Shown in pieces: positions 1 through 64,000 of a stretch of 64,000 bases of DNA. How positions within the stretch are numbered: position 1 is the stretch's first letter; each line of letters starts with the position of its first letter. This DNA is from Mesoflavibacter profundi (lineage in GTDB: Bacteria; Bacteroidota; Bacteroidia; Flavobacteriales; Flavobacteriaceae). Both the position numbers and the translations under genes were made by a program. Under the pieces are notes generated by a model. That model searched no databases. It was not told where the DNA came from and saw nothing but the letters and a program-made list of their open reading frames with translations. The stretch covers positions 2,523,501 through 2,587,500 of the forward strand of contig NZ_CP061703.1 in the NCBI RefSeq assembly GCF_014764305.1, written 5' to 3'.

Positions 1-1106
1 AAACTTTTAAAACTGCAAAGGTTAGGGTAGAAGCGGTATCGATTAACGATCGAGATACTTTGGTAGCAAGCAGCTATAAATTGCCTCATCATTTAAATAA
101 AATAGGTTTAAAGTTCAATTCTAACGGATTTCAATCTAACCAGCATGTAAAATATCAATATCGTGTACAAGAAATAGATTCTAGTTGGCAAAATATTCCT
201 TTAAATACGCATTTTGTCAACTTTAATAGTTTATCAAGTAGCACATATACTTTCGAATTAAAAGCGCAAAATATTAGTGCTAAAAATCCTGTTTTTGCAG
301 CACCAATAACCTTTGTTATTGCTAAGCCATTTTGGGAAACCTATTGGTTTTATGCATTGGTTTTATTAACTGTTTTTGGATTAATTTGGCTGTATTTTAG
401 ATGGCGATTACAACAAAAAGAAGCACAACGCATTGCTGAAGTTGATAAAATTTTAATCGATAAAAAAATAACGAATTTAAGGTTAGAAAATCTACGTTCG
501 CAAATGAATCCACATTTCATTTTTAATGCTTTAAATTCAATTCAAGATTATATCATTTCCAATGAAAAGGAATTGGCAAGCTCGTATTTAGTGAAGTTTA
601 GCCGATTAATCCGTATGTATTTAGACTACAGTCAGCAAAACGAAATTACTTTAGAGGAAGAATTAAACGCGTTAAAATTGTATTTAGAATTAGAAAAAGT
701 GCGTTTTGAAGATGAATTGGAATATGCGATTTCTGTCGATAATCAATTGAAGACAAAACAGATAAAAGTACCGTCATTATTCATTCAACCGTACGTTGAA
801 AATGCTTTAAAACACGGATTACTACACAAATTAAACGATCGAAAATTACAAATTGAAGCTAAAATTATTCAGCAAAATAAATTAGAAATTACGGTTGAAG
901 ATAACGGAATTGGTCGAGCACAATCCGAAAAATTAAAACGACCAAACCAACAGCACAAACCCTTTGCCACTAAAGCTAATGAGGAACGTGTGCATCTTTA
1001 TAAAAACAAATTAAAACGTGATATAGCTATAACTACCAACGATTTGTATGATGAAAATGATGTTGCTGCAGGTACAAAAGTGGTCATCACGATGCCAATA
1101 CATTAA
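1..1106 (+). CDS. LytS-type sensor histidine kinase, 3' part (5' truncated by window)
   Basis: The reading frame is open from the window edge (frame 3), so the first TTG near base 60 is not the real start. In order it holds the end of a Y_Y_Y-type beta-sandwich sensor region (about bases 60-300), one membrane helix (about 330-400), a coiled linker, and a His_kinase domain with the NPHFIFN motif (His codon 513-515) and a C-terminal ATPase domain with an EDNGIG motif. In Bacteroidota this arrangement usually follows two-component propeller repeats, which would lie upstream of the window. It probably phosphorylates the LytTR regulator starting 3 bases downstream. The signal it senses is unknown. 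Confidence 0.88.
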   Translation, partial: TFKTAKVRVEAVSINDRDTLVASSYKLPHHLNKIGLKFNSNGFQSNQHVKYQYRVQEIDSSWQNIPLNTHFVNFNSLSSSTYTFELKAQNISAKNPVFAAPITFVIAKPFWETYWFYALVLLTVFGLIWLYFRWRLQQKEAQRIAEVDKILIDKKITNLRLENLRSQMNPHFIFNALNSIQDYIISNEKELASSYLVKFSRLIRMYLDYSQQNEITLEEELNALKLYLELEKVRFEDELEYAISVDNQLKTKQIKVPSLFIQPYVENALKHGLLHKLNDRKLQIEAKIIQQNKLEITVEDNGIGRAQSEKLKRPNQQHKPFATKANEERVHLYKNKLKRDIAITTNDLYDENDVAAGTKVVITMPIH

Positions 1107-1109
1107 GAT

Positions 1110-1862
1110 ATGAAAGCGATAATTATAGACGACGAAAAACGCGCGAGACATTTACTATCAAACCTGCTAACTGAACATTGCGCAAGTATTACTAGCATTG
1201 AAGAAGCGCAAGATTTAGCATCTGGTGTAGATTTGATTAAAACCAGTAAACCAGATGTTGTTTTTTTAGATATCGAAATGCCTAATCAGTCTGGATTAGA
1301 CATTTTAGAATACTTTCCAAATCAGATTGATTTTAAAATCATTTTTGTGACGGCGTACAATCAATATGCGATTGAAGCTTTCAAATTATCAGCAGTAGAT
1401 TATTTGTTAAAACCAGTTGATACAACCGAGTTAAAAGAAGCAGTTGCAAAAGCCGAAGAAGCGATAAAAGCCAACAATTTAAACGACCAATTAAACAAGT
1501 TACGCGATTCGTTAAAGCAACTCTCAATGGATAAAATTGCTTTAGAAATTCCTAAAGGAATCATGTTCGCATCGCATAATGATATCGTATATTTTGAAGC
1601 TGATGGTATGTACACCAACGTACAACTTATTGATGGCAAACAAAAAACCATTTGCAAGCCGTTAAAGCATTTTGTTGAGCAATTAGAACGCAATGCGATG
1701 TTTTTTAAATGTCATCGTTCGTATTTAATCAACTTAAAATATGTTGATGAATTGGTTAAAGATGATGGCGATTATTTGTTAATGAACAATCAAAAACGCA
1801 TCCCAATTTCAAAATCTAAACGCGATCAGTTTCTTGAAGTAATCAAGGAAACGTTTATGTGA
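1110..1862 (+). CDS. LytTR-family response regulator
   Basis: A 250-residue regulator. The N-terminal receiver domain has the acidic pair D7/D8, phospho-acceptor D54 in FLDIEMP, and the conserved Lys in LLKPVD. The C-terminal LytTR DNA-binding domain (about residues 145-248) carries the family's FKCHRSYLIN segment. It starts 3 bases after the LytS-type kinase, so the two are very likely cotranscribed and form one phosphorelay. Its targets are unknown; the secreted proteins immediately downstream are reasonable guesses only. Confidence 0.93.
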   Translation: MKAIIIDDEKRARHLLSNLLTEHCASITSIEEAQDLASGVDLIKTSKPDVVFLDIEMPNQSGLDILEYFPNQIDFKIIFVTAYNQYAIEAFKLSAVDYLLKPVDTTELKEAVAKAEEAIKANNLNDQLNKLRDSLKQLSMDKIALEIPKGIMFASHNDIVYFEADGMYTNVQLIDGKQKTICKPLKHFVEQLERNAMFFKCHRSYLINLKYVDELVKDDGDYLLMNNQKRIPISKSKRDQFLEVIKETFM

Positions 1863-1975
1863 TTAATTTGAATTTTCTGAAATTCCTTCAGAAAAAAAAT
1901 CCTCGGTTTTAGAAAAATCCAAATTAAGAATGGTGCTTAAGTACTTTATTTTGAAGTCTATTAAACACGATTCTT

Positions 1976-3199
1976 ATGAAAAAAATAGTTCTATTATTAG
2001 CTATAGCTTTATGCTACACAACATCGCATGCGCAATTTGGTAAAATGTTAAAAAAGAAAGCCAAAGCAGCAGTAGAGAAGAAGTTAGATAAAAAAGAAGA
2101 CATAAGCTCGTCTTCAAAAACTGAAAATTCTTCAGGAATGGTTAGCAGTTCTTCAACGTCTAATCAAAATGCATCAAAAACAGAATACACCGATGAAGAA
2201 TTTAAAGCAGAATTAGCTAAAAAATACCCAAACGATCAGGCGAAACAAGATTTATACTATCAAAAATATCTTGAGAAAAAACAACAAGAAGCCGAAGCTA
2301 ATAAGCCTAAACCAGCTAATACAGTAAGTGACGAGTTTTTATACATGTCGTATCCGTTTGCGATGACAAAAGGTATGAGTGCAGTTGGTGTTGATCGCGT
2401 AAAAATAAGACGCCAAATGACAGACATGGGCGATAATGTAGATTTGTTGCCTGCGCAAGATCCAGAATATGCGTGGTTACGCTTTTTAACAACACCAGAA
2501 CTAGTCGCCATGTCACCAGAAGGTTATATTGGTTACGAATTAGTTTCTGGTATGTTTACAACAAAAGTTGGAGCAGACAGATCTCAAACTTTAGAGCTTG
2601 GTACTGGTATGCCAATACTTGTTAGAGGTATGCTTATTGCAGAAGATGTCTTTGTTATTTATGCAGGTTCTCATCAAGGCGGACACGCTTTTAATGTACC
2701 ATCATATATGCATCAAAATGACATTACAGTTTTAAATATTATTGGTAAAGGTGAGCAACAATTTCATCTAGATTGGTTAGAAAAAGCAAAGCCAATCGTA
2801 CAAGAGTTTGAAGCTACATTAAAAGCAAATTATGATGCAGCAGCAAAAGCAACTGCAGATGCTATAAAAATGCCAAAAGCAGGTAGTATGAATAGCAATG
2901 CATCACTAGTCAACTTTGCTAAAGAAAATGTTTCTAAAACCATTGCAAAAGATGGCGCAAAACTTTTAAAGTTAAATATAGAATCTAACGACTGGAATAT
3001 TGTAACAAATAAATACACAGGTCGTATTTTATACCGTTGGATTAAAGGTGCTTTCACAGAAAAAAATAAAAATAACGATTGCTATTTACAAGGCTTTTTA
3101 ATTAAACAGCAGTACAATGGCAGTGGTTATGGTAGCTCTCAATTTGGCGGAATTATCCACGGACAAATGCCTTACGGACAAAAAATGAACTGCGAATAA
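1976..3199 (+). CDS. Secreted protein of unknown function, Lys-rich N-terminus
   Basis: 407 residues. A Sec signal peptide (about 1-19, ending SHAQ) is followed by a very Lys-rich stretch (about 21-45), a Ser-rich low-complexity linker, and a Glu/Lys/Gln-rich helical segment. The C-terminal two thirds look globular. I recognise no catalytic motif. The protein lacks a lipobox and a T9SS C-terminal signal, so periplasmic location is most likely. It follows the LytTR regulator by 113 bases and ends before a good terminator at 3229-3260, so it may be monocistronic. Confidence 0.8.
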   Translation: MKKIVLLLAIALCYTTSHAQFGKMLKKKAKAAVEKKLDKKEDISSSSKTENSSGMVSSSSTSNQNASKTEYTDEEFKAELAKKYPNDQAKQDLYYQKYLEKKQQEAEANKPKPANTVSDEFLYMSYPFAMTKGMSAVGVDRVKIRRQMTDMGDNVDLLPAQDPEYAWLRFLTTPELVAMSPEGYIGYELVSGMFTTKVGADRSQTLELGTGMPILVRGMLIAEDVFVIYAGSHQGGHAFNVPSYMHQNDITVLNIIGKGEQQFHLDWLEKAKPIVQEFEATLKANYDAAAKATADAIKMPKAGSMNSNASLVNFAKENVSKTIAKDGAKLLKLNIESNDWNIVTNKYTGRILYRWIKGAFTEKNKNNDCYLQGFLIKQQYNGSGYGSSQFGGIIHGQMPYGQKMNCE

Positions 3200-3228
3200 A
3201 CTAACTATTTTTTATTACCCTTAACTAG

Positions 3229-3260
3229 AAAAAAGTCTGCTATTAGTAGGCTTTTTTTTA
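3229..3260 (+). terminator. Rho-independent terminator after the secreted protein gene
   Basis: An 11-bp stem (left arm 3230-3240, right arm 3246-3256, with G-U wobbles) has a TATTA loop and runs into a T tract. It lies 30 bases after the stop codon of the upstream gene. Confidence 0.75.
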
Positions 3261-3380
3261 TTTCAATTAAAAATAAAATGTTTAGAAAGAAATTAAGGAC
3301 ATTCAGAAAAAACCAAATTAGAAATGTGCAATACAGCGTTTTTTTTGCAATACATAGTTCTAAAAATAAATCTTTATAAA

Positions 3381-6164
3381 ATGAAAAAAACATTACTATT
3401 ATTAACCTTTTTAGTGTTTGGTTTTACGCAAGCACAGACCATAATTTATGTAGATGTTGATGCTACAGGTACTAACGACGGTACAAGTTGGGCAAATGCC
3501 TACAATTCTTTACATGATGCGCTTACTAACACAACGACTGCAGGAGCAGAAATTTGGATAGCAGAAGGAACGTACAAACCTGTTAATGCTTCAACTCCAT
3601 TTTTAAATCAATATGGTGTTAATATTTATGGTGGTTTTGTTGGTACTGAGTCTGCAAGATCCGACAGAAGTACAGATCCTTGGTTGCATCCAGTGTATTT
3701 ATCTGGAGATCTTAATGGTGATGATTTGGTAGAAGTGCCTAGTGCAACATCAACAAATAAAGGTGATAATGCTACACGTATTTTACAAATAGAACCAACT
3801 ACTGTTGGTGGATCAACATTAGTTCATGTACAAGAAAACATTGTAATTGATCGTATTAACTTTGTAAATGCTTACGGTGGAAGTGCTTTATACAGTCATC
3901 CAGCAAGTGGAACTAACTATACCCAAAATCAAATCACACTTTTAAATTGTCGTTTTACTCGAAACTATGCAGTTTCAAGACCAGCTTTTGACATTTGGGC
4001 TAATATATTTGGAGGAACTAGTTCAAATCCTATTAAAACGTTTTCATTACTAAATAGTGTTGTAGATGAAAATGTTTCTCAAGTTGGGTATGCTTTTGAG
4101 TATAGAACAATTAGGGATTATGATAAGATTTTTATAGGAAATAACTTATTTATTGCAAACAAAGTAGAAGATGCAGGAAAGTCTGGTAGTGTAGCTAGAT
4201 TTATTTCTAACGGTGCTCAAGGTCTTAGTATATTTTTTAATAATAATACTCTTTCTTTAAATCAAGAAGGCGCTGGTGTAGCGGCTTCAGTATCCAGTTG
4301 TATTCGTTTAGAGAAAACTTCAGGTGGCGTAGGCGGAGCTTGGTATAACAACATTTATTATAACAATGTAGGTACAACTGAATTTGTAGGATTTACTACT
4401 TCTGGTGTAGGAATAAATTTTGGTGATACTAACGCTCGTGATTTCACACCTACAAATGATGTTTCAAATTCTGTATATCTACCAACAACACCCTTTGTAG
4501 ATATTTCTTCAGGAAATTTTGAACCTTTAGCAGCCTATCGTCAAAACGGTACTATGGGTGGTTTTGGAGGCTATAATTTCTCTGATTTTCCTGCGACAGA
4601 TTGTTTTCAAAATTCAAGAACGTATTCTAGTGGAACAATCATTGGCTTAGGAGCTATTCAGCATGCAAATACAGCTATGTTTCATGGACCAGGTGATATT
4701 GCAAATCTATCAACACCAGCACCAATAGGAGATATTTATGTAGATGCAGGTGCAACAGGTAACAATGATGGTACCTCTTGGGTAGATGCTTACAATTCTT
4801 TGTATGATGCTTTAAATTCTACTAGTTTTGTACCTGGAGGAAAGGTATTTGTAAAAGCCGGAACTTATTATCCTACAACTGGAGGATTTACAGTAATTGA
4901 TGATAATGTTCAAATTTTTGGTGGTTTTGATGGTACAGAAACCGATGAAAATGATAGAGATATGTCGTTAATCTATACCACAAATGCTACCATTATATCA
5001 GGAGATATAAATGGAAATGATATTGCTGGAGATTTTGCATCTAACAAATCTGATAACGTAGGGCAATTAATGAATGTTAACACAAACTTGGTAACGCTTG
5101 ATGGTTTTATTTTTGAAAACGCTCATAAACCAAGTGGAAGTAATCCTGTAATTTATTTTCCAACGACATATAACACATCTTACTTTACGCTAAAAAATAG
5201 TATCATTAGAAACAATTATACGGGTAACGGATTACTGATGGATTATAGGTATTTTACAGATACTATTGAATTTATTAATGTTGCTATAAAAGAAAATTTA
5301 GTTAATAATGGTGTTTGCTTATTTCAAAGTTCAAGTAGTAATACACCTATCGATTTTAGATTTGTGAATTTAGAGTTTTCTGATAATCAATTTAATTCAG
5401 ACTTTGGTGCTATATGGTTTAGAGAAACGGGAACTTCAAATATGAGTACAACTATTGTTAATTCAACGTTTGTAAATAATCAAAATGATTTTTCTACCAC
5501 TACAATTAAACATTTAATCAATATAAGTTCATCTGGTTCGTTAGAAAATGTTGTAGATGTATATAATTCTATTTTCTATAATAATCTATATACTAATACA
5601 TCTATTGTTAGTGATAAAGTTTTTGATAATTCTAAACCTGCCGAAGGGAATTTTGGGGATTTAGATATTGATAATTGTATAGCACCAACTATATATCCTT
5701 ACACAGCTAATATTGATGCAGATGCTTTTAATATTAGTACTGCAAATCCAAATTTAGATTCAGATTACAAACCAACCGCTTCGTCTACAGCAGTTATAGA
5801 CCAAGGAACTAACTCATTTTATAATTTAGGTTTATACGGAGATTTAGATTTATCGGGTAACAATAGAATTTTCAATTCTACAATAGATTTAGGTGCTTAT
5901 GAATACGATTCTACTTTAGGTATAGATGAAGTTAATTACACAAGTAACTCTATTAAGTTATATCCAAATCCTGCAACAGACATTGTAAATATAAAAACTA
6001 AACAAACCATTGAAAACGTTTCAGTATTTAATGTAAATGGTCAAAAAGTACTTGATATAGCTAATCAATCTCAAATTAACATTTCTAATTTACCAACAGG
6101 AATGTATTTTTTAAACATAAGCACTAACCAATCAAACCAAACAATAAAAATCTTAAAACAGTAA
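3381..6164 (+). CDS. Duplicated beta-helix surface protein with T9SS sorting domain
   Basis: I chose the ATG at 3381 because it begins a clean signal peptide (cleavage near TQA-Q, residue 19); an upstream in-frame ATG at 3324 would put 19 extra residues before it. The 927-residue product has two homologous halves starting near residues 22 and 452, each opening with IYVD..ATG.NDGTSW, the pattern of right-handed parallel beta-helix proteins. The last 75 or so residues form a type A T9SS sorting domain (LYPNPATD near its start, LPTGMYFL near the end), predicting export across the outer membrane. The function is probably adhesion or polysaccharide binding; no catalytic residues are evident. The next lipoprotein gene starts 9 bases later. 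Confidence 0.88.
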   Translation: MKKTLLLLTFLVFGFTQAQTIIYVDVDATGTNDGTSWANAYNSLHDALTNTTTAGAEIWIAEGTYKPVNASTPFLNQYGVNIYGGFVGTESARSDRSTDPWLHPVYLSGDLNGDDLVEVPSATSTNKGDNATRILQIEPTTVGGSTLVHVQENIVIDRINFVNAYGGSALYSHPASGTNYTQNQITLLNCRFTRNYAVSRPAFDIWANIFGGTSSNPIKTFSLLNSVVDENVSQVGYAFEYRTIRDYDKIFIGNNLFIANKVEDAGKSGSVARFISNGAQGLSIFFNNNTLSLNQEGAGVAASVSSCIRLEKTSGGVGGAWYNNIYYNNVGTTEFVGFTTSGVGINFGDTNARDFTPTNDVSNSVYLPTTPFVDISSGNFEPLAAYRQNGTMGGFGGYNFSDFPATDCFQNSRTYSSGTIIGLGAIQHANTAMFHGPGDIANLSTPAPIGDIYVDAGATGNNDGTSWVDAYNSLYDALNSTSFVPGGKVFVKAGTYYPTTGGFTVIDDNVQIFGGFDGTETDENDRDMSLIYTTNATIISGDINGNDIAGDFASNKSDNVGQLMNVNTNLVTLDGFIFENAHKPSGSNPVIYFPTTYNTSYFTLKNSIIRNNYTGNGLLMDYRYFTDTIEFINVAIKENLVNNGVCLFQSSSSNTPIDFRFVNLEFSDNQFNSDFGAIWFRETGTSNMSTTIVNSTFVNNQNDFSTTTIKHLINISSSGSLENVVDVYNSIFYNNLYTNTSIVSDKVFDNSKPAEGNFGDLDIDNCIAPTIYPYTANIDADAFNISTANPNLDSDYKPTASSTAVIDQGTNSFYNLGLYGDLDLSGNNRIFNSTIDLGAYEYDSTLGIDEVNYTSNSIKLYPNPATDIVNIKTKQTIENVSVFNVNGQKVLDIANQSQINISNLPTGMYFLNISTNQSNQTIKILKQ

Positions 6165-6172
6165 TTTTTAAA

Positions 6173-6724
6173 ATGAAAAAACTAAATAAAGTTGTAGTCT
6201 TTTTCTGTTTTATATTAACAGTGTTTAGTTGTTCTTCAGACGACGAAAATAATTCTCAAGAACAAGAGCAACAAAGCACAAATGTAATAACATTAAATAA
6301 TGAAACTTATGTTGTAAATTCAGTTTTTGTAGAACCTTCAATAGGAGGAAGCACTTTTGTAAGTTTAATCAATAAGTCTGAAACAGAAGTATTAGATGCT
6401 CTAAATAATGGGACTCAACTTGATAATGTAAATATTTTTACTATCAGAATTAACCAAAATCCATTAGCAGAGCAAACGTACAACTTTTCAGATATGCCAA
6501 GTTTACAATTTGAAGTAAATGCTCAATTTATTGATGGAGAATTAGAAGATGGTAATATTTTATTAGATAGAAATAATTCTGATGACAACTTAAATGCTAA
6601 CTCAGGAAGCATTACAATTTCAAGTTTAACCACAGATACTATTAATTTTAGTTTTGAATTTACTAGAAATGATGGCGAAATAGTAAACGGAAATTTTAAT
6701 GGTAATTTTTTGATGTATGATTAA
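6173..6724 (+). CDS. Small surface lipoprotein of unknown function
   Basis: 183 residues with a lipoprotein signal peptide and lipobox VFSC (lipidated C20). The acidic stretch SSDDEN right after the Cys resembles the Bacteroidota lipoprotein export signal that sends lipoproteins to the cell surface. The rest is Asn/Asp-rich and predicted beta-rich with no motif I recognise. It lies 9 bases after the T9SS cargo gene, so the two are probably cotranscribed and may act together at the surface. Confidence 0.82.
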   Translation: MKKLNKVVVFFCFILTVFSCSSDDENNSQEQEQQSTNVITLNNETYVVNSVFVEPSIGGSTFVSLINKSETEVLDALNNGTQLDNVNIFTIRINQNPLAEQTYNFSDMPSLQFEVNAQFIDGELEDGNILLDRNNSDDNLNANSGSITISSLTTDTINFSFEFTRNDGEIVNGNFNGNFLMYD

Positions 6725-6748
6725 TTACCAAGGTTAATTTTAATTATT

Positions 6749-6784
6749 AAAAAAAAGCCACAACTAATCGTTGTGGCTTTTTTT
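6749..6784. terminator. Bidirectional terminator between lipoprotein gene and dnaN
   Basis: A perfect GCCACAAC/GTTGTGGC stem (6757-6764 with 6770-6777) has loop TAATC and is flanked by an A run on the left and a T run on the right. It can therefore terminate both the plus-strand lipoprotein gene and the minus-strand dnaN gene, which converge here. Confidence 0.9.
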
Positions 6785-6802
6785 ATATTTTCTTAAAAAA
6801 GT

Positions 6803-7921
6803 TTAGCTGTTAAGCATAACAGGCATTACAAGCATTGTTACTTTTTCACCTTCTTCTAAATCATCTATTGGAGTTAAAATTCCAGCTCTATTAGGCATAC
6901 TTAATTCTAATTGTACATCGTTAGAACTTAAATTGTTTAACATTTCTGTTAAAAATCTAGAGTTAAATCCAATTTGCATGTCATCACCTTGGTAATCACA
7001 AGTTAAACGCTCTTCTGCTTTATTAGAGTAGTCAATATCTTCTGCAGAAATATTAAGCTCGGCACCAGCAATTTTAAGTCTAATTTGGTGTGTTGTTTTA
7101 TTAGAGAAAATACTAACACGACGTACAGAGTTTAAAAACTGCGTACGATCTATAGTTAATTTGTTAGGATTTTCTTTAGGGATAACAGCTTCGTAGTTTG
7201 GATATTTCCCATCTATTAAACGACAGATTAATACAGTGTTATCAAACGTGAATTTTGCATTAGAATCGTTATATTCTATAGTTACTTCTTCTTCATTAGC
7301 ACCTAAAATTCCTTTTAATAAGTTTAAAGGTTTTTTAGGCATAATAAACTCGGCTACTTGAGATGCTTTAACATCTTCTCTAGAATATTTTACAAGTTTG
7401 TGAGCATCTGTAGCAACAAACGTTAAACCTTCTGTAGAGAATTGAAAAAATACACCACTCATCACTGGACGTAAATCGTCGTTACCAGCAGCAAAAATAG
7501 TTTTGTTAATCGCTGTTGCTAACACATGAGCAGGCATTGCTGTTGCACTTGGATCTTCAAGAGTGACAGCTTTAGGAAACTCGTTACCATCTGCATAGGC
7601 TAATGCGTATTTACCGTGGTTAGAACTTATTTCTACTGTGTTATTTTCTTCTATAACAAACGTTAAAGGTTGTTCTGGAAACGTTTTTAAAGTATCTAAT
7701 AATAAACGTGCAGGAATTGCTACACTACCTTCGTTATCACTTTCTACATCTAAAACAGCAGACATTGTAGTTTCTAAATCACTTGCAGATACTGTTAGTT
7801 TAGATTGTTGTAATTCAAATAAAAAATTATCTAAAATTGGAAGCGTATTGGAGTTGTTTATTACACCACCTAAAACTTGTAATTGTTTTAGTAAATAGGT
7901 ACTTGATACAATAAATTTCAT
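6803..7921 (-). CDS. dnaN: DNA polymerase III beta subunit (sliding clamp)
   Basis: 372 residues, the normal length for a bacterial beta clamp, with the usual three-domain layout. Recognisable segments include the N-terminal MKFIVSSTYLL, the central FVATDAHKLVKY and the C-terminal LVMPVMLNS. It encircles DNA and tethers the polymerase. It is not next to dnaA here, as is common in Bacteroidota. It is followed by a shared convergent terminator and preceded by its own promoter-like sequence at 7962-7997. Confidence 0.97.
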   Translation of the reverse strand: MKFIVSSTYLLKQLQVLGGVINNSNTLPILDNFLFELQQSKLTVSASDLETTMSAVLDVESDNEGSVAIPARLLLDTLKTFPEQPLTFVIEENNTVEISSNHGKYALAYADGNEFPKAVTLEDPSATAMPAHVLATAINKTIFAAGNDDLRPVMSGVFFQFSTEGLTFVATDAHKLVKYSREDVKASQVAEFIMPKKPLNLLKGILGANEEEVTIEYNDSNAKFTFDNTVLICRLIDGKYPNYEAVIPKENPNKLTIDRTQFLNSVRRVSIFSNKTTHQIRLKIAGAELNISAEDIDYSNKAEERLTCDYQGDDMQIGFNSRFLTEMLNNLSSNDVQLELSMPNRAGILTPIDDLEEGEKVTMLVMPVMLNS

Positions 7922-7961
7922 CTATATTAAAATTCGTTAAATTCGGTTAATTGTTGTATTA

Positions 7962-7997
7962 CAAATATATTGCTAATGTGTTTAAAAAGGAAACAAA
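7962..7997 (-). promoter_or_regulatory. Likely Bacteroidota-type promoter for dnaN
   Basis: On the minus strand, a perfect TAnnTTTG box (TATATTTG, 7969 down to 7962) lies about 40 bases before the dnaN start codon. A TTTG lies upstream (7997 down to 7994) with a 24-base spacer, slightly longer than typical. Confidence 0.5.
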
Positions 7998-8008
7998 CTT
8001 ATTAACAC

Positions 8009-9676
8009 TTATTTAGCGTATTTTTTTTGTCTTATATACTTAAATGCTATTCCAAATAATCCAAGTAAAACCAATGGTAGTAAGATGTTTAAGAGTTGCC
8101 ACTTGGTTTTTTCTTCACTGATTTTTTCTGGATTTAAAAAGGCTACAGCAATTTCTTTAGATCTAATGTTTATAAGTCCATTATCATCAAGTAAATAATT
8201 AGCTGCATTTATTAAAAATTCTTTATTACCAAAAACTTGACCTGTCCAGCGATCAAAACCTAATTCTTCTGGACCATTACGACCAACTTCGTTTTTAATT
8301 ACATCTCCGTCAGATATTACAATCATTTTAGTTGGAATACTTTGATCTTTTGATTGCTTAAAATCAAATGGTTTAACACGGTTTTTGTACACCGATGTAA
8401 ATTTACCTTCTAATAAAACCGCTAAATTTTGTGATCCATTATTATAAGTTTTTGGATCTTGTTGGTCGTTTACAGATTCTAAACTTACTTCTCTTGGCGT
8501 TCCTTCTAATTTAGAAAGTGGCGCACTTTGTAACAATATGGTTTTATGTATGTTATTTTTTAAAGTATCTATTGGATTTGCAAAATCAAACTTGGTATAA
8601 TTTAAATTGTTAACAATAGGATGACGTGTATTGCCTTGCCCTAAAGGAGAATAGGTCCAAGGAAAATTTTGAAATTGGCTATCACTTCCTTCTCCAGATG
8701 CTAATGCAATTGGTGCAGAATACATAGATCTAACAAGTAACGGATTAATTCTAACGCCATATTTAAAGAAAAAATCGGTTAAATTTAAATCTCGTGCAAT
8801 TGCAACATTTTTACCTAAATCGTTGTAAAGACTATCTTTGTCTATAGCTACTTTATCTATAAGCCAAAGACTTTTTCCACCATTCATAGTGAATTGATCT
8901 AGCACAAATTTTTCTTTCTCTGTAAACGCTTCTGTTGGTTTAGTTGCTATTATTAGGTCAAACGTATTTAATTTTTCTAACGTACTAACAGCATTGTTTT
9001 CTACACTATCTAATGTAAATGGAGCTATGTAATAATAATCTCTTAAAGCTTTTATATAATCTGCTATATATCTATTTTGAAATTCTCCATTGCCTTTTAA
9101 AACCGCTATTTTACGACGTTTAGGATTTACTAATTTACTTAATCCATCTGCAAATGCATATTCTAAATGTTGAACCGAATTTGTGACTAACTCCTGTTGT
9201 GTTGCTCCAATTTTGTTTTTAACTAAAGGAATTTTAACCGTTGTGTTATTATAACTTGCTAATGCCCAAGGAAAAATAACTGCTTGACTAGATTTACCAT
9301 TTTCTTTTACATTTAATTGCATTGGTGTTAATCCTCTTGCATTTAATTGTTTAATGTTTTGGTCTCTAGTATTTTCATCTTCAATAGGATTAATAAATTT
9401 AAAACTTATATTATCGTTAAAAGCCGAAAACTCTTCAAGTAGTTGTTTAGTTTCGTTTTTTAAACGTCTAAATTCTGAAGGAAAATCTTCACCTTCTAAA
9501 AACACGTCTATAACTACAGGTTTATCTGCTTTTTTTATGATTTCTAAAGCAGAATTATTTAAAGTGTAACGCTTATCTGTAGTTAGGTCAAAACGTTTGT
9601 AAATCTTACTACTTATTACATTTATAGCTATTAAGGCTATAACAATTAGGCTAATATGTTTAAGTGTTTTATTCAA
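8009..9676 (-). CDS. gldG: Gliding-motility ABC transporter substrate-binding protein GldG
   Basis: 555 residues beginning with a single membrane helix (about 7-25), then a large periplasmic part with the segments YTLNNSALEIIKKADKPV and IRSKEIAVAFLNPEKI, and a C-terminal membrane helix before a basic tail. This matches GldG of the GldAFG ABC transporter needed for flavobacterial gliding. No ATG is available near the start: the N-terminal context fits a TTG at 9676, which overlaps the preceding gene by 8 bases. It forms a coupled unit with gldF and the small gene between them. GldA, the ATPase, is not in the window. Confidence 0.92.
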   Translation of the reverse strand: MNKTLKHISLIVIALIAINVISSKIYKRFDLTTDKRYTLNNSALEIIKKADKPVVIDVFLEGEDFPSEFRRLKNETKQLLEEFSAFNDNISFKFINPIEDENTRDQNIKQLNARGLTPMQLNVKENGKSSQAVIFPWALASYNNTTVKIPLVKNKIGATQQELVTNSVQHLEYAFADGLSKLVNPKRRKIAVLKGNGEFQNRYIADYIKALRDYYYIAPFTLDSVENNAVSTLEKLNTFDLIIATKPTEAFTEKEKFVLDQFTMNGGKSLWLIDKVAIDKDSLYNDLGKNVAIARDLNLTDFFFKYGVRINPLLVRSMYSAPIALASGEGSDSQFQNFPWTYSPLGQGNTRHPIVNNLNYTKFDFANPIDTLKNNIHKTILLQSAPLSKLEGTPREVSLESVNDQQDPKTYNNGSQNLAVLLEGKFTSVYKNRVKPFDFKQSKDQSIPTKMIVISDGDVIKNEVGRNGPEELGFDRWTGQVFGNKEFLINAANYLLDDNGLINIRSKEIAVAFLNPEKISEEKTKWQLLNILLPLVLLGLFGIAFKYIRQKKYAK

Positions 9677-10154
9677 ATTTTTGTTCTAATTGATAGTTTC
9701 TAATAGATTGTAAAGTGTCGTTTTTAAAAACAAATTCTAAACATTCTTGGTCTTTAGTAAATGCACCAGGTTTAAACCCTAAATTGTAATTCCATTTGTC
9801 TTCAGAATTTGCTTTGATACTATCGTCCCAACCATACCATTCTGCTTCGCCCAATAATGTTTTAATTTTAGATTTAGGACGACCAATTAAGGTGCTGTCT
9901 TGTAATATATCACCCATCATCTCAAAACGTTGTGCAGGATATTCTTCCCAATCTTCTGCATTAAAATATTTTTCGTGATGATAACTACTAAAAATATTTA
10001 CCATTGGATATAATAAATAAAAGTAGGCAACTGGTGTAAGTATAACTGCAATTATAAAGCTTAACCATTTTTTATTTCCAATGGTTTTTACAAACAGCCA
10101 AACTAAGATAAAAGTTATAATAAAAGATATAACTAATGGAATAGTAATAATCAT
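9669..10154 (-). CDS. Small membrane protein with BamE-like domain, inside gldFG
   Basis: 161 residues with two hydrophobic segments (about 4-23 and 30-50). The C-terminal domain contains IGRPKSKIKTLLGEAEW and, later, WNYNLG and LEFVFKND. That order (a helix ending in LLG, then strands) resembles the SmpA/BamE fold; I infer this from pattern only. The start overlaps the gldF stop by 4 bases (ATGA) and the end overlaps gldG by 8, so it is translationally coupled to both. An accessory role for the GldFG transporter is plausible but unproven. Confidence 0.8.
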   Translation of the reverse strand: MIITIPLVISFIITFILVWLFVKTIGNKKWLSFIIAVILTPVAYFYLLYPMVNIFSSYHHEKYFNAEDWEEYPAQRFEMMGDILQDSTLIGRPKSKIKTLLGEAEWYGWDDSIKANSEDKWNYNLGFKPGAFTKDQECLEFVFKNDTLQSIRNYQLEQKFE

Positions 10155-10870
10155 GCGTTTTGACGATTTATATTTGTTGTTGTTAAAACGATAAATAAAA
10201 ATGTAATACTTAAAAAGTAAATTAAATCTCTAGTGTCTAATACACCACGACTCATACTTTTAAAATGCGCAGACATACCTAAATTATCGATAAAACTACT
10301 GGATGTAAAATCTGCAATACCTTCAAAACCAACATAAAAGAAAAAGCATAAAAATACCGCAATAATAAAGGCAACAATTTGGTTGTCTGATAATGTAGAA
10401 GCAAATACGCCAATTGCAGTATAAGCAGCTACTAAAAATAGCAATCCAAAATAAGATCCTAATGTACTACCAAAATCTATGTTACCAGTAGGATTACCTA
10501 ATTGATACACAGTAAAAACGTATAATAACGTTGGTATAAGCGCAATAATAATTAGTATAAATGCACCTAAATATTTACCTAAAACTAATTGAAAAGTACT
10601 TATAGGTTTTGTTAGTAAAAGCTCTAAAGTACCTTGTTTTTTTTCGTCACTAAAGCTTTTCATTGTAACAGCAGGAATTAAGAAAATTAATATCCATGGT
10701 GCTAATAAGAAAAACGAAGAAAGATCTGCAAAACCGTTATCAAGTATGTTAAACTCGCCTTTAAATAACCATAAAAACAAACCGTTTAACAATAAAAAAA
10801 TAGCAATAACCAAATACCCAATTGGTGACGCAAAAAATGAGTTAATTTCTTTTTTAAGAATCGCTAACAT
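10151..10870 (-). CDS. gldF: Gliding-motility ABC transporter permease GldF
   Basis: 239 residues with about six membrane helices. The start (MLAILKKEINSFFASPIGYL) and the cytoplasmic segment SDEKKQGTLELLLTKPIS are typical of GldF and related ABC-2 permeases. It is the first gene of a coupled three-gene unit ending with gldG. With GldA it would form an inner-membrane ABC transporter required for gliding in Flavobacterium johnsoniae; its substrate is not established. Confidence 0.93.
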   Translation of the reverse strand: MLAILKKEINSFFASPIGYLVIAIFLLLNGLFLWLFKGEFNILDNGFADLSSFFLLAPWILIFLIPAVTMKSFSDEKKQGTLELLLTKPISTFQLVLGKYLGAFILIIIALIPTLLYVFTVYQLGNPTGNIDFGSTLGSYFGLLFLVAAYTAIGVFASTLSDNQIVAFIIAVFLCFFFYVGFEGIADFTSSSFIDNLGMSAHFKSMSRGVLDTRDLIYFLSITFLFIVLTTTNINRQNA

Positions 10871-11011
10871 TAATAAGTTTTAAAGTGTTTAGGTTTTAAG
10901 TATTTAAAGTAAAAATGCTTAAAAGTGTAAAGTTAATAGTTTTATTTGTTTTATCATTTAAAGCGCTTTTTTATTCAATTAAGTAATAATTACATTTACT
11001 TAATAAATCTT

Positions 11012-11308
11012 TTATTGCAGCGACGCAATTTTGTCTACGCTCCAAGCTTCAGGTTTAGCATTAAATAAAGGTTTGGTGTTAGCCCAAACACCTTTAAATA
11101 ATTCAGATTGTCTGTAACGCTCTAAATGGGTTTCACTAGTCCAATAACTATACGTGAAAAACACATTGCTATTGTGTTTGTCTTGATATAATTCTAATAA
11201 TTGGCAACCTTCAAAAGCTCTAATTTTATGTTTAATAGTTTCAAAATTAGCTTTAAAGGTGTTTATGTTTTCTGGTGCAAAACTTAATTTAACTATTCTA
11301 ACAAACAT
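11012..11308 (-). CDS. Antibiotic biosynthesis monooxygenase (ABM) fold protein
   Basis: 98 residues, the size of a single ABM ferredoxin-like domain. It opens with a VRIVKLSFAPENI strand-helix pattern and has the segments FEGCQLLELYQD and YSYWTSETHLERYRQS, the usual family layout ending in a helix with a W/F pair. Family members include quinol oxygenases, heme oxygenases and many of unknown role. It starts 15 bases after the SAM hydrolase-family gene ends, so the two probably form an operon. Confidence 0.82.
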   Translation of the reverse strand: MFVRIVKLSFAPENINTFKANFETIKHKIRAFEGCQLLELYQDKHNSNVFFTYSYWTSETHLERYRQSELFKGVWANTKPLFNAKPEAWSVDKIASLQ

Positions 11309-11323
11309 TTTAATGATTTAAAA

Positions 11324-12157
11324 TTATTTTAAAAAATTAATGGTAACAGTATCACGTAAACCTAATCCCATAAGCGTACTCGCGCTTCCTACAGTTTGCA
11401 TATTACTTTTGTAGATGGCGATTTCTAAAAAATTTGAGCTGTTAAAAACTACCAATCCGCGACCTTCGTCATGTCTTTGGTTTTCTGGTAATTCAAAATT
11501 TACAATATCACTGTATTTTTTGTGAATAGTTTTAAATTTATAGTTTCTAGCCGAAATCTCGAAAGCACGACCTTTTTGCAACTGTTCAAAAAAAGATTTT
11601 CTAATATTAGTAACTACATTACCATAATTATCAATATAAATGATGCTTCCAATAATCTGAGTTTTATCATCATTTACATAAGGGACAAGGTTTTTAATTG
11701 GTTTAATTTTATCGATAGGTTTACCAATAACCTCAAGTGTTCCGCCACGAGCAATATGGCATGCAACTTTAACAAACACGTCTAAAACAGGAAAACTAGT
11801 TTCGATTTTATCGTGTATATTAATTTCAACAATTTTTTTAGGAGCAATAATATTGGCAATCATACTCATAATTCCATTATTAGCACAAATAAAAAAATGC
11901 TCATCAAGCTCTACAGCAATATGTTTGTTTTCTGGATTTAATTCGGAATCTATACCAATTAAATGAATTGTACCTTTAGGAAAACTACTGTAAGCATTTT
12001 GGATAATATATGCAGCTTCTGAAATATTAAATGGTGAAACCGAATGCGAGATATCAACAATTCTAACTTCGGGTAACTCACTGTAAATAGCGCCTTTAAT
12101 TGCGCCAGCAAAGTGGTCTTTTTCTCCAAAATCTGTAGTTAATGTAATGATAGCCAT
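11324..12157 (-). CDS. SAM hydroxide adenosyltransferase / SAM hydrolase family (DUF62)
   Basis: 277 residues. The N-terminal ITLTTDFGEKDHFAGAIKG and the segments DISHSVSPFNI and CANNGIMS are characteristic of the DUF62 family, which hydrolyses S-adenosylmethionine to adenosine and methionine and is related to the fluorinase and chlorinase enzymes. Nothing suggests halogenase activity. The gene heads a small minus-strand operon with the ABM protein and diverges from phoH across 119 bases. Confidence 0.9.
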   Translation of the reverse strand: MAIITLTTDFGEKDHFAGAIKGAIYSELPEVRIVDISHSVSPFNISEAAYIIQNAYSSFPKGTIHLIGIDSELNPENKHIAVELDEHFFICANNGIMSMIANIIAPKKIVEINIHDKIETSFPVLDVFVKVACHIARGGTLEVIGKPIDKIKPIKNLVPYVNDDKTQIIGSIIYIDNYGNVVTNIRKSFFEQLQKGRAFEISARNYKFKTIHKKYSDIVNFELPENQRHDEGRGLVVFNSSNFLEIAIYKSNMQTVGSASTLMGLGLRDTVTINFLK

Positions 12158-12276
12158 TAATTATTGTTGATATTTTTTTAATATACAACACGCAAAAATT
12201 GCGTAAGTTTGTTTAGTAGCATTTGTGCCAACAAAACTAATAAAATTGTATAGATTAATTTAAAATTTAAACGCTT

Positions 12277-13230
12277 TTGAACGAAATTATTATTGAACTT
12301 GAAGAGATTTCTCCAAAAGAATTTTTTGGAACTGGTAATGAAAACATTACAACCATAAAAAAATACTTCCCTAAACTAAAAATTGTAGCTAGAGGAAATA
12401 AAATTAAAGCTTATGGCGACGAAGAGCTTTTAGAGGAATTTGATAGGCGTTTAACCATGTTATTTAATCACTTTGGTAAGTACAATAAAATAGACGAAAA
12501 CACTATAGAACGAGTACTTACAAGCCAAAGTAGTGACGATTATACAACTTCTGAAAAAAGTGGCGAAACTATAGTACATGGTGCTAACGGTAAAATAATT
12601 AAAGCCCAAACGGCAAATCAACGTCGTATGGTAGAGTTAATGCGTAAAAACGATATGGTTTTTGCAATTGGTCCAGCAGGAACAGGAAAAACATATACAG
12701 GTGTTGCATTAGCAGTACAAGCATTAAAAAATAAAGAGGTAAAACGAATAATTTTAACAAGACCAGCTGTAGAAGCAGGAGAAAATCTTGGGTTTTTACC
12801 TGGTGATTTAAAAGAGAAGTTAGATCCTTACATGCAACCATTATACGATGCGTTACGTGATATGATTCCGCCAGAAAAACTAGCTAATTATATAGAAAAC
12901 GGAACAATACAAATTGCACCATTAGCTTTTATGCGTGGAAGAACATTAGATCACGCATTTGTAATTTTAGACGAAGGTCAAAATACAACACATGCGCAAA
13001 TGAAAATGTTTTTAACGCGTATGGGTAAAAATGCAAAATTCTTATTAACAGGTGATCCAGGACAAATAGATTTACCACGTCGTACAATTTCTGGGTTAAA
13101 AGAAGCTTTGCTAATCTTAAAAAATGTAGAAGGTGTTGGTATTGTTTTCTTAGACGATAAAGATGTAATTAGACACAAATTAGTTAAAAAGATAATTGCT
13201 GCTTATAAAAGTATTGAAAACCGAGATTAA
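12277..13230 (+). CDS. PhoH-like ATPase
   Basis: 317 residues. The central ATPase has a Walker A motif GPAGTGKT (residues 132-139) and a Walker B FVILDEGQ (D232/E233); an N-terminal KH-like segment precedes it. The family is linked to RNA metabolism. I accept the TTG start at 12277: the N-terminus it gives (NEIIIELEEISPKEFFG) looks like that of other Bacteroidota PhoH proteins and no in-frame ATG lies close by. It diverges from the SAM hydrolase gene and is followed by purC after 75 bases. Confidence 0.93.
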   Translation: MNEIIIELEEISPKEFFGTGNENITTIKKYFPKLKIVARGNKIKAYGDEELLEEFDRRLTMLFNHFGKYNKIDENTIERVLTSQSSDDYTTSEKSGETIVHGANGKIIKAQTANQRRMVELMRKNDMVFAIGPAGTGKTYTGVALAVQALKNKEVKRIILTRPAVEAGENLGFLPGDLKEKLDPYMQPLYDALRDMIPPEKLANYIENGTIQIAPLAFMRGRTLDHAFVILDEGQNTTHAQMKMFLTRMGKNAKFLLTGDPGQIDLPRRTISGLKEALLILKNVEGVGIVFLDDKDVIRHKLVKKIIAAYKSIENRD

Positions 13231-13266
13231 ACTTAATTAATCTAAGGCTTTTTTGGTCAAACAAAT

Positions 13267-13274
13267 TATCTTTG
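13267..13274 (+). promoter_or_regulatory. -7 box upstream of purC
   Basis: A perfect TAnnTTTG (TATCTTTG) lies 31 bases before the purC start codon. I see no matching -33 TTTG at the usual distance, so support is partial. Confidence 0.45.
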
Positions 13275-13305
13275 TTGGCAACAATTAACAACACAACAAC
13301 TAATA

Positions 13306-14256
13306 ATGAGTAATACAATTATTAAATCCAATTTTAATTTTCCTAATCAAAAAAGTGTTTATAAAGGAAAAGTAAGAGAAGTTTATAATATAAATGACCA
13401 AGAATTGGTAATGATTGCAACAGATAGACTAAGTGCTTTTGATGTAGTAATGCCAAAAGGGATACCTTACAAAGGTCAAATACTAAATCAAATTGCTACT
13501 AGTATGATGAAAGCAACCGAAGATTTAGTACCTAACTGGTTAACAGCAACGCCAGATCCTAACGTTGCAGTTGGACATTTATGCGAGCCATTTAAAGTAG
13601 AAATGGTAATTCGTGGCTATCTTTCTGGTCATGCAGCAAGAGAATATAAAGCTGGAAAACGTACACTTTGTGGTGTTGCTATGCCTGAAGGAATGAAGGA
13701 GAATGATAAATTTCCAGAACCTATAATTACACCTGCAACCAAAGCAGAAATGGGTGATCATGACGAAGACATCTCGCGTGAAGATATATTAAAACGTGGT
13801 ATTGTTAGCGAAGCAGATTACAAAGTTTTAGAAGATTACACACGTAAATTATTTGATAGAGGTACTGAAATTGCTGCAAAACGAGGATTAATTTTAGTAG
13901 ACACTAAATACGAGTTTGGAAAAACCAAAGACGGTAAAATAGTTTTGATTGACGAGATTCATACACCAGACTCTTCACGATATTTTTACGCCGAAGGTTA
14001 TCAAGAACGCCAAGATAATAACGAAGCACAAAAACAATTATCTAAAGAGTTTGTACGCCAATGGTTAATTGCAAACAATTTTCAAGGGTTAGAAGGGCAA
14101 ACTGTACCAGAAATGAGTGATGAGTATATCACATCTGTTTCTGAGCGTTACATTGAATTATACGAAAATATTATGGGCGAAACTTTTGTAAAAGCAGATG
14201 TCTCTAACATTGAAAGTAGGATAGAAGCTAATGTGTTAGACTATTTAAACGCTTAA
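13306..14256 (+). CDS. purC: Phosphoribosylaminoimidazole-succinocarboxamide synthase
   Basis: 316 residues of the longer SAICAR synthetase type. Hallmarks are [10 protein letters not shown] near the N-terminus, the [10 protein letters not shown] segment, [14 protein letters not shown], and the acidic metal-binding stretch [13 protein letters not shown]. It ligates aspartate to CAIR with ATP in purine synthesis. It is flanked by its own -7 box and a strong terminator, so it is probably transcribed alone. Confidence 0.97.
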
Positions 14257-14274
14257 GTTTTAATAAAAACATAT

Positions 14275-14305
14275 AAAAAAAGCTCACTTTTAAGTGAGCT
14301 TTTTT
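14275..14305. terminator. Bidirectional terminator between purC and the cupin gene
   Basis: A perfect AGCTCACTT/AAGTGAGCT stem (14281-14289 with 14292-14300) with flanking A and T runs. It serves both the plus-strand purC and the minus-strand cupin gene. Confidence 0.9.
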
Positions 14306-14312
14306 ATGATTT

Positions 14313-14786
14313 TTAATCATTTAATTGTTTTGCAGCTTTGTCATAATCTTCTTGAGATAAAACCTTAGTCCAAGTCGTAGGTTGATCTCCGCCATACAAG
14401 GCTAGATAAGTGATGTCTTTATGTTTTGAAGAGGCGTGCCAATGCTCAATATCTTTTTCACATTTAATAATATCACCTTCTTTAAGTTTTATTGGATCTT
14501 TTCCTAATTCTTGATAATAACCTTCACCAGATACAACAATTAGAACTTGAGAAGAACCATGCTTATGCCAATCTAAGGTAGAATTTGCTTTAAATGTTGC
14601 TTTAGTTATGTTATACCCTAAATCTTTATCATTGTTTATTATAGCATTTAACCAAGCTTCTCCTATATAATGTGTATTTGGAGCTTTAAAACCTTCATCT
14701 AAATAAGAAGATACTTTATAATCTGGGTTTTGAGCAAATAGTATTCCAGAAGTCAATAAAAATAAACTTAAAAGTGTAGTTTTCAT
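14313..14786 (-). CDS. Exported cupin-domain protein
   Basis: 157 residues with a Sec signal peptide (1-18, cleavage after FAQ). The single cupin barrel carries the metal-binding pattern H-x-H (LDWHKHG), a Gly-rich turn with VVSGEGYY, and a second-motif His in DIEHWHASS. These residues would bind a divalent metal; the substrate is not evident. It is last in a minus-strand run with a META-domain lipoprotein and a beta-lactamase-fold protein and shares a terminator with purC. It acts in the periplasm. Confidence 0.85.
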   Translation of the reverse strand: MKTTLLSLFLLTSGILFAQNPDYKVSSYLDEGFKAPNTHYIGEAWLNAIINNDKDLGYNITKATFKANSTLDWHKHGSSQVLIVVSGEGYYQELGKDPIKLKEGDIIKCEKDIEHWHASSKHKDITYLALYGGDQPTTWTKVLSQEDYDKAAKQLND

Positions 14787-14832
14787 ATGAAAAATGTTTT
14801 GATTCTTTAAATATAGTAGATTTCTTTAAATT

Positions 14833-15246
14833 CTATTCTACTTTATTAAAACGAAGTAATGTAACATTATCTAGCATTAAATTTAATTTACCGTCATTAT
14901 CAAAGCTATAGCGATTTACTTGTCTCATCATTTTTAAAAATGCTTGCTCGCCTTCACCACAAAACATCATTGTTGTTGGATCTGGTTGTCCAAATGAAAT
15001 AGAATTTTCTTTAAGTGTGTATGCTGCAGAATATCCGTTACAGCTATTGTTTCCTTGGGCTTTTTGTAAGTCTTTGTTAAATTTTATTCGTGGTTTTTTA
15101 TTTGGATATAAACCATTAAATGCAATTCTTGTTCCAGATATAAACTCTAATTCCCAAGAGGTATCGTATAATGAGGCTTGTTTTGTTGTGCTACAAGAGG
15201 TAATTAATAGTATTGATAAAAGGAGTAAGGTTTGATAAATTTTCAT
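14833..15246 (-). CDS. META-domain lipoprotein
   Basis: 137 residues with a lipobox ITSC (C18). The rest is a single META/HslJ-like domain: W near the start (DTSWELEFI), the diagnostic NNSCNGYSAAY, and MMFCGEGEQAFLKMM in the second half. META-domain proteins are periplasmic or outer-membrane lipoproteins, some linked to heat-shock or drug tolerance; the molecular role is unclear. It starts 24 bases after the beta-lactamase-fold gene ends. Confidence 0.88.
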   Translation of the reverse strand: MKIYQTLLLLSILLITSCSTTKQASLYDTSWELEFISGTRIAFNGLYPNKKPRIKFNKDLQKAQGNNSCNGYSAAYTLKENSISFGQPDPTTMMFCGEGEQAFLKMMRQVNRYSFDNDGKLNLMLDNVTLLRFNKVE

Positions 15247-15270
15247 TTGGTTTTAAGTTGTTTTAAACGC

Positions 15271-16350
15271 TTAATTAGTACTTTGTCTACCGTTTTTAAT
15301 TAATTGATTGTTAATCAGACTGTATTCTTCATAACTGTTATTAGAGAGTATAACGACAAATTCTTCAGATTTAAGGACATAAAGCATAAAATTAATGTAG
15401 CCTTGCCAATTACCAGTATGTAAAACGTATTTGCCTAAAGATTTAGATTCTTGAATCATCAACCCAAATCCAGTAGAGCTAGAAATGGCATCTCCAGAAA
15501 ACATTTTTTCTGTATTTGATTTAGAAATTAGTGTGTTGTTTTTTAAAGCTTTTATCCACTTGTAAAGGTCTGTAGTTGTTGTGTGTATCATTCCATCACC
15601 AACAATACCATCATAGATTTTTAATTCGTCATTAAAAAGATAATTAGGTTTGTTTTTATTTCCTTTTTTAAAATAACCTACGGTTAGACTTGAATCATTA
15701 TCTGGTTTGTAAATACGTCTTACAATTTTAGAGTTGTTCATGTCTAATGGCGTGAATATATTTTTTTGTAAAAACTCTTCAAATGTAGTTTCGCTTAGCT
15801 TTTCTACAATAGAAGCAAGAACAACATAGCCAGTATTACTGTATCTGTTCTCTGTTCCCGATTTAAATAATAACGGAAAATTATTAGTTGTTAATAGATT
15901 AATTATATCTTGATTAGTAGCTATTTTAGATTGATCCCAATAAGATTTTTTTTCTAAAAAATCCATATAGTCTGGTAATCCTGATTGATGTCTAAGTAGA
16001 TGTTCTATAGTTATGCCATTATAAGGTAAATTAGGCCATATGGTTTTAATGTCTGTTGTATATTGTAATTTATTTTGTTCTATTAACATTAGTATACTAA
16101 CAGCAGTAAATTGTTTAGAAAGAGAAGCTAAATCAAATTTTGAGTCATCGTTAAGCTTGATTTCTTTTTCAAAATTAGCATAGCCGTAACTACCTTTAAA
16201 TACAATACTATCTTTATTTGCATATAGGACATTACCGCTAAATCCGTTGTCTTCGTGCAACTTCATTAAGCTATCTATAGCTTTTAAATTTTGAGATTGA
16301 AGGGAGAAATAAAATAAACAGAATACAAGGGTTAGTTGGTTTAATGTCAT
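15271..16350 (-). CDS. Serine hydrolase, beta-lactamase/class C fold
   Basis: 359 residues with an N-terminal signal peptide. It has the three catalytic motifs of the class C/esterase group: SxxK as SLSK (S76, K79), YxN as YSN in ENRYSNTGYV, and the third motif as HTG in VLHTGNWQGY. This fold covers beta-lactamases, DD-peptidases and esterases, and the sequence alone does not say which. It heads the minus-strand run that continues into the META lipoprotein and the cupin. Confidence 0.88.
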   Translation of the reverse strand: MTLNQLTLVFCLFYFSLQSQNLKAIDSLMKLHEDNGFSGNVLYANKDSIVFKGSYGYANFEKEIKLNDDSKFDLASLSKQFTAVSILMLIEQNKLQYTTDIKTIWPNLPYNGITIEHLLRHQSGLPDYMDFLEKKSYWDQSKIATNQDIINLLTTNNFPLLFKSGTENRYSNTGYVVLASIVEKLSETTFEEFLQKNIFTPLDMNNSKIVRRIYKPDNDSSLTVGYFKKGNKNKPNYLFNDELKIYDGIVGDGMIHTTTTDLYKWIKALKNNTLISKSNTEKMFSGDAISSSTGFGLMIQESKSLGKYVLHTGNWQGYINFMLYVLKSEEFVVILSNNSYEEYSLINNQLIKNGRQSTN

Positions 16351-16509
16351 GATAAATAAATAAAGATTAATAGTCTAGTTGCCAATAAATTAGCTAAACT
16401 AATGTAGTTAAAAAATCAATGTAAAAAACATTAAGTTAATTAATTATCTATTTTTGATAGTTCTGTAAAAAGAATATTGATTTTTAAACAAAATCAAGCT
16501 AAGAGTAGA

Positions 16510-17619
16510 TTAAACAGTGTCTTTTTTTATCAATTTATCATACAACAATCTTATTTTGTTATAGATGTATTTGTTGGTTTTTGCATAATGAAATGAAATG
16601 ACGCAAACTACAATCATAAAAATAATAGCACCAATAATAGCTTGGATTGGCGTTAAAGACCTATATAAAAAGTGTTTTAATCCAATGCCTGTAAAACTTC
16701 CATAAATAATAATAAAATGGATCACATATATAGATAGTGTTTTTTGTCCGATTTTAGTGATAATAGCTTGTTTTAAAAACTGTTCAAAAGTGTAAAAAAT
16801 CCCAAAAATCACTAACACATTTCCAAGTCTAGAAAATAAATAGTTGTAATGTGCACTATCATAAAAAAGTTGAATATTAAATAATTCGCTTAAATAAACT
16901 AATATTGGCGAAGACCAAAATATTAGGATTAAACCAATGCTTAAAAAACCGAAAATTTTAAATTGTTTGTACCTATATTTTTGACCAAACTTATGAAATA
17001 AAACAGCAATGTAAGCACCAAAACAAACATAGCCAAACCATGGAATCATAGTAAAAACAGAGCCATTTTCTTTAGTAATATAATTGGCAATAAATTTAGG
17101 TAAACTTTCAATATGTAATGTCCTGTATAAGGGTTCGGTTACAAAAATAAAGCAACCTAAAAGCAGCATTATGATTGCAAATAAAGTTTCTTTTTTACGA
17201 GTTAATAAATAAAAGCCAATAAGTAAAATCAGGGATAAACCTATACATTGTAGTACATCTACTACAATAAAATACATATTTATTTTTCCTTGAAACAGAC
17301 TAATAAAAGAGAAGCGTAACGCATAACCAATACCAATAAGTAGTAATCCTCTGTTAAATCCTTTTTTAATTCTAAAACGGTCTTCATTTTTAGATTTTGC
17401 TCTTAAAAGTAAGTACACAAAGACTAGACCTGTTATAGTAAAAAATGTAGGCGCAGTAATACCTCTAAAATATTCCCAAGTATTATAAATAGCGTTAGTT
17501 TTATCTCTGTAAATAGGTTGTAATAAAGCGTCTATAAAGTGACCTTGCAACATCATTAGAATAGCAAAAGCTCTAACTGCATCTAAAAAAAAGAGACGTG
17601 TAGGTTTCAAAGTGGTCAT
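16510..17619 (-). CDS. DUF1624/HGSNAT-like membrane acyltransferase
   Basis: 369 residues with about ten membrane helices. The N-terminal FLDAVRAFAILMMLQGHF matches the start of DUF1624 and acyltransferase-3-type proteins, where an early Arg and a His within the helix are expected catalytic residues. Such proteins transfer acyl groups to glycans or other substrates across the inner membrane. No glycan locus is adjacent, so the substrate is open. It diverges from the AGCS symporter with only 44-50 bases between them and has a clear -7 box. Confidence 0.78.
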   Translation of the reverse strand: MTTLKPTRLFFLDAVRAFAILMMLQGHFIDALLQPIYRDKTNAIYNTWEYFRGITAPTFFTITGLVFVYLLLRAKSKNEDRFRIKKGFNRGLLLIGIGYALRFSFISLFQGKINMYFIVVDVLQCIGLSLILLIGFYLLTRKKETLFAIIMLLLGCFIFVTEPLYRTLHIESLPKFIANYITKENGSVFTMIPWFGYVCFGAYIAVLFHKFGQKYRYKQFKIFGFLSIGLILIFWSSPILVYLSELFNIQLFYDSAHYNYLFSRLGNVLVIFGIFYTFEQFLKQAIITKIGQKTLSIYVIHFIIIYGSFTGIGLKHFLYRSLTPIQAIIGAIIFMIVVCVISFHYAKTNKYIYNKIRLLYDKLIKKDTV

Positions 17620-17633
17620 TAGTTATTAGATTA

Positions 17634-17641
17634 CAAATATA
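17634..17641 (-). promoter_or_regulatory. -7 box for the DUF1624-type gene
   Basis: On the minus strand, a perfect TATATTTG (17641 down to 17634) lies 14 bases before the start codon, giving a short leader. Confidence 0.45.
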
Positions 17642-17669
17642 TGTATATTTACTAATCAAAATAGTGAGT

Positions 17670-19040
17670 ATGTATAAACAAATTAATGGTTGGGTAGAAG
17701 CGTTTTCTTCTGCAGTTTGGGGATTTCCGTTATTAATATTATTAATTGGTGGCGGATTTTACTTATTAATTCTCTCAAGATTTTTACCATTTAGATATTT
17801 AGGTCATGCAATTAATGTATTAAGAGGAAAATATGATAGTGATTTAGATGAAGGCGAAATTTCTCATTTTCAAGCCTTAACTACAGCGTTATCTTCCACT
17901 ATTGGTATGGGTAATATTGCTGGTGTAGCAGTTGCTATAGCATTTGGTGGACCAGGCGCAGTGTTTTGGATGTGGATTAGCGCCATTATAGGTATGTCTA
18001 CAAAGTTTTTCACCTCTAGTTTGGCTATCATGTTTAGAGGAAAAGATAGTGAAGGTAAAACACAAGGAGGACCAATGTATTTTATTGTTGAAGGTTTGGG
18101 TAAATCTTGGAAACCTCTAGCAGTATTTTTTAGTCTTTGCGGACTAATTGGTGCGTTACCTGTTTTTAATGTTAATCAATTAACACAAGCTATTAATGAT
18201 ATAGTATTAATTCCCAACGGATTTGAAGTTAATTTCACCTCAAATTTAGTCATTGGTTTGGTATTAGTAGCGATTACATCGATAGTGATTTTAGGCGGAT
18301 TAAACCGAATTAGTAAAGTTGCTTCAAAACTAGTTCCAGGAATGGTATTGCTTTATTTTGTGTTGGTGTTTTTCATTTTAATTATAAATATTGAAAGTGT
18401 TCCGTATTATTTTAAGCTTATTTTTACAGATGCTTTTACAGCAAGTTTTATTAAAGAAGATGCGCTTTTTGGTGGCGTTGTTGGTACTTTAATTATTCTA
18501 GGAATAAAACGTGGTGCATTTAGTAACGAAGCAGGTATTGGTACAGCGCCTTTAGCTCATGGCGCTGCAAAAACCAATCAACCTATTCGTGAAGGGTTAG
18601 TAGCTATGCTTGGACCAGCAATAGACACTTTAATAGTTTGTACTTTAACTGCATTAGCCATTTTGGTTACTGGTGTTTGGAAAACAACAGATGCAAATGG
18701 TGTAAGTCTTACAGCATCTGCATTTGCAAGTGCTATGCCTGTTTACGGTAAGTATTTATTAATGGCTTGTATTGCAGTGTTTAGTGTGTCTTCCTTATTT
18801 TCATATGCGTATTATGGCGGTAAATGCTTATCGTTTTTAATTGGTGCAAAACACCAGCATTACTATAACTATTTCTATATTTTAAGTATTATTATTGGCG
18901 CAACAACATCTTTAAGTTTAATGATTAATTTAATAGATGGTGTTTTTGCATTAATGGCAATACCAACAATGACTGCTACGTTGTTATTGGCACCAAAAGT
19001 GATGAAAGAAGTAAGGCGTTATGTAAAAACGATAAAGTAG
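17670..19040 (+). CDS. Sodium:alanine symporter, AGCS family
   Basis: About 456 residues with roughly ten to eleven membrane helices. The segments ALTTALSSTIGMGNIAGVA, TQGGPMYFI and GAFSNEAGIGTAPLAHGAA are diagnostic of the AGCS family, which imports alanine or glycine with sodium. I prefer the ATG at 17670; a GTG at 17664 would add two residues. Its stop codon is one base from the stop of the convergent AraC gene, with no separate terminator visible. Confidence 0.95.
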   Translation: MYKQINGWVEAFSSAVWGFPLLILLIGGGFYLLILSRFLPFRYLGHAINVLRGKYDSDLDEGEISHFQALTTALSSTIGMGNIAGVAVAIAFGGPGAVFWMWISAIIGMSTKFFTSSLAIMFRGKDSEGKTQGGPMYFIVEGLGKSWKPLAVFFSLCGLIGALPVFNVNQLTQAINDIVLIPNGFEVNFTSNLVIGLVLVAITSIVILGGLNRISKVASKLVPGMVLLYFVLVFFILIINIESVPYYFKLIFTDAFTASFIKEDALFGGVVGTLIILGIKRGAFSNEAGIGTAPLAHGAAKTNQPIREGLVAMLGPAIDTLIVCTLTALAILVTGVWKTTDANGVSLTASAFASAMPVYGKYLLMACIAVFSVSSLFSYAYYGGKCLSFLIGAKHQHYYNYFYILSIIIGATTSLSLMINLIDGVFALMAIPTMTATLLLAPKVMKEVRRYVKTIK

Positions 19041-19041
19041 A

Positions 19042-19962
19042 TTATTTATTAACCGACTTTTTAAACTGTGCAGGCGTCATCATTTCCATTTTTTTAAACT
19101 GTCTATTAAAATAACTTGTGTTGTTAAAACCAGCTTTAAAGGCAATTTCAGACATTCTAAAATCTTTAGTTTCCTTAATTAATTTTTTTGAGAATTTAAT
19201 TTTTTCAGAATTTATATAGTCAATAGGAGAGATGCCTAAAGTGTTTTTAAATTTTTTATGAAAATGAGATGTACTCATACAAGCCTTTTCAGCAAGTAAA
19301 TCTACTGTAATATCTTTATTGGTTAAATTTTGTTTAATATAGTTTATTACCATACCAATTCTGGTATCATTAAACATATTTTGATCACTTAGTAGTAATG
19401 TTTTGGCTTTGGTTTGTAATAACCTTACAATTAATTCTTGGATCATTAAATCAAGCAATACATCTTTAGAAGTGTTATTGTTTGTAAACGTATAAACTAA
19501 GCGTTCAATAAGATGATTAACTTCATTATTATTAGTTAGATGATTAGTGTTTTTGTCTATTGACCAATTATTGTTTTCGTTTTCTATACTAACATGATGG
19601 TTAAACTTATCTACAACTTCAATAATTTTTGTACTATCAATACCTAAGGCTAAACATTGTGTTGGATCATCTTCTTTAGCTAAAGGAAAATCAATCACCA
19701 TTTCTTTATTAGTAGGCATGACAACAGATTCTCCAGGAAAAAAATCAAAAGAAGGCATGCCATCTATATGCATAATTTTTTTACCGGTAAGCATACTGGC
19801 AATAATAGGAAAATCAAAAGTTAACGATACTTTTTCTGCGTATTTATGGGTTTCATAAATATTAAGTTCGGCAAACTCGGCATTATAAGTCGTTCTGTTT
19901 TCTACTAAAGTAGTTAGTTTTCTATGTTGTTTATGTTTACTTAACAAGTGGCTCATATTCAA
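19042..19962 (-). CDS. AraC-family transcriptional regulator
   Basis: 306 residues. The N-terminal part matches the AraC_N effector-domain type (SLTFDFPIIASMLTG and later FFPGESVVMPTNKEM). The C-terminal AraC/XylS module holds two helix-turn-helix units, with CMSTSHFHKKFKNTLGISP in the first and FNNTSYFNRQFKKM in the second. It diverges from the aldehyde dehydrogenase gene across 221 bases, so it probably controls that gene in response to an alcohol or aldehyde-related signal (inference from position). Confidence 0.92.
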   Translation of the reverse strand: MNMSHLLSKHKQHRKLTTLVENRTTYNAEFAELNIYETHKYAEKVSLTFDFPIIASMLTGKKIMHIDGMPSFDFFPGESVVMPTNKEMVIDFPLAKEDDPTQCLALGIDSTKIIEVVDKFNHHVSIENENNNWSIDKNTNHLTNNNEVNHLIERLVYTFTNNNTSKDVLLDLMIQELIVRLLQTKAKTLLLSDQNMFNDTRIGMVINYIKQNLTNKDITVDLLAEKACMSTSHFHKKFKNTLGISPIDYINSEKIKFSKKLIKETKDFRMSEIAFKAGFNNTSYFNRQFKKMEMMTPAQFKKSVNK

Positions 19963-20183
19963 TAATACAAAAAATAGAAATTGAAATTTCCTAAATAATA
20001 GAATAGTGTTACAATTTAATAAATATGTTCAATTTTTTAAGAATCTAACAAAATAACTTTACAAAAATTACTAAAAACACATTTTATCAAGTTTAAATTT
20101 ATTGATACAACAATAAAACAATGAAAATGTTAATAGCTTAATTTTTAAATAATTGAAAACTAATTAAAACTAAATAAATAATT

Positions 20184-21680
20184 ATGAGTTACTCAAAACC
20201 TAAATTTAAAGCTTCTTACGGAAACTTTATTAACGGAAAATTTGTAGAGCCAATAGATGGTCAATATTTCGAAAACAAATCTCCAATAGATAATACGTTA
20301 ATAGCAAAATACCCAAGATCTCAAAAAGAAGATATAGAAATGGCTTTAGATGCAGCCAATGCAGCAAAAGAAGCTTGGGGAAATACTTCGGTAACAGAAA
20401 GAGCAACACTATTAAATAAAGTTGCAGATATAATTGAAGCTAATTTAGAAGAGTTTGCTTTAGTAGAAACTTGTGATAATGGTAAACCAATACGTGAGAC
20501 TTTAAATGCAGATGTGCCATTATCTGTAGACCATTGGCGTTATTTTGCATCTTGTATTCGTGCCGAAGAAGGTAGCGCAACAGAGCTTGATCAAAATACC
20601 TTATCAATGAATATTAAGGAGCCATTAGGTGTTGTTGGACAAATTATTCCTTGGAATTTTCCATTATTAATGTTGTCTTGGAAGTTGCCACCAGCATTAG
20701 CAACAGGTAACTGTGTGGTATTAAAACCTGCAGAACAAACACCATCTTCAGCTACTTTATTAATGGAAAAAATAGCCGATGTTTTTCCTCCAGGAGTTAT
20801 CAACGTAGTTCATGGTTTTGGTCCAGAAGCAGGTAAGCCTTTAGCATCTAGCTCTAAAGTAGATAAAGTAGCCTTTACAGGAGAAACAACAACAGGACAG
20901 TTAATTATGCAATATGCATCTAAAAACTTAAATCCTGTAACAATGGAATTAGGTGGTAAGTCGCCAAACATATTCTTTAATAGTGTAATGGATCATGATG
21001 ATGCCTTTTTGGATAAAGCTATAGAAGGCGCTGTGTTATTCGCCTTTAATCAAGGAGAAGTATGTACATGTCCATCACGTATTTTAGTACAAGAAGATAT
21101 TTATGATAAGTTTATGGAGCGTGTTGTAGCGCGTACCAAAGCAATAGTGCAAACCAGTCCTTATAGTACAGATTGTATGGTTGGTGCACAAGCATCTAAC
21201 GATCAATACGAAAAAATTCAATCTTATATTAAAATAGGTGAAGAAGAAGGAGCAAAAGTACTTTGTGGTGGCGATGCTAATAAAGAAGGCGATTTAGCAA
21301 ACGGATTCTTCATCCAGCCAACAATATTAGAAGGTCATAATAAAATGAGAGTGTTCCAAGAAGAAATTTTTGGTCCAGTAGTTTGTGTAACTAAATTTAA
21401 AGATGAAGCCGAAGCTTTAGAGATCGCTAACGATACACTTTACGGTTTAGGTGCTGGTGTTTGGACACGTGATGCACACCAATTATATCAAATACCACGA
21501 GCAATAAAAGCAGGTCGTGTTTGGGTAAATTGTTACCATGCTTATCCAGCACATGCACCATTTGGTGGATATAAAAAATCTGGTTTTGGTAGAGAAACAC
21601 ATCAAATGATGATGAGTCACTACCGTCAAACTAAAAATATGTTAATCTCTTACGATAAGAATAAATTAGGATTCTTTTAG
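20184..21680 (+). CDS. NAD-dependent aldehyde dehydrogenase
   Basis: 498 residues, full length for the ALDH superfamily. It shows the NAD-site segment [22 protein letters not shown], the catalytic Glu255 in TMELGGKSP, and the catalytic Cys294 in [11 protein letters not shown]. It resembles the acetaldehyde dehydrogenase (ExaC/AldB-like) subgroup, which often has a DUF779 gene beside it, as here. The likely product is acetate, which would feed the Acs locus downstream. Expression is probably controlled by the divergent AraC protein; a terminator follows at 21701. Confidence 0.95.
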
Positions 21681-21700
21681 TAGAAATTAATAATAGCGGG

Positions 21701-21733
21701 AAAAGACTGAATACAATAAATTCAGTCTTTTTT
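21701..21733 (+). terminator. Terminator or attenuator between ALDH and DUF779 genes
   Basis: An 11-12 bp stem (AAAAGACTGAAT from 21701, ATTCAGTCTTTT ending near 21732) with a T-rich tail. It sits between two genes that probably share a function, so it may only reduce readthrough. Confidence 0.75.
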
Positions 21734-21747
21734 ATAAATTTAAACCT

Positions 21748-22101
21748 ATGCAAAGGATAGATATAACAGAAAAAGCTGCAGAAGTTGTAAAACAACTACA
21801 ACAAAAGCATGGTGAATTAATTTTTCATCAAAGTGGCGGATGTTGTGATGGATCTGCACCAATGATCTTTGAAAAAGAAGATATGTATTTAGATGAAAGT
21901 GATATTCAACTAGGAACTATAGTAGATGTCCCTTTTTATATGAATAAAGATCAATTTGAATATTGGAAGCATACACATTTAACTGTAGATATAACTGAAG
22001 GAAGAGGCGCAAGTTTTTCTTTAGAAATTCCGTTAGGGTTACGATTTATAATTCATTCTCGCATATTAACAACAGAAGAAGATAAGTATTTTAATCCATG
22101 A
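21748..22101 (+). CDS. DUF779 family protein, partner of aldehyde dehydrogenase
   Basis: 117 residues, the usual DUF779 size. Typical segments are HQSGGCCDGSAPMIF, with its Cys pair and Asp, and GRGASFSLEIPLGLRFIIHSR. The family is repeatedly found beside acetaldehyde and alcohol dehydrogenase genes; its molecular role is not settled. It lies 67 bases after the aldehyde dehydrogenase, with a hairpin between, and is followed by its own terminator. The paired cysteines suggest metal binding or redox chemistry (inference). Confidence 0.9.
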   Translation: MQRIDITEKAAEVVKQLQQKHGELIFHQSGGCCDGSAPMIFEKEDMYLDESDIQLGTIVDVPFYMNKDQFEYWKHTHLTVDITEGRGASFSLEIPLGLRFIIHSRILTTEEDKYFNP

Positions 22102-22133
22102 ATAAATAGTTAGTTTAATATTAAATTGTGGAT

Positions 22134-22172
22134 AAACCCTGTAAAATTAAAATTTACAGGGTTTTGTTTTTT
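22134..22172 (+). terminator. Terminator after DUF779
   Basis: A perfect 12-bp stem (AAACCCTGTAAA 22134-22145; TTTACAGGGTTT ending 22164) with a 7-base loop and a T-rich tail. Confidence 0.88.
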
Positions 22173-22269
22173 ATTCATTTATAGGGTTAAAATATTGCAT
22201 ACTTAATATTTTGTGATTTATAAAATTGTGATAAGCTTAAAAATTTACCTTAAAAATTGTAATTATATT

Positions 22270-22305
22270 GCTAAAATGATATATTTATGCTAAAATAATA
22301 TATAT
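22270..22305 (+). repeat. Direct repeat at the start of the InsA-like regulator gene
   Basis: Two near-identical 15-base units (GCTAAAATGATATAT at 22270 and GCTAAAATAATATAT at 22289; one mismatch, period 19) end at the start codon at 22304. The position suits an operator for autoregulation, but this is inference; AT-rich chance similarity is possible. Confidence 0.55.
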
Positions 22306-22723
22306 GACTGTAGATTTATGTCCAAATTGTGGATCTGACCATTACATTAAAAGCGGAATAGTAAACAATAGACAGCGTTATAAATGTAAAAAATGCAACT
22401 ATTTTTTTTCTGTTAATAAAATAGGGAAGAAGATAGACGATTATTACGTTAACAAATCCTTACAGTTGTATTTAGAAGGGTTAACGTATAGAGAAATAGA
22501 ACGCATTTTAGGTGTGTCACACGTTAGTATTATGAATTGGGTAAAAAAATACAATATAAAACGACCATATAATTCTAATTATCATCCAACTTATAAAATT
22601 TTAAATGCTTCCGAGTTAGGTGTTTACTTTCAAAATCCAAATAATATAAAAGGTGCTGGCGTAGTAGTGACAGAGCTTGGAGATAAATTTATGCTAATTA
22701 AATGGGAACGTTTTAAAGATTAG
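22304..22723 (+). CDS. IS1 InsA-like zinc-ribbon/HTH DNA-binding protein
   Basis: 139 residues. A zinc ribbon uses C6, C9, C28 and C31, and a helix-turn-helix follows (about residues 53-80, containing GLTYREIERILGVSHVSIM). Both match the N-terminal InsA half of IS1-type transposases. There is no InsB catalytic (DDE) part, no second frame and no terminal inverted repeats. The last 55 or so residues are an extra domain ending in VVVTELGDKFMLIKWERF that InsA lacks. I read it as a domesticated regulator of the acetate locus starting 113 bases downstream, rather than a mobile element. Confidence 0.8.
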   Translation: MTVDLCPNCGSDHYIKSGIVNNRQRYKCKKCNYFFSVNKIGKKIDDYYVNKSLQLYLEGLTYREIERILGVSHVSIMNWVKKYNIKRPYNSNYHPTYKILNASELGVYFQNPNNIKGAGVVVTELGDKFMLIKWERFKD

Positions 22724-22836
22724 TATATAAAATTAACAGATATATATATTAATTTTCTGTTAACACATACTTTTTTAGAGCTTAGTAGTGCACACAAAAC
22801 CAATATTAAATTATTCACTAACTAACTCTTTAAATT

Positions 22837-24081
22837 ATGAGAAAACAAACTTTCTTATTTTTATTGGCAGCTGTATTAGCTATACCATTTTTAGGTTATA
22901 GTCAAGAAGCAGAAAAAAAAGAAGAAGACCATTCTTACAAGCCATTAAAAATTAATCTTAACGAAGATGGCAGTAAATACATTAGATTTATTACTTGGCA
23001 TCAATTATGGTTAGAAGCCAATAGTAATCAAAAAGGTTTACGTCATTCTATTAGAAGATCTCGATTATTAGCTTACGCACAAATTTCACCTCGTTTTTTA
23101 ATTTTAACTCATTTTGGACTTAATAGTTTAAGTGCAGACAAATTAAGTGCAAATCCAAACTCTCAAACAGGAAATAATAGTAGTTTATTGTTTTTACATG
23201 ATGCTTGGGCAGAGTTTGCTATAGAACCAGGAAAACTTCATGTTGGTTCTGGATTGCATTACTGGAATGGTATTTCAAGATTATCAAATCAAAGTACCTT
23301 AAATATGATGACTTTAGATAATCCTGGTGCTGGTAATTCTGATGTTAGATTATTTCCTTGGAACAATATCACAACAAGTGATCAATTTGCACGTCATTTA
23401 GGGATTTATGCTAAAGGTTCTTTAGGGAAATTTAGCTATCGCGTTGCTGCAAATAATGCGAGAACAAATATTGGTACTTTAGGCGCTGCGCCTACCTATC
23501 AAGTAGATAATTCTGTTGGTACTGGAGTATGGAATTATGCAGGTTATTTTAAATATGACATTTTTGACAAAGAGTCTGATAAATTACCTTACCTAGTAGG
23601 AACTTACTTAGGTAAGAAAAAGGTTTTAAGCTTAGGTGCAGGATTTTTCCATCATCCAGATGCATTAGCGGTTAATGATATTAATAATAGAGAATCTGTC
23701 ACTCACTTTGCAGTAGATGCGTTTTATGATGCACCATTAAACAAAGATTTGGCAATAAGCGCGTTAGGTGCATATTATAACTATAATTATGGTGATACAG
23801 ATGGATTTAGTACAGGTGGATTAGTACCATCTTCTGGTACTGTAGTACACGGTCAAGTTGGGTTATTATTCAGAAATTATAATATAATGCCTTACGTTAC
23901 TTACAATACTGCAAATATGGATTTTACACCTAATTCTAGTGACGAGTTAGGCTTAGGATTAAACTATTACATAAACGGACATTTTGCAAAAATCACAGCA
24001 GAATATACCACAGGAACTAAAGGCGCTAATGGAGCAGAATCTTCAAATATCTTTAGACTTCAAACACATATTTTTCTATAA
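22837..24081 (+). CDS. Outer-membrane porin of the acetate locus
   Basis: 414 residues with a signal peptide (1-22, ending YSQ). The mature protein has an acidic N-terminal stretch and then alternating aromatic-rich strands typical of a beta-barrel (for example YIRFITWHQLWLEANS and GLHYWNGISRLSNQS), ending in RLQTHIFL with a terminal Leu after Phe. It resembles phosphate-selective or DcaP-type porins in general layout. Its place at the head of a symporter and acyl-CoA synthetase locus suggests that it admits short-chain organic acids (inference). Confidence 0.82.
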   Translation: MRKQTFLFLLAAVLAIPFLGYSQEAEKKEEDHSYKPLKINLNEDGSKYIRFITWHQLWLEANSNQKGLRHSIRRSRLLAYAQISPRFLILTHFGLNSLSADKLSANPNSQTGNNSSLLFLHDAWAEFAIEPGKLHVGSGLHYWNGISRLSNQSTLNMMTLDNPGAGNSDVRLFPWNNITTSDQFARHLGIYAKGSLGKFSYRVAANNARTNIGTLGAAPTYQVDNSVGTGVWNYAGYFKYDIFDKESDKLPYLVGTYLGKKKVLSLGAGFFHHPDALAVNDINNRESVTHFAVDAFYDAPLNKDLAISALGAYYNYNYGDTDGFSTGGLVPSSGTVVHGQVGLLFRNYNIMPYVTYNTANMDFTPNSSDELGLGLNYYINGHFAKITAEYTTGTKGANGAESSNIFRLQTHIFL

Positions 24082-24107
24082 AAAACTAACTATAATTTAA
24101 TAAGATT

Positions 24108-24368
24108 ATGTCAGATAAACAAAAACACGCTACAGCGTATTGGAAAGAAAACCTAAAGTATTTAATCATACTACTTGTAATATGGTTTGTAGTGTCTTAC
24201 GGTTGCGGAATTTTATTTAAAGATGCTTTAAATGAAATAAGACTTGGTGGATTTAAGCTAGGTTTTTGGTTCGCCCAACAGGGATCAATTTATGTATTCG
24301 TAATCCTAATTTTCGTTTACGTAAGAATTATGAACAAATTAGATAAAAAATACGGTTTCGACGAGTAA
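24108..24368 (+). CDS. DUF4212 small subunit of sodium/solute symporter
   Basis: 86 residues with two membrane helices. The pattern AYWKENLKYLIILLVIWFVV followed by GGFKLGFWFAQQGSIYVFVIL matches DUF4212, a small membrane protein nearly always encoded just before an SSS symporter of the acetate-linked VC_2705 type. It lies 26 bases after the porin gene and 28 before the symporter, so it is very likely cotranscribed and part of the transport complex. Confidence 0.93.
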   Translation: MSDKQKHATAYWKENLKYLIILLVIWFVVSYGCGILFKDALNEIRLGGFKLGFWFAQQGSIYVFVILIFVYVRIMNKLDKKYGFDE

Positions 24369-24396
24369 GCCTTAACTAACTTTAAAATAAAACATT

Positions 24397-26163
24397 ATGA
24401 GTGTACAAACTTGGACATGGATATTAGTAGGGCTAACATTTGCTCTGTATTTCGGAATTGCAATTTGGGCTAGAGCCGGCTCAACCAAAGATTTTTATGT
24501 TGCTGGCGGAGGCGTTTCTCCTTTAGCAAACGGTATGGCTACAGCTGCAGATTGGATGAGTGCAGCATCTTTTATTAGTATGGCAGGGATAATTTCTTTT
24601 GCTGGATACGACGGATCGGTTTACCTTATGGGTTGGACTGGAGGATATGTACTTCTAGCATTATTACTCGCACCATACTTAAGAAAATTTGGAAAATTTA
24701 CAGTGCCAGATTTTATTGGTGATAGATATTACTCTAATACGGCACGAACTGTAGCAGTTATATGTGCTTTAATCGTATCTTTTACTTACGTTGCTGGTCA
24801 AATGCGTGGTGTAGGAATAGTATTTTCACAGTTTTTACAAGTAGATATTAACTTAGGTGTTATAATTGGTATGGCTGTAGTACTAACATTTGCTTTGTTA
24901 GGAGGAATGAAAGGTATTACCTATACGCAAGTAGCACAATATTGTGTATTAATATTTGCATTTATGGTTCCTGCATTTTTTATCTCGATGCAAATGACGG
25001 GTAATATTATTCCTCAAATAGGAATGGGAGGAACTGTAGAAGGCGGAGAATTTTTATTAGATAAATTAGACGCATTACATACGCAATTAGGATTTAACGA
25101 GTATACAAGTGGAACAAAATCTACTTGGGATGTTTTTGCTATAACTTTAGCGTTAATGACTGGTACAGCAGGATTACCACACGTTATTGTACGTTTTTTC
25201 ACTGTACCTAAGGTAAAAGACGCACGTAAATCTGCTGGTTTAGCATTATTATTTATTGCTATACTTTACACAACAGCGCCTGCAATTGCAGTATTTTCTA
25301 GAACTAATTTAATTGAAACTGTTAGTAATAAAGAATATTCTGATATTCCTGAATGGTTTAAAAATTGGGAAAATACAGGTTTAATTGCTTGGGCTGATAA
25401 AAATGGAGATGGTAAAATACAATATGTAGCTGGTAATGCTTTAGAAGGAAAAAAACCAGCGTATACTGATGCAAGAGGAGAATTTGGCCAAAGAATGATC
25501 TCTAATGCAAATACTGCTGAAAATGAACTGTATGTAGATAGAGATATTATGGTACTTGCAAATCCAGAAATTGCAAATCTGCCTAATTGGGTAATAGCAC
25601 TTGTTGCAGCAGGAGGATTAGCAGCAGCATTGTCTACTGCAGCAGGATTACTTTTAGTAATTTCAACTTCAATTTCTCACGATTTAATTAAAAAACAATT
25701 AAAACCAGATATTTCAGACAAAGCCGAATTAACTTGGGCAAGAATTTCAATTTTTATAGCAATTTTAATTGCTGGTTACTTTGGTATTAATCCACCAGGT
25801 TTTGTAGCAGCAGTAGTCGCCTTAGCATTTGGTCTTGCAGCAGCATCATTCTTCCCAGCTATTATTTTAGGAATTTTTGACAAACGTATGAATAGTCAAG
25901 GTGCAATTTCTGGAATGGTTGTAGGTATTGTTTTAATGCTATTCTATATGATGAAATTTAAATTAAACATGTTTGGTGGCGGAACTGCAGAAGATTGGTG
26001 GTTTGGTACATCACCAGAAGGATTTGGGACTATTGCAATGTGTGTTAATGTAGTTATTTCTGTAGTAGTTTCTAGATTAACTCCTGCGCCGCCTCAAGAT
26101 GTTCAAGATATGGTAGAAAATATAAGAATACCTTCTGGAGCAGGTGAAGCTTCAGCCCATTAG
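24397..26163 (+). CDS. SSS-family sodium/acetate-type symporter
   Basis: 588 residues with about 13 membrane helices, of the VC_2705 subfamily that pairs with DUF4212. Diagnostic segments include GMATAADWMSAASFISMAG and AALSTAAGLLLVISTSISH. A hydrophilic insert (about residues 310-385) contains DKNGDGKIQY (D334-Y343), a calcium-loop-like sequence. Neighbouring acs and prpE genes point to acetate or propionate as substrate. A terminator-like hairpin at 26215 follows, so the porin, DUF4212 and symporter genes may form one transcription unit. Confidence 0.94.
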   Translation: MSVQTWTWILVGLTFALYFGIAIWARAGSTKDFYVAGGGVSPLANGMATAADWMSAASFISMAGIISFAGYDGSVYLMGWTGGYVLLALLLAPYLRKFGKFTVPDFIGDRYYSNTARTVAVICALIVSFTYVAGQMRGVGIVFSQFLQVDINLGVIIGMAVVLTFALLGGMKGITYTQVAQYCVLIFAFMVPAFFISMQMTGNIIPQIGMGGTVEGGEFLLDKLDALHTQLGFNEYTSGTKSTWDVFAITLALMTGTAGLPHVIVRFFTVPKVKDARKSAGLALLFIAILYTTAPAIAVFSRTNLIETVSNKEYSDIPEWFKNWENTGLIAWADKNGDGKIQYVAGNALEGKKPAYTDARGEFGQRMISNANTAENELYVDRDIMVLANPEIANLPNWVIALVAAGGLAAALSTAAGLLLVISTSISHDLIKKQLKPDISDKAELTWARISIFIAILIAGYFGINPPGFVAAVVALAFGLAAASFFPAIILGIFDKRMNSQGAISGMVVGIVLMLFYMMKFKLNMFGGGTAEDWWFGTSPEGFGTIAMCVNVVISVVVSRLTPAPPQDVQDMVENIRIPSGAGEASAH

Positions 26164-26214
26164 AATTGTTCTTAATCTAAAAATTAGAAGAGCATATTTT
26201 TAATTTAGTTAGTT

Positions 26215-26246
26215 AAATCAGCATTACTTTGGTAGTGCTGATTTTT
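26215..26246 (+). terminator. Terminator after the symporter gene
   Basis: A stem of AAATCAGCA/TGCTGATTT, extended inward by a TTAC/GTAG pairing, with a TTTG loop and a T tail. It separates the transport genes from the sensor genes and could allow partial readthrough. Confidence 0.8.
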
Positions 26247-26273
26247 ATTATATTAGTAACAACTTATTAACTA

Positions 26274-26468
26274 ATGAAAAAAAGACACGAGCAAAAACTT
26301 GTAGTATTATCTATCACATTATTTTTATTATTTAATGTGCCTTTTGTGTTAATCTTTAATAAAGAAGGACAAGTATTTGGTATTCCAATATTTTACTTCT
26401 GTATTTTTTTAGTATGGTTGCTTTCTGTAATTATTTCTTTTATTGTTTTAAAACGTCATTATGAGTAA
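26274..26468 (+). CDS. Small two-helix membrane protein, DUF3311-like, beside SSS kinase
   Basis: 64 residues: a short basic N-terminus, two membrane helices (about 9-27 and 36-58), and a basic end. The second half (FGIPIFYFCIFLVWLLSVII) resembles DUF3311-type proteins, which accompany SSS transporters; this assignment is from memory of the pattern. Its stop codon overlaps the SSS-kinase start by 8 bases, so translation is probably coupled. A role as a small subunit of the kinase's transporter-like domain is plausible. Confidence 0.72.
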   Translation: MKKRHEQKLVVLSITLFLLFNVPFVLIFNKEGQVFGIPIFYFCIFLVWLLSVIISFIVLKRHYE

Positions 26469-29151
26469 TTACGCACTAGTAATAATAATTGTAATTTACC
26501 TTGCTGTCTTATTTTACATTGCATTTATTGCCGAAAAAAAGCGTCAAAGTAAATGGGTAAATAATCCATACGTTTATACTTTATCTTTAGCAGTTTATTG
26601 TTCTGCTTGGACATATTACGGTAGTATTGGTATTGCTGCAAATTCTGGAATTAACTTTTTACCAATTTATTTAGGACCAATTATCGCTGCACCTTTATGG
26701 ATAGTCGTTCTTAGAAAAATTATTAGGATTTCTAAACAACATAAAATTTCTTCTATAGCAGATTTTATCTCTTTGCGTTACGGAAATAATAGATTTTTAG
26801 GTGCTTTAGTAACCATAATTTGTTTGTTTGGTACGTTGCCATATATATCGTTGCAATTAAAAGCAGTTTCGGAGACTTTTGAGATCATGTCTGATGAGAC
26901 AAGTTATATTTCGACTACAATATTAGACGATTCTACATTTTACGTTGCTTTGCTTTTAGCAATTTTTGCAGCTTTTTTTGGTACACAAAACACAGATGCA
27001 TCAGAGAAGCATAAAGGTATAATTGCGTCTGTTGCTTTCGAGTCTATTTTAAAATTAGTCTTCTTTCTTATCGTTGGACTTTATGTGACTTTTTATCTGT
27101 TTGATGGTACTTCAGATATTTACAATAAAATTTCGGCAGTAAAAGATTTAAAGCCTTTAACAACTTTAGATTCTTTAGAAGAAGGTTTTAATTGGGCTTT
27201 TACTATGGGATTATCCTTTATGGCTATCTTTTTATTGCCTAGACAATTTCAGGTTTCTGTTTTAGAGAATAATCGCGAAAAACATTTAAAGCAAGCCATT
27301 TGGATGTTTCCTTTGTATTTGTTGCTTTTTAATGTGTTTGTAATTTTTATTGCTTGGGCAGGAGAATTAACGTTTAACCAAAGTGTAAATGCAGAGTATT
27401 TTACATTGCTTTTACCATTGGAACAAAACCATTCTTTCCTTGCAACATTAGTGTTTCTTGGAGGTTTTTCGGCAGTAATATCTATGGTTATTGTTTCTAC
27501 TTTGGCATTATCTACTATGGTTAGTAACAACTTAATTATTCCTTATGGTTTTTTAGATAAATTCATTAAAAATCAGCCAGAACGAAATTCTAAATACATT
27601 AAAAATATTAGAAGGATTTCTATATTCTCCATAATTATTATCGCCTATTTTTTCTACGTGTCTTTTTCTAGAGAATTATCGCTGTATTCTATAGGATTAA
27701 TTTCGTTTACCATAATAGCACAATTAGCACCTTCTTTTTTTATTGGCTTATATTGGAATCGTGGCTCTGCAAAAGCTGCAATTATAGGTATGTTAGTTGG
27801 TGTTTCAGTCGTAACCTATACGCTAATTTTACCATTTGTTTTAAAAGCTTATACAGGTACAGATTATTTTACAGACCAAGGATTATTTGGTATAAATTTA
27901 TTAAAACCTTATGCGCTTTTTGGTTTAGATTTTCTAAGTCCGCCAGCGCATGCATTTTTTTGGAGTATGTCTGTAAACTTGCTATGTTATTTAATATTTT
28001 CTTTAATATATAAAGGAAATTATAGAGAAAGAAATTATGCCGAAATGTACGTAGATAGTAAAAACTTTACCACATTACAAGATAGTGCTTTAGTCTGGAA
28101 AGGAGAAGCGTATGTTAATGATATAAAAAATGTTTTAGTTCGGTTTTTGGGAGAAAAACGCGCTAATCGTGCATTAAATATCTTTTTCACTAAATATAAA
28201 CTTCCGCAGGATACACAATTAGCAGATGCAAGATTGATTAATTTTTCAGAAAAATTGTTAACAGGAAGTATTGGTTCTGCTTCAGCTAAAATATTAATAG
28301 CAAGTGTTGTAAAAGAAGAACAAATTAGTTTAGTAGAAGTACTTAAGATTTTAGAAGAATCTAAAGAAAACATAGTAAACAATAAAGTGCTTTTAGAAAA
28401 GTCCGAACAATTATCGCAATTATCTTCGCAGTTAAAAGAAGCAAATAACGAGTTAATAATTAAAGATAAACAAAAGGACGAATTTTTAGATACCGTTGCG
28501 CATGAGCTTAAAACTCCAATTACAGGAATACGAGCTGCAACAGAGTTATTAATGGATGAAGAAGATGAAATGGCTAAAGAAATTAAGCAGCAGTTTTTAA
28601 AAAATATACTTCAGGATTCCGATCGTTTAGGACGATTAATCAATAATATTTTAGATTTTGAAAAGCTTGAAACAGGAAGGTTAAATCTAGATGTTAGGCA
28701 AAATGATATTTCAAAAACTATCAAAAAAGCAGTCGCGTCTATACATCATATTGCAGCTAAAAAAAATGTACAGATTAGTATTAAAAATCCGCATTCAATT
28801 AAATTAAACTATGATGAAGATAGGATTTTACAAGTGTTAACTAATTTACTATCTAATGCGATAAAGTTTGCAGATAAAAACTCCGGTAAAATTATAGTAG
28901 ATTACAAGCTTAGTAATAGTAAAATAGAAGTAAGTATAAGCGATAACGGTAAAGGTATTCCTCAAGAAGATCATGACTATATTTTTGATAAATTTTACCA
29001 ATCGCAACATCAAAATACCATTAAACCGCAAGGAAGCGGATTAGGATTAGCAATCACCAAACAAATTATAGAAAAACACAACGGAAAAATTTGGGCTAAA
29101 AAAGGCTTAAAAAATGGCGCAACACTTGTTTTTACGTTACCTTTTAAGTAA
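26461..29151 (+). CDS. Sensor histidine kinase with SSS transporter domain (CbrA-like)
   Basis: 896 residues. About residues 1-560 form an SSS transporter-like domain with 12 or 13 membrane helices. A linker leads to a coiled coil (about 640-675), a HisKA domain with phospho-acceptor His681 in VAHELKTPITG, and a HATPase domain (about 780-896) with N box NLLSNAIKFA and SDNGKGIPQED, and GSGLGLAI. The architecture matches CbrA-type kinases that couple substrate transport or binding to signalling. It probably senses acetate or a related acid and phosphorylates the regulator 17 bases downstream. Confidence 0.95.
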   Translation: MSNYALVIIIVIYLAVLFYIAFIAEKKRQSKWVNNPYVYTLSLAVYCSAWTYYGSIGIAANSGINFLPIYLGPIIAAPLWIVVLRKIIRISKQHKISSIADFISLRYGNNRFLGALVTIICLFGTLPYISLQLKAVSETFEIMSDETSYISTTILDDSTFYVALLLAIFAAFFGTQNTDASEKHKGIIASVAFESILKLVFFLIVGLYVTFYLFDGTSDIYNKISAVKDLKPLTTLDSLEEGFNWAFTMGLSFMAIFLLPRQFQVSVLENNREKHLKQAIWMFPLYLLLFNVFVIFIAWAGELTFNQSVNAEYFTLLLPLEQNHSFLATLVFLGGFSAVISMVIVSTLALSTMVSNNLIIPYGFLDKFIKNQPERNSKYIKNIRRISIFSIIIIAYFFYVSFSRELSLYSIGLISFTIIAQLAPSFFIGLYWNRGSAKAAIIGMLVGVSVVTYTLILPFVLKAYTGTDYFTDQGLFGINLLKPYALFGLDFLSPPAHAFFWSMSVNLLCYLIFSLIYKGNYRERNYAEMYVDSKNFTTLQDSALVWKGEAYVNDIKNVLVRFLGEKRANRALNIFFTKYKLPQDTQLADARLINFSEKLLTGSIGSASAKILIASVVKEEQISLVEVLKILEESKENIVNNKVLLEKSEQLSQLSSQLKEANNELIIKDKQKDEFLDTVAHELKTPITGIRAATELLMDEEDEMAKEIKQQFLKNILQDSDRLGRLINNILDFEKLETGRLNLDVRQNDISKTIKKAVASIHHIAAKKNVQISIKNPHSIKLNYDEDRILQVLTNLLSNAIKFADKNSGKIIVDYKLSNSKIEVSISDNGKGIPQEDHDYIFDKFYQSQHQNTIKPQGSGLGLAITKQIIEKHNGKIWAKKGLKNGATLVFTLPFK

Positions 29152-29168
29152 ATTTATCCTAAATATTT

Positions 29169-29534
29169 ATGAAGAAGAAAATTTTAATTGTAGACGACGA
29201 GCCAAACATAGTCATGTCGTTAGAATATACATTTAAAAAACAAGATTTTGAAGTGTATATAGCAAGAGATGGTAGCGAGGCTTTAGATATTTTAAAAAGC
29301 CAAACTCCAGATGTAGTGTTGTTGGATATAATGATGCCAAATGTAGACGGTTATCAAACACTGCAGCATATAAAAGACAATCAAAGTTTAAACAACACAA
29401 AAGTGGTGTTTTTAACTGCAAAAAATAAGGCTTCAGACATAGAAAAAGGGTTAAATTTAGGAGCCGATAAATATTTAACTAAACCCTTTTCTGTAAAAAA
29501 AATAGTTTCTGAAGTATTAGAACTATTAACATAA
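29169..29534 (+). CDS. Single-domain response regulator
   Basis: 121 residues consisting only of a receiver domain, with D9/D10, phospho-acceptor D53 in LLDIMMP, the conserved Thr in VFLTAKN and Lys in YLTKPF. There is no output domain, so it must act through a partner protein. The neighbouring InsA-like protein is a candidate DNA-binding output, though nothing in the sequence proves this. It is almost certainly the partner of the SSS-domain kinase. Confidence 0.94.
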   Translation: MKKKILIVDDEPNIVMSLEYTFKKQDFEVYIARDGSEALDILKSQTPDVVLLDIMMPNVDGYQTLQHIKDNQSLNNTKVVFLTAKNKASDIEKGLNLGADKYLTKPFSVKKIVSEVLELLT

Positions 29535-29612
29535 TTTATTAAGTCTTTAAGGCTATTTTAAATATTGGTTTTGTGTGCAAACAAATAAGTATTTAATTTA
29601 AAACTAAAGACA

Positions 29613-29831
29613 ATGAGACTTCGTATTAACCCATTAGCATCAGATATAATAATTAGTATCTACATAGTTGCTACGCTTTATTTAAGGTTTAAATGGGAAA
29701 GTCAAACAGCTACTTCGCCTATGCTTTCTATAGTTATGGGCTTTTGTTTTGTGCTTATAATTTGGGCTTTAATTAAGCTTAAAATATTAAATCCTAACTG
29801 GTTTGGATTATTTAATGCTAAAAAATCGTAG
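29613..29831 (+). CDS. Small membrane protein ahead of prpE
   Basis: 72 residues with two membrane helices (about 8-23 and 36-56) and a basic C-terminus. I recognise no family. It lies 2 bases before prpE and 78 after the response regulator, so it is in the same locus and probably cotranscribed with prpE. It is the third tiny membrane protein in this locus, after DUF4212 and the DUF3311-like protein. Confidence 0.72.
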   Translation: MRLRINPLASDIIISIYIVATLYLRFKWESQTATSPMLSIVMGFCFVLIIWALIKLKILNPNWFGLFNAKKS

Positions 29832-29833
29832 TT

Positions 29834-31726
29834 ATGGATTATCAAAAATTTTATAATTCTAGTATAGATAATCCAGAAGATTTTTGGAAAACGCAATCGC
29901 AAAATCTAGATTGGTTTAAGCAACCAAACACTATACTTTCTAAAGATAAACACGATTATTACCAATGGTTTGCAGATGGACAACTTAACTTAAGTTATTT
30001 ATGTATAGATAAGCATATTAATGATGGATTTGGAGACCAAAATGCAATAATTTATGATTCGCCAGTTACTAACACTAAAAAACACATCACCTTTAATCAA
30101 TTACATAAGGAAGTATCAAAACTTGCTGGCGGATTACAAGCATTAGGATTAAAAAAAGGCGATACGTGTATTATTTATATGCCTATGATTCCGCAAGCCA
30201 TTTATGCTATGTTAGCTTGCGCTAGGATAGGTGTAATTCACTCGGTTGTATTTGGTGGTTTTGCGCCACATGAGTTAGCAATTCGTATAGACGATTGCAA
30301 ACCTAAAGCAGTAATTACAGCGTCGCATGGTATAGAGATTAATAGAATTATTCCATATAAACCGTTTGTAGACGAAGCTATTAAACAAGCTAAAAGCAAG
30401 CCAGAAAAAGTTATCGTTTTTGATAGAGAACAAGATGTAGAAATTCCTAACAAACCTTACGATGTAGATTATAAAACATTGGTAGAAAATTCAGATTCTA
30501 TCGATGCTATTCCGCTAGAGGCAACTCATCCATCATATATTTTATACACTTCAGGAACAACAGGAAAACCAAAAGGAATTATTAGAGATACTGGTGGATA
30601 TGCAACTGCATTAAAATTTTCGATGAAACACGTTTACGGTGTAGAAGAAGGCGATGTGTATTGGGCAGCAAGTGATGTTGGTTGGGTTGTTGGTCACAGT
30701 TATATTGTTTACGGACCTTTATTAAACCGAAATACAACTATTCTTTTTGAAGGCAAGCCAATAAAAACACCAGATGCATCTACCTTTTGGCGTGTTATTA
30801 GCGAGCATAATGTAAAAGTGATGTTTACAGCGCCAACAGCTATAAGAGCGATTAAAAAAGAAGATCCTGAAGGCGATTTGATTAAAAACTATGATTTATC
30901 GTGTTTAAGATATCAATTTTTGGCTGGCGAACGCTGTGATGTCGCAACATTACATTGGACCGAGCAAAAGCTTAAAGTTCCAGTAATAGACCATTGGTGG
31001 CAAACCGAAAGTGGTTGGCCAATGCTAGCTAATATGGTTGGCGTGCAATTACAAGACGTAAAACCTGGTTCTGCAAGTTTGCCGGTTTGTGGTTATGATA
31101 TTCAAATTTTAAATGAAGAAGGCCAAGAAGTAGAAGCTGGTGTAGAAGGATTGGTAACTGCAAAATTACCATTGCCACCAGGTACGCTTTTAAACCTTTG
31201 GGAAAATCCGCAACGATTTAAATCTGGTTATTTAGAACGATTTCCAGGATATTATTTTTCTGGCGATGGTGGTTATAAAGACGAAGATGGCTACGTGTTT
31301 ATTACAGGTAGAGTAGACGATATTATTAACGTTGCAGGACATAGATTATCTACTGCCGAAATGGAAGAAGTTGTAGCGTCTAATGCTTCGGTTGCAGAAT
31401 GTGCAGTTTTTGGTGTGCATTGCGAAATTAAAGGTCAAAAACCATTAGGTTTAGTGGTTTTAAAATCTGGCGCAACTACAGATTATGAGGCAATTCAGAC
31501 CGAAATTATTAAAGACGTTAGAAAAGAAATAGGTGCAGTAGCATCGTTTAAAGATGTACTTGTGGTTAACCGATTACCAAAAACAAGAAGTGGTAAAATT
31601 CTTCGTAAATTGTTACGAAATATCGCAGACGAACAACAATACAACATTCCATCAACCATCGACGATATCGCGATTATAGATGAAATAAAATCAGTATATC
31701 AAACCCATCATATTGGGATACATTAA
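29834..31726 (+). CDS. prpE: Propionyl-CoA synthetase (ACSS3/PrpE type)
   Basis: 630 residues. Adenylate-forming motifs are YTSGTTGKPKG (P-loop), DHWWQTESGWPM, YFSGDGGYKDEDGYV and the C-terminal LPKTRSGKILRK, whose last-motif Lys is the usual acetylation target. The segments RDTGGYATALKFSM and SDVGWVVGHSYIVYGPLL fit propionyl-CoA synthetases better than acetyl-CoA synthetases. It makes propionyl-CoA from propionate, ATP and CoA. Downstream, REP-like sequence separates it from acs. Its product could feed the carboxylase operon at 60-64 kb. Confidence 0.9.
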   Translation: MDYQKFYNSSIDNPEDFWKTQSQNLDWFKQPNTILSKDKHDYYQWFADGQLNLSYLCIDKHINDGFGDQNAIIYDSPVTNTKKHITFNQLHKEVSKLAGGLQALGLKKGDTCIIYMPMIPQAIYAMLACARIGVIHSVVFGGFAPHELAIRIDDCKPKAVITASHGIEINRIIPYKPFVDEAIKQAKSKPEKVIVFDREQDVEIPNKPYDVDYKTLVENSDSIDAIPLEATHPSYILYTSGTTGKPKGIIRDTGGYATALKFSMKHVYGVEEGDVYWAASDVGWVVGHSYIVYGPLLNRNTTILFEGKPIKTPDASTFWRVISEHNVKVMFTAPTAIRAIKKEDPEGDLIKNYDLSCLRYQFLAGERCDVATLHWTEQKLKVPVIDHWWQTESGWPMLANMVGVQLQDVKPGSASLPVCGYDIQILNEEGQEVEAGVEGLVTAKLPLPPGTLLNLWENPQRFKSGYLERFPGYYFSGDGGYKDEDGYVFITGRVDDIINVAGHRLSTAEMEEVVASNASVAECAVFGVHCEIKGQKPLGLVVLKSGATTDYEAIQTEIIKDVRKEIGAVASFKDVLVVNRLPKTRSGKILRKLLRNIADEQQYNIPSTIDDIAIIDEIKSVYQTHHIGIH

Positions 31727-31728
31727 AT

Positions 31729-31843
31729 CTCAATGAATTTAATTTGGCTAATCGCAAAACATTGGTCATTGAGCATAATAAATGAGAGAGCAAGAGATAA
31801 AATATAAATAAAATAAAATGTCTGGTCGAGCACAGTCGAGACC
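31729..31843. repeat. REP-like dispersed repeat between prpE and acs
   Basis: The spacer holds an inverted repeat CTCAATGA/TCATTGAG (31729-31736, 31766-31773) and, at 31824-31843, GGTCGAGCACAGTCGAGACC. The reverse of 31828-31839 matches 61803-61814 at 11 of 12 bases. Such short G+C-richer intergenic elements look like the dispersed repeats seen in many flavobacterial genomes. The effect on prpE-acs readthrough is unknown. Confidence 0.5.
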
Positions 31844-31883
31844 TATTAAAATTAAAACAAAACTAAAATAACATATATCAATT

Positions 31884-33791
31884 ATGAGTAATTATCATAT
31901 CAAACACTTAGAAGAATACTACCAAGTCTACCGTAAATCGGTTAGAAACCCAGAAGTTTTTTGGGAAGAAATTGCCGAAGAACATTTTATGTGGCGAAAA
32001 AAATGGGACAACGTATTAAGTTGGGATTTTACAAAACCTGAAGTAAAATGGTTTGAAGGCGCGCAACTAAATATTACCGAAAACTGTATCGATAGACATC
32101 TATACACAAGAGGCGATAAAACCGCAATAATTTTTGAGCCTAACGATCCAAAAGAAGAGGCAGAACATATCACATATCGCCAATTACACGAACGCGTTTG
32201 TCGTATGGCAAATGTGTTAAAAGAAAAAGGTATTGGTAAAGGCGATCGCGTGTGTATTTATTTACCAATGATTCCAGAATTAGCCATTTCTGTATTGGCT
32301 TGTGCAAGAATTGGTGCGATACATTCTGTGGTATTTGCAGGATTTTCATCTACAGCATTAGCAACGCGTATCAACGATTCAGAATGTAAAATGGTTATCA
32401 CAAGTGATGGATCGTATCGTGGTGCAAAAACAATTGATTTAAAAGGTATTGTAGACGAAGCTTTAGAAGAATGTGATTGTATAGAAAGCGTTTTAGTGGC
32501 AAAACGTATTAATAGTGAAATTACTATGAAAGACGGTCGTGACCATTGGCTACAACCTTTATTAGACGATGCTTATCACGATTGCGTACCAGAAATAATG
32601 AATGCAGAAGATCCGTTATTCATCTTGTATACTTCAGGTTCTACAGGAAAACCAAAAGGAATGGTGCATACCACTGCAGGATATATGGTGTATACAGCAT
32701 ACACGTTTAAAAACGTGTTTCAATATCGCGAAAAAGATGTGTATTGGTGTACTGCAGATATAGGTTGGATTACAGGTCACAGTTACATTGTTTACGGACC
32801 ATTATGTAACGGTGCTACTACAGTTATGTTTGAAGGTGTGCCAAGTTATCCAGATTTTGGACGCTTCTGGGAAATTGTAGAAAAGCATAAGGTTAACCAA
32901 TTCTATACGGCACCAACAGCTATTCGTGCATTAGCAAAAGAAGGTGTAGACCATTTAGAAAAACACGATTTGTCAACTTTAAAAGTGTTAGGAACCGTTG
33001 GAGAACCAATTAACGAAGAAGCTTGGCATTGGTACGATGATAACGTAGGAAAGAAAAAAGCACCAATTGTAGATACATGGTGGCAAACAGAAACTGGTGG
33101 AATTATGATTACGCCAATTGCATTTGCAACGCCAACAAAACCAACGTATGCGACACTTCCATTTATCGGAATTCAGCCAGCATTAATGGATGAAAACGGA
33201 CAAGAAATTAAAGGTAACCAAGTAGATGGTAGACTTTGTATAAAATTCCCTTGGCCAAGTATGGCAAGAACTATTTGGGGCAATCATCAACGTTACAAAG
33301 ACACCTATTTCTCGGCTTATGATAACAAATATTTTACAGGCGATGGCGCATTAAGAGATGAAGTAGGATATTACCGTATTACAGGTCGTGTGGATGATGT
33401 CATTATCGTTTCCGGTCATAACTTAGGTACTGCTCCAATAGAAGATGCTATAAACGAACATCCAGCTGTTGCAGAATCTGCAATTGTTGGTTTCCCGCAT
33501 GATATTAAAGGAAATGCATTATACGGTTATGTTACATTAAAAGAAACAGGAGAAAGTCGTAACCACGATAACTTACGAAAAGAGATTAATCAATTAATTA
33601 CTGAGCAAATTGGACCTATTGCTAAGTTGGATAAAATTCAATTTACAAATGGATTGCCAAAAACACGAAGCGGAAAAATTATGCGTCGTATTTTACGTAA
33701 AATAGCTGGTAAAGACACTAGTAATTTAGGAGATACAAGTACATTATTAAATCCAGAAGTTGTTCAAGAAATTATGGATAATGCACTATAG
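31884..33791 (+). CDS. acs: Acetyl-CoA synthetase
   Basis: 635 residues, standard for AMP-forming acetate-CoA ligase. It has YTSGSTGKPKG, the acetate-specific DTWWQTETGGIMITP, YFTGDGALRDEVGYY and the C-terminal LPKTRSGKIMRRILRK, whose Lys is the site of regulatory acetylation in characterised Acs enzymes. It converts acetate to acetyl-CoA. It completes the porin, symporter, sensor and ligase locus, and ends at a strong terminator. Confidence 0.97.
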   Translation: MSNYHIKHLEEYYQVYRKSVRNPEVFWEEIAEEHFMWRKKWDNVLSWDFTKPEVKWFEGAQLNITENCIDRHLYTRGDKTAIIFEPNDPKEEAEHITYRQLHERVCRMANVLKEKGIGKGDRVCIYLPMIPELAISVLACARIGAIHSVVFAGFSSTALATRINDSECKMVITSDGSYRGAKTIDLKGIVDEALEECDCIESVLVAKRINSEITMKDGRDHWLQPLLDDAYHDCVPEIMNAEDPLFILYTSGSTGKPKGMVHTTAGYMVYTAYTFKNVFQYREKDVYWCTADIGWITGHSYIVYGPLCNGATTVMFEGVPSYPDFGRFWEIVEKHKVNQFYTAPTAIRALAKEGVDHLEKHDLSTLKVLGTVGEPINEEAWHWYDDNVGKKKAPIVDTWWQTETGGIMITPIAFATPTKPTYATLPFIGIQPALMDENGQEIKGNQVDGRLCIKFPWPSMARTIWGNHQRYKDTYFSAYDNKYFTGDGALRDEVGYYRITGRVDDVIIVSGHNLGTAPIEDAINEHPAVAESAIVGFPHDIKGNALYGYVTLKETGESRNHDNLRKEINQLITEQIGPIAKLDKIQFTNGLPKTRSGKIMRRILRKIAGKDTSNLGDTSTLLNPEVVQEIMDNAL

Positions 33792-33813
33792 TAGTTTAAT
33801 TTAAAAAATGAAT

Positions 33814-33844
33814 AAAAAACACCTTCTTTTGAAGGTGTTTTTTT
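33814..33844 (+). terminator. Terminator after acs
   Basis: A stem of AAAAAACACCTTC pairing with GAAGGTGTTTTTT around a TTTT loop, followed by T residues; it marks the end of the acetate locus. Confidence 0.92.
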
Positions 33845-33915
33845 GTTAAATAAATTAATATCATTTACTAATAATACATTCAACAAAAGATAATTAATAA
33901 ATAAAAATTAGTTGT

Positions 33916-33923
33916 TACTTTTG
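33916..33923 (+). promoter_or_regulatory. -7 box immediately before the TPR kinase start
   Basis: A perfect TACTTTTG (TAnnTTTG) ends 5 bases before the start codon at 33929. If it is functional, transcription would begin at or next to the ATG, giving a leaderless or nearly leaderless mRNA. No clear -33 element is seen. Confidence 0.4.
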
Positions 33924-33928
33924 AAAAG

Positions 33929-35563
33929 ATGAAAACTCTTAAAAAAACCTTTGTCATAATAACTGTGCTTATCTTTTTGATGCCTTTCAATAAGATAAAA
34001 GCGCAAAAGTTATTAGATAGTTTAGGGTATTATAGCCAACTTGTTTACGCGATAAAATCGGATAGTGATTTACAAAAAAGTTATCAGTTTTTTAACTCGC
34101 ATTTAAATGCATCTAAATATAAAAAGGATAAGCTTGGACAAGCTTATGCATTATCCTATTTATCTATAATTGATTTTAAAATAGGATTTTATGACCAAAG
34201 TGAAAATACAGCTGTAAATGCTTTAGATATTTTAGATCAAGTCAAGCCAACAAGTTATTCTACAAGTCTAAAAAAAACAATTTATAATCATTTAGGTAAA
34301 ATTTATAAAGAAAAAGGGATAAACGACAAAGCGATAATTAATTATAAAAAGGCTTTATCCATTTCAAACACTTCAAAAGATAGTTTAGTGATTTACAATA
34401 ATTTATCTATAGTTTATAAAAACAATTTTCAATTATTAGAATCTAAAAACATATTATTAGAGGCAACTAGTTTTTTTAAAAGAGTTAAGGATGTAAAAGA
34501 AAAATCAAGAGTTTTAGACAATCTGGGTTTTATCAAACATAAACTTAATGAAGCTGATGCTTTACTGTATTTAAATGAAGCTTTATCTTATAGAAAACAA
34601 TTAAAAGACAGTTCAGATTTATATCCAAGTTATAGAAATTTATCCAAATACTATTGGGATTTAAATGATACAACTAAAAGCAAACTATTTGCATTAAAGG
34701 CATTAAATATTGCTAATTTAATTAAAAGTCCTTCTTATCAATTAGATGCTACAAAACGGTTAATGCAATTAGGAGACTTTTCAGTTTACAATAAATATAT
34801 AACATTAAATGATAGTTTAGAGCACGTTAAAAAAACAAGTCAGAATAAATTTGCCCAATTAAAATACGATGTTAATAAAAGCGAGTTGCAATCGCAACAA
34901 GAAAAAACTAAAAAACAGTTATATCAATTTTTAGCGATTATAATATTAATAATTGCACTTGCAACGTATTTGCTATTAATAATAAAACATAAAAAAGATA
35001 GATTAAAGCAAGTCTATCTTACAGAATCACGAATATCTAAAAAAGTTCACGATGAGGTAGCAAATGATATCTATCAAATAATGAATAAAATTCAAGACTC
35101 TAAAAATTCTAAACTTGTAGTTTTAGATGATTTAGAGCATGTTTATAATAAAACTAGAGATATTTCTAAAGAAAATAGCTTAATAGAATTTAAAGAAAAT
35201 TTTAGTGAAACGCTTTCAGATTTATTGTTAAGCTATCAAAATAATAACACTAATATAATAACTCAAAATTTATCCAACATAGATTGGTCACGCATGTCTA
35301 ATATTAAAAAAAATGCGATTTATAGAGTATTACAAGAGCTAATGACTAACATGAAAAAACACAGTCAAGCAACTTTAGTAGTTATCATATTTAATCAAGC
35401 CCAAAATAAAATAGAGATAAAATATAGTGATAACGGTATTGGATGTGATATAAAAAAGAATAACGGATTACAAAATGCGGAAAACCGTATTAATTCTTTA
35501 AAAGGAACAATTACATTTGAAACAAGCATAGATAATGGCTTTAAATCGATAATAAGTGTATAA
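33929..35563 (+). CDS. TPR sensor histidine kinase (HisKA_3/NarX-like)
   Basis: 544 residues. A signal peptide or anchor (1-25) precedes helical TPR-like repeats (about 60-290), for example KTIYNHLGKIYKEKGINDKA. One membrane helix lies near 330-350. The C-terminal kinase has the H box SKKVHDEVANDIYQ (His374) and an ATPase domain with SDNGIGCD. Proteins with periplasmic TPRs and a NarL-class kinase are common in Bacteroidota; the signal is unknown. The paired regulator begins one base after its stop. Confidence 0.9.
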   Translation: MKTLKKTFVIITVLIFLMPFNKIKAQKLLDSLGYYSQLVYAIKSDSDLQKSYQFFNSHLNASKYKKDKLGQAYALSYLSIIDFKIGFYDQSENTAVNALDILDQVKPTSYSTSLKKTIYNHLGKIYKEKGINDKAIINYKKALSISNTSKDSLVIYNNLSIVYKNNFQLLESKNILLEATSFFKRVKDVKEKSRVLDNLGFIKHKLNEADALLYLNEALSYRKQLKDSSDLYPSYRNLSKYYWDLNDTTKSKLFALKALNIANLIKSPSYQLDATKRLMQLGDFSVYNKYITLNDSLEHVKKTSQNKFAQLKYDVNKSELQSQQEKTKKQLYQFLAIIILIIALATYLLLIIKHKKDRLKQVYLTESRISKKVHDEVANDIYQIMNKIQDSKNSKLVVLDDLEHVYNKTRDISKENSLIEFKENFSETLSDLLLSYQNNNTNIITQNLSNIDWSRMSNIKKNAIYRVLQELMTNMKKHSQATLVVIIFNQAQNKIEIKYSDNGIGCDIKKNNGLQNAENRINSLKGTITFETSIDNGFKSIISV

Positions 35564-35564
35564 C

Positions 35565-36230
35565 ATGTTTAGTAAAGTTTTAATTTCTGATGATTTAGGA
35601 AGCATCAACCAAGGAGTAATTTCGGTATTAGAAGGTTTAGGGATAGAAAATATTCATCAAGTTCAATACTGTGATGATGCTTTTTTAAAAATTAAAAGAG
35701 CAGAATTAGATGCTAAACCTTTTGATTTATTTATTACAGATTTATCATTTATAAAAGATCATAGAGCTCAAAAATTTGAATCAGGATCAGACTTAATAAA
35801 AGCTTTAAAACAAGACTTACCTAATTTAAATATCATAGTTTACTCTGTAGAAGATAGATTACAAAAAGTAAGGTTGTTATTAAATGAATATAAAATTAAT
35901 GCATATGTCTGTAAGGGAAGAAGAGGATTGATAGAGTTAGAAAAAGCAATACAATTTGTATATGATAAAGACATATTTTTGTCTCCTCAAGTAGCGCAAG
36001 CATTAACACCAAAAACAAATTTAGAAATAGATAACTACGATATACAAGTGGTTAAATTATTATCTACTGGATTATCACAAGAAGAAATTAGCCAAAAATT
36101 TAAAGACAATAATATCTCACCTAATAGTTTAAGTACTATAGAAAAACGTCTAAATAAACTTAGAATTCAGTTTAAAGCCAATAACGCAATTCATTTAGTA
36201 GCAATAGTTAAAGACTTAGGATTAATATAA
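35565..36230 (+). CDS. Response regulator with LuxR-like output, partner of TPR kinase
   Basis: 221 residues from the ATG at 35565; a GTG at 35556 would overlap the kinase gene and is less likely. The receiver has D9/D10 and phospho-acceptor D59 in FITDLSF, with the conserved Lys in YVCKGRRG. The C-terminus (about 155-221) resembles a divergent LuxR-type helix-turn-helix, with LSTGLSQEEISQKF and IEKRLNKLRIQFKANN. It starts one base after the kinase stop, so the pair is coexpressed. Confidence 0.88.
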   Translation: MFSKVLISDDLGSINQGVISVLEGLGIENIHQVQYCDDAFLKIKRAELDAKPFDLFITDLSFIKDHRAQKFESGSDLIKALKQDLPNLNIIVYSVEDRLQKVRLLLNEYKINAYVCKGRRGLIELEKAIQFVYDKDIFLSPQVAQALTPKTNLEIDNYDIQVVKLLSTGLSQEEISQKFKDNNISPNSLSTIEKRLNKLRIQFKANNAIHLVAIVKDLGLI

Positions 36231-36354
36231 ATTTTACCCAAATACGGTTTTCCGTAAGGTATAAAATTCAATTGTAATTAAGTTTACTGTTAGAAGTCAA
36301 AATAAGCTGAAAAAGACTATAAACAGTAGTAAGCAAAACTTAATAACCAATTAA

Positions 36355-36717
36355 ATGAAAAGAATTTTTATTCTATTACTATTAGCAACGTTTACATTAA
36401 CAAGTTGCGCCTCGCATTATGGATTGCCAAAAAATTTCAATCAAAATTCTACAGAAGTTGTTTTAACCCATAATAACTTTAAAGTAGTGAAAATTGTAAA
36501 AGGCGAAGCCGAAGCAACTTACATATTTGGTATAGGTGGATTAGCCAAAAATGGTTTAATTGCCGAAGCTAAAGCAGAAATGCTAAAATCTGCAAACATG
36601 GAAGGCACTTCCAGAACCATTGTAAATGAAGTTGTAGAAGTAAAAACATCTGGGTTTTTATTTGTTAACAAATACAAGGTGATTGTATCTGCTCAAATAA
36701 TAGAGTTTATGAACTAA
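36355..36717 (+). CDS. DUF6567-like small lipoprotein
   Basis: 120 residues with lipobox LTSC (C18). The sequence after it (STEVVLTHNNFKVV, then ATYIFGIGGLAKNGLIAEAKAEM) matches a small lipoprotein family I know as DUF6567, found in Bacteroidota and of unknown role. It follows the LuxR-like regulator by 124 bases and ends before a terminator at 36823. Confidence 0.78.
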   Translation: MKRIFILLLLATFTLTSCASHYGLPKNFNQNSTEVVLTHNNFKVVKIVKGEAEATYIFGIGGLAKNGLIAEAKAEMLKSANMEGTSRTIVNEVVEVKTSGFLFVNKYKVIVSAQIIEFMN

Positions 36718-36822
36718 TCTAGTATTGATTCTATAAATAAGAGACAATAAAATGTTTTGATTTTAAAAATTGAGCTTAGGGAATAAATCAAGCTATCAAT
36801 ACATAATTTGAGCTTAATTTTT

Positions 36823-36853
36823 AAGTCTTACAGGAAACTGTAAGGCTTTTTTT
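36823..36853 (+). terminator. Terminator after DUF6567-like lipoprotein gene
   Basis: AAGTCTTACAG pairs with CTGTAAGGCTT around a GAAA tetraloop (one G-U pair), followed by seven or more Ts. It lies 105 bases after the stop. Confidence 0.85.
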
Positions 36854-36922
36854 ATTTAGATTTTTAATAGAAAATAAGACTTAAGTCTAACAGCTCAAAG
36901 GTATCCTATTTAAATATTAATT

Positions 36923-37654
36923 TTATGCATTTAATTCTGGATAAACAAAAGGCGTAATAATAGAAGCTACATTACTATCTATTTGTGGTTTAAATAAAGA
37001 TTTACTTACTGGATAAGCTTCAAAAATATCAGTGTTATTTGTTGTGTTAACAATAGTTTCAATTTCCGATTGTGTTAATTGGTCTTGTAACCAAAGCTGT
37101 TCTTGATTTGCATTTAAAATAACTGGTTGTCTTTGTTTTAAATTATGAATTTCAGCAAAATAAGGTTGCGCAGGTTTAGTGATAATACTAAACGTTATAA
37201 AATTATCTATAACAGTATAAATTCCAGCAAGTCCAAAAATAGCATTGTTTTTTTGATGTATGTAAAACGGATATTTAGTGTTTTTAAAATCATGAGACTC
37301 AAAAAAACCAGAAACCGGAATAATACAGCGTTGACTATAAATACTGGTTTTATAGATAAAATGGTCGAACAGTTTTTCAGCTTTAGCATTTAATCCGCCA
37401 CCAAATTTTATAGCATTTTTATAATAAGCTTTTATTTGATTTGATGCCGTGTTATTGGGAACAATGCCCCAAACAGCTGGCGCTAAAGTTTTAGGAAACT
37501 GTTGAGGTATTACAAGCATATTTGGATGACTAAATCCATTAATATGGTAATTGGGTTTATTAAAAATAGAGACAAGATTAGTGTTGCTAATTGTAGCACT
37601 AAACCGTTCTTCAATTTTAATTACTTTATCTTTAACACTAGTATGTGTACACAT
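36923..37654 (-). CDS. SRAP-domain (YedK/HMCES) abasic-site protection protein
   Basis: 243 residues beginning MC, the family's hallmark, since Cys2 becomes the N-terminal residue that crosslinks to abasic sites in single-stranded DNA. Other conserved parts are LAPAVWGIVPNN, CIIPVSGFFESHD (Glu in GFFE) and the late His in EIHNLKQRQPVIL. It converges with the DUF6567-like gene across a terminator and diverges from the alcohol dehydrogenase gene. It is cytosolic. Confidence 0.93.
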   Translation of the reverse strand: MCTHTSVKDKVIKIEERFSATISNTNLVSIFNKPNYHINGFSHPNMLVIPQQFPKTLAPAVWGIVPNNTASNQIKAYYKNAIKFGGGLNAKAEKLFDHFIYKTSIYSQRCIIPVSGFFESHDFKNTKYPFYIHQKNNAIFGLAGIYTVIDNFITFSIITKPAQPYFAEIHNLKQRQPVILNANQEQLWLQDQLTQSEIETIVNTTNNTDIFEAYPVSKSLFKPQIDSNVASIITPFVYPELNA

Positions 37655-37767
37655 GATTAATATAGATTACTATAAATATACTTTCACTTTTTAATCTTAA
37701 CAACTTATTAGTATAAATTAGGTTTAATTAGTTGTAATTTTAAGCTTTAAAACATTAAAAATAGACT

Positions 37768-38772
37768 ATGAAAGTAAAAGCATATGCTGCTGAAAAAGCA
37801 GGATCAGAATTAACATCTTTTGAATATGAGTTACCAAAATTAGATAAAGAACATGTAGATATTAAAGTACATTACTGTGGCTTATGTCATAGTGATTTAA
37901 GTATGATTAATAACGATTGGGGAAATAGTCAATATCCTTTAGTTCCTGGTCATGAAATTGTAGGTGAAGTTACCGCAGTAGGAAGTGAAGTAAAAGGTCT
38001 TAATGTAGGTGATAAAGTAGGAATGGGTTGGTTTAGCGAGTCTTGTATGCATTGTAACCAATGTATGGATGGAAAACAACATTTGTGTAACGATTCTCAA
38101 GCAACTATTGTAGGAAGACATGGTGGATTTGCAGATCATGTTCGTGGTCATTGGTCTTGGGTTACAAAATTACCAGATGGTATAGATATGGCTAAAGCAG
38201 GACCATTATTTTGTGGCGGAATAACTGTTTTTAATCCCATAGTATTATCTGGCGTGCAACCAACAGATAAAGTTGGTGTAATTGGTATTGGAGGATTAGG
38301 GCATATGGCTTTAAAATTTTTAAAATTTTGGGGCTGCGAAGTCACTGCATTTACCTCAAATAAAGCCAAAACTGATGCTTTAAAAGCAATGGGCGCACAT
38401 CAAGTTATAGACTCTACTAATCCAGAAGAATTAAAGTCTATAGCTGGTAGTTTAGATTTTATTTTAAATACGACAAATGTAAAATTAGATTGGAATTCTT
38501 TTATAGCAACACTAGCGCCTCAAGGTAAGCTTCATACTGTTGGTGCAGTTTTAGATCCAATGGAAATTCCAGCGTTTTCTTTAATTTCTGGTGAAAAATC
38601 TGTTGGCGGTAGTCCGTTAGGTAGCGTTGCACTTACAAGAAAAATGTTAGATTTTTGTGTTAGACACGAAATTTACCCAACTGTTGAAGAGTTTGAAATG
38701 AAAGATGTAAACAAAGCAATATCACATTTACACGAAGGTAAAGCTAGATTTAGAGTTGTTTTAAAAGCTTAA
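37768..38772 (+). CDS. Zinc-dependent NAD(P) alcohol/aldehyde dehydrogenase (YahK-like)
   Basis: 334 residues of the medium-chain family. The catalytic zinc ligands lie in YCGLCHSDL and PGHEIVGEV; the structural zinc Cys residues lie in CMHCNQCMDGKQHLC. The cofactor loop is GIGGLGHMALKFL. It is closest to YahK/cinnamyl alcohol dehydrogenase-type aldehyde reductases. It could supply or detoxify aldehydes handled by the dehydrogenase at 20184, though the genes are 16 kb apart. A terminator follows. Confidence 0.93.
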   Translation: MKVKAYAAEKAGSELTSFEYELPKLDKEHVDIKVHYCGLCHSDLSMINNDWGNSQYPLVPGHEIVGEVTAVGSEVKGLNVGDKVGMGWFSESCMHCNQCMDGKQHLCNDSQATIVGRHGGFADHVRGHWSWVTKLPDGIDMAKAGPLFCGGITVFNPIVLSGVQPTDKVGVIGIGGLGHMALKFLKFWGCEVTAFTSNKAKTDALKAMGAHQVIDSTNPEELKSIAGSLDFILNTTNVKLDWNSFIATLAPQGKLHTVGAVLDPMEIPAFSLISGEKSVGGSPLGSVALTRKMLDFCVRHEIYPTVEEFEMKDVNKAISHLHEGKARFRVVLKA

Positions 38773-38796
38773 TTTATATATCTAATACTAAAGCAT

Positions 38797-38831
38797 AAAA
38801 GGCAGATCTGTTTATCAGACTGTCTTTTTTT
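38797..38831 (+). terminator. Terminator after alcohol dehydrogenase
   Basis: A stem of AAAAGGCAG-TCTG with CAGA-TGTCTTTT (one internal mismatch), loop TTTAT, then a T tract. Confidence 0.8.
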
Positions 38832-38907
38832 GTTTTTAAATATTTCAACTAATAATTGAATAAATTTATTAGCTTTAGCAATATAACTTATAATGTTAAT
38901 CGCTTTT

Positions 38908-41097
38908 ATGTCTAAAAAAAACTTAACCAAAACACATGTTATATTACTATTTTGTGTGTTTTTTAGTTTAGTGTCTGTATCTCAAAACAAAATTGTAGAT
39001 AGTTTAAAAAATGTATTAAAAACACATCAAAAAAAAGATACAGTTATAGTTAATACACTTAATTATTTAGCGTTTTACCATTATAGAAACGATCCGCCAA
39101 AAGCTGTAGAATATATAAACGAATCTCTAAAACTCGCTAACCAATTAAAGGTTACAAAATTTACAGCGCATACACATTATATCAAAGCAGTTGTTTACAC
39201 AGAACAAGCCAACTTTAAAGTCGCTACAGATAATTATGAAAAAGCCATTCAGCTTTATACTTCTATTAATGATTTAAATGGGCTAAAAAAATGTAATAAC
39301 GCTTTAGGAGTTTTATATGCGTATAAAGGTGATTTAGATCAAGCCTTATTTCATTATAAAGCATCTTTAAAAATAGCAGAACAGTTAGGTGATAACACCA
39401 GTATTGACGGTAGTTTATATAACATTGGAAATATTTATTCTGATATAGGCGAAAATAAAAAAGCATTAGAGTATTTTAATAAAGCGTTAGAACTTAACAC
39501 AAAAACAAAAGACTCTTTAGGCTTACTAAATTGCTACAATTCCATTGCAAATGTTTATTATCAACAAAGTAATTTTCCTTTAGCTATAAAGTTTCATAAT
39601 AAATCCTTAGAAATTGCAGAACTTACAAAAGATTCAATTGGCATTTTTCAATCCTATATAAACTTAGGAAACGTATATAGACAACAATTTTTAGACGATA
39701 AAGCATTAAATTATTATAATAAAGCACTTGCTATTGACAAAGCACAGTATAATGTTAGAAATATAACTGCTTTAAAAAATAACATAGCTGGAATTTATTC
39801 TGATAAAAAACAATACGATAAAGCGATTCAAACTTTTGAAGAATCTATTGCGCTAAGTAAAGAGATTGATAATGATGTTAATTTAGCAACAGCACTTAAT
39901 GGACTTGGATTTGTTTACCTAGAAAGTAAAAACCGCACAAAAGCATTACAAGTGTTTAAAGAAGCTTATAATATTAATTATACTAATAATTATTCTTTAG
40001 ATTTATTAGATTCTTACCATGGTTTATCGCAGACTTATCTTGAATTAAAAGACTACGATTTAGCTTTAGTTAACACAAAAAAGTTATTAGAATTATCTAA
40101 AGAAAACAATGCTTTAAAACATAAAAAAATAGCTTATTTAATCTTTTCAGATATATATTCAGAAAAGGGTAATTACCAAAAAGCATTAGATAATTATCAA
40201 CTATTTAAAGTGTATAGCGATAGTCTTTTTAATAAAGAGAATATAGAAAAAATCACTCAAATAGAGTATGAATACAAATACAAAAGTGCTTTAGATTCTG
40301 CTAGTTTAAGAGAATCTAAACTTATAAAAACCGTACAAACCACAACCAAAGATTTACAAAAATCACAACAAAACTATCTGTTAGCCATTATTGGTGTGTT
40401 ATTAGTGTCATTAATTTTAGGAGCTATAATTTTTTATCAAAAGTTAAAAGATGAAAAATCAAAAACACAACACGCAGTGATGCAACAAAAGCTGTTAAGA
40501 TCACAAATGACGCCACATTTTATATTTAATTCGTTATCTGTATTACAAGGAATGATATTAAATAAAGAAGAAAAAAAGTCTGTAAAATACCTGTCTAAAT
40601 TTTCGCGCTTATTACGATTGACTTTAGAAAACTCAAGAGATAAATTAGTTGTACTGGAACAAGAACTAGAGGCAGTAAACGATTATTTAACCCTTAATAA
40701 TTTAGAAAATAATCAATTTACATTCAGTTTACAAGTCGATACTTCATTAGATACGTCAAGGTATAAAATTCCGCCAATGTTAATTCAACCTTTTGTAGAA
40801 AATGCGATAGAACATGCCTTTAAACAGCAAAAAACCGACAAGACCATAGATATAAATATTTCAATTAAAAATAATAAGTTACAATGCACGATTGCAGATA
40901 ATGGTATAGGTATTAATGCTACTTTAGGCCAACACAATGCTAATAAAAATTCTTTAGCAACAACAATTACATCACAACGTTTAAAGGTAATATCCAAGGA
41001 TATGAAAATGGATGGATATGTCTTAATAGAAGATAGACAAAAATACAACCAAAAAGGGACATTAGTGACATTAGTAATACCTTACGAAAAAATATAA
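38908..41097 (+). CDS. TPR-containing LytS-type sensor histidine kinase
   Basis: About 729 residues. I prefer the ATG at 38908 since it starts a clean signal peptide; an ATG at 38893 adds five residues. Eight or so TPR repeats (about residues 60-410; SLYNIGNIYSDIGENKKALEYF is one) lie in the periplasm. A membrane helix follows (near 490-510), then the His_kinase domain with MTPHFIFNSL (His at codon 40516-40518) and an ATPase domain with IADNGIGIN. It pairs with the LytTR regulator starting 2 bases after its stop. Confidence 0.93.
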   Translation: MSKKNLTKTHVILLFCVFFSLVSVSQNKIVDSLKNVLKTHQKKDTVIVNTLNYLAFYHYRNDPPKAVEYINESLKLANQLKVTKFTAHTHYIKAVVYTEQANFKVATDNYEKAIQLYTSINDLNGLKKCNNALGVLYAYKGDLDQALFHYKASLKIAEQLGDNTSIDGSLYNIGNIYSDIGENKKALEYFNKALELNTKTKDSLGLLNCYNSIANVYYQQSNFPLAIKFHNKSLEIAELTKDSIGIFQSYINLGNVYRQQFLDDKALNYYNKALAIDKAQYNVRNITALKNNIAGIYSDKKQYDKAIQTFEESIALSKEIDNDVNLATALNGLGFVYLESKNRTKALQVFKEAYNINYTNNYSLDLLDSYHGLSQTYLELKDYDLALVNTKKLLELSKENNALKHKKIAYLIFSDIYSEKGNYQKALDNYQLFKVYSDSLFNKENIEKITQIEYEYKYKSALDSASLRESKLIKTVQTTTKDLQKSQQNYLLAIIGVLLVSLILGAIIFYQKLKDEKSKTQHAVMQQKLLRSQMTPHFIFNSLSVLQGMILNKEEKKSVKYLSKFSRLLRLTLENSRDKLVVLEQELEAVNDYLTLNNLENNQFTFSLQVDTSLDTSRYKIPPMLIQPFVENAIEHAFKQQKTDKTIDINISIKNNKLQCTIADNGIGINATLGQHNANKNSLATTITSQRLKVISKDMKMDGYVLIEDRQKYNQKGTLVTLVIPYEKI

Positions 41098-41099
41098 AG

Positions 41100-41834
41100 A
41101 TGAAAGCCATAATTGTAGAAGATAAAGCCTACATACGCAAAGGATTATTAAATCTTTTGCAACTTATAGATACTAAAGTAGACGTTGTTGGTGAATGCGA
41201 ATCTGTAAAAGAAGCAGTAATTGTAACAAGAGCATGCAAACCAGATTTAATATTTCTAGATATAAATTTATCAGATGGAAGTGCTTTTGATTTTTTAGAT
41301 CAAACCAACCATTTAAATTTTAAAATCATATTTATCACTGCTTACGAAGAATTTGCACTTAAAGCCTTAAAAATTGGCGCTGTAGATTACATATTAAAAC
41401 CAGTAGATATAGACGATCTGGAAACAGCAATTAGAAAAGTAGAGTGTTTACCATTGCAAACACAACAAGCACAAGTACAAAAGGTAAAAGACGTTTTACA
41501 GCAACCAGAAACTAAATTAATTTTGTCTTTACATGATAGTTATCAAGTAATTGATTTAAACGAATTATTGTATTGCGAATCCGATAAAGGATACACAACC
41601 TTTTATTGCAATGATGGTAAAAAATACATGGCTTCTAAAACCTTAAAAGAATTCGAAAACCAGTTATTTAAATCAAATTTTGTACGACCGCATCAATCCT
41701 TTATGGTTAACCTAAAGTTTATTGATAAATATGATAAATCTGGAGTAATTCATCTAATTAATAACAAGCAAATACCAGTGTCTTCTAGAAAAAAAGACGA
41801 TTTTTTAAAGCAATTCTTAAGCTTTAATTTATAA
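41100..41834 (+). CDS. LytTR-family response regulator (second pair)
   Basis: 244 residues. The receiver domain has E7/D8, phospho-acceptor D54 in FLDINLSD and the Lys in ILKPVD. The C-terminal LytTR domain contains VRPHQSFMVNLKFIDKYDK. It resembles the regulator at 1110 but differs enough to be a separate system. It is coupled to the TPR-LytS kinase and lies ahead of a perfect palindrome (41869-41886) and two lipoprotein genes it may control. Confidence 0.93.
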   Translation: MKAIIVEDKAYIRKGLLNLLQLIDTKVDVVGECESVKEAVIVTRACKPDLIFLDINLSDGSAFDFLDQTNHLNFKIIFITAYEEFALKALKIGAVDYILKPVDIDDLETAIRKVECLPLQTQQAQVQKVKDVLQQPETKLILSLHDSYQVIDLNELLYCESDKGYTTFYCNDGKKYMASKTLKEFENQLFKSNFVRPHQSFMVNLKFIDKYDKSGVIHLINNKQIPVSSRKKDDFLKQFLSFNL

Positions 41835-41868
41835 TAAACTTCATTTAATTAATGCCATCTATTTTCGC

Positions 41869-41886
41869 TTATTAGATATCTAATAA
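41869..41886. promoter_or_regulatory. 18-bp perfect palindrome, possible operator
   Basis: TTATTAGATATCTAATAA is perfectly self-complementary and lies between the LytTR regulator and the lipoprotein gene at 41981, about 95 bases before that start codon. It lacks a loop and a T tail, so it is not a terminator. A dimeric repressor or activator site is a reasonable guess; nothing identifies its protein. Confidence 0.45.
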
Positions 41887-41980
41887 CGAATATTAATTTA
41901 AACCTAACGTATATAGATTGGTTGTTTTATAATCTGCTTTAAACAAGTAGTTTAGCTAGTGTAATTTAAACTATACTATC

Positions 41981-42547
41981 ATGAAACTACTTAAACATTT
42001 ATCCCTAATTACATTAGTATTAATAGGCTTTTCGTGTAGCAATTCTACAAGTAAACAAGCAGCCAATAAAGAAGGCTTTATTGCAATAGAAGAAGCGCTT
42101 AAAGAAAAATTTGGCGCAAATGCTTATTACACAGATATAAGCATAACTTATAATGTAGCTATAGGAAATATTATAGGTGTTACTGTAACAGAAGATCCAG
42201 AATCTTTAAAAATGGGACAATTTAATTTAACCCAAGATAACTGGACGCAAAATCAAGATATTACCGTAGAAGTACCTTCAGGAACAAAAGCAGCAGATTA
42301 TATGTTTCAATTAGGAGATAAAATTAGTCTGTCCGAATTGGGACATCTTGTAGAAACTTCTTCTAAAAAACTTAAAGACGAAAAAAATATAGAAAATGCA
42401 GTGTTAAGCATTGCAAGTATACAATTTCCCAATACTGGAGATTTTTCTAAAGCGTCTTATTTAATTAACCTTCAACCAGAACAAGGCGGAACAACTTTTA
42501 GTTTTCAATATGCTTTAAATGGAACATTATTAAACCAAGATTATTAA
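41981..42547 (+). CDS. Lipoprotein of unknown function
   Basis: 188 residues with lipobox GFSC (C19). The mature part is a single domain, probably alpha/beta, with no motif I recognise; segments such as GNIIGVTVTEDPESL and GTTFSFQYALNG suggest a small beta-rich periplasmic domain. It lies 18 bases before the cadherin/DNRLRE lipoprotein gene and is probably cotranscribed with it. Confidence 0.8.
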   Translation: MKLLKHLSLITLVLIGFSCSNSTSKQAANKEGFIAIEEALKEKFGANAYYTDISITYNVAIGNIIGVTVTEDPESLKMGQFNLTQDNWTQNQDITVEVPSGTKAADYMFQLGDKISLSELGHLVETSSKKLKDEKNIENAVLSIASIQFPNTGDFSKASYLINLQPEQGGTTFSFQYALNGTLLNQDY

Positions 42548-42565
42548 TCAATAAACAAACAAATT

Positions 42566-43507
42566 ATGAAAAACGTATTCAAATTTACCAAGACACTAGT
42601 TTTAGCCACTTTATTATTCTCTTTTAGTTGTAGTAGTGACGACGATGGCGAAACTGTAGTAATCAATCTTCAAAATTTAGAAGTAAGCATTGACGAGAAC
42701 CCAAATAATGGCGATCTTGTAGGAACAGTTCAAAGTAATAGTAATTCATTATTAAATTTCAGCATTACTTCGCAAACACCAGCAGGAGCTTTAGCAATTA
42801 ATGCAAATACGGGCGAGTTAACTGTTGCAGATGCTTCATTATTTGATTATGAGGCAAATACTATGATAACTGCAATAGTTGCAGCATCTGGCGCTCAAAA
42901 CACAGCAAATGTTACAATCAATATTAATGATTTAGCAGATGTGTTAGTAGATTACACAGTAACTATTCAGCCAGATGCAACCGAAGGTAAGGATGCATTT
43001 TTAGGATCGGCTGCTCCAGATAATAATTATGGAACACATCCGGATTTTATGTCTAATAGATTTTCAGGTGGAAGTGTTAGAAGCTTAATACGTTTTGACT
43101 TTTCTAACATACCAACAGATGCAATAGTTAATAGTGTAGAAGTATCGTTTTATGGTTATCAATCACCAAGTAATGGAAATAATTTTATAGGAAAAGGAGA
43201 AAGTTACTTACAAAAAGTAGATAGTGCTTGGGATGAAGCAACTGTTACTTGGAACAACCAGCCAACAAGTTCTGATATTGATCAAGTGTATTTAGCAAAT
43301 GCGCAAAGTACCATTCAAGATTATTTAGATTTAGACATCACCGCTACTGCTTCAGGAATGATAAATGATCCTTCAACAAACCATGGTTACATCCTTAAAT
43401 TAGTAGATGAAACTTCAACTAATAACAAATTAATTTTTGGTTCTAGTGATAATACAGATGCTAGTTTGCATCCAAAAGTCGTAGTTCAATATTCAGTTTA
43501 CGAATAA
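42566..43507 (+). CDS. Surface lipoprotein with cadherin-like and DNRLRE domains
   Basis: 313 residues with lipobox SFSC (C22), then SSDDDGE, the acidic pattern linked to surface export. A cadherin-type repeat follows (about 35-130, with AINANTGELTVADASLFDYEA). The C-terminal domain (about 135-313; RSLIRFDFSNIPTDAIVNS, and AWDEATVTWNNQPTS) matches the DNRLRE/CBM96 family, some of which bind alginate-like glycans. The likely role is adhesion or polysaccharide binding at the surface. Confidence 0.87.
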   Translation: MKNVFKFTKTLVLATLLFSFSCSSDDDGETVVINLQNLEVSIDENPNNGDLVGTVQSNSNSLLNFSITSQTPAGALAINANTGELTVADASLFDYEANTMITAIVAASGAQNTANVTININDLADVLVDYTVTIQPDATEGKDAFLGSAAPDNNYGTHPDFMSNRFSGGSVRSLIRFDFSNIPTDAIVNSVEVSFYGYQSPSNGNNFIGKGESYLQKVDSAWDEATVTWNNQPTSSDIDQVYLANAQSTIQDYLDLDITATASGMINDPSTNHGYILKLVDETSTNNKLIFGSSDNTDASLHPKVVVQYSVYE

Positions 43508-43539
43508 ACTTAAGTGCAAAACTTCAATATTTTAAATAT

Positions 43540-43573
43540 AACAACCATTTATTTAATAGTATAAGTGGTTGTT
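43540..43573 (+). terminator. Weak hairpin after the DNRLRE lipoprotein gene
   Basis: AACAACCATTTA pairs with TAAGTGGTTGTT (one G-U) across a 10-base loop, but only a short T run follows. It may be a weak terminator or an mRNA-end hairpin. Confidence 0.45.
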
Positions 43574-43592
43574 TAACTAAAACTTTAAACCG

Positions 43593-43976
43593 ATGGAAAA
43601 CTTAATCACAATTAACAATCAACACAACTCATTAGACAGCTTACATCAATTTTTAAATAAAAATTCTTCTTTTGAGTGTACAAAAACTTACGATACTTGG
43701 GAACAAAGATTAGATGCAAATGGTCAAATGGCACAATGTCTTGTCTTAAAAAAGAGCAATATGCATGCAGTAAAACTCTTTTTTCTAAATGAAAACACTG
43801 TAAAAGTCAATCATATTATTCCTAATAAAATAATGCAAGCTTACTTTGGTAAAAGCCAAAAACGTTATCAAAATATCTTAGAAGTTATAACAGGAAAAAT
43901 TAAAGATATAGCGCTTTCTGGTTCACAACAAAAGGCTTTTGAAGAATTAGAAAAAGAAATAAAAAAAGCATCCTAA
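43593..43976 (+). CDS. Small cytosolic protein of unknown function
   Basis: 127 residues without signal peptide or membrane helix. The middle has a mixed alpha/beta pattern, and the C-terminal 45 residues are helical and Lys/Glu-rich (GSQQKAFEELEKEIKKAS). I recognise no family. It opens a run of six plus-strand genes of unassigned function, 35 bases before the next one. Confidence 0.72.
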   Translation: MENLITINNQHNSLDSLHQFLNKNSSFECTKTYDTWEQRLDANGQMAQCLVLKKSNMHAVKLFFLNENTVKVNHIIPNKIMQAYFGKSQKRYQNILEVITGKIKDIALSGSQQKAFEELEKEIKKAS

Positions 43977-44011
43977 AAAGATAGTATCTTTAGTTTATTA
44001 AAACTAGATGT

Positions 44012-44671
44012 ATGACACATTATTTAAGGATTTTTTTAATTGTAGTTTTAGTAGCAAGTTGTAGACCTACAAAGCTTCAACATAAAAATGCTTTACAATT
44101 TATTCCAGAAAATTATGTGTTGTACCAAAAGTTAAATGCAGACTTAAACTATGATGGTATTCTGGATTGTATTTTAATTATAAAAAACACAAATCCAGAA
44201 TATATCGTAGTTAACAGCTTTGATAAAACCGTAGATCGAAACCGTAGAGGAATACTTATTTTGTTTAAAAACAAAAAAGGGTATCAATTAATAGACAAGA
44301 ATATCAATTGCTTTTATTCTGAAAACGAAGAAGGTTATGGTTATTACGCACCACAATTAACTTTAGAAGTTGATAAAGGCGATATCATTTTCAATTTTGA
44401 ACATGGTAAATATGGTAATTGGAATTATAGATTTAGACGTTTTAATACATCCTATCAATTAATTCGGTACGAAAATACAAGTAGTAACGGACCTAAAATT
44501 AATAGCGAAGTAACTGTAGATTTTTTAGCTAAGCAAAAGAAGATTAAAACGAATATAAATGAAGATGACGAAGGTAATAATCCAATATTTAAAGAAACAA
44601 TTACCAATTTTAATATAGACCAATTAGTACAATTGTCTACAATCAAAACTTTTGAAAATCTACAATTTTAA
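44012..44671 (+). CDS. Lipoprotein with one calcium-loop-like segment
   Basis: 219 residues with a lipobox VASC (C17). Soon after comes LNADLNYDGILDCILII, a short D-x-N-x-D-G pattern like those in VCBS/FG-GAP proteins. The rest is probably beta-rich. I could not assign it. It lies between a cytosolic protein gene and an SH3-like protein gene and is probably cotranscribed with them. Confidence 0.72.
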   Translation: MTHYLRIFLIVVLVASCRPTKLQHKNALQFIPENYVLYQKLNADLNYDGILDCILIIKNTNPEYIVVNSFDKTVDRNRRGILILFKNKKGYQLIDKNINCFYSENEEGYGYYAPQLTLEVDKGDIIFNFEHGKYGNWNYRFRRFNTSYQLIRYENTSSNGPKINSEVTVDFLAKQKKIKTNINEDDEGNNPIFKETITNFNIDQLVQLSTIKTFENLQF

Positions 44672-44704
44672 TTGAAAATAGATTAAAATCTAAATGAAAT
44701 CACA

Positions 44705-45625
44705 ATGCAAAAGGTGTTTTTATTCTGTTTCATGTGTTTAAATACGCTAATAGCTCAAAGTCAAAATCAGCATTTTGTAAACGCTACAAATGGCTTGATT
44801 ATAAGAGCGCAACCTAAAACTAATGCTAAAAGAATAGGTAAATTACCTTACGGAAGTCTTGTTAAGGTCATTAAAAACACCAATATAAATCTACAAATTC
44901 TAGATCAAGGTCAATACATTACAGGCGAATGGGTTAAAATAAAATTTCAAAATTTTCCTTATTCAATTTTAGAAAATAATTATGAATTTATTGATAACGG
45001 CTATGTATTTAGTGGTTATTTAGAACAACTTGAAAAAGCAAAAATTAAAACAACAATTATAGATAGTTTAGAATTTTTTAGCTGGTATAAACCCTTAGAA
45101 ACTAAAAAGATAAAAATAGAATCTCAACAAGAGGCAGAACAACTTCTAGCTACAAAAGTGACTTGGAAAAATGTTGAATTTTATGGAAGACAGATAGATA
45201 AAATTAAGCTTAACAATGACCAAATATTAACAATCAATCAAGATAGTTTTGATTGTAGTTTTACCGCTTATTATCCAACCGAAAATATATTGCTTTTTGA
45301 AGGTGGACATAGTATTGATTTTTCAATTAATTTAAATACAGGAGAACTAACAGAAACTACAGGAAATCCAGACTATATCATAGATTCAGCTAATAAAACC
45401 TATAGGTTTACTGGTTGGTTTGGCGGACAAGAATGCAGTAGTTATTTCATTCTAAAAAAAGAAAATAATGCTTACAAGTATTTAGCAAGTTTTGATGATG
45501 AAATTTGCGAAATCATTAAATTTTATTGGATAAACGATACAACGTTTTTGTATTCTGTAAACGACTATTCAGATTCTAATAAGTTAAAAGAAACGTATAT
45601 GAAAGGTCAAATTTCATCGCTTTAA
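44705..45625 (+). CDS. Exported protein with bacterial SH3-like domain
   Basis: 306 residues with a signal peptide (1-19). An SH3b-type domain follows (about 22-105; NGLIIRAQPKTNAKRIGKL and GSLVKVIKN). The rest (about 120-306) is a beta-rich region containing TYRFTGWFGGQECSSYFIL and no catalytic motif. Bacterial SH3 domains often bind cell wall or protein partners. It belongs to the unassigned gene run at 43.6-48.5 kb. Confidence 0.8.
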   Translation: MQKVFLFCFMCLNTLIAQSQNQHFVNATNGLIIRAQPKTNAKRIGKLPYGSLVKVIKNTNINLQILDQGQYITGEWVKIKFQNFPYSILENNYEFIDNGYVFSGYLEQLEKAKIKTTIIDSLEFFSWYKPLETKKIKIESQQEAEQLLATKVTWKNVEFYGRQIDKIKLNNDQILTINQDSFDCSFTAYYPTENILLFEGGHSIDFSINLNTGELTETTGNPDYIIDSANKTYRFTGWFGGQECSSYFILKKENNAYKYLASFDDEICEIIKFYWINDTTFLYSVNDYSDSNKLKETYMKGQISSL

Positions 45626-45645
45626 TATTTTAAAAATCACGCTTA

Positions 45646-46224
45646 ATGGCTATTCTATTCTTTTTAATTTTATTGTTGCTTTTAGCTATTTGTTCGTATG
45701 TTATTTTTAAAGCTTTAAAATGGATTTTAAAACGAAACATTAGAATCGTTTATACATTAATAGGTATTGGCTTTTTATTACTTCTTGGAGTTGTAAATCA
45801 TTTGTTTTTTAAAAACATGCAGTTTATACAATCAGAGGTTTATCCCAATTTATACATTGTAAAATATCCAGACAACGATCAAAAGGTATTACAGCAAGCC
45901 ATTAAAAATCAGGTTTTAAATCATTTTAAAACTACAGTTAGGAAAGGAAAACCATTATCGTATTCTAATAAAAATGACATTCATTTTTATAAGTATAGTG
46001 GTACAACTTTTGGGTTTTTAGGTGAAGCAGGAACAGGTTACTTTATAGACCATGAAGAAGATTTAGGTGGATTTGTAACAGAAGAATTAGTTATGTATTC
46101 CAATTATAAATTAGCCCAGTTTTATTTTAATCCTTGTAGTCAGGATTCTACTTTAATTTGTGGTGAAATCAAATATTTTAAAGAAGGTGAAATTTTTAAA
46201 TCAGAAATTCTACAAGATAAATAA
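45646..46224 (+). CDS. Two-helix membrane protein of unknown function
   Basis: 192 residues with two membrane helices (about 2-24 and 35-53) close to the N-terminus, then a soluble domain with no motif I recognise. It sits 20 bases after the SH3-like gene and 6 before the next membrane gene, indicating cotranscription. Confidence 0.76.
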   Translation: MAILFFLILLLLLAICSYVIFKALKWILKRNIRIVYTLIGIGFLLLLGVVNHLFFKNMQFIQSEVYPNLYIVKYPDNDQKVLQQAIKNQVLNHFKTTVRKGKPLSYSNKNDIHFYKYSGTTFGFLGEAGTGYFIDHEEDLGGFVTEELVMYSNYKLAQFYFNPCSQDSTLICGEIKYFKEGEIFKSEILQDK

Positions 46225-46230
46225 TGACCA

Positions 46231-46572
46231 ATGCCTACAATTAAAACCTTAATTACATATCTATTTTGGATAGTTTTGTCTCTTATCACAGGTATCGTGT
46301 ACGCAAGATGCATTATAAATCCAAATGCTGTGTCAGAAGAAGGTTTGTGGTATCTATTACATTTGTTTTTTGAAATAGGAATGCTACAAGTCGGTTTTTG
46401 GGTAGGTTTAACAATCGCAATATGCTTTATTTTGGTTGATATATTTTACTTAAAAAAGAAACTGAAAAACAATCATAAAAAGACGCTTAGTCGTCTAGTT
46501 GCATTTTTGATTATTACGGTTTTTGTGGCAATTGTTCACTACATATTAGAAAAGGGTATAGACGTTATTTAA
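46231..46572 (+). CDS. Three-helix membrane protein of unknown function
   Basis: 113 residues with three hydrophobic segments (about 7-24, 42-70 and 85-105) and a basic stretch between the second and third. I recognise no family. Spacing to the neighbours (6 bases before, 10 after) suggests that it is cotranscribed with the large lipoprotein gene. Confidence 0.72.
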   Translation: MPTIKTLITYLFWIVLSLITGIVYARCIINPNAVSEEGLWYLLHLFFEIGMLQVGFWVGLTIAICFILVDIFYLKKKLKNNHKKTLSRLVAFLIITVFVAIVHYILEKGIDVI

Positions 46573-46582
46573 AATATTATTT

Positions 46583-48502
46583 ATGAAACAAGAATTAATA
46601 AAACTTATAGGGTTTAGAATTAAATATTTAATTCTTCTTGTATGTATTGTAGCATGTAGACAAAGCAATAAAGAACAAAACGTATCTATACAAGAGGTAG
46701 AAACCGTTCAAGATTCCATTAAAACAAAGACATCAATTGATGATACAAATGGTATTGAAACCTATGATGATAATTTTTTTACAGTTTCTGAAGATTTTTC
46801 AGGAGAATATCAATTGTTGGATGGAATCACATATTTTTCAAATTCTGAAGAAAACAAATACTATAAATCGGCCATCATATTTAAAAAACTATCAGATACA
46901 GATTATGGCTATTATTATGTTGATAAAATTAAAGATGTTTCACCAATAGGCTATCATGGCGTAATTAGGCAATTAAAGGGTAAATTTTACAATTTAGGAA
47001 TAAAAGAAAATGACAGTCATACTAATAGTTTATTTATACAAAGTGAAGTTAAGCTTATTACAAAAGGTAATATTTTAGGTATGATTTCTTTTGGTGGAAA
47101 TTTTAAAAAATTTATGTGGTTTAAGAAAATGGAACCTGAAGACCAACATCATATTTCTTTACAAAAAACTTTAGCATTAGGTAAAAGCGATTATCAAAAA
47201 TTTATAACTGAGTACCAACAGGCTAAAAACTATGAGAATCCTGTTTTTTCACAAAGCATAAATCTTGAAGAATTTCCGGAATTAACTCAACAATTTTTTC
47301 AAAAGTTACAACAGTTTAAAGACCTAAATAAAGAATCTATAAAACACGAAGACTTTGAAGCTATTCTATCTAGTTTAAAAACCAAAACATTACCAGTAAT
47401 AGAAAGTACTAATTTTGACGATTTTATAGAGGCAGAAGATTTTAAAAACTTAGATTACAAAGCTTTAAGTTTAGACAAAATATATCCATATTTTAATGAA
47501 GAAGGTTATAATTTTCGAGCTATTTCTGCCTATAAATTAGATGTTTCCAATCAATTTTATACGCTAGTTGTCACCATAAAAAAAGGAGATAATGAAATGG
47601 AATCTCAACTTATTGACTATGATTTAAACGGTCGCATTTTAGATTTTAAATTAGTTTCATATGATGAAATTGCAGAAGGTTTGTCTGCAATACAATCTAA
47701 AATCACTAAAGACACAGTATATAGACATCATTTTTTTTATGAAGATGAAGGTTTTGAAGAAGATTATTTTCAAATTTTAGAAAACGGAAATTTAGGAGAA
47801 ATAAAAGCTAAAAATACTGTTGAAATACAAAACATGCCTTTAGTACATCACGCTTTACATCATTTAAAACTCAATTTATTTAATGTAAAAACTAATTTTT
47901 TAATAACTAAAACACATCCAAACCAACCAGAAAATAGAATTGTAATTATTCCAGAAATAGAAGAAGAAATAGAAGGTTTTTTAGCATTACACACACATAT
48001 TTTAATCATTAATGAAAGGTTAGGAACTATTAAGGCTAAATATTTTGAATCCTCAAAAACTAATCAATGGATATCTGACGCCATACGTTTAGATCAAATT
48101 GAAATAGAGACTACAACATATCAACTTTCAGACAGCGTAAACGCATTTGGCATAACAGCCCATTATTTTGGTGCCTCAAAAGCTAATCCGTATTATAATA
48201 AAACATTATCATTATTTGTTCAATCTGAAAACAAACTAAAAAAAGTATTAAAAAATTTTTCTGTCGAACAAATTACTGGCGAATGGAATGATGCTTGCGA
48301 CGGTAAAGATGTTGCTGTTAGAAGATCATTAGCGATGTCTGAAGTAACATCACAGGATTTTTATGATATTATTGCAAGACAAGAAACAGCAACTACAACA
48401 TTATTTATGAATGATTTAGATGAATGTGATGAAAAAGAAACCAGTAACAATCAAACTGTAATTTTAAAGTTTAATGGCTTGGAATATCAAATGGTAAATT
48501 AA
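46583..48502 (+). CDS. Large lipoprotein of unknown function
   Basis: 639 residues with a signal peptide and lipobox IVAC (C25). An acidic, disordered-looking stretch follows (about 30-55). The rest looks like two or three beta-rich modules, with ITAHYFGASKANPYYNKTLSLFVQ near the end, a segment typical of a poorly described family. Its last 4 bases overlap the last bases of the convergent exonuclease gene. Its role, and that of the whole run of genes, is unknown. Confidence 0.74.
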   Translation: MKQELIKLIGFRIKYLILLVCIVACRQSNKEQNVSIQEVETVQDSIKTKTSIDDTNGIETYDDNFFTVSEDFSGEYQLLDGITYFSNSEENKYYKSAIIFKKLSDTDYGYYYVDKIKDVSPIGYHGVIRQLKGKFYNLGIKENDSHTNSLFIQSEVKLITKGNILGMISFGGNFKKFMWFKKMEPEDQHHISLQKTLALGKSDYQKFITEYQQAKNYENPVFSQSINLEEFPELTQQFFQKLQQFKDLNKESIKHEDFEAILSSLKTKTLPVIESTNFDDFIEAEDFKNLDYKALSLDKIYPYFNEEGYNFRAISAYKLDVSNQFYTLVVTIKKGDNEMESQLIDYDLNGRILDFKLVSYDEIAEGLSAIQSKITKDTVYRHHFFYEDEGFEEDYFQILENGNLGEIKAKNTVEIQNMPLVHHALHHLKLNLFNVKTNFLITKTHPNQPENRIVIIPEIEEEIEGFLALHTHILIINERLGTIKAKYFESSKTNQWISDAIRLDQIEIETTTYQLSDSVNAFGITAHYFGASKANPYYNKTLSLFVQSENKLKKVLKNFSVEQITGEWNDACDGKDVAVRRSLAMSEVTSQDFYDIIARQETATTTLFMNDLDECDEKETSNNQTVILKFNGLEYQMVN

Positions 48503-49140
48503 AATCGCCTTAATAAATCTTTAAGCGTTAATCCTTTATTTTTTTCTTTTAATAAAGCAGAAAGTTTTAAAAACAAAATTGCAGTTAAATAAGCATCACC
48601 AGAAGCAGTATGTCTATCGTGCATAGTAATATTGAATTTGTTGCACAAATCGTCTAAACTGTAATGCGTTTCGGTTTTTAAATATTTTGTTTTTTTATAT
48701 AAAGTACCAGTATCTATTGTTTTGTTTTTAAGCTTTGGTAAACCTAATCGTTTTAAAGCTTCGTTTATCATTGCAACGTCAAAATTAACGTGATGCGCCA
48801 CAAGAATAGCACCTTCAATGTGTTTTAAAAACTGTTTTAATGCAGTTTCTTCTTCAACTTTTGCAATAGATCCACCTTTTAAAATACCATGTATTTCAAC
48901 TGTTTTAGCATTAAAGTGATCTTGTTTTATGTAACATTCTAGTTGATCTGCAACATCAATATTAAAATTAATTACAGTAACAGTTCCAATGGATAAAAGT
49001 CTATCTTTTTTAGGATTAAGTCCAGTAGTTTCAGTATCAAAAACAACAAAACGTGTATGTTCTAAGCTGTAAGCTTTTTTTAGGCTACTTACATAATTAG
49101 TCCAATATTCTGGATATTGTTTAGTAGAAAACCAACCCAT
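48499..49140 (-). CDS. DnaQ-like 3'-5' exonuclease (DEDDh)
   Basis: 213 residues with all three exonuclease motifs: FDTETTG (Exo I), HHVNFDVAMIN (Exo II) and HTASGDAYLTA (Exo III). It belongs to the epsilon-subunit family but is not the replicative proofreading subunit by context. It starts 2 bases after the DUF294 protein gene ends, so the two form an operon. Related exonuclease and DUF294 genes are often next to acetate symporters in other bacteria; here they are about 16 kb from that locus. Confidence 0.92.
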   Translation of the reverse strand: MGWFSTKQYPEYWTNYVSSLKKAYSLEHTRFVVFDTETTGLNPKKDRLLSIGTVTVINFNIDVADQLECYIKQDHFNAKTVEIHGILKGGSIAKVEEETALKQFLKHIEGAILVAHHVNFDVAMINEALKRLGLPKLKNKTIDTGTLYKKTKYLKTETHYSLDDLCNKFNITMHDRHTASGDAYLTAILFLKLSALLKEKNKGLTLKDLLRRF

Positions 49141-49142
49141 AA

Positions 49143-51059
49143 TTACATAATTTGTGATAACTGAAATCTAACTTGTACCAAACTTTGTATATCTTTTACT
49201 GGTTTAAAGCATCCTTTTAATTTTAATCTATCTGCTTTACTTAAACTGTGTACATCTACAAATCGACCAGAATCGTTATGCTTTAAACCTTGATTGGCGC
49301 GATAGCGAAGCAATATTTTAAAAGCATTAATACAAGAATCGTAAAGGTCTTCGTTTTGCGGTTCTATTTCTTTTAATTTTTTATATCTGGCAATTGTGCT
49401 ATTAAACTCTTTTACGTTATGCGATAAAACTAATAGTCTTGCAGCATCAACAAGAGGCATAATGGCTCTTTTTTTAATATCAAATTGGTCTTTGTGTTCT
49501 CCAGAATCTTCAACTAAAAAATTTCTGAAAAAACTTAATGGTGGCGGATTTTTAAGCGCGTTTAAACCTAAAAAGTTCAAGAATATTTGATAATTTTCTA
49601 TAGAAGTAAAAATACTTTTAGACATTTTATCTACCAATTTATGACTACCATAAACCAAATCGTAGTCAAAAAATATATTACATAAAAGTATTTTTTCTTT
49701 GGTAGGATTTGTAATCCAGTCGTTAAACTTAGCTTTCCATTCGGTTAAACTTAAACACCAATCAGGATTTTTAGCCATCATATTTGCAGGACAATACGCA
49801 AATCCTACTGTGTGTAATTTTGTGTTTATTAAGTTAGCTAGTTTTAAAAAATATGTACGTGCTTGTTCTATTTGATCTTCAGATAAATTTTTGTCTTTAA
49901 ATACCAATGCATTGTCTTGGTCTGTCATTAGTAGTTGTTCTTTTCTACCTTGACTGCCTAAAGCTAACCAAGAGAATTTAGTTGGTGGATCTTGTCCTAA
50001 CTCGCTAATACTTAATTTTATAATTTGTTTTGTAACAGCATCATTTATTGCCGAAATTATATTAGACGTAAATACCATTGGTATACCTTGCTCTAAATAA
50101 TTTTTTAAAAGGTTTTGAGCTTTTTCTCTTATATATTTTAAATTTTCGGCGGTTTTGGCGCGTTTAATTTCTTTAATTAAAACAGCAGGATTATTACCGT
50201 GAATAACAATGATGTCGTGTTCAGACAACATGCCTATTAAATTACTTTGTGATGTGCCATCTTCTGTAATACACAAATGAGAAATATGATGTTTTAAAGT
50301 CGCAATTTGTGCTTCGGCTACTGTTATAGTTGGCGGAAACGAAATTACAGGAGAAGACATTATTGCTGTAACAGGCTCGTCTATACTATGCATACCTGTT
50401 GCAATTTTGTTACGTAAATCTTTGTCTGTAATTATGCCAATTGGTTTGTTTTGTTCTGTAATTACAATAGATCCAACACGATTAGACTTCATTGTTAAAG
50501 ATGCGTCTTTAATAGTCGTTGTTGTGTTACATACTATTGGGTTTTTGGAGTATACAGCAGATTGAGCTTCGGTAAAATCGGAGTTATCAGGTTTTAAAAA
50601 TTCTACATTTGCAAACAAGGTTCCTTTATCTTCATCACTATAAGGGTTACGTGTATTGGTTGCAAAGCTTGCAATTATAAATTGGTTTGCTTTAGGATTA
50701 CTAATAATTATCTCTTGCAGTAGTGTAGAGGATATGCTATAAACAATACTTTCTTCTATTGCTTTTGCATCTAAAAAATATTGATCTTTTCTTATTAACG
50801 CACGAAGACCAAAAATATCACCTTCGTCACATTGGTCTACTAGTTTATGTTCTCTGTATACGCCAATTGCACCATCTTTAACAATAAAAAATTCGTCCTT
50901 AACAGCTTCACCTTGTTTAAAGACATAATTTTCTGGTTCTATATATATAACCTTTACTTGAGAAGATATGGTTAGTAATTGGTCGTAAGTTAACGCATCA
51001 AAAGGCGGAAAACCTTTTAAAAAGTCAAGAATACGTTCGGCAATAGTATTTTTATTCAT
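49143..51059 (-). CDS. cNMP-binding / CBS / DUF294 nucleotidyltransferase-like protein
   Basis: 638 residues. A cyclic-nucleotide-binding domain (about 15-125), two CBS domains (about 160-290), then a DUF294 nucleotidyltransferase-like domain (about 335-450) with LGSQGRKEQLLMTDQDNAL, followed by the DUF294 C-terminal helical domain. It resembles the PII uridylyltransferase fold and may modify a partner protein, sensing nucleotides through its two ligand-binding parts (inference). It is coexpressed with the exonuclease. Confidence 0.93.
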   Translation of the reverse strand: MNKNTIAERILDFLKGFPPFDALTYDQLLTISSQVKVIYIEPENYVFKQGEAVKDEFFIVKDGAIGVYREHKLVDQCDEGDIFGLRALIRKDQYFLDAKAIEESIVYSISSTLLQEIIISNPKANQFIIASFATNTRNPYSDEDKGTLFANVEFLKPDNSDFTEAQSAVYSKNPIVCNTTTTIKDASLTMKSNRVGSIVITEQNKPIGIITDKDLRNKIATGMHSIDEPVTAIMSSPVISFPPTITVAEAQIATLKHHISHLCITEDGTSQSNLIGMLSEHDIIVIHGNNPAVLIKEIKRAKTAENLKYIREKAQNLLKNYLEQGIPMVFTSNIISAINDAVTKQIIKLSISELGQDPPTKFSWLALGSQGRKEQLLMTDQDNALVFKDKNLSEDQIEQARTYFLKLANLINTKLHTVGFAYCPANMMAKNPDWCLSLTEWKAKFNDWITNPTKEKILLCNIFFDYDLVYGSHKLVDKMSKSIFTSIENYQIFLNFLGLNALKNPPPLSFFRNFLVEDSGEHKDQFDIKKRAIMPLVDAARLLVLSHNVKEFNSTIARYKKLKEIEPQNEDLYDSCINAFKILLRYRANQGLKHNDSGRFVDVHSLSKADRLKLKGCFKPVKDIQSLVQVRFQLSQIM

Positions 51060-51196
51060 ACTACTAAAGTATTGAAAAATTTAATGACTAAGATTGTTTT
51101 TACCTATAGTCATGCTAAATTTATATAGCAATTAATCACTTTTTTAAAAAAAATGAATTACCAAACATCTAAGCAAAGTTCAATTTATTCAATAAT

Positions 51197-53002
51197 CTAA
51201 TAGTTATCTTCAGGAATACTTGTAAGGGATTTTAGGTAAGCAATAATAGCTTGTTGTTCAGTTTCGGTTAAATTTAACTGGTCAATAGGTAATGTTTGAT
51301 GATCTAAATTAAAACCTAAACCATTTCCGCCACCAATATTATAAAAATTCATCACTTCTTCCAACGTATTATATGCACCATTATGCATGTAAGGCGCTGT
51401 AATAGCAACGTTTCTAACCGTTGGAGTTTTAAACATACCTTTATGTAATTCTTCTTTATATTTAAAGTAAAATCCTAAATCTGGATCTAAAATTTTGTTC
51501 TGGTTAGAGTAGGCAACACCAATGACTTCTTTTTCGGTTTCCGAGAAAAAAGGAGGAACAGTTCCGTTAGTTAAAGGAACAAAATGACAAGTTGCACATA
51601 ATGCTTTACCCATAAATAAGTTATAACCAAGTTTTTCTTGGTTGGTATAATCATTAATTTCTCCTCTAATATTTTTATCAAATCTTGAGTCAAAACTATT
51701 TAAAGTTGAAATGTAAGCCGAAAGCGCTTTAATAACATCTGTGTTCTTTTTGGGCATTTTACCATACGCTACTTTAAATTGATTTATATAGGTTGAATCT
51801 TTTAAAATGGCTTCAGAAAACTGATGAACATTAGTATTAAATTCTTTTTCATTTAAAAAAACAGATGCAATTTGCTCAATCATAGTTTCTGATCGTCCGT
51901 CCCAAAAAAAGCTTTGCTGAAATGCGCTATTTATTAAAGTAGGTGTATTTCTAGACATGGCGTCTCCGTTATTGTCCAGACTAGCTTTTTTAGCATCTGC
52001 ATATCCTAAATTTGGAATATGACATGTAATACAAGCCATATCTTGATTTGCAGATAGGTTTTTATCTACAAATAATTTTTTACCTAATTCTATTTGATCT
52101 TTTGTTGGATTACGGTTATTAACTGGTGTAAAAAAGTTAAGATTAAAACTGTTTGTTTCAAAAAAAGTATTAGCATCAAAATTAAAAGCATCTGTTGTTG
52201 TTGGTTGCCAAATATTACTGGTTTTTCTAATTGAAACCCAATGTGTAGTAATAGGATTTAAGTACGATTTAGTAAACGTAAACCTGTCAAAGGTTTCAAA
52301 ATCTGTGTTACTATTTATAAATGAAATGGTGCTTTTTACCGTACTAATAAACTTTTTATCTAAAGTTTTGTCTTTAGTTATAATTGTTGGTTGTAAAGTT
52401 AATTTATAAACGTCTAGTAAACTTTGTAAAGAAGTTGCAGACTCTTCTATGCCTAAGTGACTTACAGGCGTATCAAAACCAGAAATTGCAAGGCTAACTA
52501 TTCTAAATAATTGTTGATGTGTAGCTCTAAAAAAACGTTGTGCATCTAAGTCTCTTTTTTGCATATCACCAATTAGAATTTGCAGTAATCCTTTAGTGAT
52601 TTTAATTTCTTGTTTAAAATCTTCTGCAGTAGTTTCTTGAGTGTAAATGCTTTCTTCAATTTTTTGTAATCCTATTGGATGTAGTACTTTACCAGTATCT
52701 TCTTTATAAATAGGTAAAGCTGGTCCATTTGCACGATGTCCAACTTCTGGATTTAAATAAGAAGCAAAAGGTTCTGCCTTTTTAAATTCGGCTCTAGCAC
52801 ATTTAAAATAGTATTTAGAAAGTTTGTCTTTGTAACCAACATTATCTAAGCTGTCTAAATATTGATTTGCTAAAGACATGTGATTAATATAATAGGTTTG
52901 TGCAGTTTTAAAGTCTATAATGTTTTCTGTTTTAGGTTGTTCTTTTTTACAAGAAAAAAAGATAGTAAGGCAAATTATTAAGCTAATTTTAAAAATTCTC
53001 AT
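51197..53002 (-). CDS. Lipoprotein di-heme cytochrome c peroxidase (MauG family)
   Basis: 601 residues from the ATG at 53002; an upstream ATG (53035) would add 11 residues before a good lipoprotein signal. Lipobox FFSC (C18). The N-terminal 270 or so residues are helical and resemble imelysin-type domains. The C-terminal half has two heme-binding motifs, CITCH (C324-H328) and CATCH (C469-H473), and the ITAPYMHNG segment typical of these enzymes. It reduces peroxide or oxidises a partner in the periplasm. It is cotranscribed with the PhoX-like gene. Confidence 0.88.
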   Translation of the reverse strand: MRIFKISLIICLTIFFSCKKEQPKTENIIDFKTAQTYYINHMSLANQYLDSLDNVGYKDKLSKYYFKCARAEFKKAEPFASYLNPEVGHRANGPALPIYKEDTGKVLHPIGLQKIEESIYTQETTAEDFKQEIKITKGLLQILIGDMQKRDLDAQRFFRATHQQLFRIVSLAISGFDTPVSHLGIEESATSLQSLLDVYKLTLQPTIITKDKTLDKKFISTVKSTISFINSNTDFETFDRFTFTKSYLNPITTHWVSIRKTSNIWQPTTTDAFNFDANTFFETNSFNLNFFTPVNNRNPTKDQIELGKKLFVDKNLSANQDMACITCHIPNLGYADAKKASLDNNGDAMSRNTPTLINSAFQQSFFWDGRSETMIEQIASVFLNEKEFNTNVHQFSEAILKDSTYINQFKVAYGKMPKKNTDVIKALSAYISTLNSFDSRFDKNIRGEINDYTNQEKLGYNLFMGKALCATCHFVPLTNGTVPPFFSETEKEVIGVAYSNQNKILDPDLGFYFKYKEELHKGMFKTPTVRNVAITAPYMHNGAYNTLEEVMNFYNIGGGNGLGFNLDHQTLPIDQLNLTETEQQAIIAYLKSLTSIPEDNY

Positions 53003-53077
53003 AGAAAAAATTGAATAAACAAAATGAATCTTCATGGGTAATGAAGATTCATTTTTAAGGTAATATTTAAGGGATAA

Positions 53078-54583
53078 TTATCTAGGTAAGCCTTGTAATA
53101 AAACAATTTGTCCACCTTGATTGTGCGGTAAGTTATTAGATACAAAATCGTTACTTTTCCAGTAATGCGGCTGAAGATTTAAAATAAATGTATCTGGTTC
53201 TCCAACTTTATCAGAAATATCAATTAATGCACCAAATTCTCCAGAAAAAGCATCACTTCCGTTAGGTTCTAAGTTTGGTTCTATTTTAAGATCTAACACA
53301 GCTAATGGGTTGTTACCATTTAGATCTGTTTGGTAGATTCTTGCAGCGTGATTTCGGCTAAAAGAATTTGGATCTTCTTGAATGTATACATAGTTTTCTG
53401 TTACACATATGTTATCTGGACTTTGTAATGTACTTAAATTACCATCCATATTATTAGTGTCTGTGTTACCACTTACAATTTGTGTAAGCTGACCTTGTAA
53501 TGGGTTTGTAGGATCTAAAACTAATTTATAAACTGTTCCCCAATCGTTATAAGTACCTTGTCCTGGACCACGACCTGTAACAGCAAAATAGACATTTCTT
53601 GCATTTTCATCTGTACCTTTTTGGTAGTCTACATCTTCTACACGCATAAATTGAGAAGCAAATACATTGGAACAAGCAGTTTCCATTTCGTTTTTTGTAA
53701 AGTTTGCACCGTTAACGATTTCAACAAATTCTACATCATAAGTAGATCCAAAGTCTAAATCACCTTCGTTGTAAACTGTATTTGCAGCAACATCTTGTGT
53801 GCCTCCATTTCCATCAGAAACTTGTTTAAACCTTAGTACGTATATTTTACCATTATCTAAATCTGCATCACCATTTTCAGACAAATACATAGTTACTTGT
53901 CCTTCAGATCCGCTAGAATCGTCATCACCACCAATAATTACTGTTTTACCAGAGTAAGCATCTTTAGGTAAAGGCACAGCGTTTTCCCAAGAAAATTCGC
54001 CTAAAGCATCTAAACCAAAATCTGCTGTTGGAGTTGGGTTTGTTATCCAAGGATCTATACCTTTAACATCGTAAGAAATACTCTCGGAAGCAGATAAAAA
54101 TAAATCTTGTGAGCCGCCATGTATAGATGCTTCCCACATTGTACCAGAGCATTGTCTAGCATAATCTGCTACACCAGCATTTAATAACCATTCACCTTGA
54201 ATAGGATTCATGTATTGATCAAATCTTATTCTTGATACACTATAATCATCTTCTGCATTTACTACATAGATATATTCATCACCATCTTTTAGTAATCCAG
54301 CACCATCTTGTGCACCAACTAATCTAAATCCGTTAGATAAAACGTCTGTAGAACTAATTAAAGAATAAGCATTAACATTACTAAAATTAGAGTTAATGTT
54401 AACTAATGGATCTAAACTAGATTTATTTGAAAAAATAGTTTGTTGTGGAGTAAAGTCTTGTCCGTTTTGTCCGTCTTGGCCATCTTGACCGTTTAATCCG
54501 TCTTCGCCATCACAAGCTACAAACAAAGTACCTAGTGATGCAATAAGACCAAATTGAAAGCAAAGTTTTTTTAGTGTGTTCAT
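53078..54583 (-). CDS. PhoX/DUF839-like lipoprotein with collagen-like stalk
   Basis: 501 residues with lipobox FVAC (C24). Six Gly-x-y triplets (residues 26-43; GQDGQDGQN is part) follow at once and form a collagen-like stalk. The rest resembles a DUF839/PhoX-type beta-propeller, with acidic loops such as GGDDDSSGSEGQ and late ..LQSPDNICVTENYVYIQED. PhoX enzymes are calcium- and iron-dependent phosphatases, but I cannot confirm the metal site. It heads an operon with the di-heme peroxidase 42 to 75 bases downstream. Confidence 0.72.
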   Translation of the reverse strand: MNTLKKLCFQFGLIASLGTLFVACDGEDGLNGQDGQDGQNGQDFTPQQTIFSNKSSLDPLVNINSNFSNVNAYSLISSTDVLSNGFRLVGAQDGAGLLKDGDEYIYVVNAEDDYSVSRIRFDQYMNPIQGEWLLNAGVADYARQCSGTMWEASIHGGSQDLFLSASESISYDVKGIDPWITNPTPTADFGLDALGEFSWENAVPLPKDAYSGKTVIIGGDDDSSGSEGQVTMYLSENGDADLDNGKIYVLRFKQVSDGNGGTQDVAANTVYNEGDLDFGSTYDVEFVEIVNGANFTKNEMETACSNVFASQFMRVEDVDYQKGTDENARNVYFAVTGRGPGQGTYNDWGTVYKLVLDPTNPLQGQLTQIVSGNTDTNNMDGNLSTLQSPDNICVTENYVYIQEDPNSFSRNHAARIYQTDLNGNNPLAVLDLKIEPNLEPNGSDAFSGEFGALIDISDKVGEPDTFILNLQPHYWKSNDFVSNNLPHNQGGQIVLLQGLPR

Positions 54584-54614
54584 TTTTTAAGGTTATTTAA
54601 TTTTTGATTTTGAA

Positions 54615-54643
54615 CAAAACTATCCTTACCATTTTCTAATCAA
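54615..54643 (-). promoter_or_regulatory. Complete Bacteroidota-type promoter for the PhoX-like operon
   Basis: On the minus strand, TTG (54643 down to 54641), an 18-base spacer, and a perfect TAnnTTTG box (TAGTTTTG, 54622 down to 54615). The leader to the start codon would be about 25 bases. This is the best promoter match in the window. Confidence 0.62.
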
Positions 54644-54847
54644 GTTAAATTAAATTAATGCTTAGATTAATAAAAAATTACCTAAGTGTTACTAAGTAAA
54701 TTAATTGTAAAATTTTGATTTAATTATCTGAAAATCATATAATTATATTAATGTTTTTTAAAATTTTGCTTAACCTTTATTTAATAGTCATTTAAACCTA
54801 GTTTAACTTTTAAAACTTTTAAAAACATTGAATTTGCAGAAAAAACA

Positions 54848-55480
54848 ATGGACTTATTTTTAGTTGCTTTTGGCGCATTATTTTCTATAATTAACCCTTT
54901 AGGTACAGTACCTGTTTTTGTTGGATTAACACAAGAGCATAGTAAAAAAGAAAGATCTAAAATTGCATTTTGGACAGCTTTAGATGTTTTAATTATTTTA
55001 TTACTGTCTTTTTTTGCTGGACAATATATACTGTCTTTTTTTGGTATAACGTTACATGCACTTAAAATAGCTGGTGGACTAATTATTACATCTTCAGGTT
55101 TTGCTTTACTAACCGGAAAGTTTAGAGAGCATAAAGGAATGAAACGTAAGTTAGTACAAGAAGATATTCATACAAGAGACGCCATAAGTTTAACACCTTT
55201 AGCGATACCTATGCTGGCTGGTCCAGGAACAATTTCGTTATTAATTACTTATAATCAAGACTATAATTTAAATTCGGAAATAACTATCATTATTTGCGCA
55301 ATACTAATTGCAGCGTTAAGTATTTATTTCATTCTAAAAAGCGCTCATTTTATCGTTAAATTTTTAGGCGCTTCTGGTATTAATGCACTTTCTAGAATAA
55401 TTGGGTTTATTGTTATTGCAATTGGTGTGCAGTATATTATTTCTTCTGTAGAAGAAATTTTAAGCCGAATTTTAAATTAA
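54848..55480 (+). CDS. MarC-family integral membrane protein
   Basis: 210 residues with six membrane helices. The N-terminal FGALFSIINPLGTVPVFVGL and the central TPLAIPMLAGPGTISLLI are family signatures. MarC proteins are conserved inner-membrane proteins of uncertain function, possibly small-molecule transport. The gene is preceded by a 264-base AT-rich gap with nothing else obvious besides the promoter facing the other way. Its last 9 bases overlap the convergent MFS gene. Confidence 0.93.
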   Translation: MDLFLVAFGALFSIINPLGTVPVFVGLTQEHSKKERSKIAFWTALDVLIILLLSFFAGQYILSFFGITLHALKIAGGLIITSSGFALLTGKFREHKGMKRKLVQEDIHTRDAISLTPLAIPMLAGPGTISLLITYNQDYNLNSEITIIICAILIAALSIYFILKSAHFIVKFLGASGINALSRIIGFIVIAIGVQYIISSVEEILSRILN

Positions 55481-56680
55481 TTTTCTAGAGTTACTATACT
55501 TTAATAAGCTAAAAGTAATAAGCGATAATACACCAAATACCGAAAAACCTATAAATAAAGGCAATACAGAAGTATGTACAAAACTACCAATGTAATTTGC
55601 AATAGGAACTGCCATAACGGTAGATACAAATCCGTTAATTGCAGCACCAATTCCAGCGATATGACCTAAAGGTTCCATTGCTAAAGAACGGTAATTTCCA
55701 AAAATAAAACCTACAGCAAAAAACTGAATTAAGAAAAACGAAATTAGTACAGCTATACTTGGATTATTGCCTGACCAAAATAGAATGACATATAAAATAG
55801 AAATTATACAATAAGCAACAGTTGCATAAAATGCAATATTGTATGATCCAAAACGCATTACCAATCTACTATTAGCAAAAGTAGATAGTCCAATAGATAA
55901 AGCAGTACTAGCAAAAAAGTAAGGAAACAGTTCTCCTAAATCATATTGTTCTTGATAAATCTGTTGCGAAGTACTTAAATACACCATAAAAGATCCAGTA
56001 ATAAATCCAGAAGTTAAAGTAAAGGCTACAGCAGATTTATGTTTTAAAAACTCTTTTGTTCCTGTAATAAAAATGTTGGGTTTAAATTTAATACGTTTTT
56101 CTTTGGGTAATGTTTCTGGTTGACGTTTCCAAAACCATAACATCACTAAAGAGCCAAAAATTAGATTAGCATTAAAAATAGCCTGCCAATTAAATAGATC
56201 TAGTAAGACTTGTCCAAAAGTAGGAGCAATTACAGGAACCAAAATAAAAAACATGACTATTATAGATAAGATTTTAGCCATAAAATCACCACTAAAAGAG
56301 TCTCTTACCATTGCTATAGAAATTGTTCTAGGCGAGGATAATCCAACACCTTGAAATACTCTTGCTGCTAGCATTATTTCAAAACTTTTAGTTGTTACGC
56401 AAATAATACTAGAAATAATAAAAATTAAAAATCCAATGTACACAATAGGTTTACGTCCATAACTATCTGATAATGGACCAAAAATAAGTTGACCAAATCC
56501 AATTCCTAAAAAAATCATAGTAATTAATAACTGTGTACTATTAGGATTTGTAATGTTTAAATCTTGAGCAATTTCAGGTAAAGCAGGTAATAATGCGTCT
56601 ATGGTAAGAGCAACAATGGACATTAAAGAGGCCATTAATGCTACAAATTCGTTTTTAAAAACAGGGTTTGAGTTTTGCAT
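55472..56680 (-). CDS. Bcr/CflA-type multidrug MFS exporter
   Basis: 402 residues with 12 membrane helices. MFS motif A appears as GPLSDSYGRKPIVYIG, and the second-half helices are typical of Bcr/CflA drug:proton antiporters, including the segment MVRDSFSGD after helix 4. It exports drugs or related compounds across the inner membrane. It diverges from nrdB across the 354-base gap; a -7 box lies only 4 bases before its start codon. Confidence 0.92.
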   Translation of the reverse strand: MQNSNPVFKNEFVALMASLMSIVALTIDALLPALPEIAQDLNITNPNSTQLLITMIFLGIGFGQLIFGPLSDSYGRKPIVYIGFLIFIISSIICVTTKSFEIMLAARVFQGVGLSSPRTISIAMVRDSFSGDFMAKILSIIVMFFILVPVIAPTFGQVLLDLFNWQAIFNANLIFGSLVMLWFWKRQPETLPKEKRIKFKPNIFITGTKEFLKHKSAVAFTLTSGFITGSFMVYLSTSQQIYQEQYDLGELFPYFFASTALSIGLSTFANSRLVMRFGSYNIAFYATVAYCIISILYVILFWSGNNPSIAVLISFFLIQFFAVGFIFGNYRSLAMEPLGHIAGIGAAINGFVSTVMAVPIANYIGSFVHTSVLPLFIGFSVFGVLSLITFSLLKYSNSRKLI

Positions 56681-56684
56681 TAGG

Positions 56685-56692
56685 CAAAATTA
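56685..56692 (-). promoter_or_regulatory. -7 box right before the MFS gene
   Basis: On the minus strand, TAATTTTG (TAnnTTTG; 56692 down to 56685) ends 4 bases before the start codon. Used as a promoter, it would give a leaderless transcript. Confidence 0.4.
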
Positions 56693-56883
56693 GTAAACCA
56701 TAAAACGCTGGCATATTTTATAATGATAATAGAATGTTAATTTTTAAATCTAGTCTTTAGAATGAGGATGAAATAATTTCAATTTCCGAATCAAAAAAAT
56801 GAACTAAAAATTGAAATCTAGAATCTTTTTGATCAAAAAATCGACCGAAAAACAATTCGGTTTTAACCTTTTTTTAATAAAAT

Positions 56884-56952
56884 TTATACACATAAAATTG
56901 GCTTTTTCAGTAATAACAAGGGATAAGATATTGTTGATAATTATGTGGAAAA
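56884..56952. promoter_or_regulatory. Cluster of three DnaA-box-like sites upstream of nrdB
   Basis: TTATACACA on the plus strand (56884-56892) is a good match to the TTATnCACA box. Two one-mismatch boxes lie on the minus strand: TTATCAACA (56940 down to 56932) and TTTTCCACA (56952 down to 56944). They fall within 69 bases, 83 to 150 bases before nrdB. This fits DnaA control of nrdBA, or a piece of a replication origin. Confidence 0.5.
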
Positions 56953-57034
56953 ACTAAATGCATATTTTTAAAATCACTGGAATTAAAATCGCAATTTTAT
57001 AATTCCTTTTAAGACACAAAAATCAAATACCATT

Positions 57035-58309
57035 ATGCAAATTAATCACATTATTAAGCGCGATTTTACGACTGTGCCTTTTCAGCTCAGTAAAATCACA
57101 AACGCTGTCCTTAAAGCGATGACAGCTCTAGAACACGGGACTTTAGAAGATGCAGAGCGCGTATCTCAACTAGTACACGCTAGTCTTTTAAAACACAAAG
57201 AAAACGACCAAAACTATATTCCTACGGTAGAAGCTGTTCAAGATGCAGTAGAAAATGCCTTAATGGAAAGTCACTTTTTAGATGTTGCAAAAGCTTACAT
57301 TTTATATAGAGATGAGCAAGCAAGAAAACGTAAAAGTAACATCTTCGAAAAGCGTATAAATCTTAAACCTTACGAGTATCCACAATTATACGAATATGTA
57401 CCAGCAATTAGACATTCGTATTGGATACATACCGAGTTTAATTTTACAAGTGATATTCAAGATTTTAAAGCAGGATTAAATGAAGTAGAGCGTAGTGCGA
57501 TTAAAAATACAATGCTAGCCATTTCGCAAATAGAAGTTGCAGTAAAATCTTTTTGGGGCGATATTTACCATCGTATGCCAAAGCCAGAAATTGGATCTGT
57601 AGGAGCAACATTTGCAGAAAGTGAGGTAAGACATCACGATGCATATTCACATTTACTAGAAATTTTAGGTCTAAACAACGAATTTAAATCTTTAAAGAAA
57701 AAACCAGTAATAATGAAGCGTGTGCAGTATTTAGAAACTGCATTAAAAAATGCCAAAAGTGAAGACAACCAAGAATATGCGGAGTCTATTTTACTGTTCT
57801 CATTATTTATAGAACACGTGTCGCTATTCTCTCAATTCTTAATTATAATGGCATTTAACAAACACAAAAACGTGTTAAAAGGTATTTCTAACGTAGTAGA
57901 AGCGACTTCTAAAGAAGAGCAGATACACGGAGATTTTGGTATTGATTTAATTAAAATTATAAAAGACGAAAATCCAGATTGGTTTGATGCTAATTACGAA
58001 CAGATGATAAAAGATATGTGTCTAGAATCTTTTGAGTCTGAAAGCAAAATCGTTGATTGGATTTTTGAAAAAGGCGAAATAGACTTCTTACCAAAAGCAG
58101 TTGTAAACGAGTTTATTAAAAACAGATTTAATAACTCGTTAGAAAGTATTGGTATTGATAAAATATTTGAAGTAGACGAAAAGCTATTAGCAGAAACCGA
58201 ATGGTTTGACGATGAAATTATCGGTACCAAACATGGAGACTTTTTTGTAAAGCGCTCTATAAACTATAGTAAAAGAACCCAAAGTATAACCAGTGATGAC
58301 CTTTTTTAA
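57035..58309 (+). CDS. nrdB: Ribonucleotide reductase small subunit with N-terminal ATP-cone
   Basis: 424 residues, about 100 more than a standard NrdB. Residues 3 to about 98 form an ATP-cone (IIKRDFTTVPFQLSKI, later PTVEAVQDAVENALM), normally found on NrdA. The radical-generating part has metal ligands in E197-x-x-H200, the radical Tyr204, and the second E-x-x-H in KEEQIHGD. Equivalent E. coli residues are E115, H118 and Y122. Such an ATP-cone NrdB was described in Leeuwenhoekiella blandensis, where it controls activity through dATP-driven oligomerisation. It makes the cofactor for NrdA, encoded with no gap downstream. Confidence 0.95.
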   Translation: MQINHIIKRDFTTVPFQLSKITNAVLKAMTALEHGTLEDAERVSQLVHASLLKHKENDQNYIPTVEAVQDAVENALMESHFLDVAKAYILYRDEQARKRKSNIFEKRINLKPYEYPQLYEYVPAIRHSYWIHTEFNFTSDIQDFKAGLNEVERSAIKNTMLAISQIEVAVKSFWGDIYHRMPKPEIGSVGATFAESEVRHHDAYSHLLEILGLNNEFKSLKKKPVIMKRVQYLETALKNAKSEDNQEYAESILLFSLFIEHVSLFSQFLIIMAFNKHKNVLKGISNVVEATSKEEQIHGDFGIDLIKIIKDENPDWFDANYEQMIKDMCLESFESESKIVDWIFEKGEIDFLPKAVVNEFIKNRFNNSLESIGIDKIFEVDEKLLAETEWFDDEIIGTKHGDFFVKRSINYSKRTQSITSDDLF

Positions 58310-60106
58310 ATGATAGACCAAAACAAAAACATGACCCAGCAATCCCCAAATGAAGTAAAACAAACGGAAAAAAATCCTTTAATAGACGCAAGAAACAAGT
58401 CGCTACACCAAATCAATACAGCCAATTCTGGAGGTTTTGAGTGGTTAACAGAGCATAGTAGACAGTTCTTAGCAGCAGGATATTTAACCGAAGGTGTAAG
58501 CGCTGAAGAGCGTATAAGAGAAATAGCAGATAGAGCAGAGCAGATCTTAAAAATACCAGGATATTCAGATAAGTTTTACAACTACATGTCAGAAGGGTAT
58601 TTTTCTTTAGCATCTCCTGTTTGGTCAAACTTTGGTAAAGAACGAGGTTTACCAATTAGCTGTTTTGGATCTCATGTAGACGACGATATGGGTAACATAC
58701 TTTACTCACAATCGGAAGTTGGTATGATGTCAAAACTTGGTGGTGGTACTTCTGGTTACTTTGGTAAGATTAGACATCGTGGTTCTGAAGTAAAAAATAA
58801 TGGTTACGCTTCTGGAGCTGTACATATCATGCAGTTATTCGAGTCTATGGTAGATGTAGTAAGTCAAGGTTCTGTAAGACGTGGTCGTTTTTCTCCATAT
58901 TTACCAATAGAACATCCAGACATTAAAGAGTTCTTAGAAATTGGTACAGAAGGTAACCCAATACAAGAGTTAACTCATGGTGTAACGGTTACTAACCAAT
59001 GGATGCAAGAAATGGTAGATGGTGATGTAGAAAAAAGAACCATTTGGGCAAAAGTATTGCAACGTCGTGGAGAAATGGGTTATCCTTATATCTTCTTTAC
59101 AGATAATGCAAACAACAATGCAGCAGACGTATACCAAGATAAAAACTTACCAATTTACGCAAGTAATTTATGTACTGAAATCATGCTACCATCAAATGAT
59201 AATTGGTCGTTTGTATGTGTATTATCTTCTGTAAATGTATTACATTACGATAAGTGGAAAGACACAGATGCTGTAGAAACTATGGTCTACTTTTTAGATG
59301 CTGTAATTACAGAATTTGTTGAGAAATTAGAAGTATACAGAGATTCTCCAAATAGAGACGACAGACAAACGTTTTTATTCATGGAACGCGCGTATAACTT
59401 TGCAAAAGAAAACAGATCTTTAGGATTAGGTGTTTTAGGATGGCACTCTTTACTGCAATCTAAAATGTTACCATTTAACAGTCAAGAAGCCTTCAATTTA
59501 AATAGTGAAATCTTTAAAGTAATAAAAGAAAAATCTTATAAAGCATCAGAAGAATTAGCTGAAAAATTTGGAGAGCCAGAAGTATTAAAAGGTTACGGTA
59601 GACGTAATGCAACGTTAAATGCAATTGCACCAACAACTTCTTCAGCTTTTATCTTAGGTCAAGTATCACAAGGTATTGAGCCAATATGGTCTAATATTTA
59701 TGTGAAAGATATCGCAAAAATTAAAACGACTATAAAAAATTCTTACTTAGAGGATTTATTAGAATCTAAAGGACAAAATACAACTGAAGTTTGGAGAAGT
59801 ATTAGAGATAATGATGGATCTGTACAACATCTAGAATTCTTATCAGAATTAGAAAAAGATGTATTTAAAACGTATTCTGAAATTGATCAAATGGATATTA
59901 TTTATCAAGCGGCTAACCGCCAAAATCACATAGATCAAGGACAGTCAGTTAATATAATTGTGCATCCAGATATGCCAGTAAAGGATATAAACAAAATACA
60001 TGTTACAGCATGGCAATTAGGTTTAAAATCACTTTACTATCAGCATAGTATGAATGCTGCACAAAAATTTAAACAAAAGAAAGATTGTGCAAGCTGTGAA
60101 GCTTAA
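58310..60106 (+). CDS. nrdA: Ribonucleotide reductase large subunit without ATP-cone
   Basis: 598 residues, short for a class I NrdA because the N-terminal ATP-cone is missing (the first active-site Cys is C118, versus C225 in E. coli). Active-site residues are C118 (LPISCFG), N286-C288-E290 (NLCTE) and C303 (FVCVL). The C-terminal redox pair is C593/C596. It reduces ribonucleoside diphosphates using the NrdB radical. Its start codon directly abuts the nrdB stop. The cone having moved to NrdB fits the flavobacterial type. Confidence 0.96.
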   Translation: MIDQNKNMTQQSPNEVKQTEKNPLIDARNKSLHQINTANSGGFEWLTEHSRQFLAAGYLTEGVSAEERIREIADRAEQILKIPGYSDKFYNYMSEGYFSLASPVWSNFGKERGLPISCFGSHVDDDMGNILYSQSEVGMMSKLGGGTSGYFGKIRHRGSEVKNNGYASGAVHIMQLFESMVDVVSQGSVRRGRFSPYLPIEHPDIKEFLEIGTEGNPIQELTHGVTVTNQWMQEMVDGDVEKRTIWAKVLQRRGEMGYPYIFFTDNANNNAADVYQDKNLPIYASNLCTEIMLPSNDNWSFVCVLSSVNVLHYDKWKDTDAVETMVYFLDAVITEFVEKLEVYRDSPNRDDRQTFLFMERAYNFAKENRSLGLGVLGWHSLLQSKMLPFNSQEAFNLNSEIFKVIKEKSYKASEELAEKFGEPEVLKGYGRRNATLNAIAPTTSSAFILGQVSQGIEPIWSNIYVKDIAKIKTTIKNSYLEDLLESKGQNTTEVWRSIRDNDGSVQHLEFLSELEKDVFKTYSEIDQMDIIYQAANRQNHIDQGQSVNIIVHPDMPVKDINKIHVTAWQLGLKSLYYQHSMNAAQKFKQKKDCASCEA

Positions 60107-60127
60107 TACCAATTAAAAGTGTTAACT

Positions 60128-60162
60128 AAAAAATCCCGATACAAGTGTATCGGGATTTTTTT
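60128..60162. terminator. Bidirectional terminator between nrdA and the carboxylase operon
   Basis: AATCCCGATAC pairs with GTATCGGGATT around a short AAGT loop, with A and T runs at either side, so it can end both converging operons. Confidence 0.92.
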
Positions 60163-60180
60163 ATTCGAAATGTAAATTTT

Positions 60181-61722
60181 TTAAAGTGGAATATTACCAT
60201 GTTTTCTATTTGGCAATACCTCTTCTTTATGTTCAAGCATAGTAAACGCTTTTATTAATTTACGTCTAGTGTCTTTTGGTAAAATCACTTCATCTATAAA
60301 TCCGCGTTCTGCAGCTTTATAAGGATTTGCAAAAAGATCTGCGTATTCAGCTTCTTTTTCTAACAGTTTTTCTTCTGGATTATCAGACGCTTTAATTTCC
60401 TTTCTAAAGATAATTTCACTAGCACCTTTTGCGCCCATTACTGCAATTTCTGCACTCGGCCAAGCGTAATTTAAATCGGCACCAATGTGTTTAGAATTCA
60501 TTACATCATAAGCACCACCATAAGCTTTACGAGTAATAACTGTTACTTTTGGTACTGTAGCTTCACTTAATGCATACAATAATTTTGCTCCGTGAACAAT
60601 AATACCATTCCATTCTTGATCGGTTCCTGGTAAAAATCCTGGAACATCTACTAAGACTAATAAAGGAATATTAAAAGCATCACAAAAACGCGTAAAACGT
60701 GCTGCTTTTCGTGAACTATTTACATCTAATACACCAGCTAAAAATAAAGGTTGATTAGCAACAATACCTACACTTTTTCCACCAATACGCGCAAAACCTA
60801 CAATAATATTTTCAGCATAATCTTTATGTATTTCGAAGAAAGAATCTTCATCTATTACACCAGCAATTACATCATGCATATCATAAGGTTTACTGGCATG
60901 ATCTGGGATAATATTCATTAATTGCTCGCGCGTTTCTTCACCTAAATCGTATGGTAAATCTTTAGGCTTTTCTAAGTTACTTTGTGGTAAGTAGCTTAGT
61001 AATTTTTTTACATCTTCAAGACATTCTATATCATTGGAAGATGTTGTATGTGCAACACCAGATTTAGAGCTATGTGTGCTTGCGCCACCTAATTCTTCAC
61101 TAGTAACGGTTTCGTTAGTAACCGTTTTTACTACGTTTGGTCCAGTTACAAACATGTAACTTGTGTCTTCTACCATCATTGTAAAATCTGTCATTGCAGG
61201 AGAATACACAGCGCCACCAGCACATGGTCCCATAATTGCTGAAATTTGCGGAATAACACCAGATGCTTTTACATTACGATGAAAAATATCTGCATATCCA
61301 CCAAGTGATCTAACACCTTCTTGTATACGTGCGCCACCAGAATCGTTAAGTCCTATAAATGGTGCTCCAACTTTAAGAGCCATATCCATTATTTTACAAA
61401 TCTTTTCGGCATGTGTTTCAGATAAAGCGCCACCAAATACAGTAAAATCTTGAGCAAACACATAGACTAATCGTCCATCTATCGTACCGTAACCTGTAAT
61501 AACTCCATCACCATAAAATTTTTGGTTTTGCATACCAAAATCTACTGTTCGATGTGTGACTAAAGCGCCAATTTCTTCAAAAGAACCTTCATCCATTAGG
61601 TATTCGATACGTTCTCTTGCAGTTAGTTTTTTCTTTTGGTGTTGTTTATCTATTCTTGCTTGTCCGCCACCTAATTTGGCAAGTTCAAGCTTTTCGTTTA
61701 ATTCTTTTATTTTAGATTCCAT
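60181..61722 (-). CDS. Acyl-CoA (propionyl-CoA type) carboxylase, carboxyltransferase subunit
   Basis: 513 residues from the ATG at 61722, whose product starts [12 protein letters not shown]. An ATG at 61749 would add nine residues, but it lies next to a repeat element and looks accidental. Both carboxyltransferase halves are present: [21 protein letters not shown] near the N-terminus, SGGARIQEG and [14 protein letters not shown] in the first, and [16 protein letters not shown] and [10 protein letters not shown] in the second. The oxyanion residues are in the GG segments. With the two upstream genes it carboxylates propionyl-CoA or a related acyl-CoA. Confidence 0.94.
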
Positions 61723-61743
61723 AATTGAAATTTTATCTTTTTT

Positions 61744-61836
61744 TGTCATTCAGCGCTACGACGCAGCATCCTTTTTTATAGTATTAGATTCTGCTTCTTA
61801 ATTCGACTGCGCTCAGTAAAAGCATGCGAAATGACA
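61744..61836. repeat. REP-like dispersed repeat inside the carboxylase operon
   Basis: Bounded by TGTCATT (61744-61750) and AATGACA (61830-61836), with the inner sequence TCGACTGCGCTC (61803-61814), nearly identical to part of the element at 31828-31839. It is G+C-richer than its surroundings and lies between two cotranscribed genes. Confidence 0.55.
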
Positions 61837-61847
61837 TAAAATTCATA

Positions 61848-63290
61848 TTAATTAGTTGGTACTCTTAATTGTTTTTGATCTTCTAAATACTGTTTAACAG
61901 CAACTAGAGCAGCAAGATGAGCTTCGGTTTCTGTTTGTTGTTGTAAAGCTTCTGGTGAGTAGTATTTTTTCACAAAATGTGTATCAAAATTTCCAGATGT
62001 AAAAGCTTCATGTTGACAAACAAAAGCTCCAAATGGTAACGTGGTTTCTATGCCTTTTACTTTGTATTCTTGAATGGCTTTAAGCATAATTTGTATAGCT
62101 TCTTCACGAGTTTTACCATAAGTTATTAATTTGGCTAACATTGGATCATAATAAATTGGAATGTCCATACCTTCTTCAAAACCATTGTCTACACGAATAC
62201 CTTCACCTTGCGGAATTTGGTATTGCTCTAAATGACCAACGCTTGGTAAGAAGTCGTTTAAAGGATCTTCTGCATACACACGAAGCTCTAAAGCATGACC
62301 ATTTATTTTCAAATCCTCTTGTTTAATAGGTAGTTTTTCGCCACGAGCGACTTGTATTTGAAGTTCTACTAAATCAACACCAGCAATAATTTCGCTTACA
62401 GGATGTTCTACTTGTAATCTGGTATTCATCTCTAAGAAATAGAAATTATGTGCGTCATCTAATAAAAACTCGACTGTTCCAGCACCAACATAATCACAAG
62501 CTTTTGCAACTTTAATAGCTGCTTGTCCCATTTTTTCTCTTAATTCTGGAGTAAGTACAGCACTTGGCGCTTCTTCTACAACTTTTTGATGACGACGTTG
62601 AATACTACATTCGCGTTCAAAAAGATGAATAACATTACCATGTGTATCTGCCATGACTTGAATTTCGATGTGTCTTGGTGATGCTACATATTTTTCTATA
62701 AAAACAGAGCCATCACCAAATGCATTAACTGCTTCACTAATGGCGCGATTCATTTGGGATTCAAAATCTGCTTCTTTTTCAACTATACGCATTCCTTTAC
62801 CGCCGCCACCAGCAGATGCTTTTATTAGAATAGGAAAACCAATGCCTTGCGCTATTTTTTTAGCTTCAGCAATATCTGTAATAGCTTGGTCTGTACCAGG
62901 TACCATTGGAATATCGTAGGCTTTAACCGCATCTTTAGCAGCTAATTTACTACCCATAACTTTTATGGCATATGATTTTGGTCCAATAAAAGTGACGTTA
63001 TTAGCTTCACAAAGTTCTGCAAATTCTGCATTTTCACTTAAAAACCCGTAACCAGGATGAATACCATCTACGTTTAAAGATTTTGCGACGTCAATTATTT
63101 TTTGCCCTAATAAATAGGATTGATTAGATGGCGCTTCACCTATTAAAACAGCTTCGTCTGCAAATTTAACATGAGGTGCATTACGATCTACGGTAGAGTA
63201 GACTGCAACTGTTTTAATGCCCATTTTTTGAGCAGTTTTCATTACTCTTATAGCAATTTCGCCACGATTGGCGACTAATATTTTTTTCAT
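61848..63290 (-). CDS. Biotin carboxylase subunit of acyl-CoA carboxylase
   Basis: 480 residues from the ATG at 63290 (MKKILVANRGEIAIRV), one base after the stop of the biotin carrier gene; an ATG at 63305 is possible but would overlap it. ATP-grasp features are KASAGGGGKGMRIV (glycine-rich loop) and FLEMNTRLQVEHPVSE. It carboxylates biotin with bicarbonate and ATP. Length and the order carrier-carboxylase-transferase fit the propionyl-CoA or acyl-CoA type common in Bacteroidota. Confidence 0.95.
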   Translation of the reverse strand: MKKILVANRGEIAIRVMKTAQKMGIKTVAVYSTVDRNAPHVKFADEAVLIGEAPSNQSYLLGQKIIDVAKSLNVDGIHPGYGFLSENAEFAELCEANNVTFIGPKSYAIKVMGSKLAAKDAVKAYDIPMVPGTDQAITDIAEAKKIAQGIGFPILIKASAGGGGKGMRIVEKEADFESQMNRAISEAVNAFGDGSVFIEKYVASPRHIEIQVMADTHGNVIHLFERECSIQRRHQKVVEEAPSAVLTPELREKMGQAAIKVAKACDYVGAGTVEFLLDDAHNFYFLEMNTRLQVEHPVSEIIAGVDLVELQIQVARGEKLPIKQEDLKINGHALELRVYAEDPLNDFLPSVGHLEQYQIPQGEGIRVDNGFEEGMDIPIYYDPMLAKLITYGKTREEAIQIMLKAIQEYKVKGIETTLPFGAFVCQHEAFTSGNFDTHFVKKYYSPEALQQQTETEAHLAALVAVKQYLEDQKQLRVPTN

Positions 63291-63291
63291 T

Positions 63292-63777
63292 TTATTCAAA
63301 TTCAATTAATAATTCACCTTTATCGACGGTATTTCCTTTGTTGCCAGAAACAGATTTAATAACACCATCACGAGGAGATAGGATGCTATTTTCCATTTTC
63401 ATAGCTTCAAGGATTAGTAAAGGTGTGTCTACTTTAACCTCATCACCAGGTTTTACCATAACATCTAGAATAAGTCCTGGCATTGGTGCTTTTATTTCGT
63501 TTACTTTCTTAGAAGCGCCAATTTCAAACCCTAAAGATTTTATTAATTGATCAAGATTATTCTCAATATTAACAACATACGTGTTATTATTAATTAAAAC
63601 AGTGTATTCTTTTTTATTGAAGTTAGTCTCAGTGATTTTTGCTTTATACGATGTGTTATCTTTTAATAGATGAAAAGATGTGTTGGTAGTTTTTACACTA
63701 TCTAAAGCTGAAATATCTTCTGATGAGACCTCGAATTCTGAAGTAGAATTAACTTTTACTTTAAAAGGTGTCTTCAT
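63292..63777 (-). CDS. Biotin carboxyl carrier protein
   Basis: 161 residues. The C-terminal 75 form a biotinyl domain with the biotinylation motif EAMKMENS (Lys near residue 127), preceded by KAPMPGLILDVMVKPGDEV. The N-terminal half is a small beta-rich domain that I cannot name. It carries the carboxylated biotin from the biotin carboxylase to the carboxyltransferase encoded next. It heads the carboxylase operon. Confidence 0.93.
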   Translation of the reverse strand: MKTPFKVKVNSTSEFEVSSEDISALDSVKTTNTSFHLLKDNTSYKAKITETNFNKKEYTVLINNNTYVVNIENNLDQLIKSLGFEIGASKKVNEIKAPMPGLILDVMVKPGDEVKVDTPLLILEAMKMENSILSPRDGVIKSVSGNKGNTVDKGELLIEFE

Positions 63778-63872
63778 GTAAATGTTTTTAAAATTTACTT
63801 GTAAAGATACTGATTAATCCTTTTTTAGTAGAATGAAGATGTTAATTCTTTATCTAATTTATAGATTGTTAT

Positions 63873-64000
63873 TTAATTGAAAAATGAACCTTTTTGATGA
63901 ATTTTAATCGCTTTTCTAGATAAAATTAACCCTAAAGCTAAAGATATAAATGCACCAATCCATATTCCTGGAACAAAATCTATAAATAAGAAAAAGTCGT
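63873..64000 (-). CDS. 3' end of a membrane protein gene (cut by window)
   Basis: On the minus strand an open frame enters from the window edge and ends at TAA (63873-63875), giving 42 residues with a hydrophobic stretch containing DFVPGIWIGAFISLALGLIL and a basic tail. It may be the C-terminal helix of a transporter such as a MATE exporter, but too little is visible to name it. Confidence 0.5.
   Translation of the reverse strand, partial: DFFLFIDFVPGIWIGAFISLALGLILSRKAIKIHQKGSFFN

Follow-up and report, generated by a model that had tools for sequence, protein, structure and literature searches.

The window analysed here is a 64,000-nucleotide stretch covering positions 2523501–2587500 of a flavobacterial genome of 3,088,198 bp in a single contig. 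The largest gap of the window (56681–57034; 354 bp, 77% AT) is flanked by an MFS transporter gene on the minus strand and by nrdB, whose product carries an ATP-cone (PF03477, 1.8e-19) and which is followed by nrdA next downstream, as the original prediction had it. The three DnaA-box-like 9-mers that it had placed in 56884–56952, inside this gap, were found exactly there. The features of the region are as follows.

56884–56892, plus strand: TTATACACA, the third box-like site, not conserved
56932–56940, minus strand: box 1 of the conserved pair, TTATCAACA, which reads TGTTGATAA on the plus strand
56944–56952, minus strand: box 2 of the conserved pair, TTTTCCACA, in the same orientation as box 1 and separated from it by a 3-bp gap
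56982–57001, plus strand: putative core promoter of nrdBA, a conserved block in the alignment footprint with a consensus of approximately AAAATNTGANTTTTAYA
57035–58309, plus strand: nrdB, 424 aa with the ATP-cone at the N-terminus, the gene proposed to be controlled
58310–60106, plus strand: nrdA, 598 aa without an ATP-cone, presumed to form an operon with nrdB

Boxes 1 and 2 each differ by one mismatch from the consensus TTATCCACA, which is that of E. coli. Single boxes are not enriched: the window contains 22 sites with at most one mismatch from TTATCCACA versus 19.5 expected. A triple within 69 bp occurs once in the window, any such triple appeared in 0 of 200 dinucleotide shuffles, and no second one was found across the 864 kb of the same genome that were scanned. 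The observation was confirmed, with one correction by conservation. The pair at 56932–56952 stood, whereas the box at 56884 is missing in the congener L004 and lies outside the alignment footprint described below, where the columns shown for it (56889–56892; 89 upstreams) are low in information. With these columns unconserved, it was rejected as a member of the element, and TTATACACA at this place is probably a chance occurrence.

The conservation of the boxes upstream of nrdB in relatives, which had been named as a check on the prediction, was borne out for the pair. Upstream sequences of nrdB were taken from 149 family genomes (28 with a full-length ATP-cone protein) and from 80 loci on named genome contigs, these being the best 80 of 546. 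The 108 upstreams obtained were narrowed to 107 of at least 290 bp, and then to 89 by dropping those at least 85% alike; as the sequences are related, counts among them are not counts of independent events. A tandem minus-strand pair about 100–110 bp upstream of nrdB is conserved in Flavobacteriaceae. The pattern TGTTRATAA-N3-TGTKRANAA, with at most two mismatches and a start at −98 to −112 of the ATG, occurred in 60 of the 89 upstreams versus 0 of 1780 shuffles. When the pair was sought at −120 to −95 with a gap of 2 or 3 bp and one mismatch allowed, it was present in 72 of the 89 non-redundant upstreams (gap 3: 61; gap 2: 11), and the remaining ones had a pair elsewhere (5), a single TGTTRATAA (8), or neither (4). 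A scan of gaps from 0 to 12 bp returned 62 loci at 3 bp (rather than 61, owing to a slightly wider scan window), 11 at 2 bp, and none at 0, 1 or 4–12 bp. In the alignment footprint of the 89 upstreams, both 9-mers were conserved, with 1.1–2.1 bits per column over box 1, and the 3-bp gap and the flanks were not. Since the gap and the flanks diverge while the 9-mers stay, the pair appears to be under constraint. A chance origin of the pair was rejected by the shuffle controls and by the gap rule among relatives. In several relatives, box 2 is TTTTCCACA, a normal DnaA box.

The conserved block at 56982–57001 begins about 30 bp downstream of the box pair and is probably the core promoter of nrdBA, a role that we infer from its place in the footprint. 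We scored it with TANNTTTG, which we take to be the appropriate motif; between −75 and −15, this was perfect in 1 of the 89 upstreams, and had one mismatch in 45 and two mismatches in 43. As a separate observation, some upstreams of Muricauda-type nrdB genes have another double box, roughly 110 bp further from the gene than the first (6/89; L051, L058, L072, L074, L075 and L108).

In E. coli, DnaA was found by ChIP-seq to prefer boxes paired at a spacing of 2 or 3 bp, its binding is strongly lowered by one bp added between the boxes, and nrdA is a target carrying such a pair (PMC11317965, in excerpt). We confirmed the nrdA pair in MG1655, where it has a 12-bp period, as has the flavobacterial nrdB pair. 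In both cases, two tandem 9-mers with this period (a 3-bp gap) lie upstream of a class I RNR operon; at nrdB the boxes share one orientation and are, among relatives, separated by 2 or 3 bp only. The two systems differ in the strand of the boxes, which with respect to the gene is reversed in the flavobacterium, in the bases (TTATCAACA and TTTTCCACA here versus TTATCCACA and TTATGCACT in E. coli), and in the genes themselves, as here the order is nrdB–nrdA, the ATP-cone is on NrdB, and the family is without NrdR. The opposite orientation and the different bases would fit with convergence. The E. coli nrdAB genes are activated when high-affinity boxes are occupied at low DnaA-ATP, or by DnaA-ADP, and repressed when DnaA-ATP is high; regulation of RNR genes by DnaA has been proposed also in Bacillus subtilis and Caulobacter crescentus, that is, in other phyla but likewise with DnaA as a transcription factor for dNTP supply (PMC8203912, in excerpt). 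DnaA control of RNR is already known in E. coli, and the Bacteroidota case would be a variant of it with a shifted box in the opposite orientation. A review by Herrick and Sclavi from 2007 is said to deal with RNR and replication. In the open-access library searched, we found no paper describing Bacteroidota RNR genes as preceded by DnaA boxes, or TTATYAACA as a Bacteroidota DnaA box.

The form of the box could be compared with that at the likely origin of the same genome. In sampled stretches, negative GC skew prevailed from about 2.83 Mb across the zero point up to about 1.25 Mb, and positive skew prevailed between 1.47 and 2.8 Mb, with sign switches near 1.25–1.47 Mb and near 2.8 Mb. The cumulative minimum was at 1.255 Mb in the contiguous stretch 1.19–1.61 Mb, which superseded a minimum at 1.466 Mb obtained from the stretch 1.43–1.59 Mb only; box clusters and tRNAs looked at within the latter yielded nothing useful. 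A gap of 709 bp and 81% AT (1236590–1237298, or 6590–7298 of L302), bordered by an rnr-like and an rpiB-like gene in divergent orientation, lies 18 kb away from the minimum at 1.255 Mb. It holds three perfect copies of TTATTAACA (TTATYAACA; shuffle mean 0.11, three reached in 0/300) and 13 sites with at most one mismatch from TTATYAACA (shuffle mean 2.9), making it the densest box cluster in the 1.064 Mb sampled. This gap is likely the oriC of the genome. The rRNA operons at 448 kb (minus strand) and 2.33 Mb (plus strand) point away from 1.24 Mb, which fits an origin lying between them.

The boxes of the likely oriC share with box 1 of nrdB an A at position 6, which is A in box 1 throughout the lineage and C in the E. 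coli consensus. It appears, from these sequences, that the DnaA box of the lineage has shifted to TTATYAACA, with A replacing C at this position. Of 20 contig starts, seven carried a DnaA signature, as did the genome under study; contigs of the neighbouring family f2 do not start at dnaA. The recognition helix reads RDHATVLHA in all eight Flavobacteriaceae DnaA proteins examined, that of the genome under study included, and rdhttvih in the solved DnaA 8btg_A, so that the Flavobacteriaceae have alanine for threonine. By the E. coli sequence and numbering, this alanine is presumably at position 435. The recognition helix has been described as reading the TnCACA half of the DnaA box, and E. coli DnaA T435M as defective in box binding (PMC5742627, a review, in excerpt). 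Our guess is that the helix alanine is linked to base 6 of the box; it could explain the shift at position 6, or else imply weaker binding.

Pairs of the same box were also present upstream of other replication genes. We searched 20 genomes for the pattern TGTTRATAA-N(1-14)-TGTKRADAA, with the reversed pattern as a control; the genomes were hand-picked and mostly complete, and some had already been seen with a pair, namely G032 and G262 with one at hup and several others with one at nrdB. The names hup, dnaB, fmt, accA, rnr, rpiB and folE are those read from translations. A total of 49 pairs were found versus 14 for the reversed pattern: 19 at hup, 9 at dnaB, 5 at nrdB and 16 elsewhere, the last being about the number from the control. 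The hup pair occurred once per genome in 19 of the 20 genomes. It lies in the stretch that separates hup (HU) from the fmt-like gene, at −129 to −147 relative to where HU starts, and the sequence between its boxes varies freely. In the whole genome under study there are four pairs, at hup (33843, L247), at dnaB (2319684, L262), at nrdB (2580432) and inside a folE-like gene (2867579), of which those at hup and dnaB have an 11-bp gap and are family-conserved. As the gaps are 11–12 bp at hup and dnaB versus 2–3 bp at nrdB, binding at the former may differ. TTATYAACA was on the coding strand closely upstream of dnaB in 30 of 31 loci, these being the 30 best from the 146 genomes in which a match was found, together with the genome under study, and skewed to relatives of G032. 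There was no box pair upstream of the dnaA gene of this genome, and in that respect no sign of autoregulation. With the same box in the likely oriC and pairs at hup and dnaB, nrdBA would join a small replication regulon. Apart from these, a box-like pair between aminotransferase and TPR-protein genes (L169, L171, L180) is conserved in G078, G012 and G114 and degenerate in the genome under study (2150964).

Control by NrdR and NrdR boxes is also transcriptional control of RNR, but NrdR (TIGR00244) is missing in 149 of 149 family genomes, the one under study included, while 9 of 14 control genomes were positive. A search of 56681–57034 for an NrdR-box-like palindrome, using what we take to be the NrdR box motif, gave no match within three mismatches. 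With neither the gene in the family nor a box match in the gap, NrdR boxes were rejected as the element. The L. blandensis NrdAi/NrdBi enzyme has an ATP-cone NrdB of the same family, with allosteric dATP control on NrdB; in contrast to the control considered here, that work concerns enzyme allostery, and the word DnaA is absent from its main text (PMC5794259).

The DnaA control of nrdBA raised in the original prediction is supported by these comparisons: the conserved pair, the 2-or-3-bp rule, the box in the likely oriC, hup and dnaB. We consider it probable that 56932–56952 is a DnaA double box that controls nrdBA transcription and ties dNTP supply to replication initiation. Two DnaA protomers would bind the pair side by side, with the probable core promoter beginning some 30 bp further downstream, and free or ATP-bound DnaA would set the transcription of the nrdBA ribonucleotide reductase, through which the supply of dNTPs would be coupled to initiation. 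Because NrdR is absent, DnaA could provide the transcriptional layer for RNR, above the dATP inhibition that acts through the NrdB ATP-cone. The sequences and their conservation, the spacing rule, the pairs and boxes at other loci and the skew were observed directly; DnaA as the binder of the pair, and its cooperative binding, are what we infer; activation of nrdBA at low DnaA is indicated more weakly, and is favoured over steric repression because the pair sits upstream of the probable core promoter. Several observations count against DnaA: the A at position 6 departs from the E. coli consensus; the gaps of 11–12 bp at hup and dnaB are outside the E. coli 2-or-3-bp rule; there is no pair upstream of the dnaA gene of the genome under study; of the 89 upstreams, eight retain a single box, five have the pair elsewhere and four have neither; and 5 of 16 loci from other lineages of NrdB or from more distant relatives (L185–L189) are without a strict box. 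A wider proposal, towards which the balance tilts modestly, is that there is a family-wide DnaA regulon (nrdBA, dnaB and hup) acting via TTATYAACA with a changed helix residue. DnaA would then replace NrdR as the sensor linking the supply of RNR, helicase and HU to initiation, and the 2-or-3-bp rule known from E. coli would hold in a phylum far removed from it, where the boxes are turned to the other strand.

The foremost alternative, which we regard as unlikely, is a DNA-binding protein other than DnaA that would read the TGTTGATAA-type pair and regulate nrdB, dnaB and hup together. It would suit the deviation from the E. coli consensus at a usually fixed base, the unlike gaps at nrdB (2–3 bp) and at hup and dnaB (11–12 bp), and a dnaA upstream without a box pair. 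However, the same 9-mer is concentrated in the likely oriC, the 2-or-3-bp rule is that of DnaA and the targets are replication genes, and the second nrdB box is, in several relatives, the normal DnaA box TTTTCCACA. Still less probable is a role of the pair in DnaA titration or nucleotide switching, as a locus of the datA/DARS kind, its position at nrdB being incidental to transcription. DARS1 and DARS2 of E. coli carry double boxes too (PMC11317965, in excerpt), and the second pair about 110 bp further up in 6 of the 89 upstreams would be at home in such a locus, but the distance of the pair from the start of nrdB, and from the conserved block resembling a promoter, is fixed, and the remaining pairs likewise lie upstream of genes. 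The third reading, that the region upstream of nrdB is part of oriC, for which an AT-rich gap with several boxes and a dnaA not adjoining dnaN had spoken, is practically negligible and was rejected by the skew, which changes sign near 1.25–1.47 Mb and 2.8 Mb and has its minimum elsewhere (about 1.25 Mb, sampled stretches), by the rRNA orientation, and by the better candidate at 1.237 Mb. In boxes, nrdB has one pair and one unconserved box, and the candidate has 13 near-matches. At 2.58 Mb, nrdB lies 1.34 Mb from this likely oriC, and its pair is thus not oriC; the skew maximum is nearer, at a distance of about 0.25 Mb. The separation of dnaA from dnaN carries little weight as a hint of an origin here and is normal for the phylum, as oriC is commonly far from dnaA in Bacteroidetes according to a Prevotella paper (PMC4755523, in excerpt).

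If the DnaA double box at nrdBA is real, DnaA control of dNTP synthesis would extend to Bacteroidota, the way in which paired boxes are spaced would prove to be a deep-rooted property of DnaA rather than a peculiarity of E. coli, and there would be a possible answer to the question of what controls the transcription of RNR genes in genomes lacking NrdR. Moreover, the Flavobacteriaceae would gain a testable DnaA box and a candidate oriC. Kept in this flavobacterium and in most of its relatives, the pair suggests that DNA supply is linked to the onset of chromosome replication, which had previously not been demonstrated for this phylum.

A strict box match was missing in five (L185–L189) of the 16 loci just mentioned. 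In what we guess to be a Flavobacterium-like genus, with an NrdB of a second type lacking the ATP-cone, each of five loci had three to four TTATYAACA in a stretch of 320 bp; upstream of these short NrdB proteins (L190–L194), the boxes are in one orientation and mostly about 45–68 bp apart. A cobalamin riboswitch (RF00174) precedes class I nrdB in two loci: in L016 (1181–1369) it stands in place of boxes, and in L195 (1242–1386) TTATACACA is the sole strict box. TTTTCCACA is present in three loci of a neighbouring family, two of which have TTATCCACA too. In two genomes of a neighbouring family, TTATCCACA is clustered, with five copies in about 170 bp and ten strict or near ones in about 1 kb (L202, L203), and these clusters are possibly oriC or titration loci.
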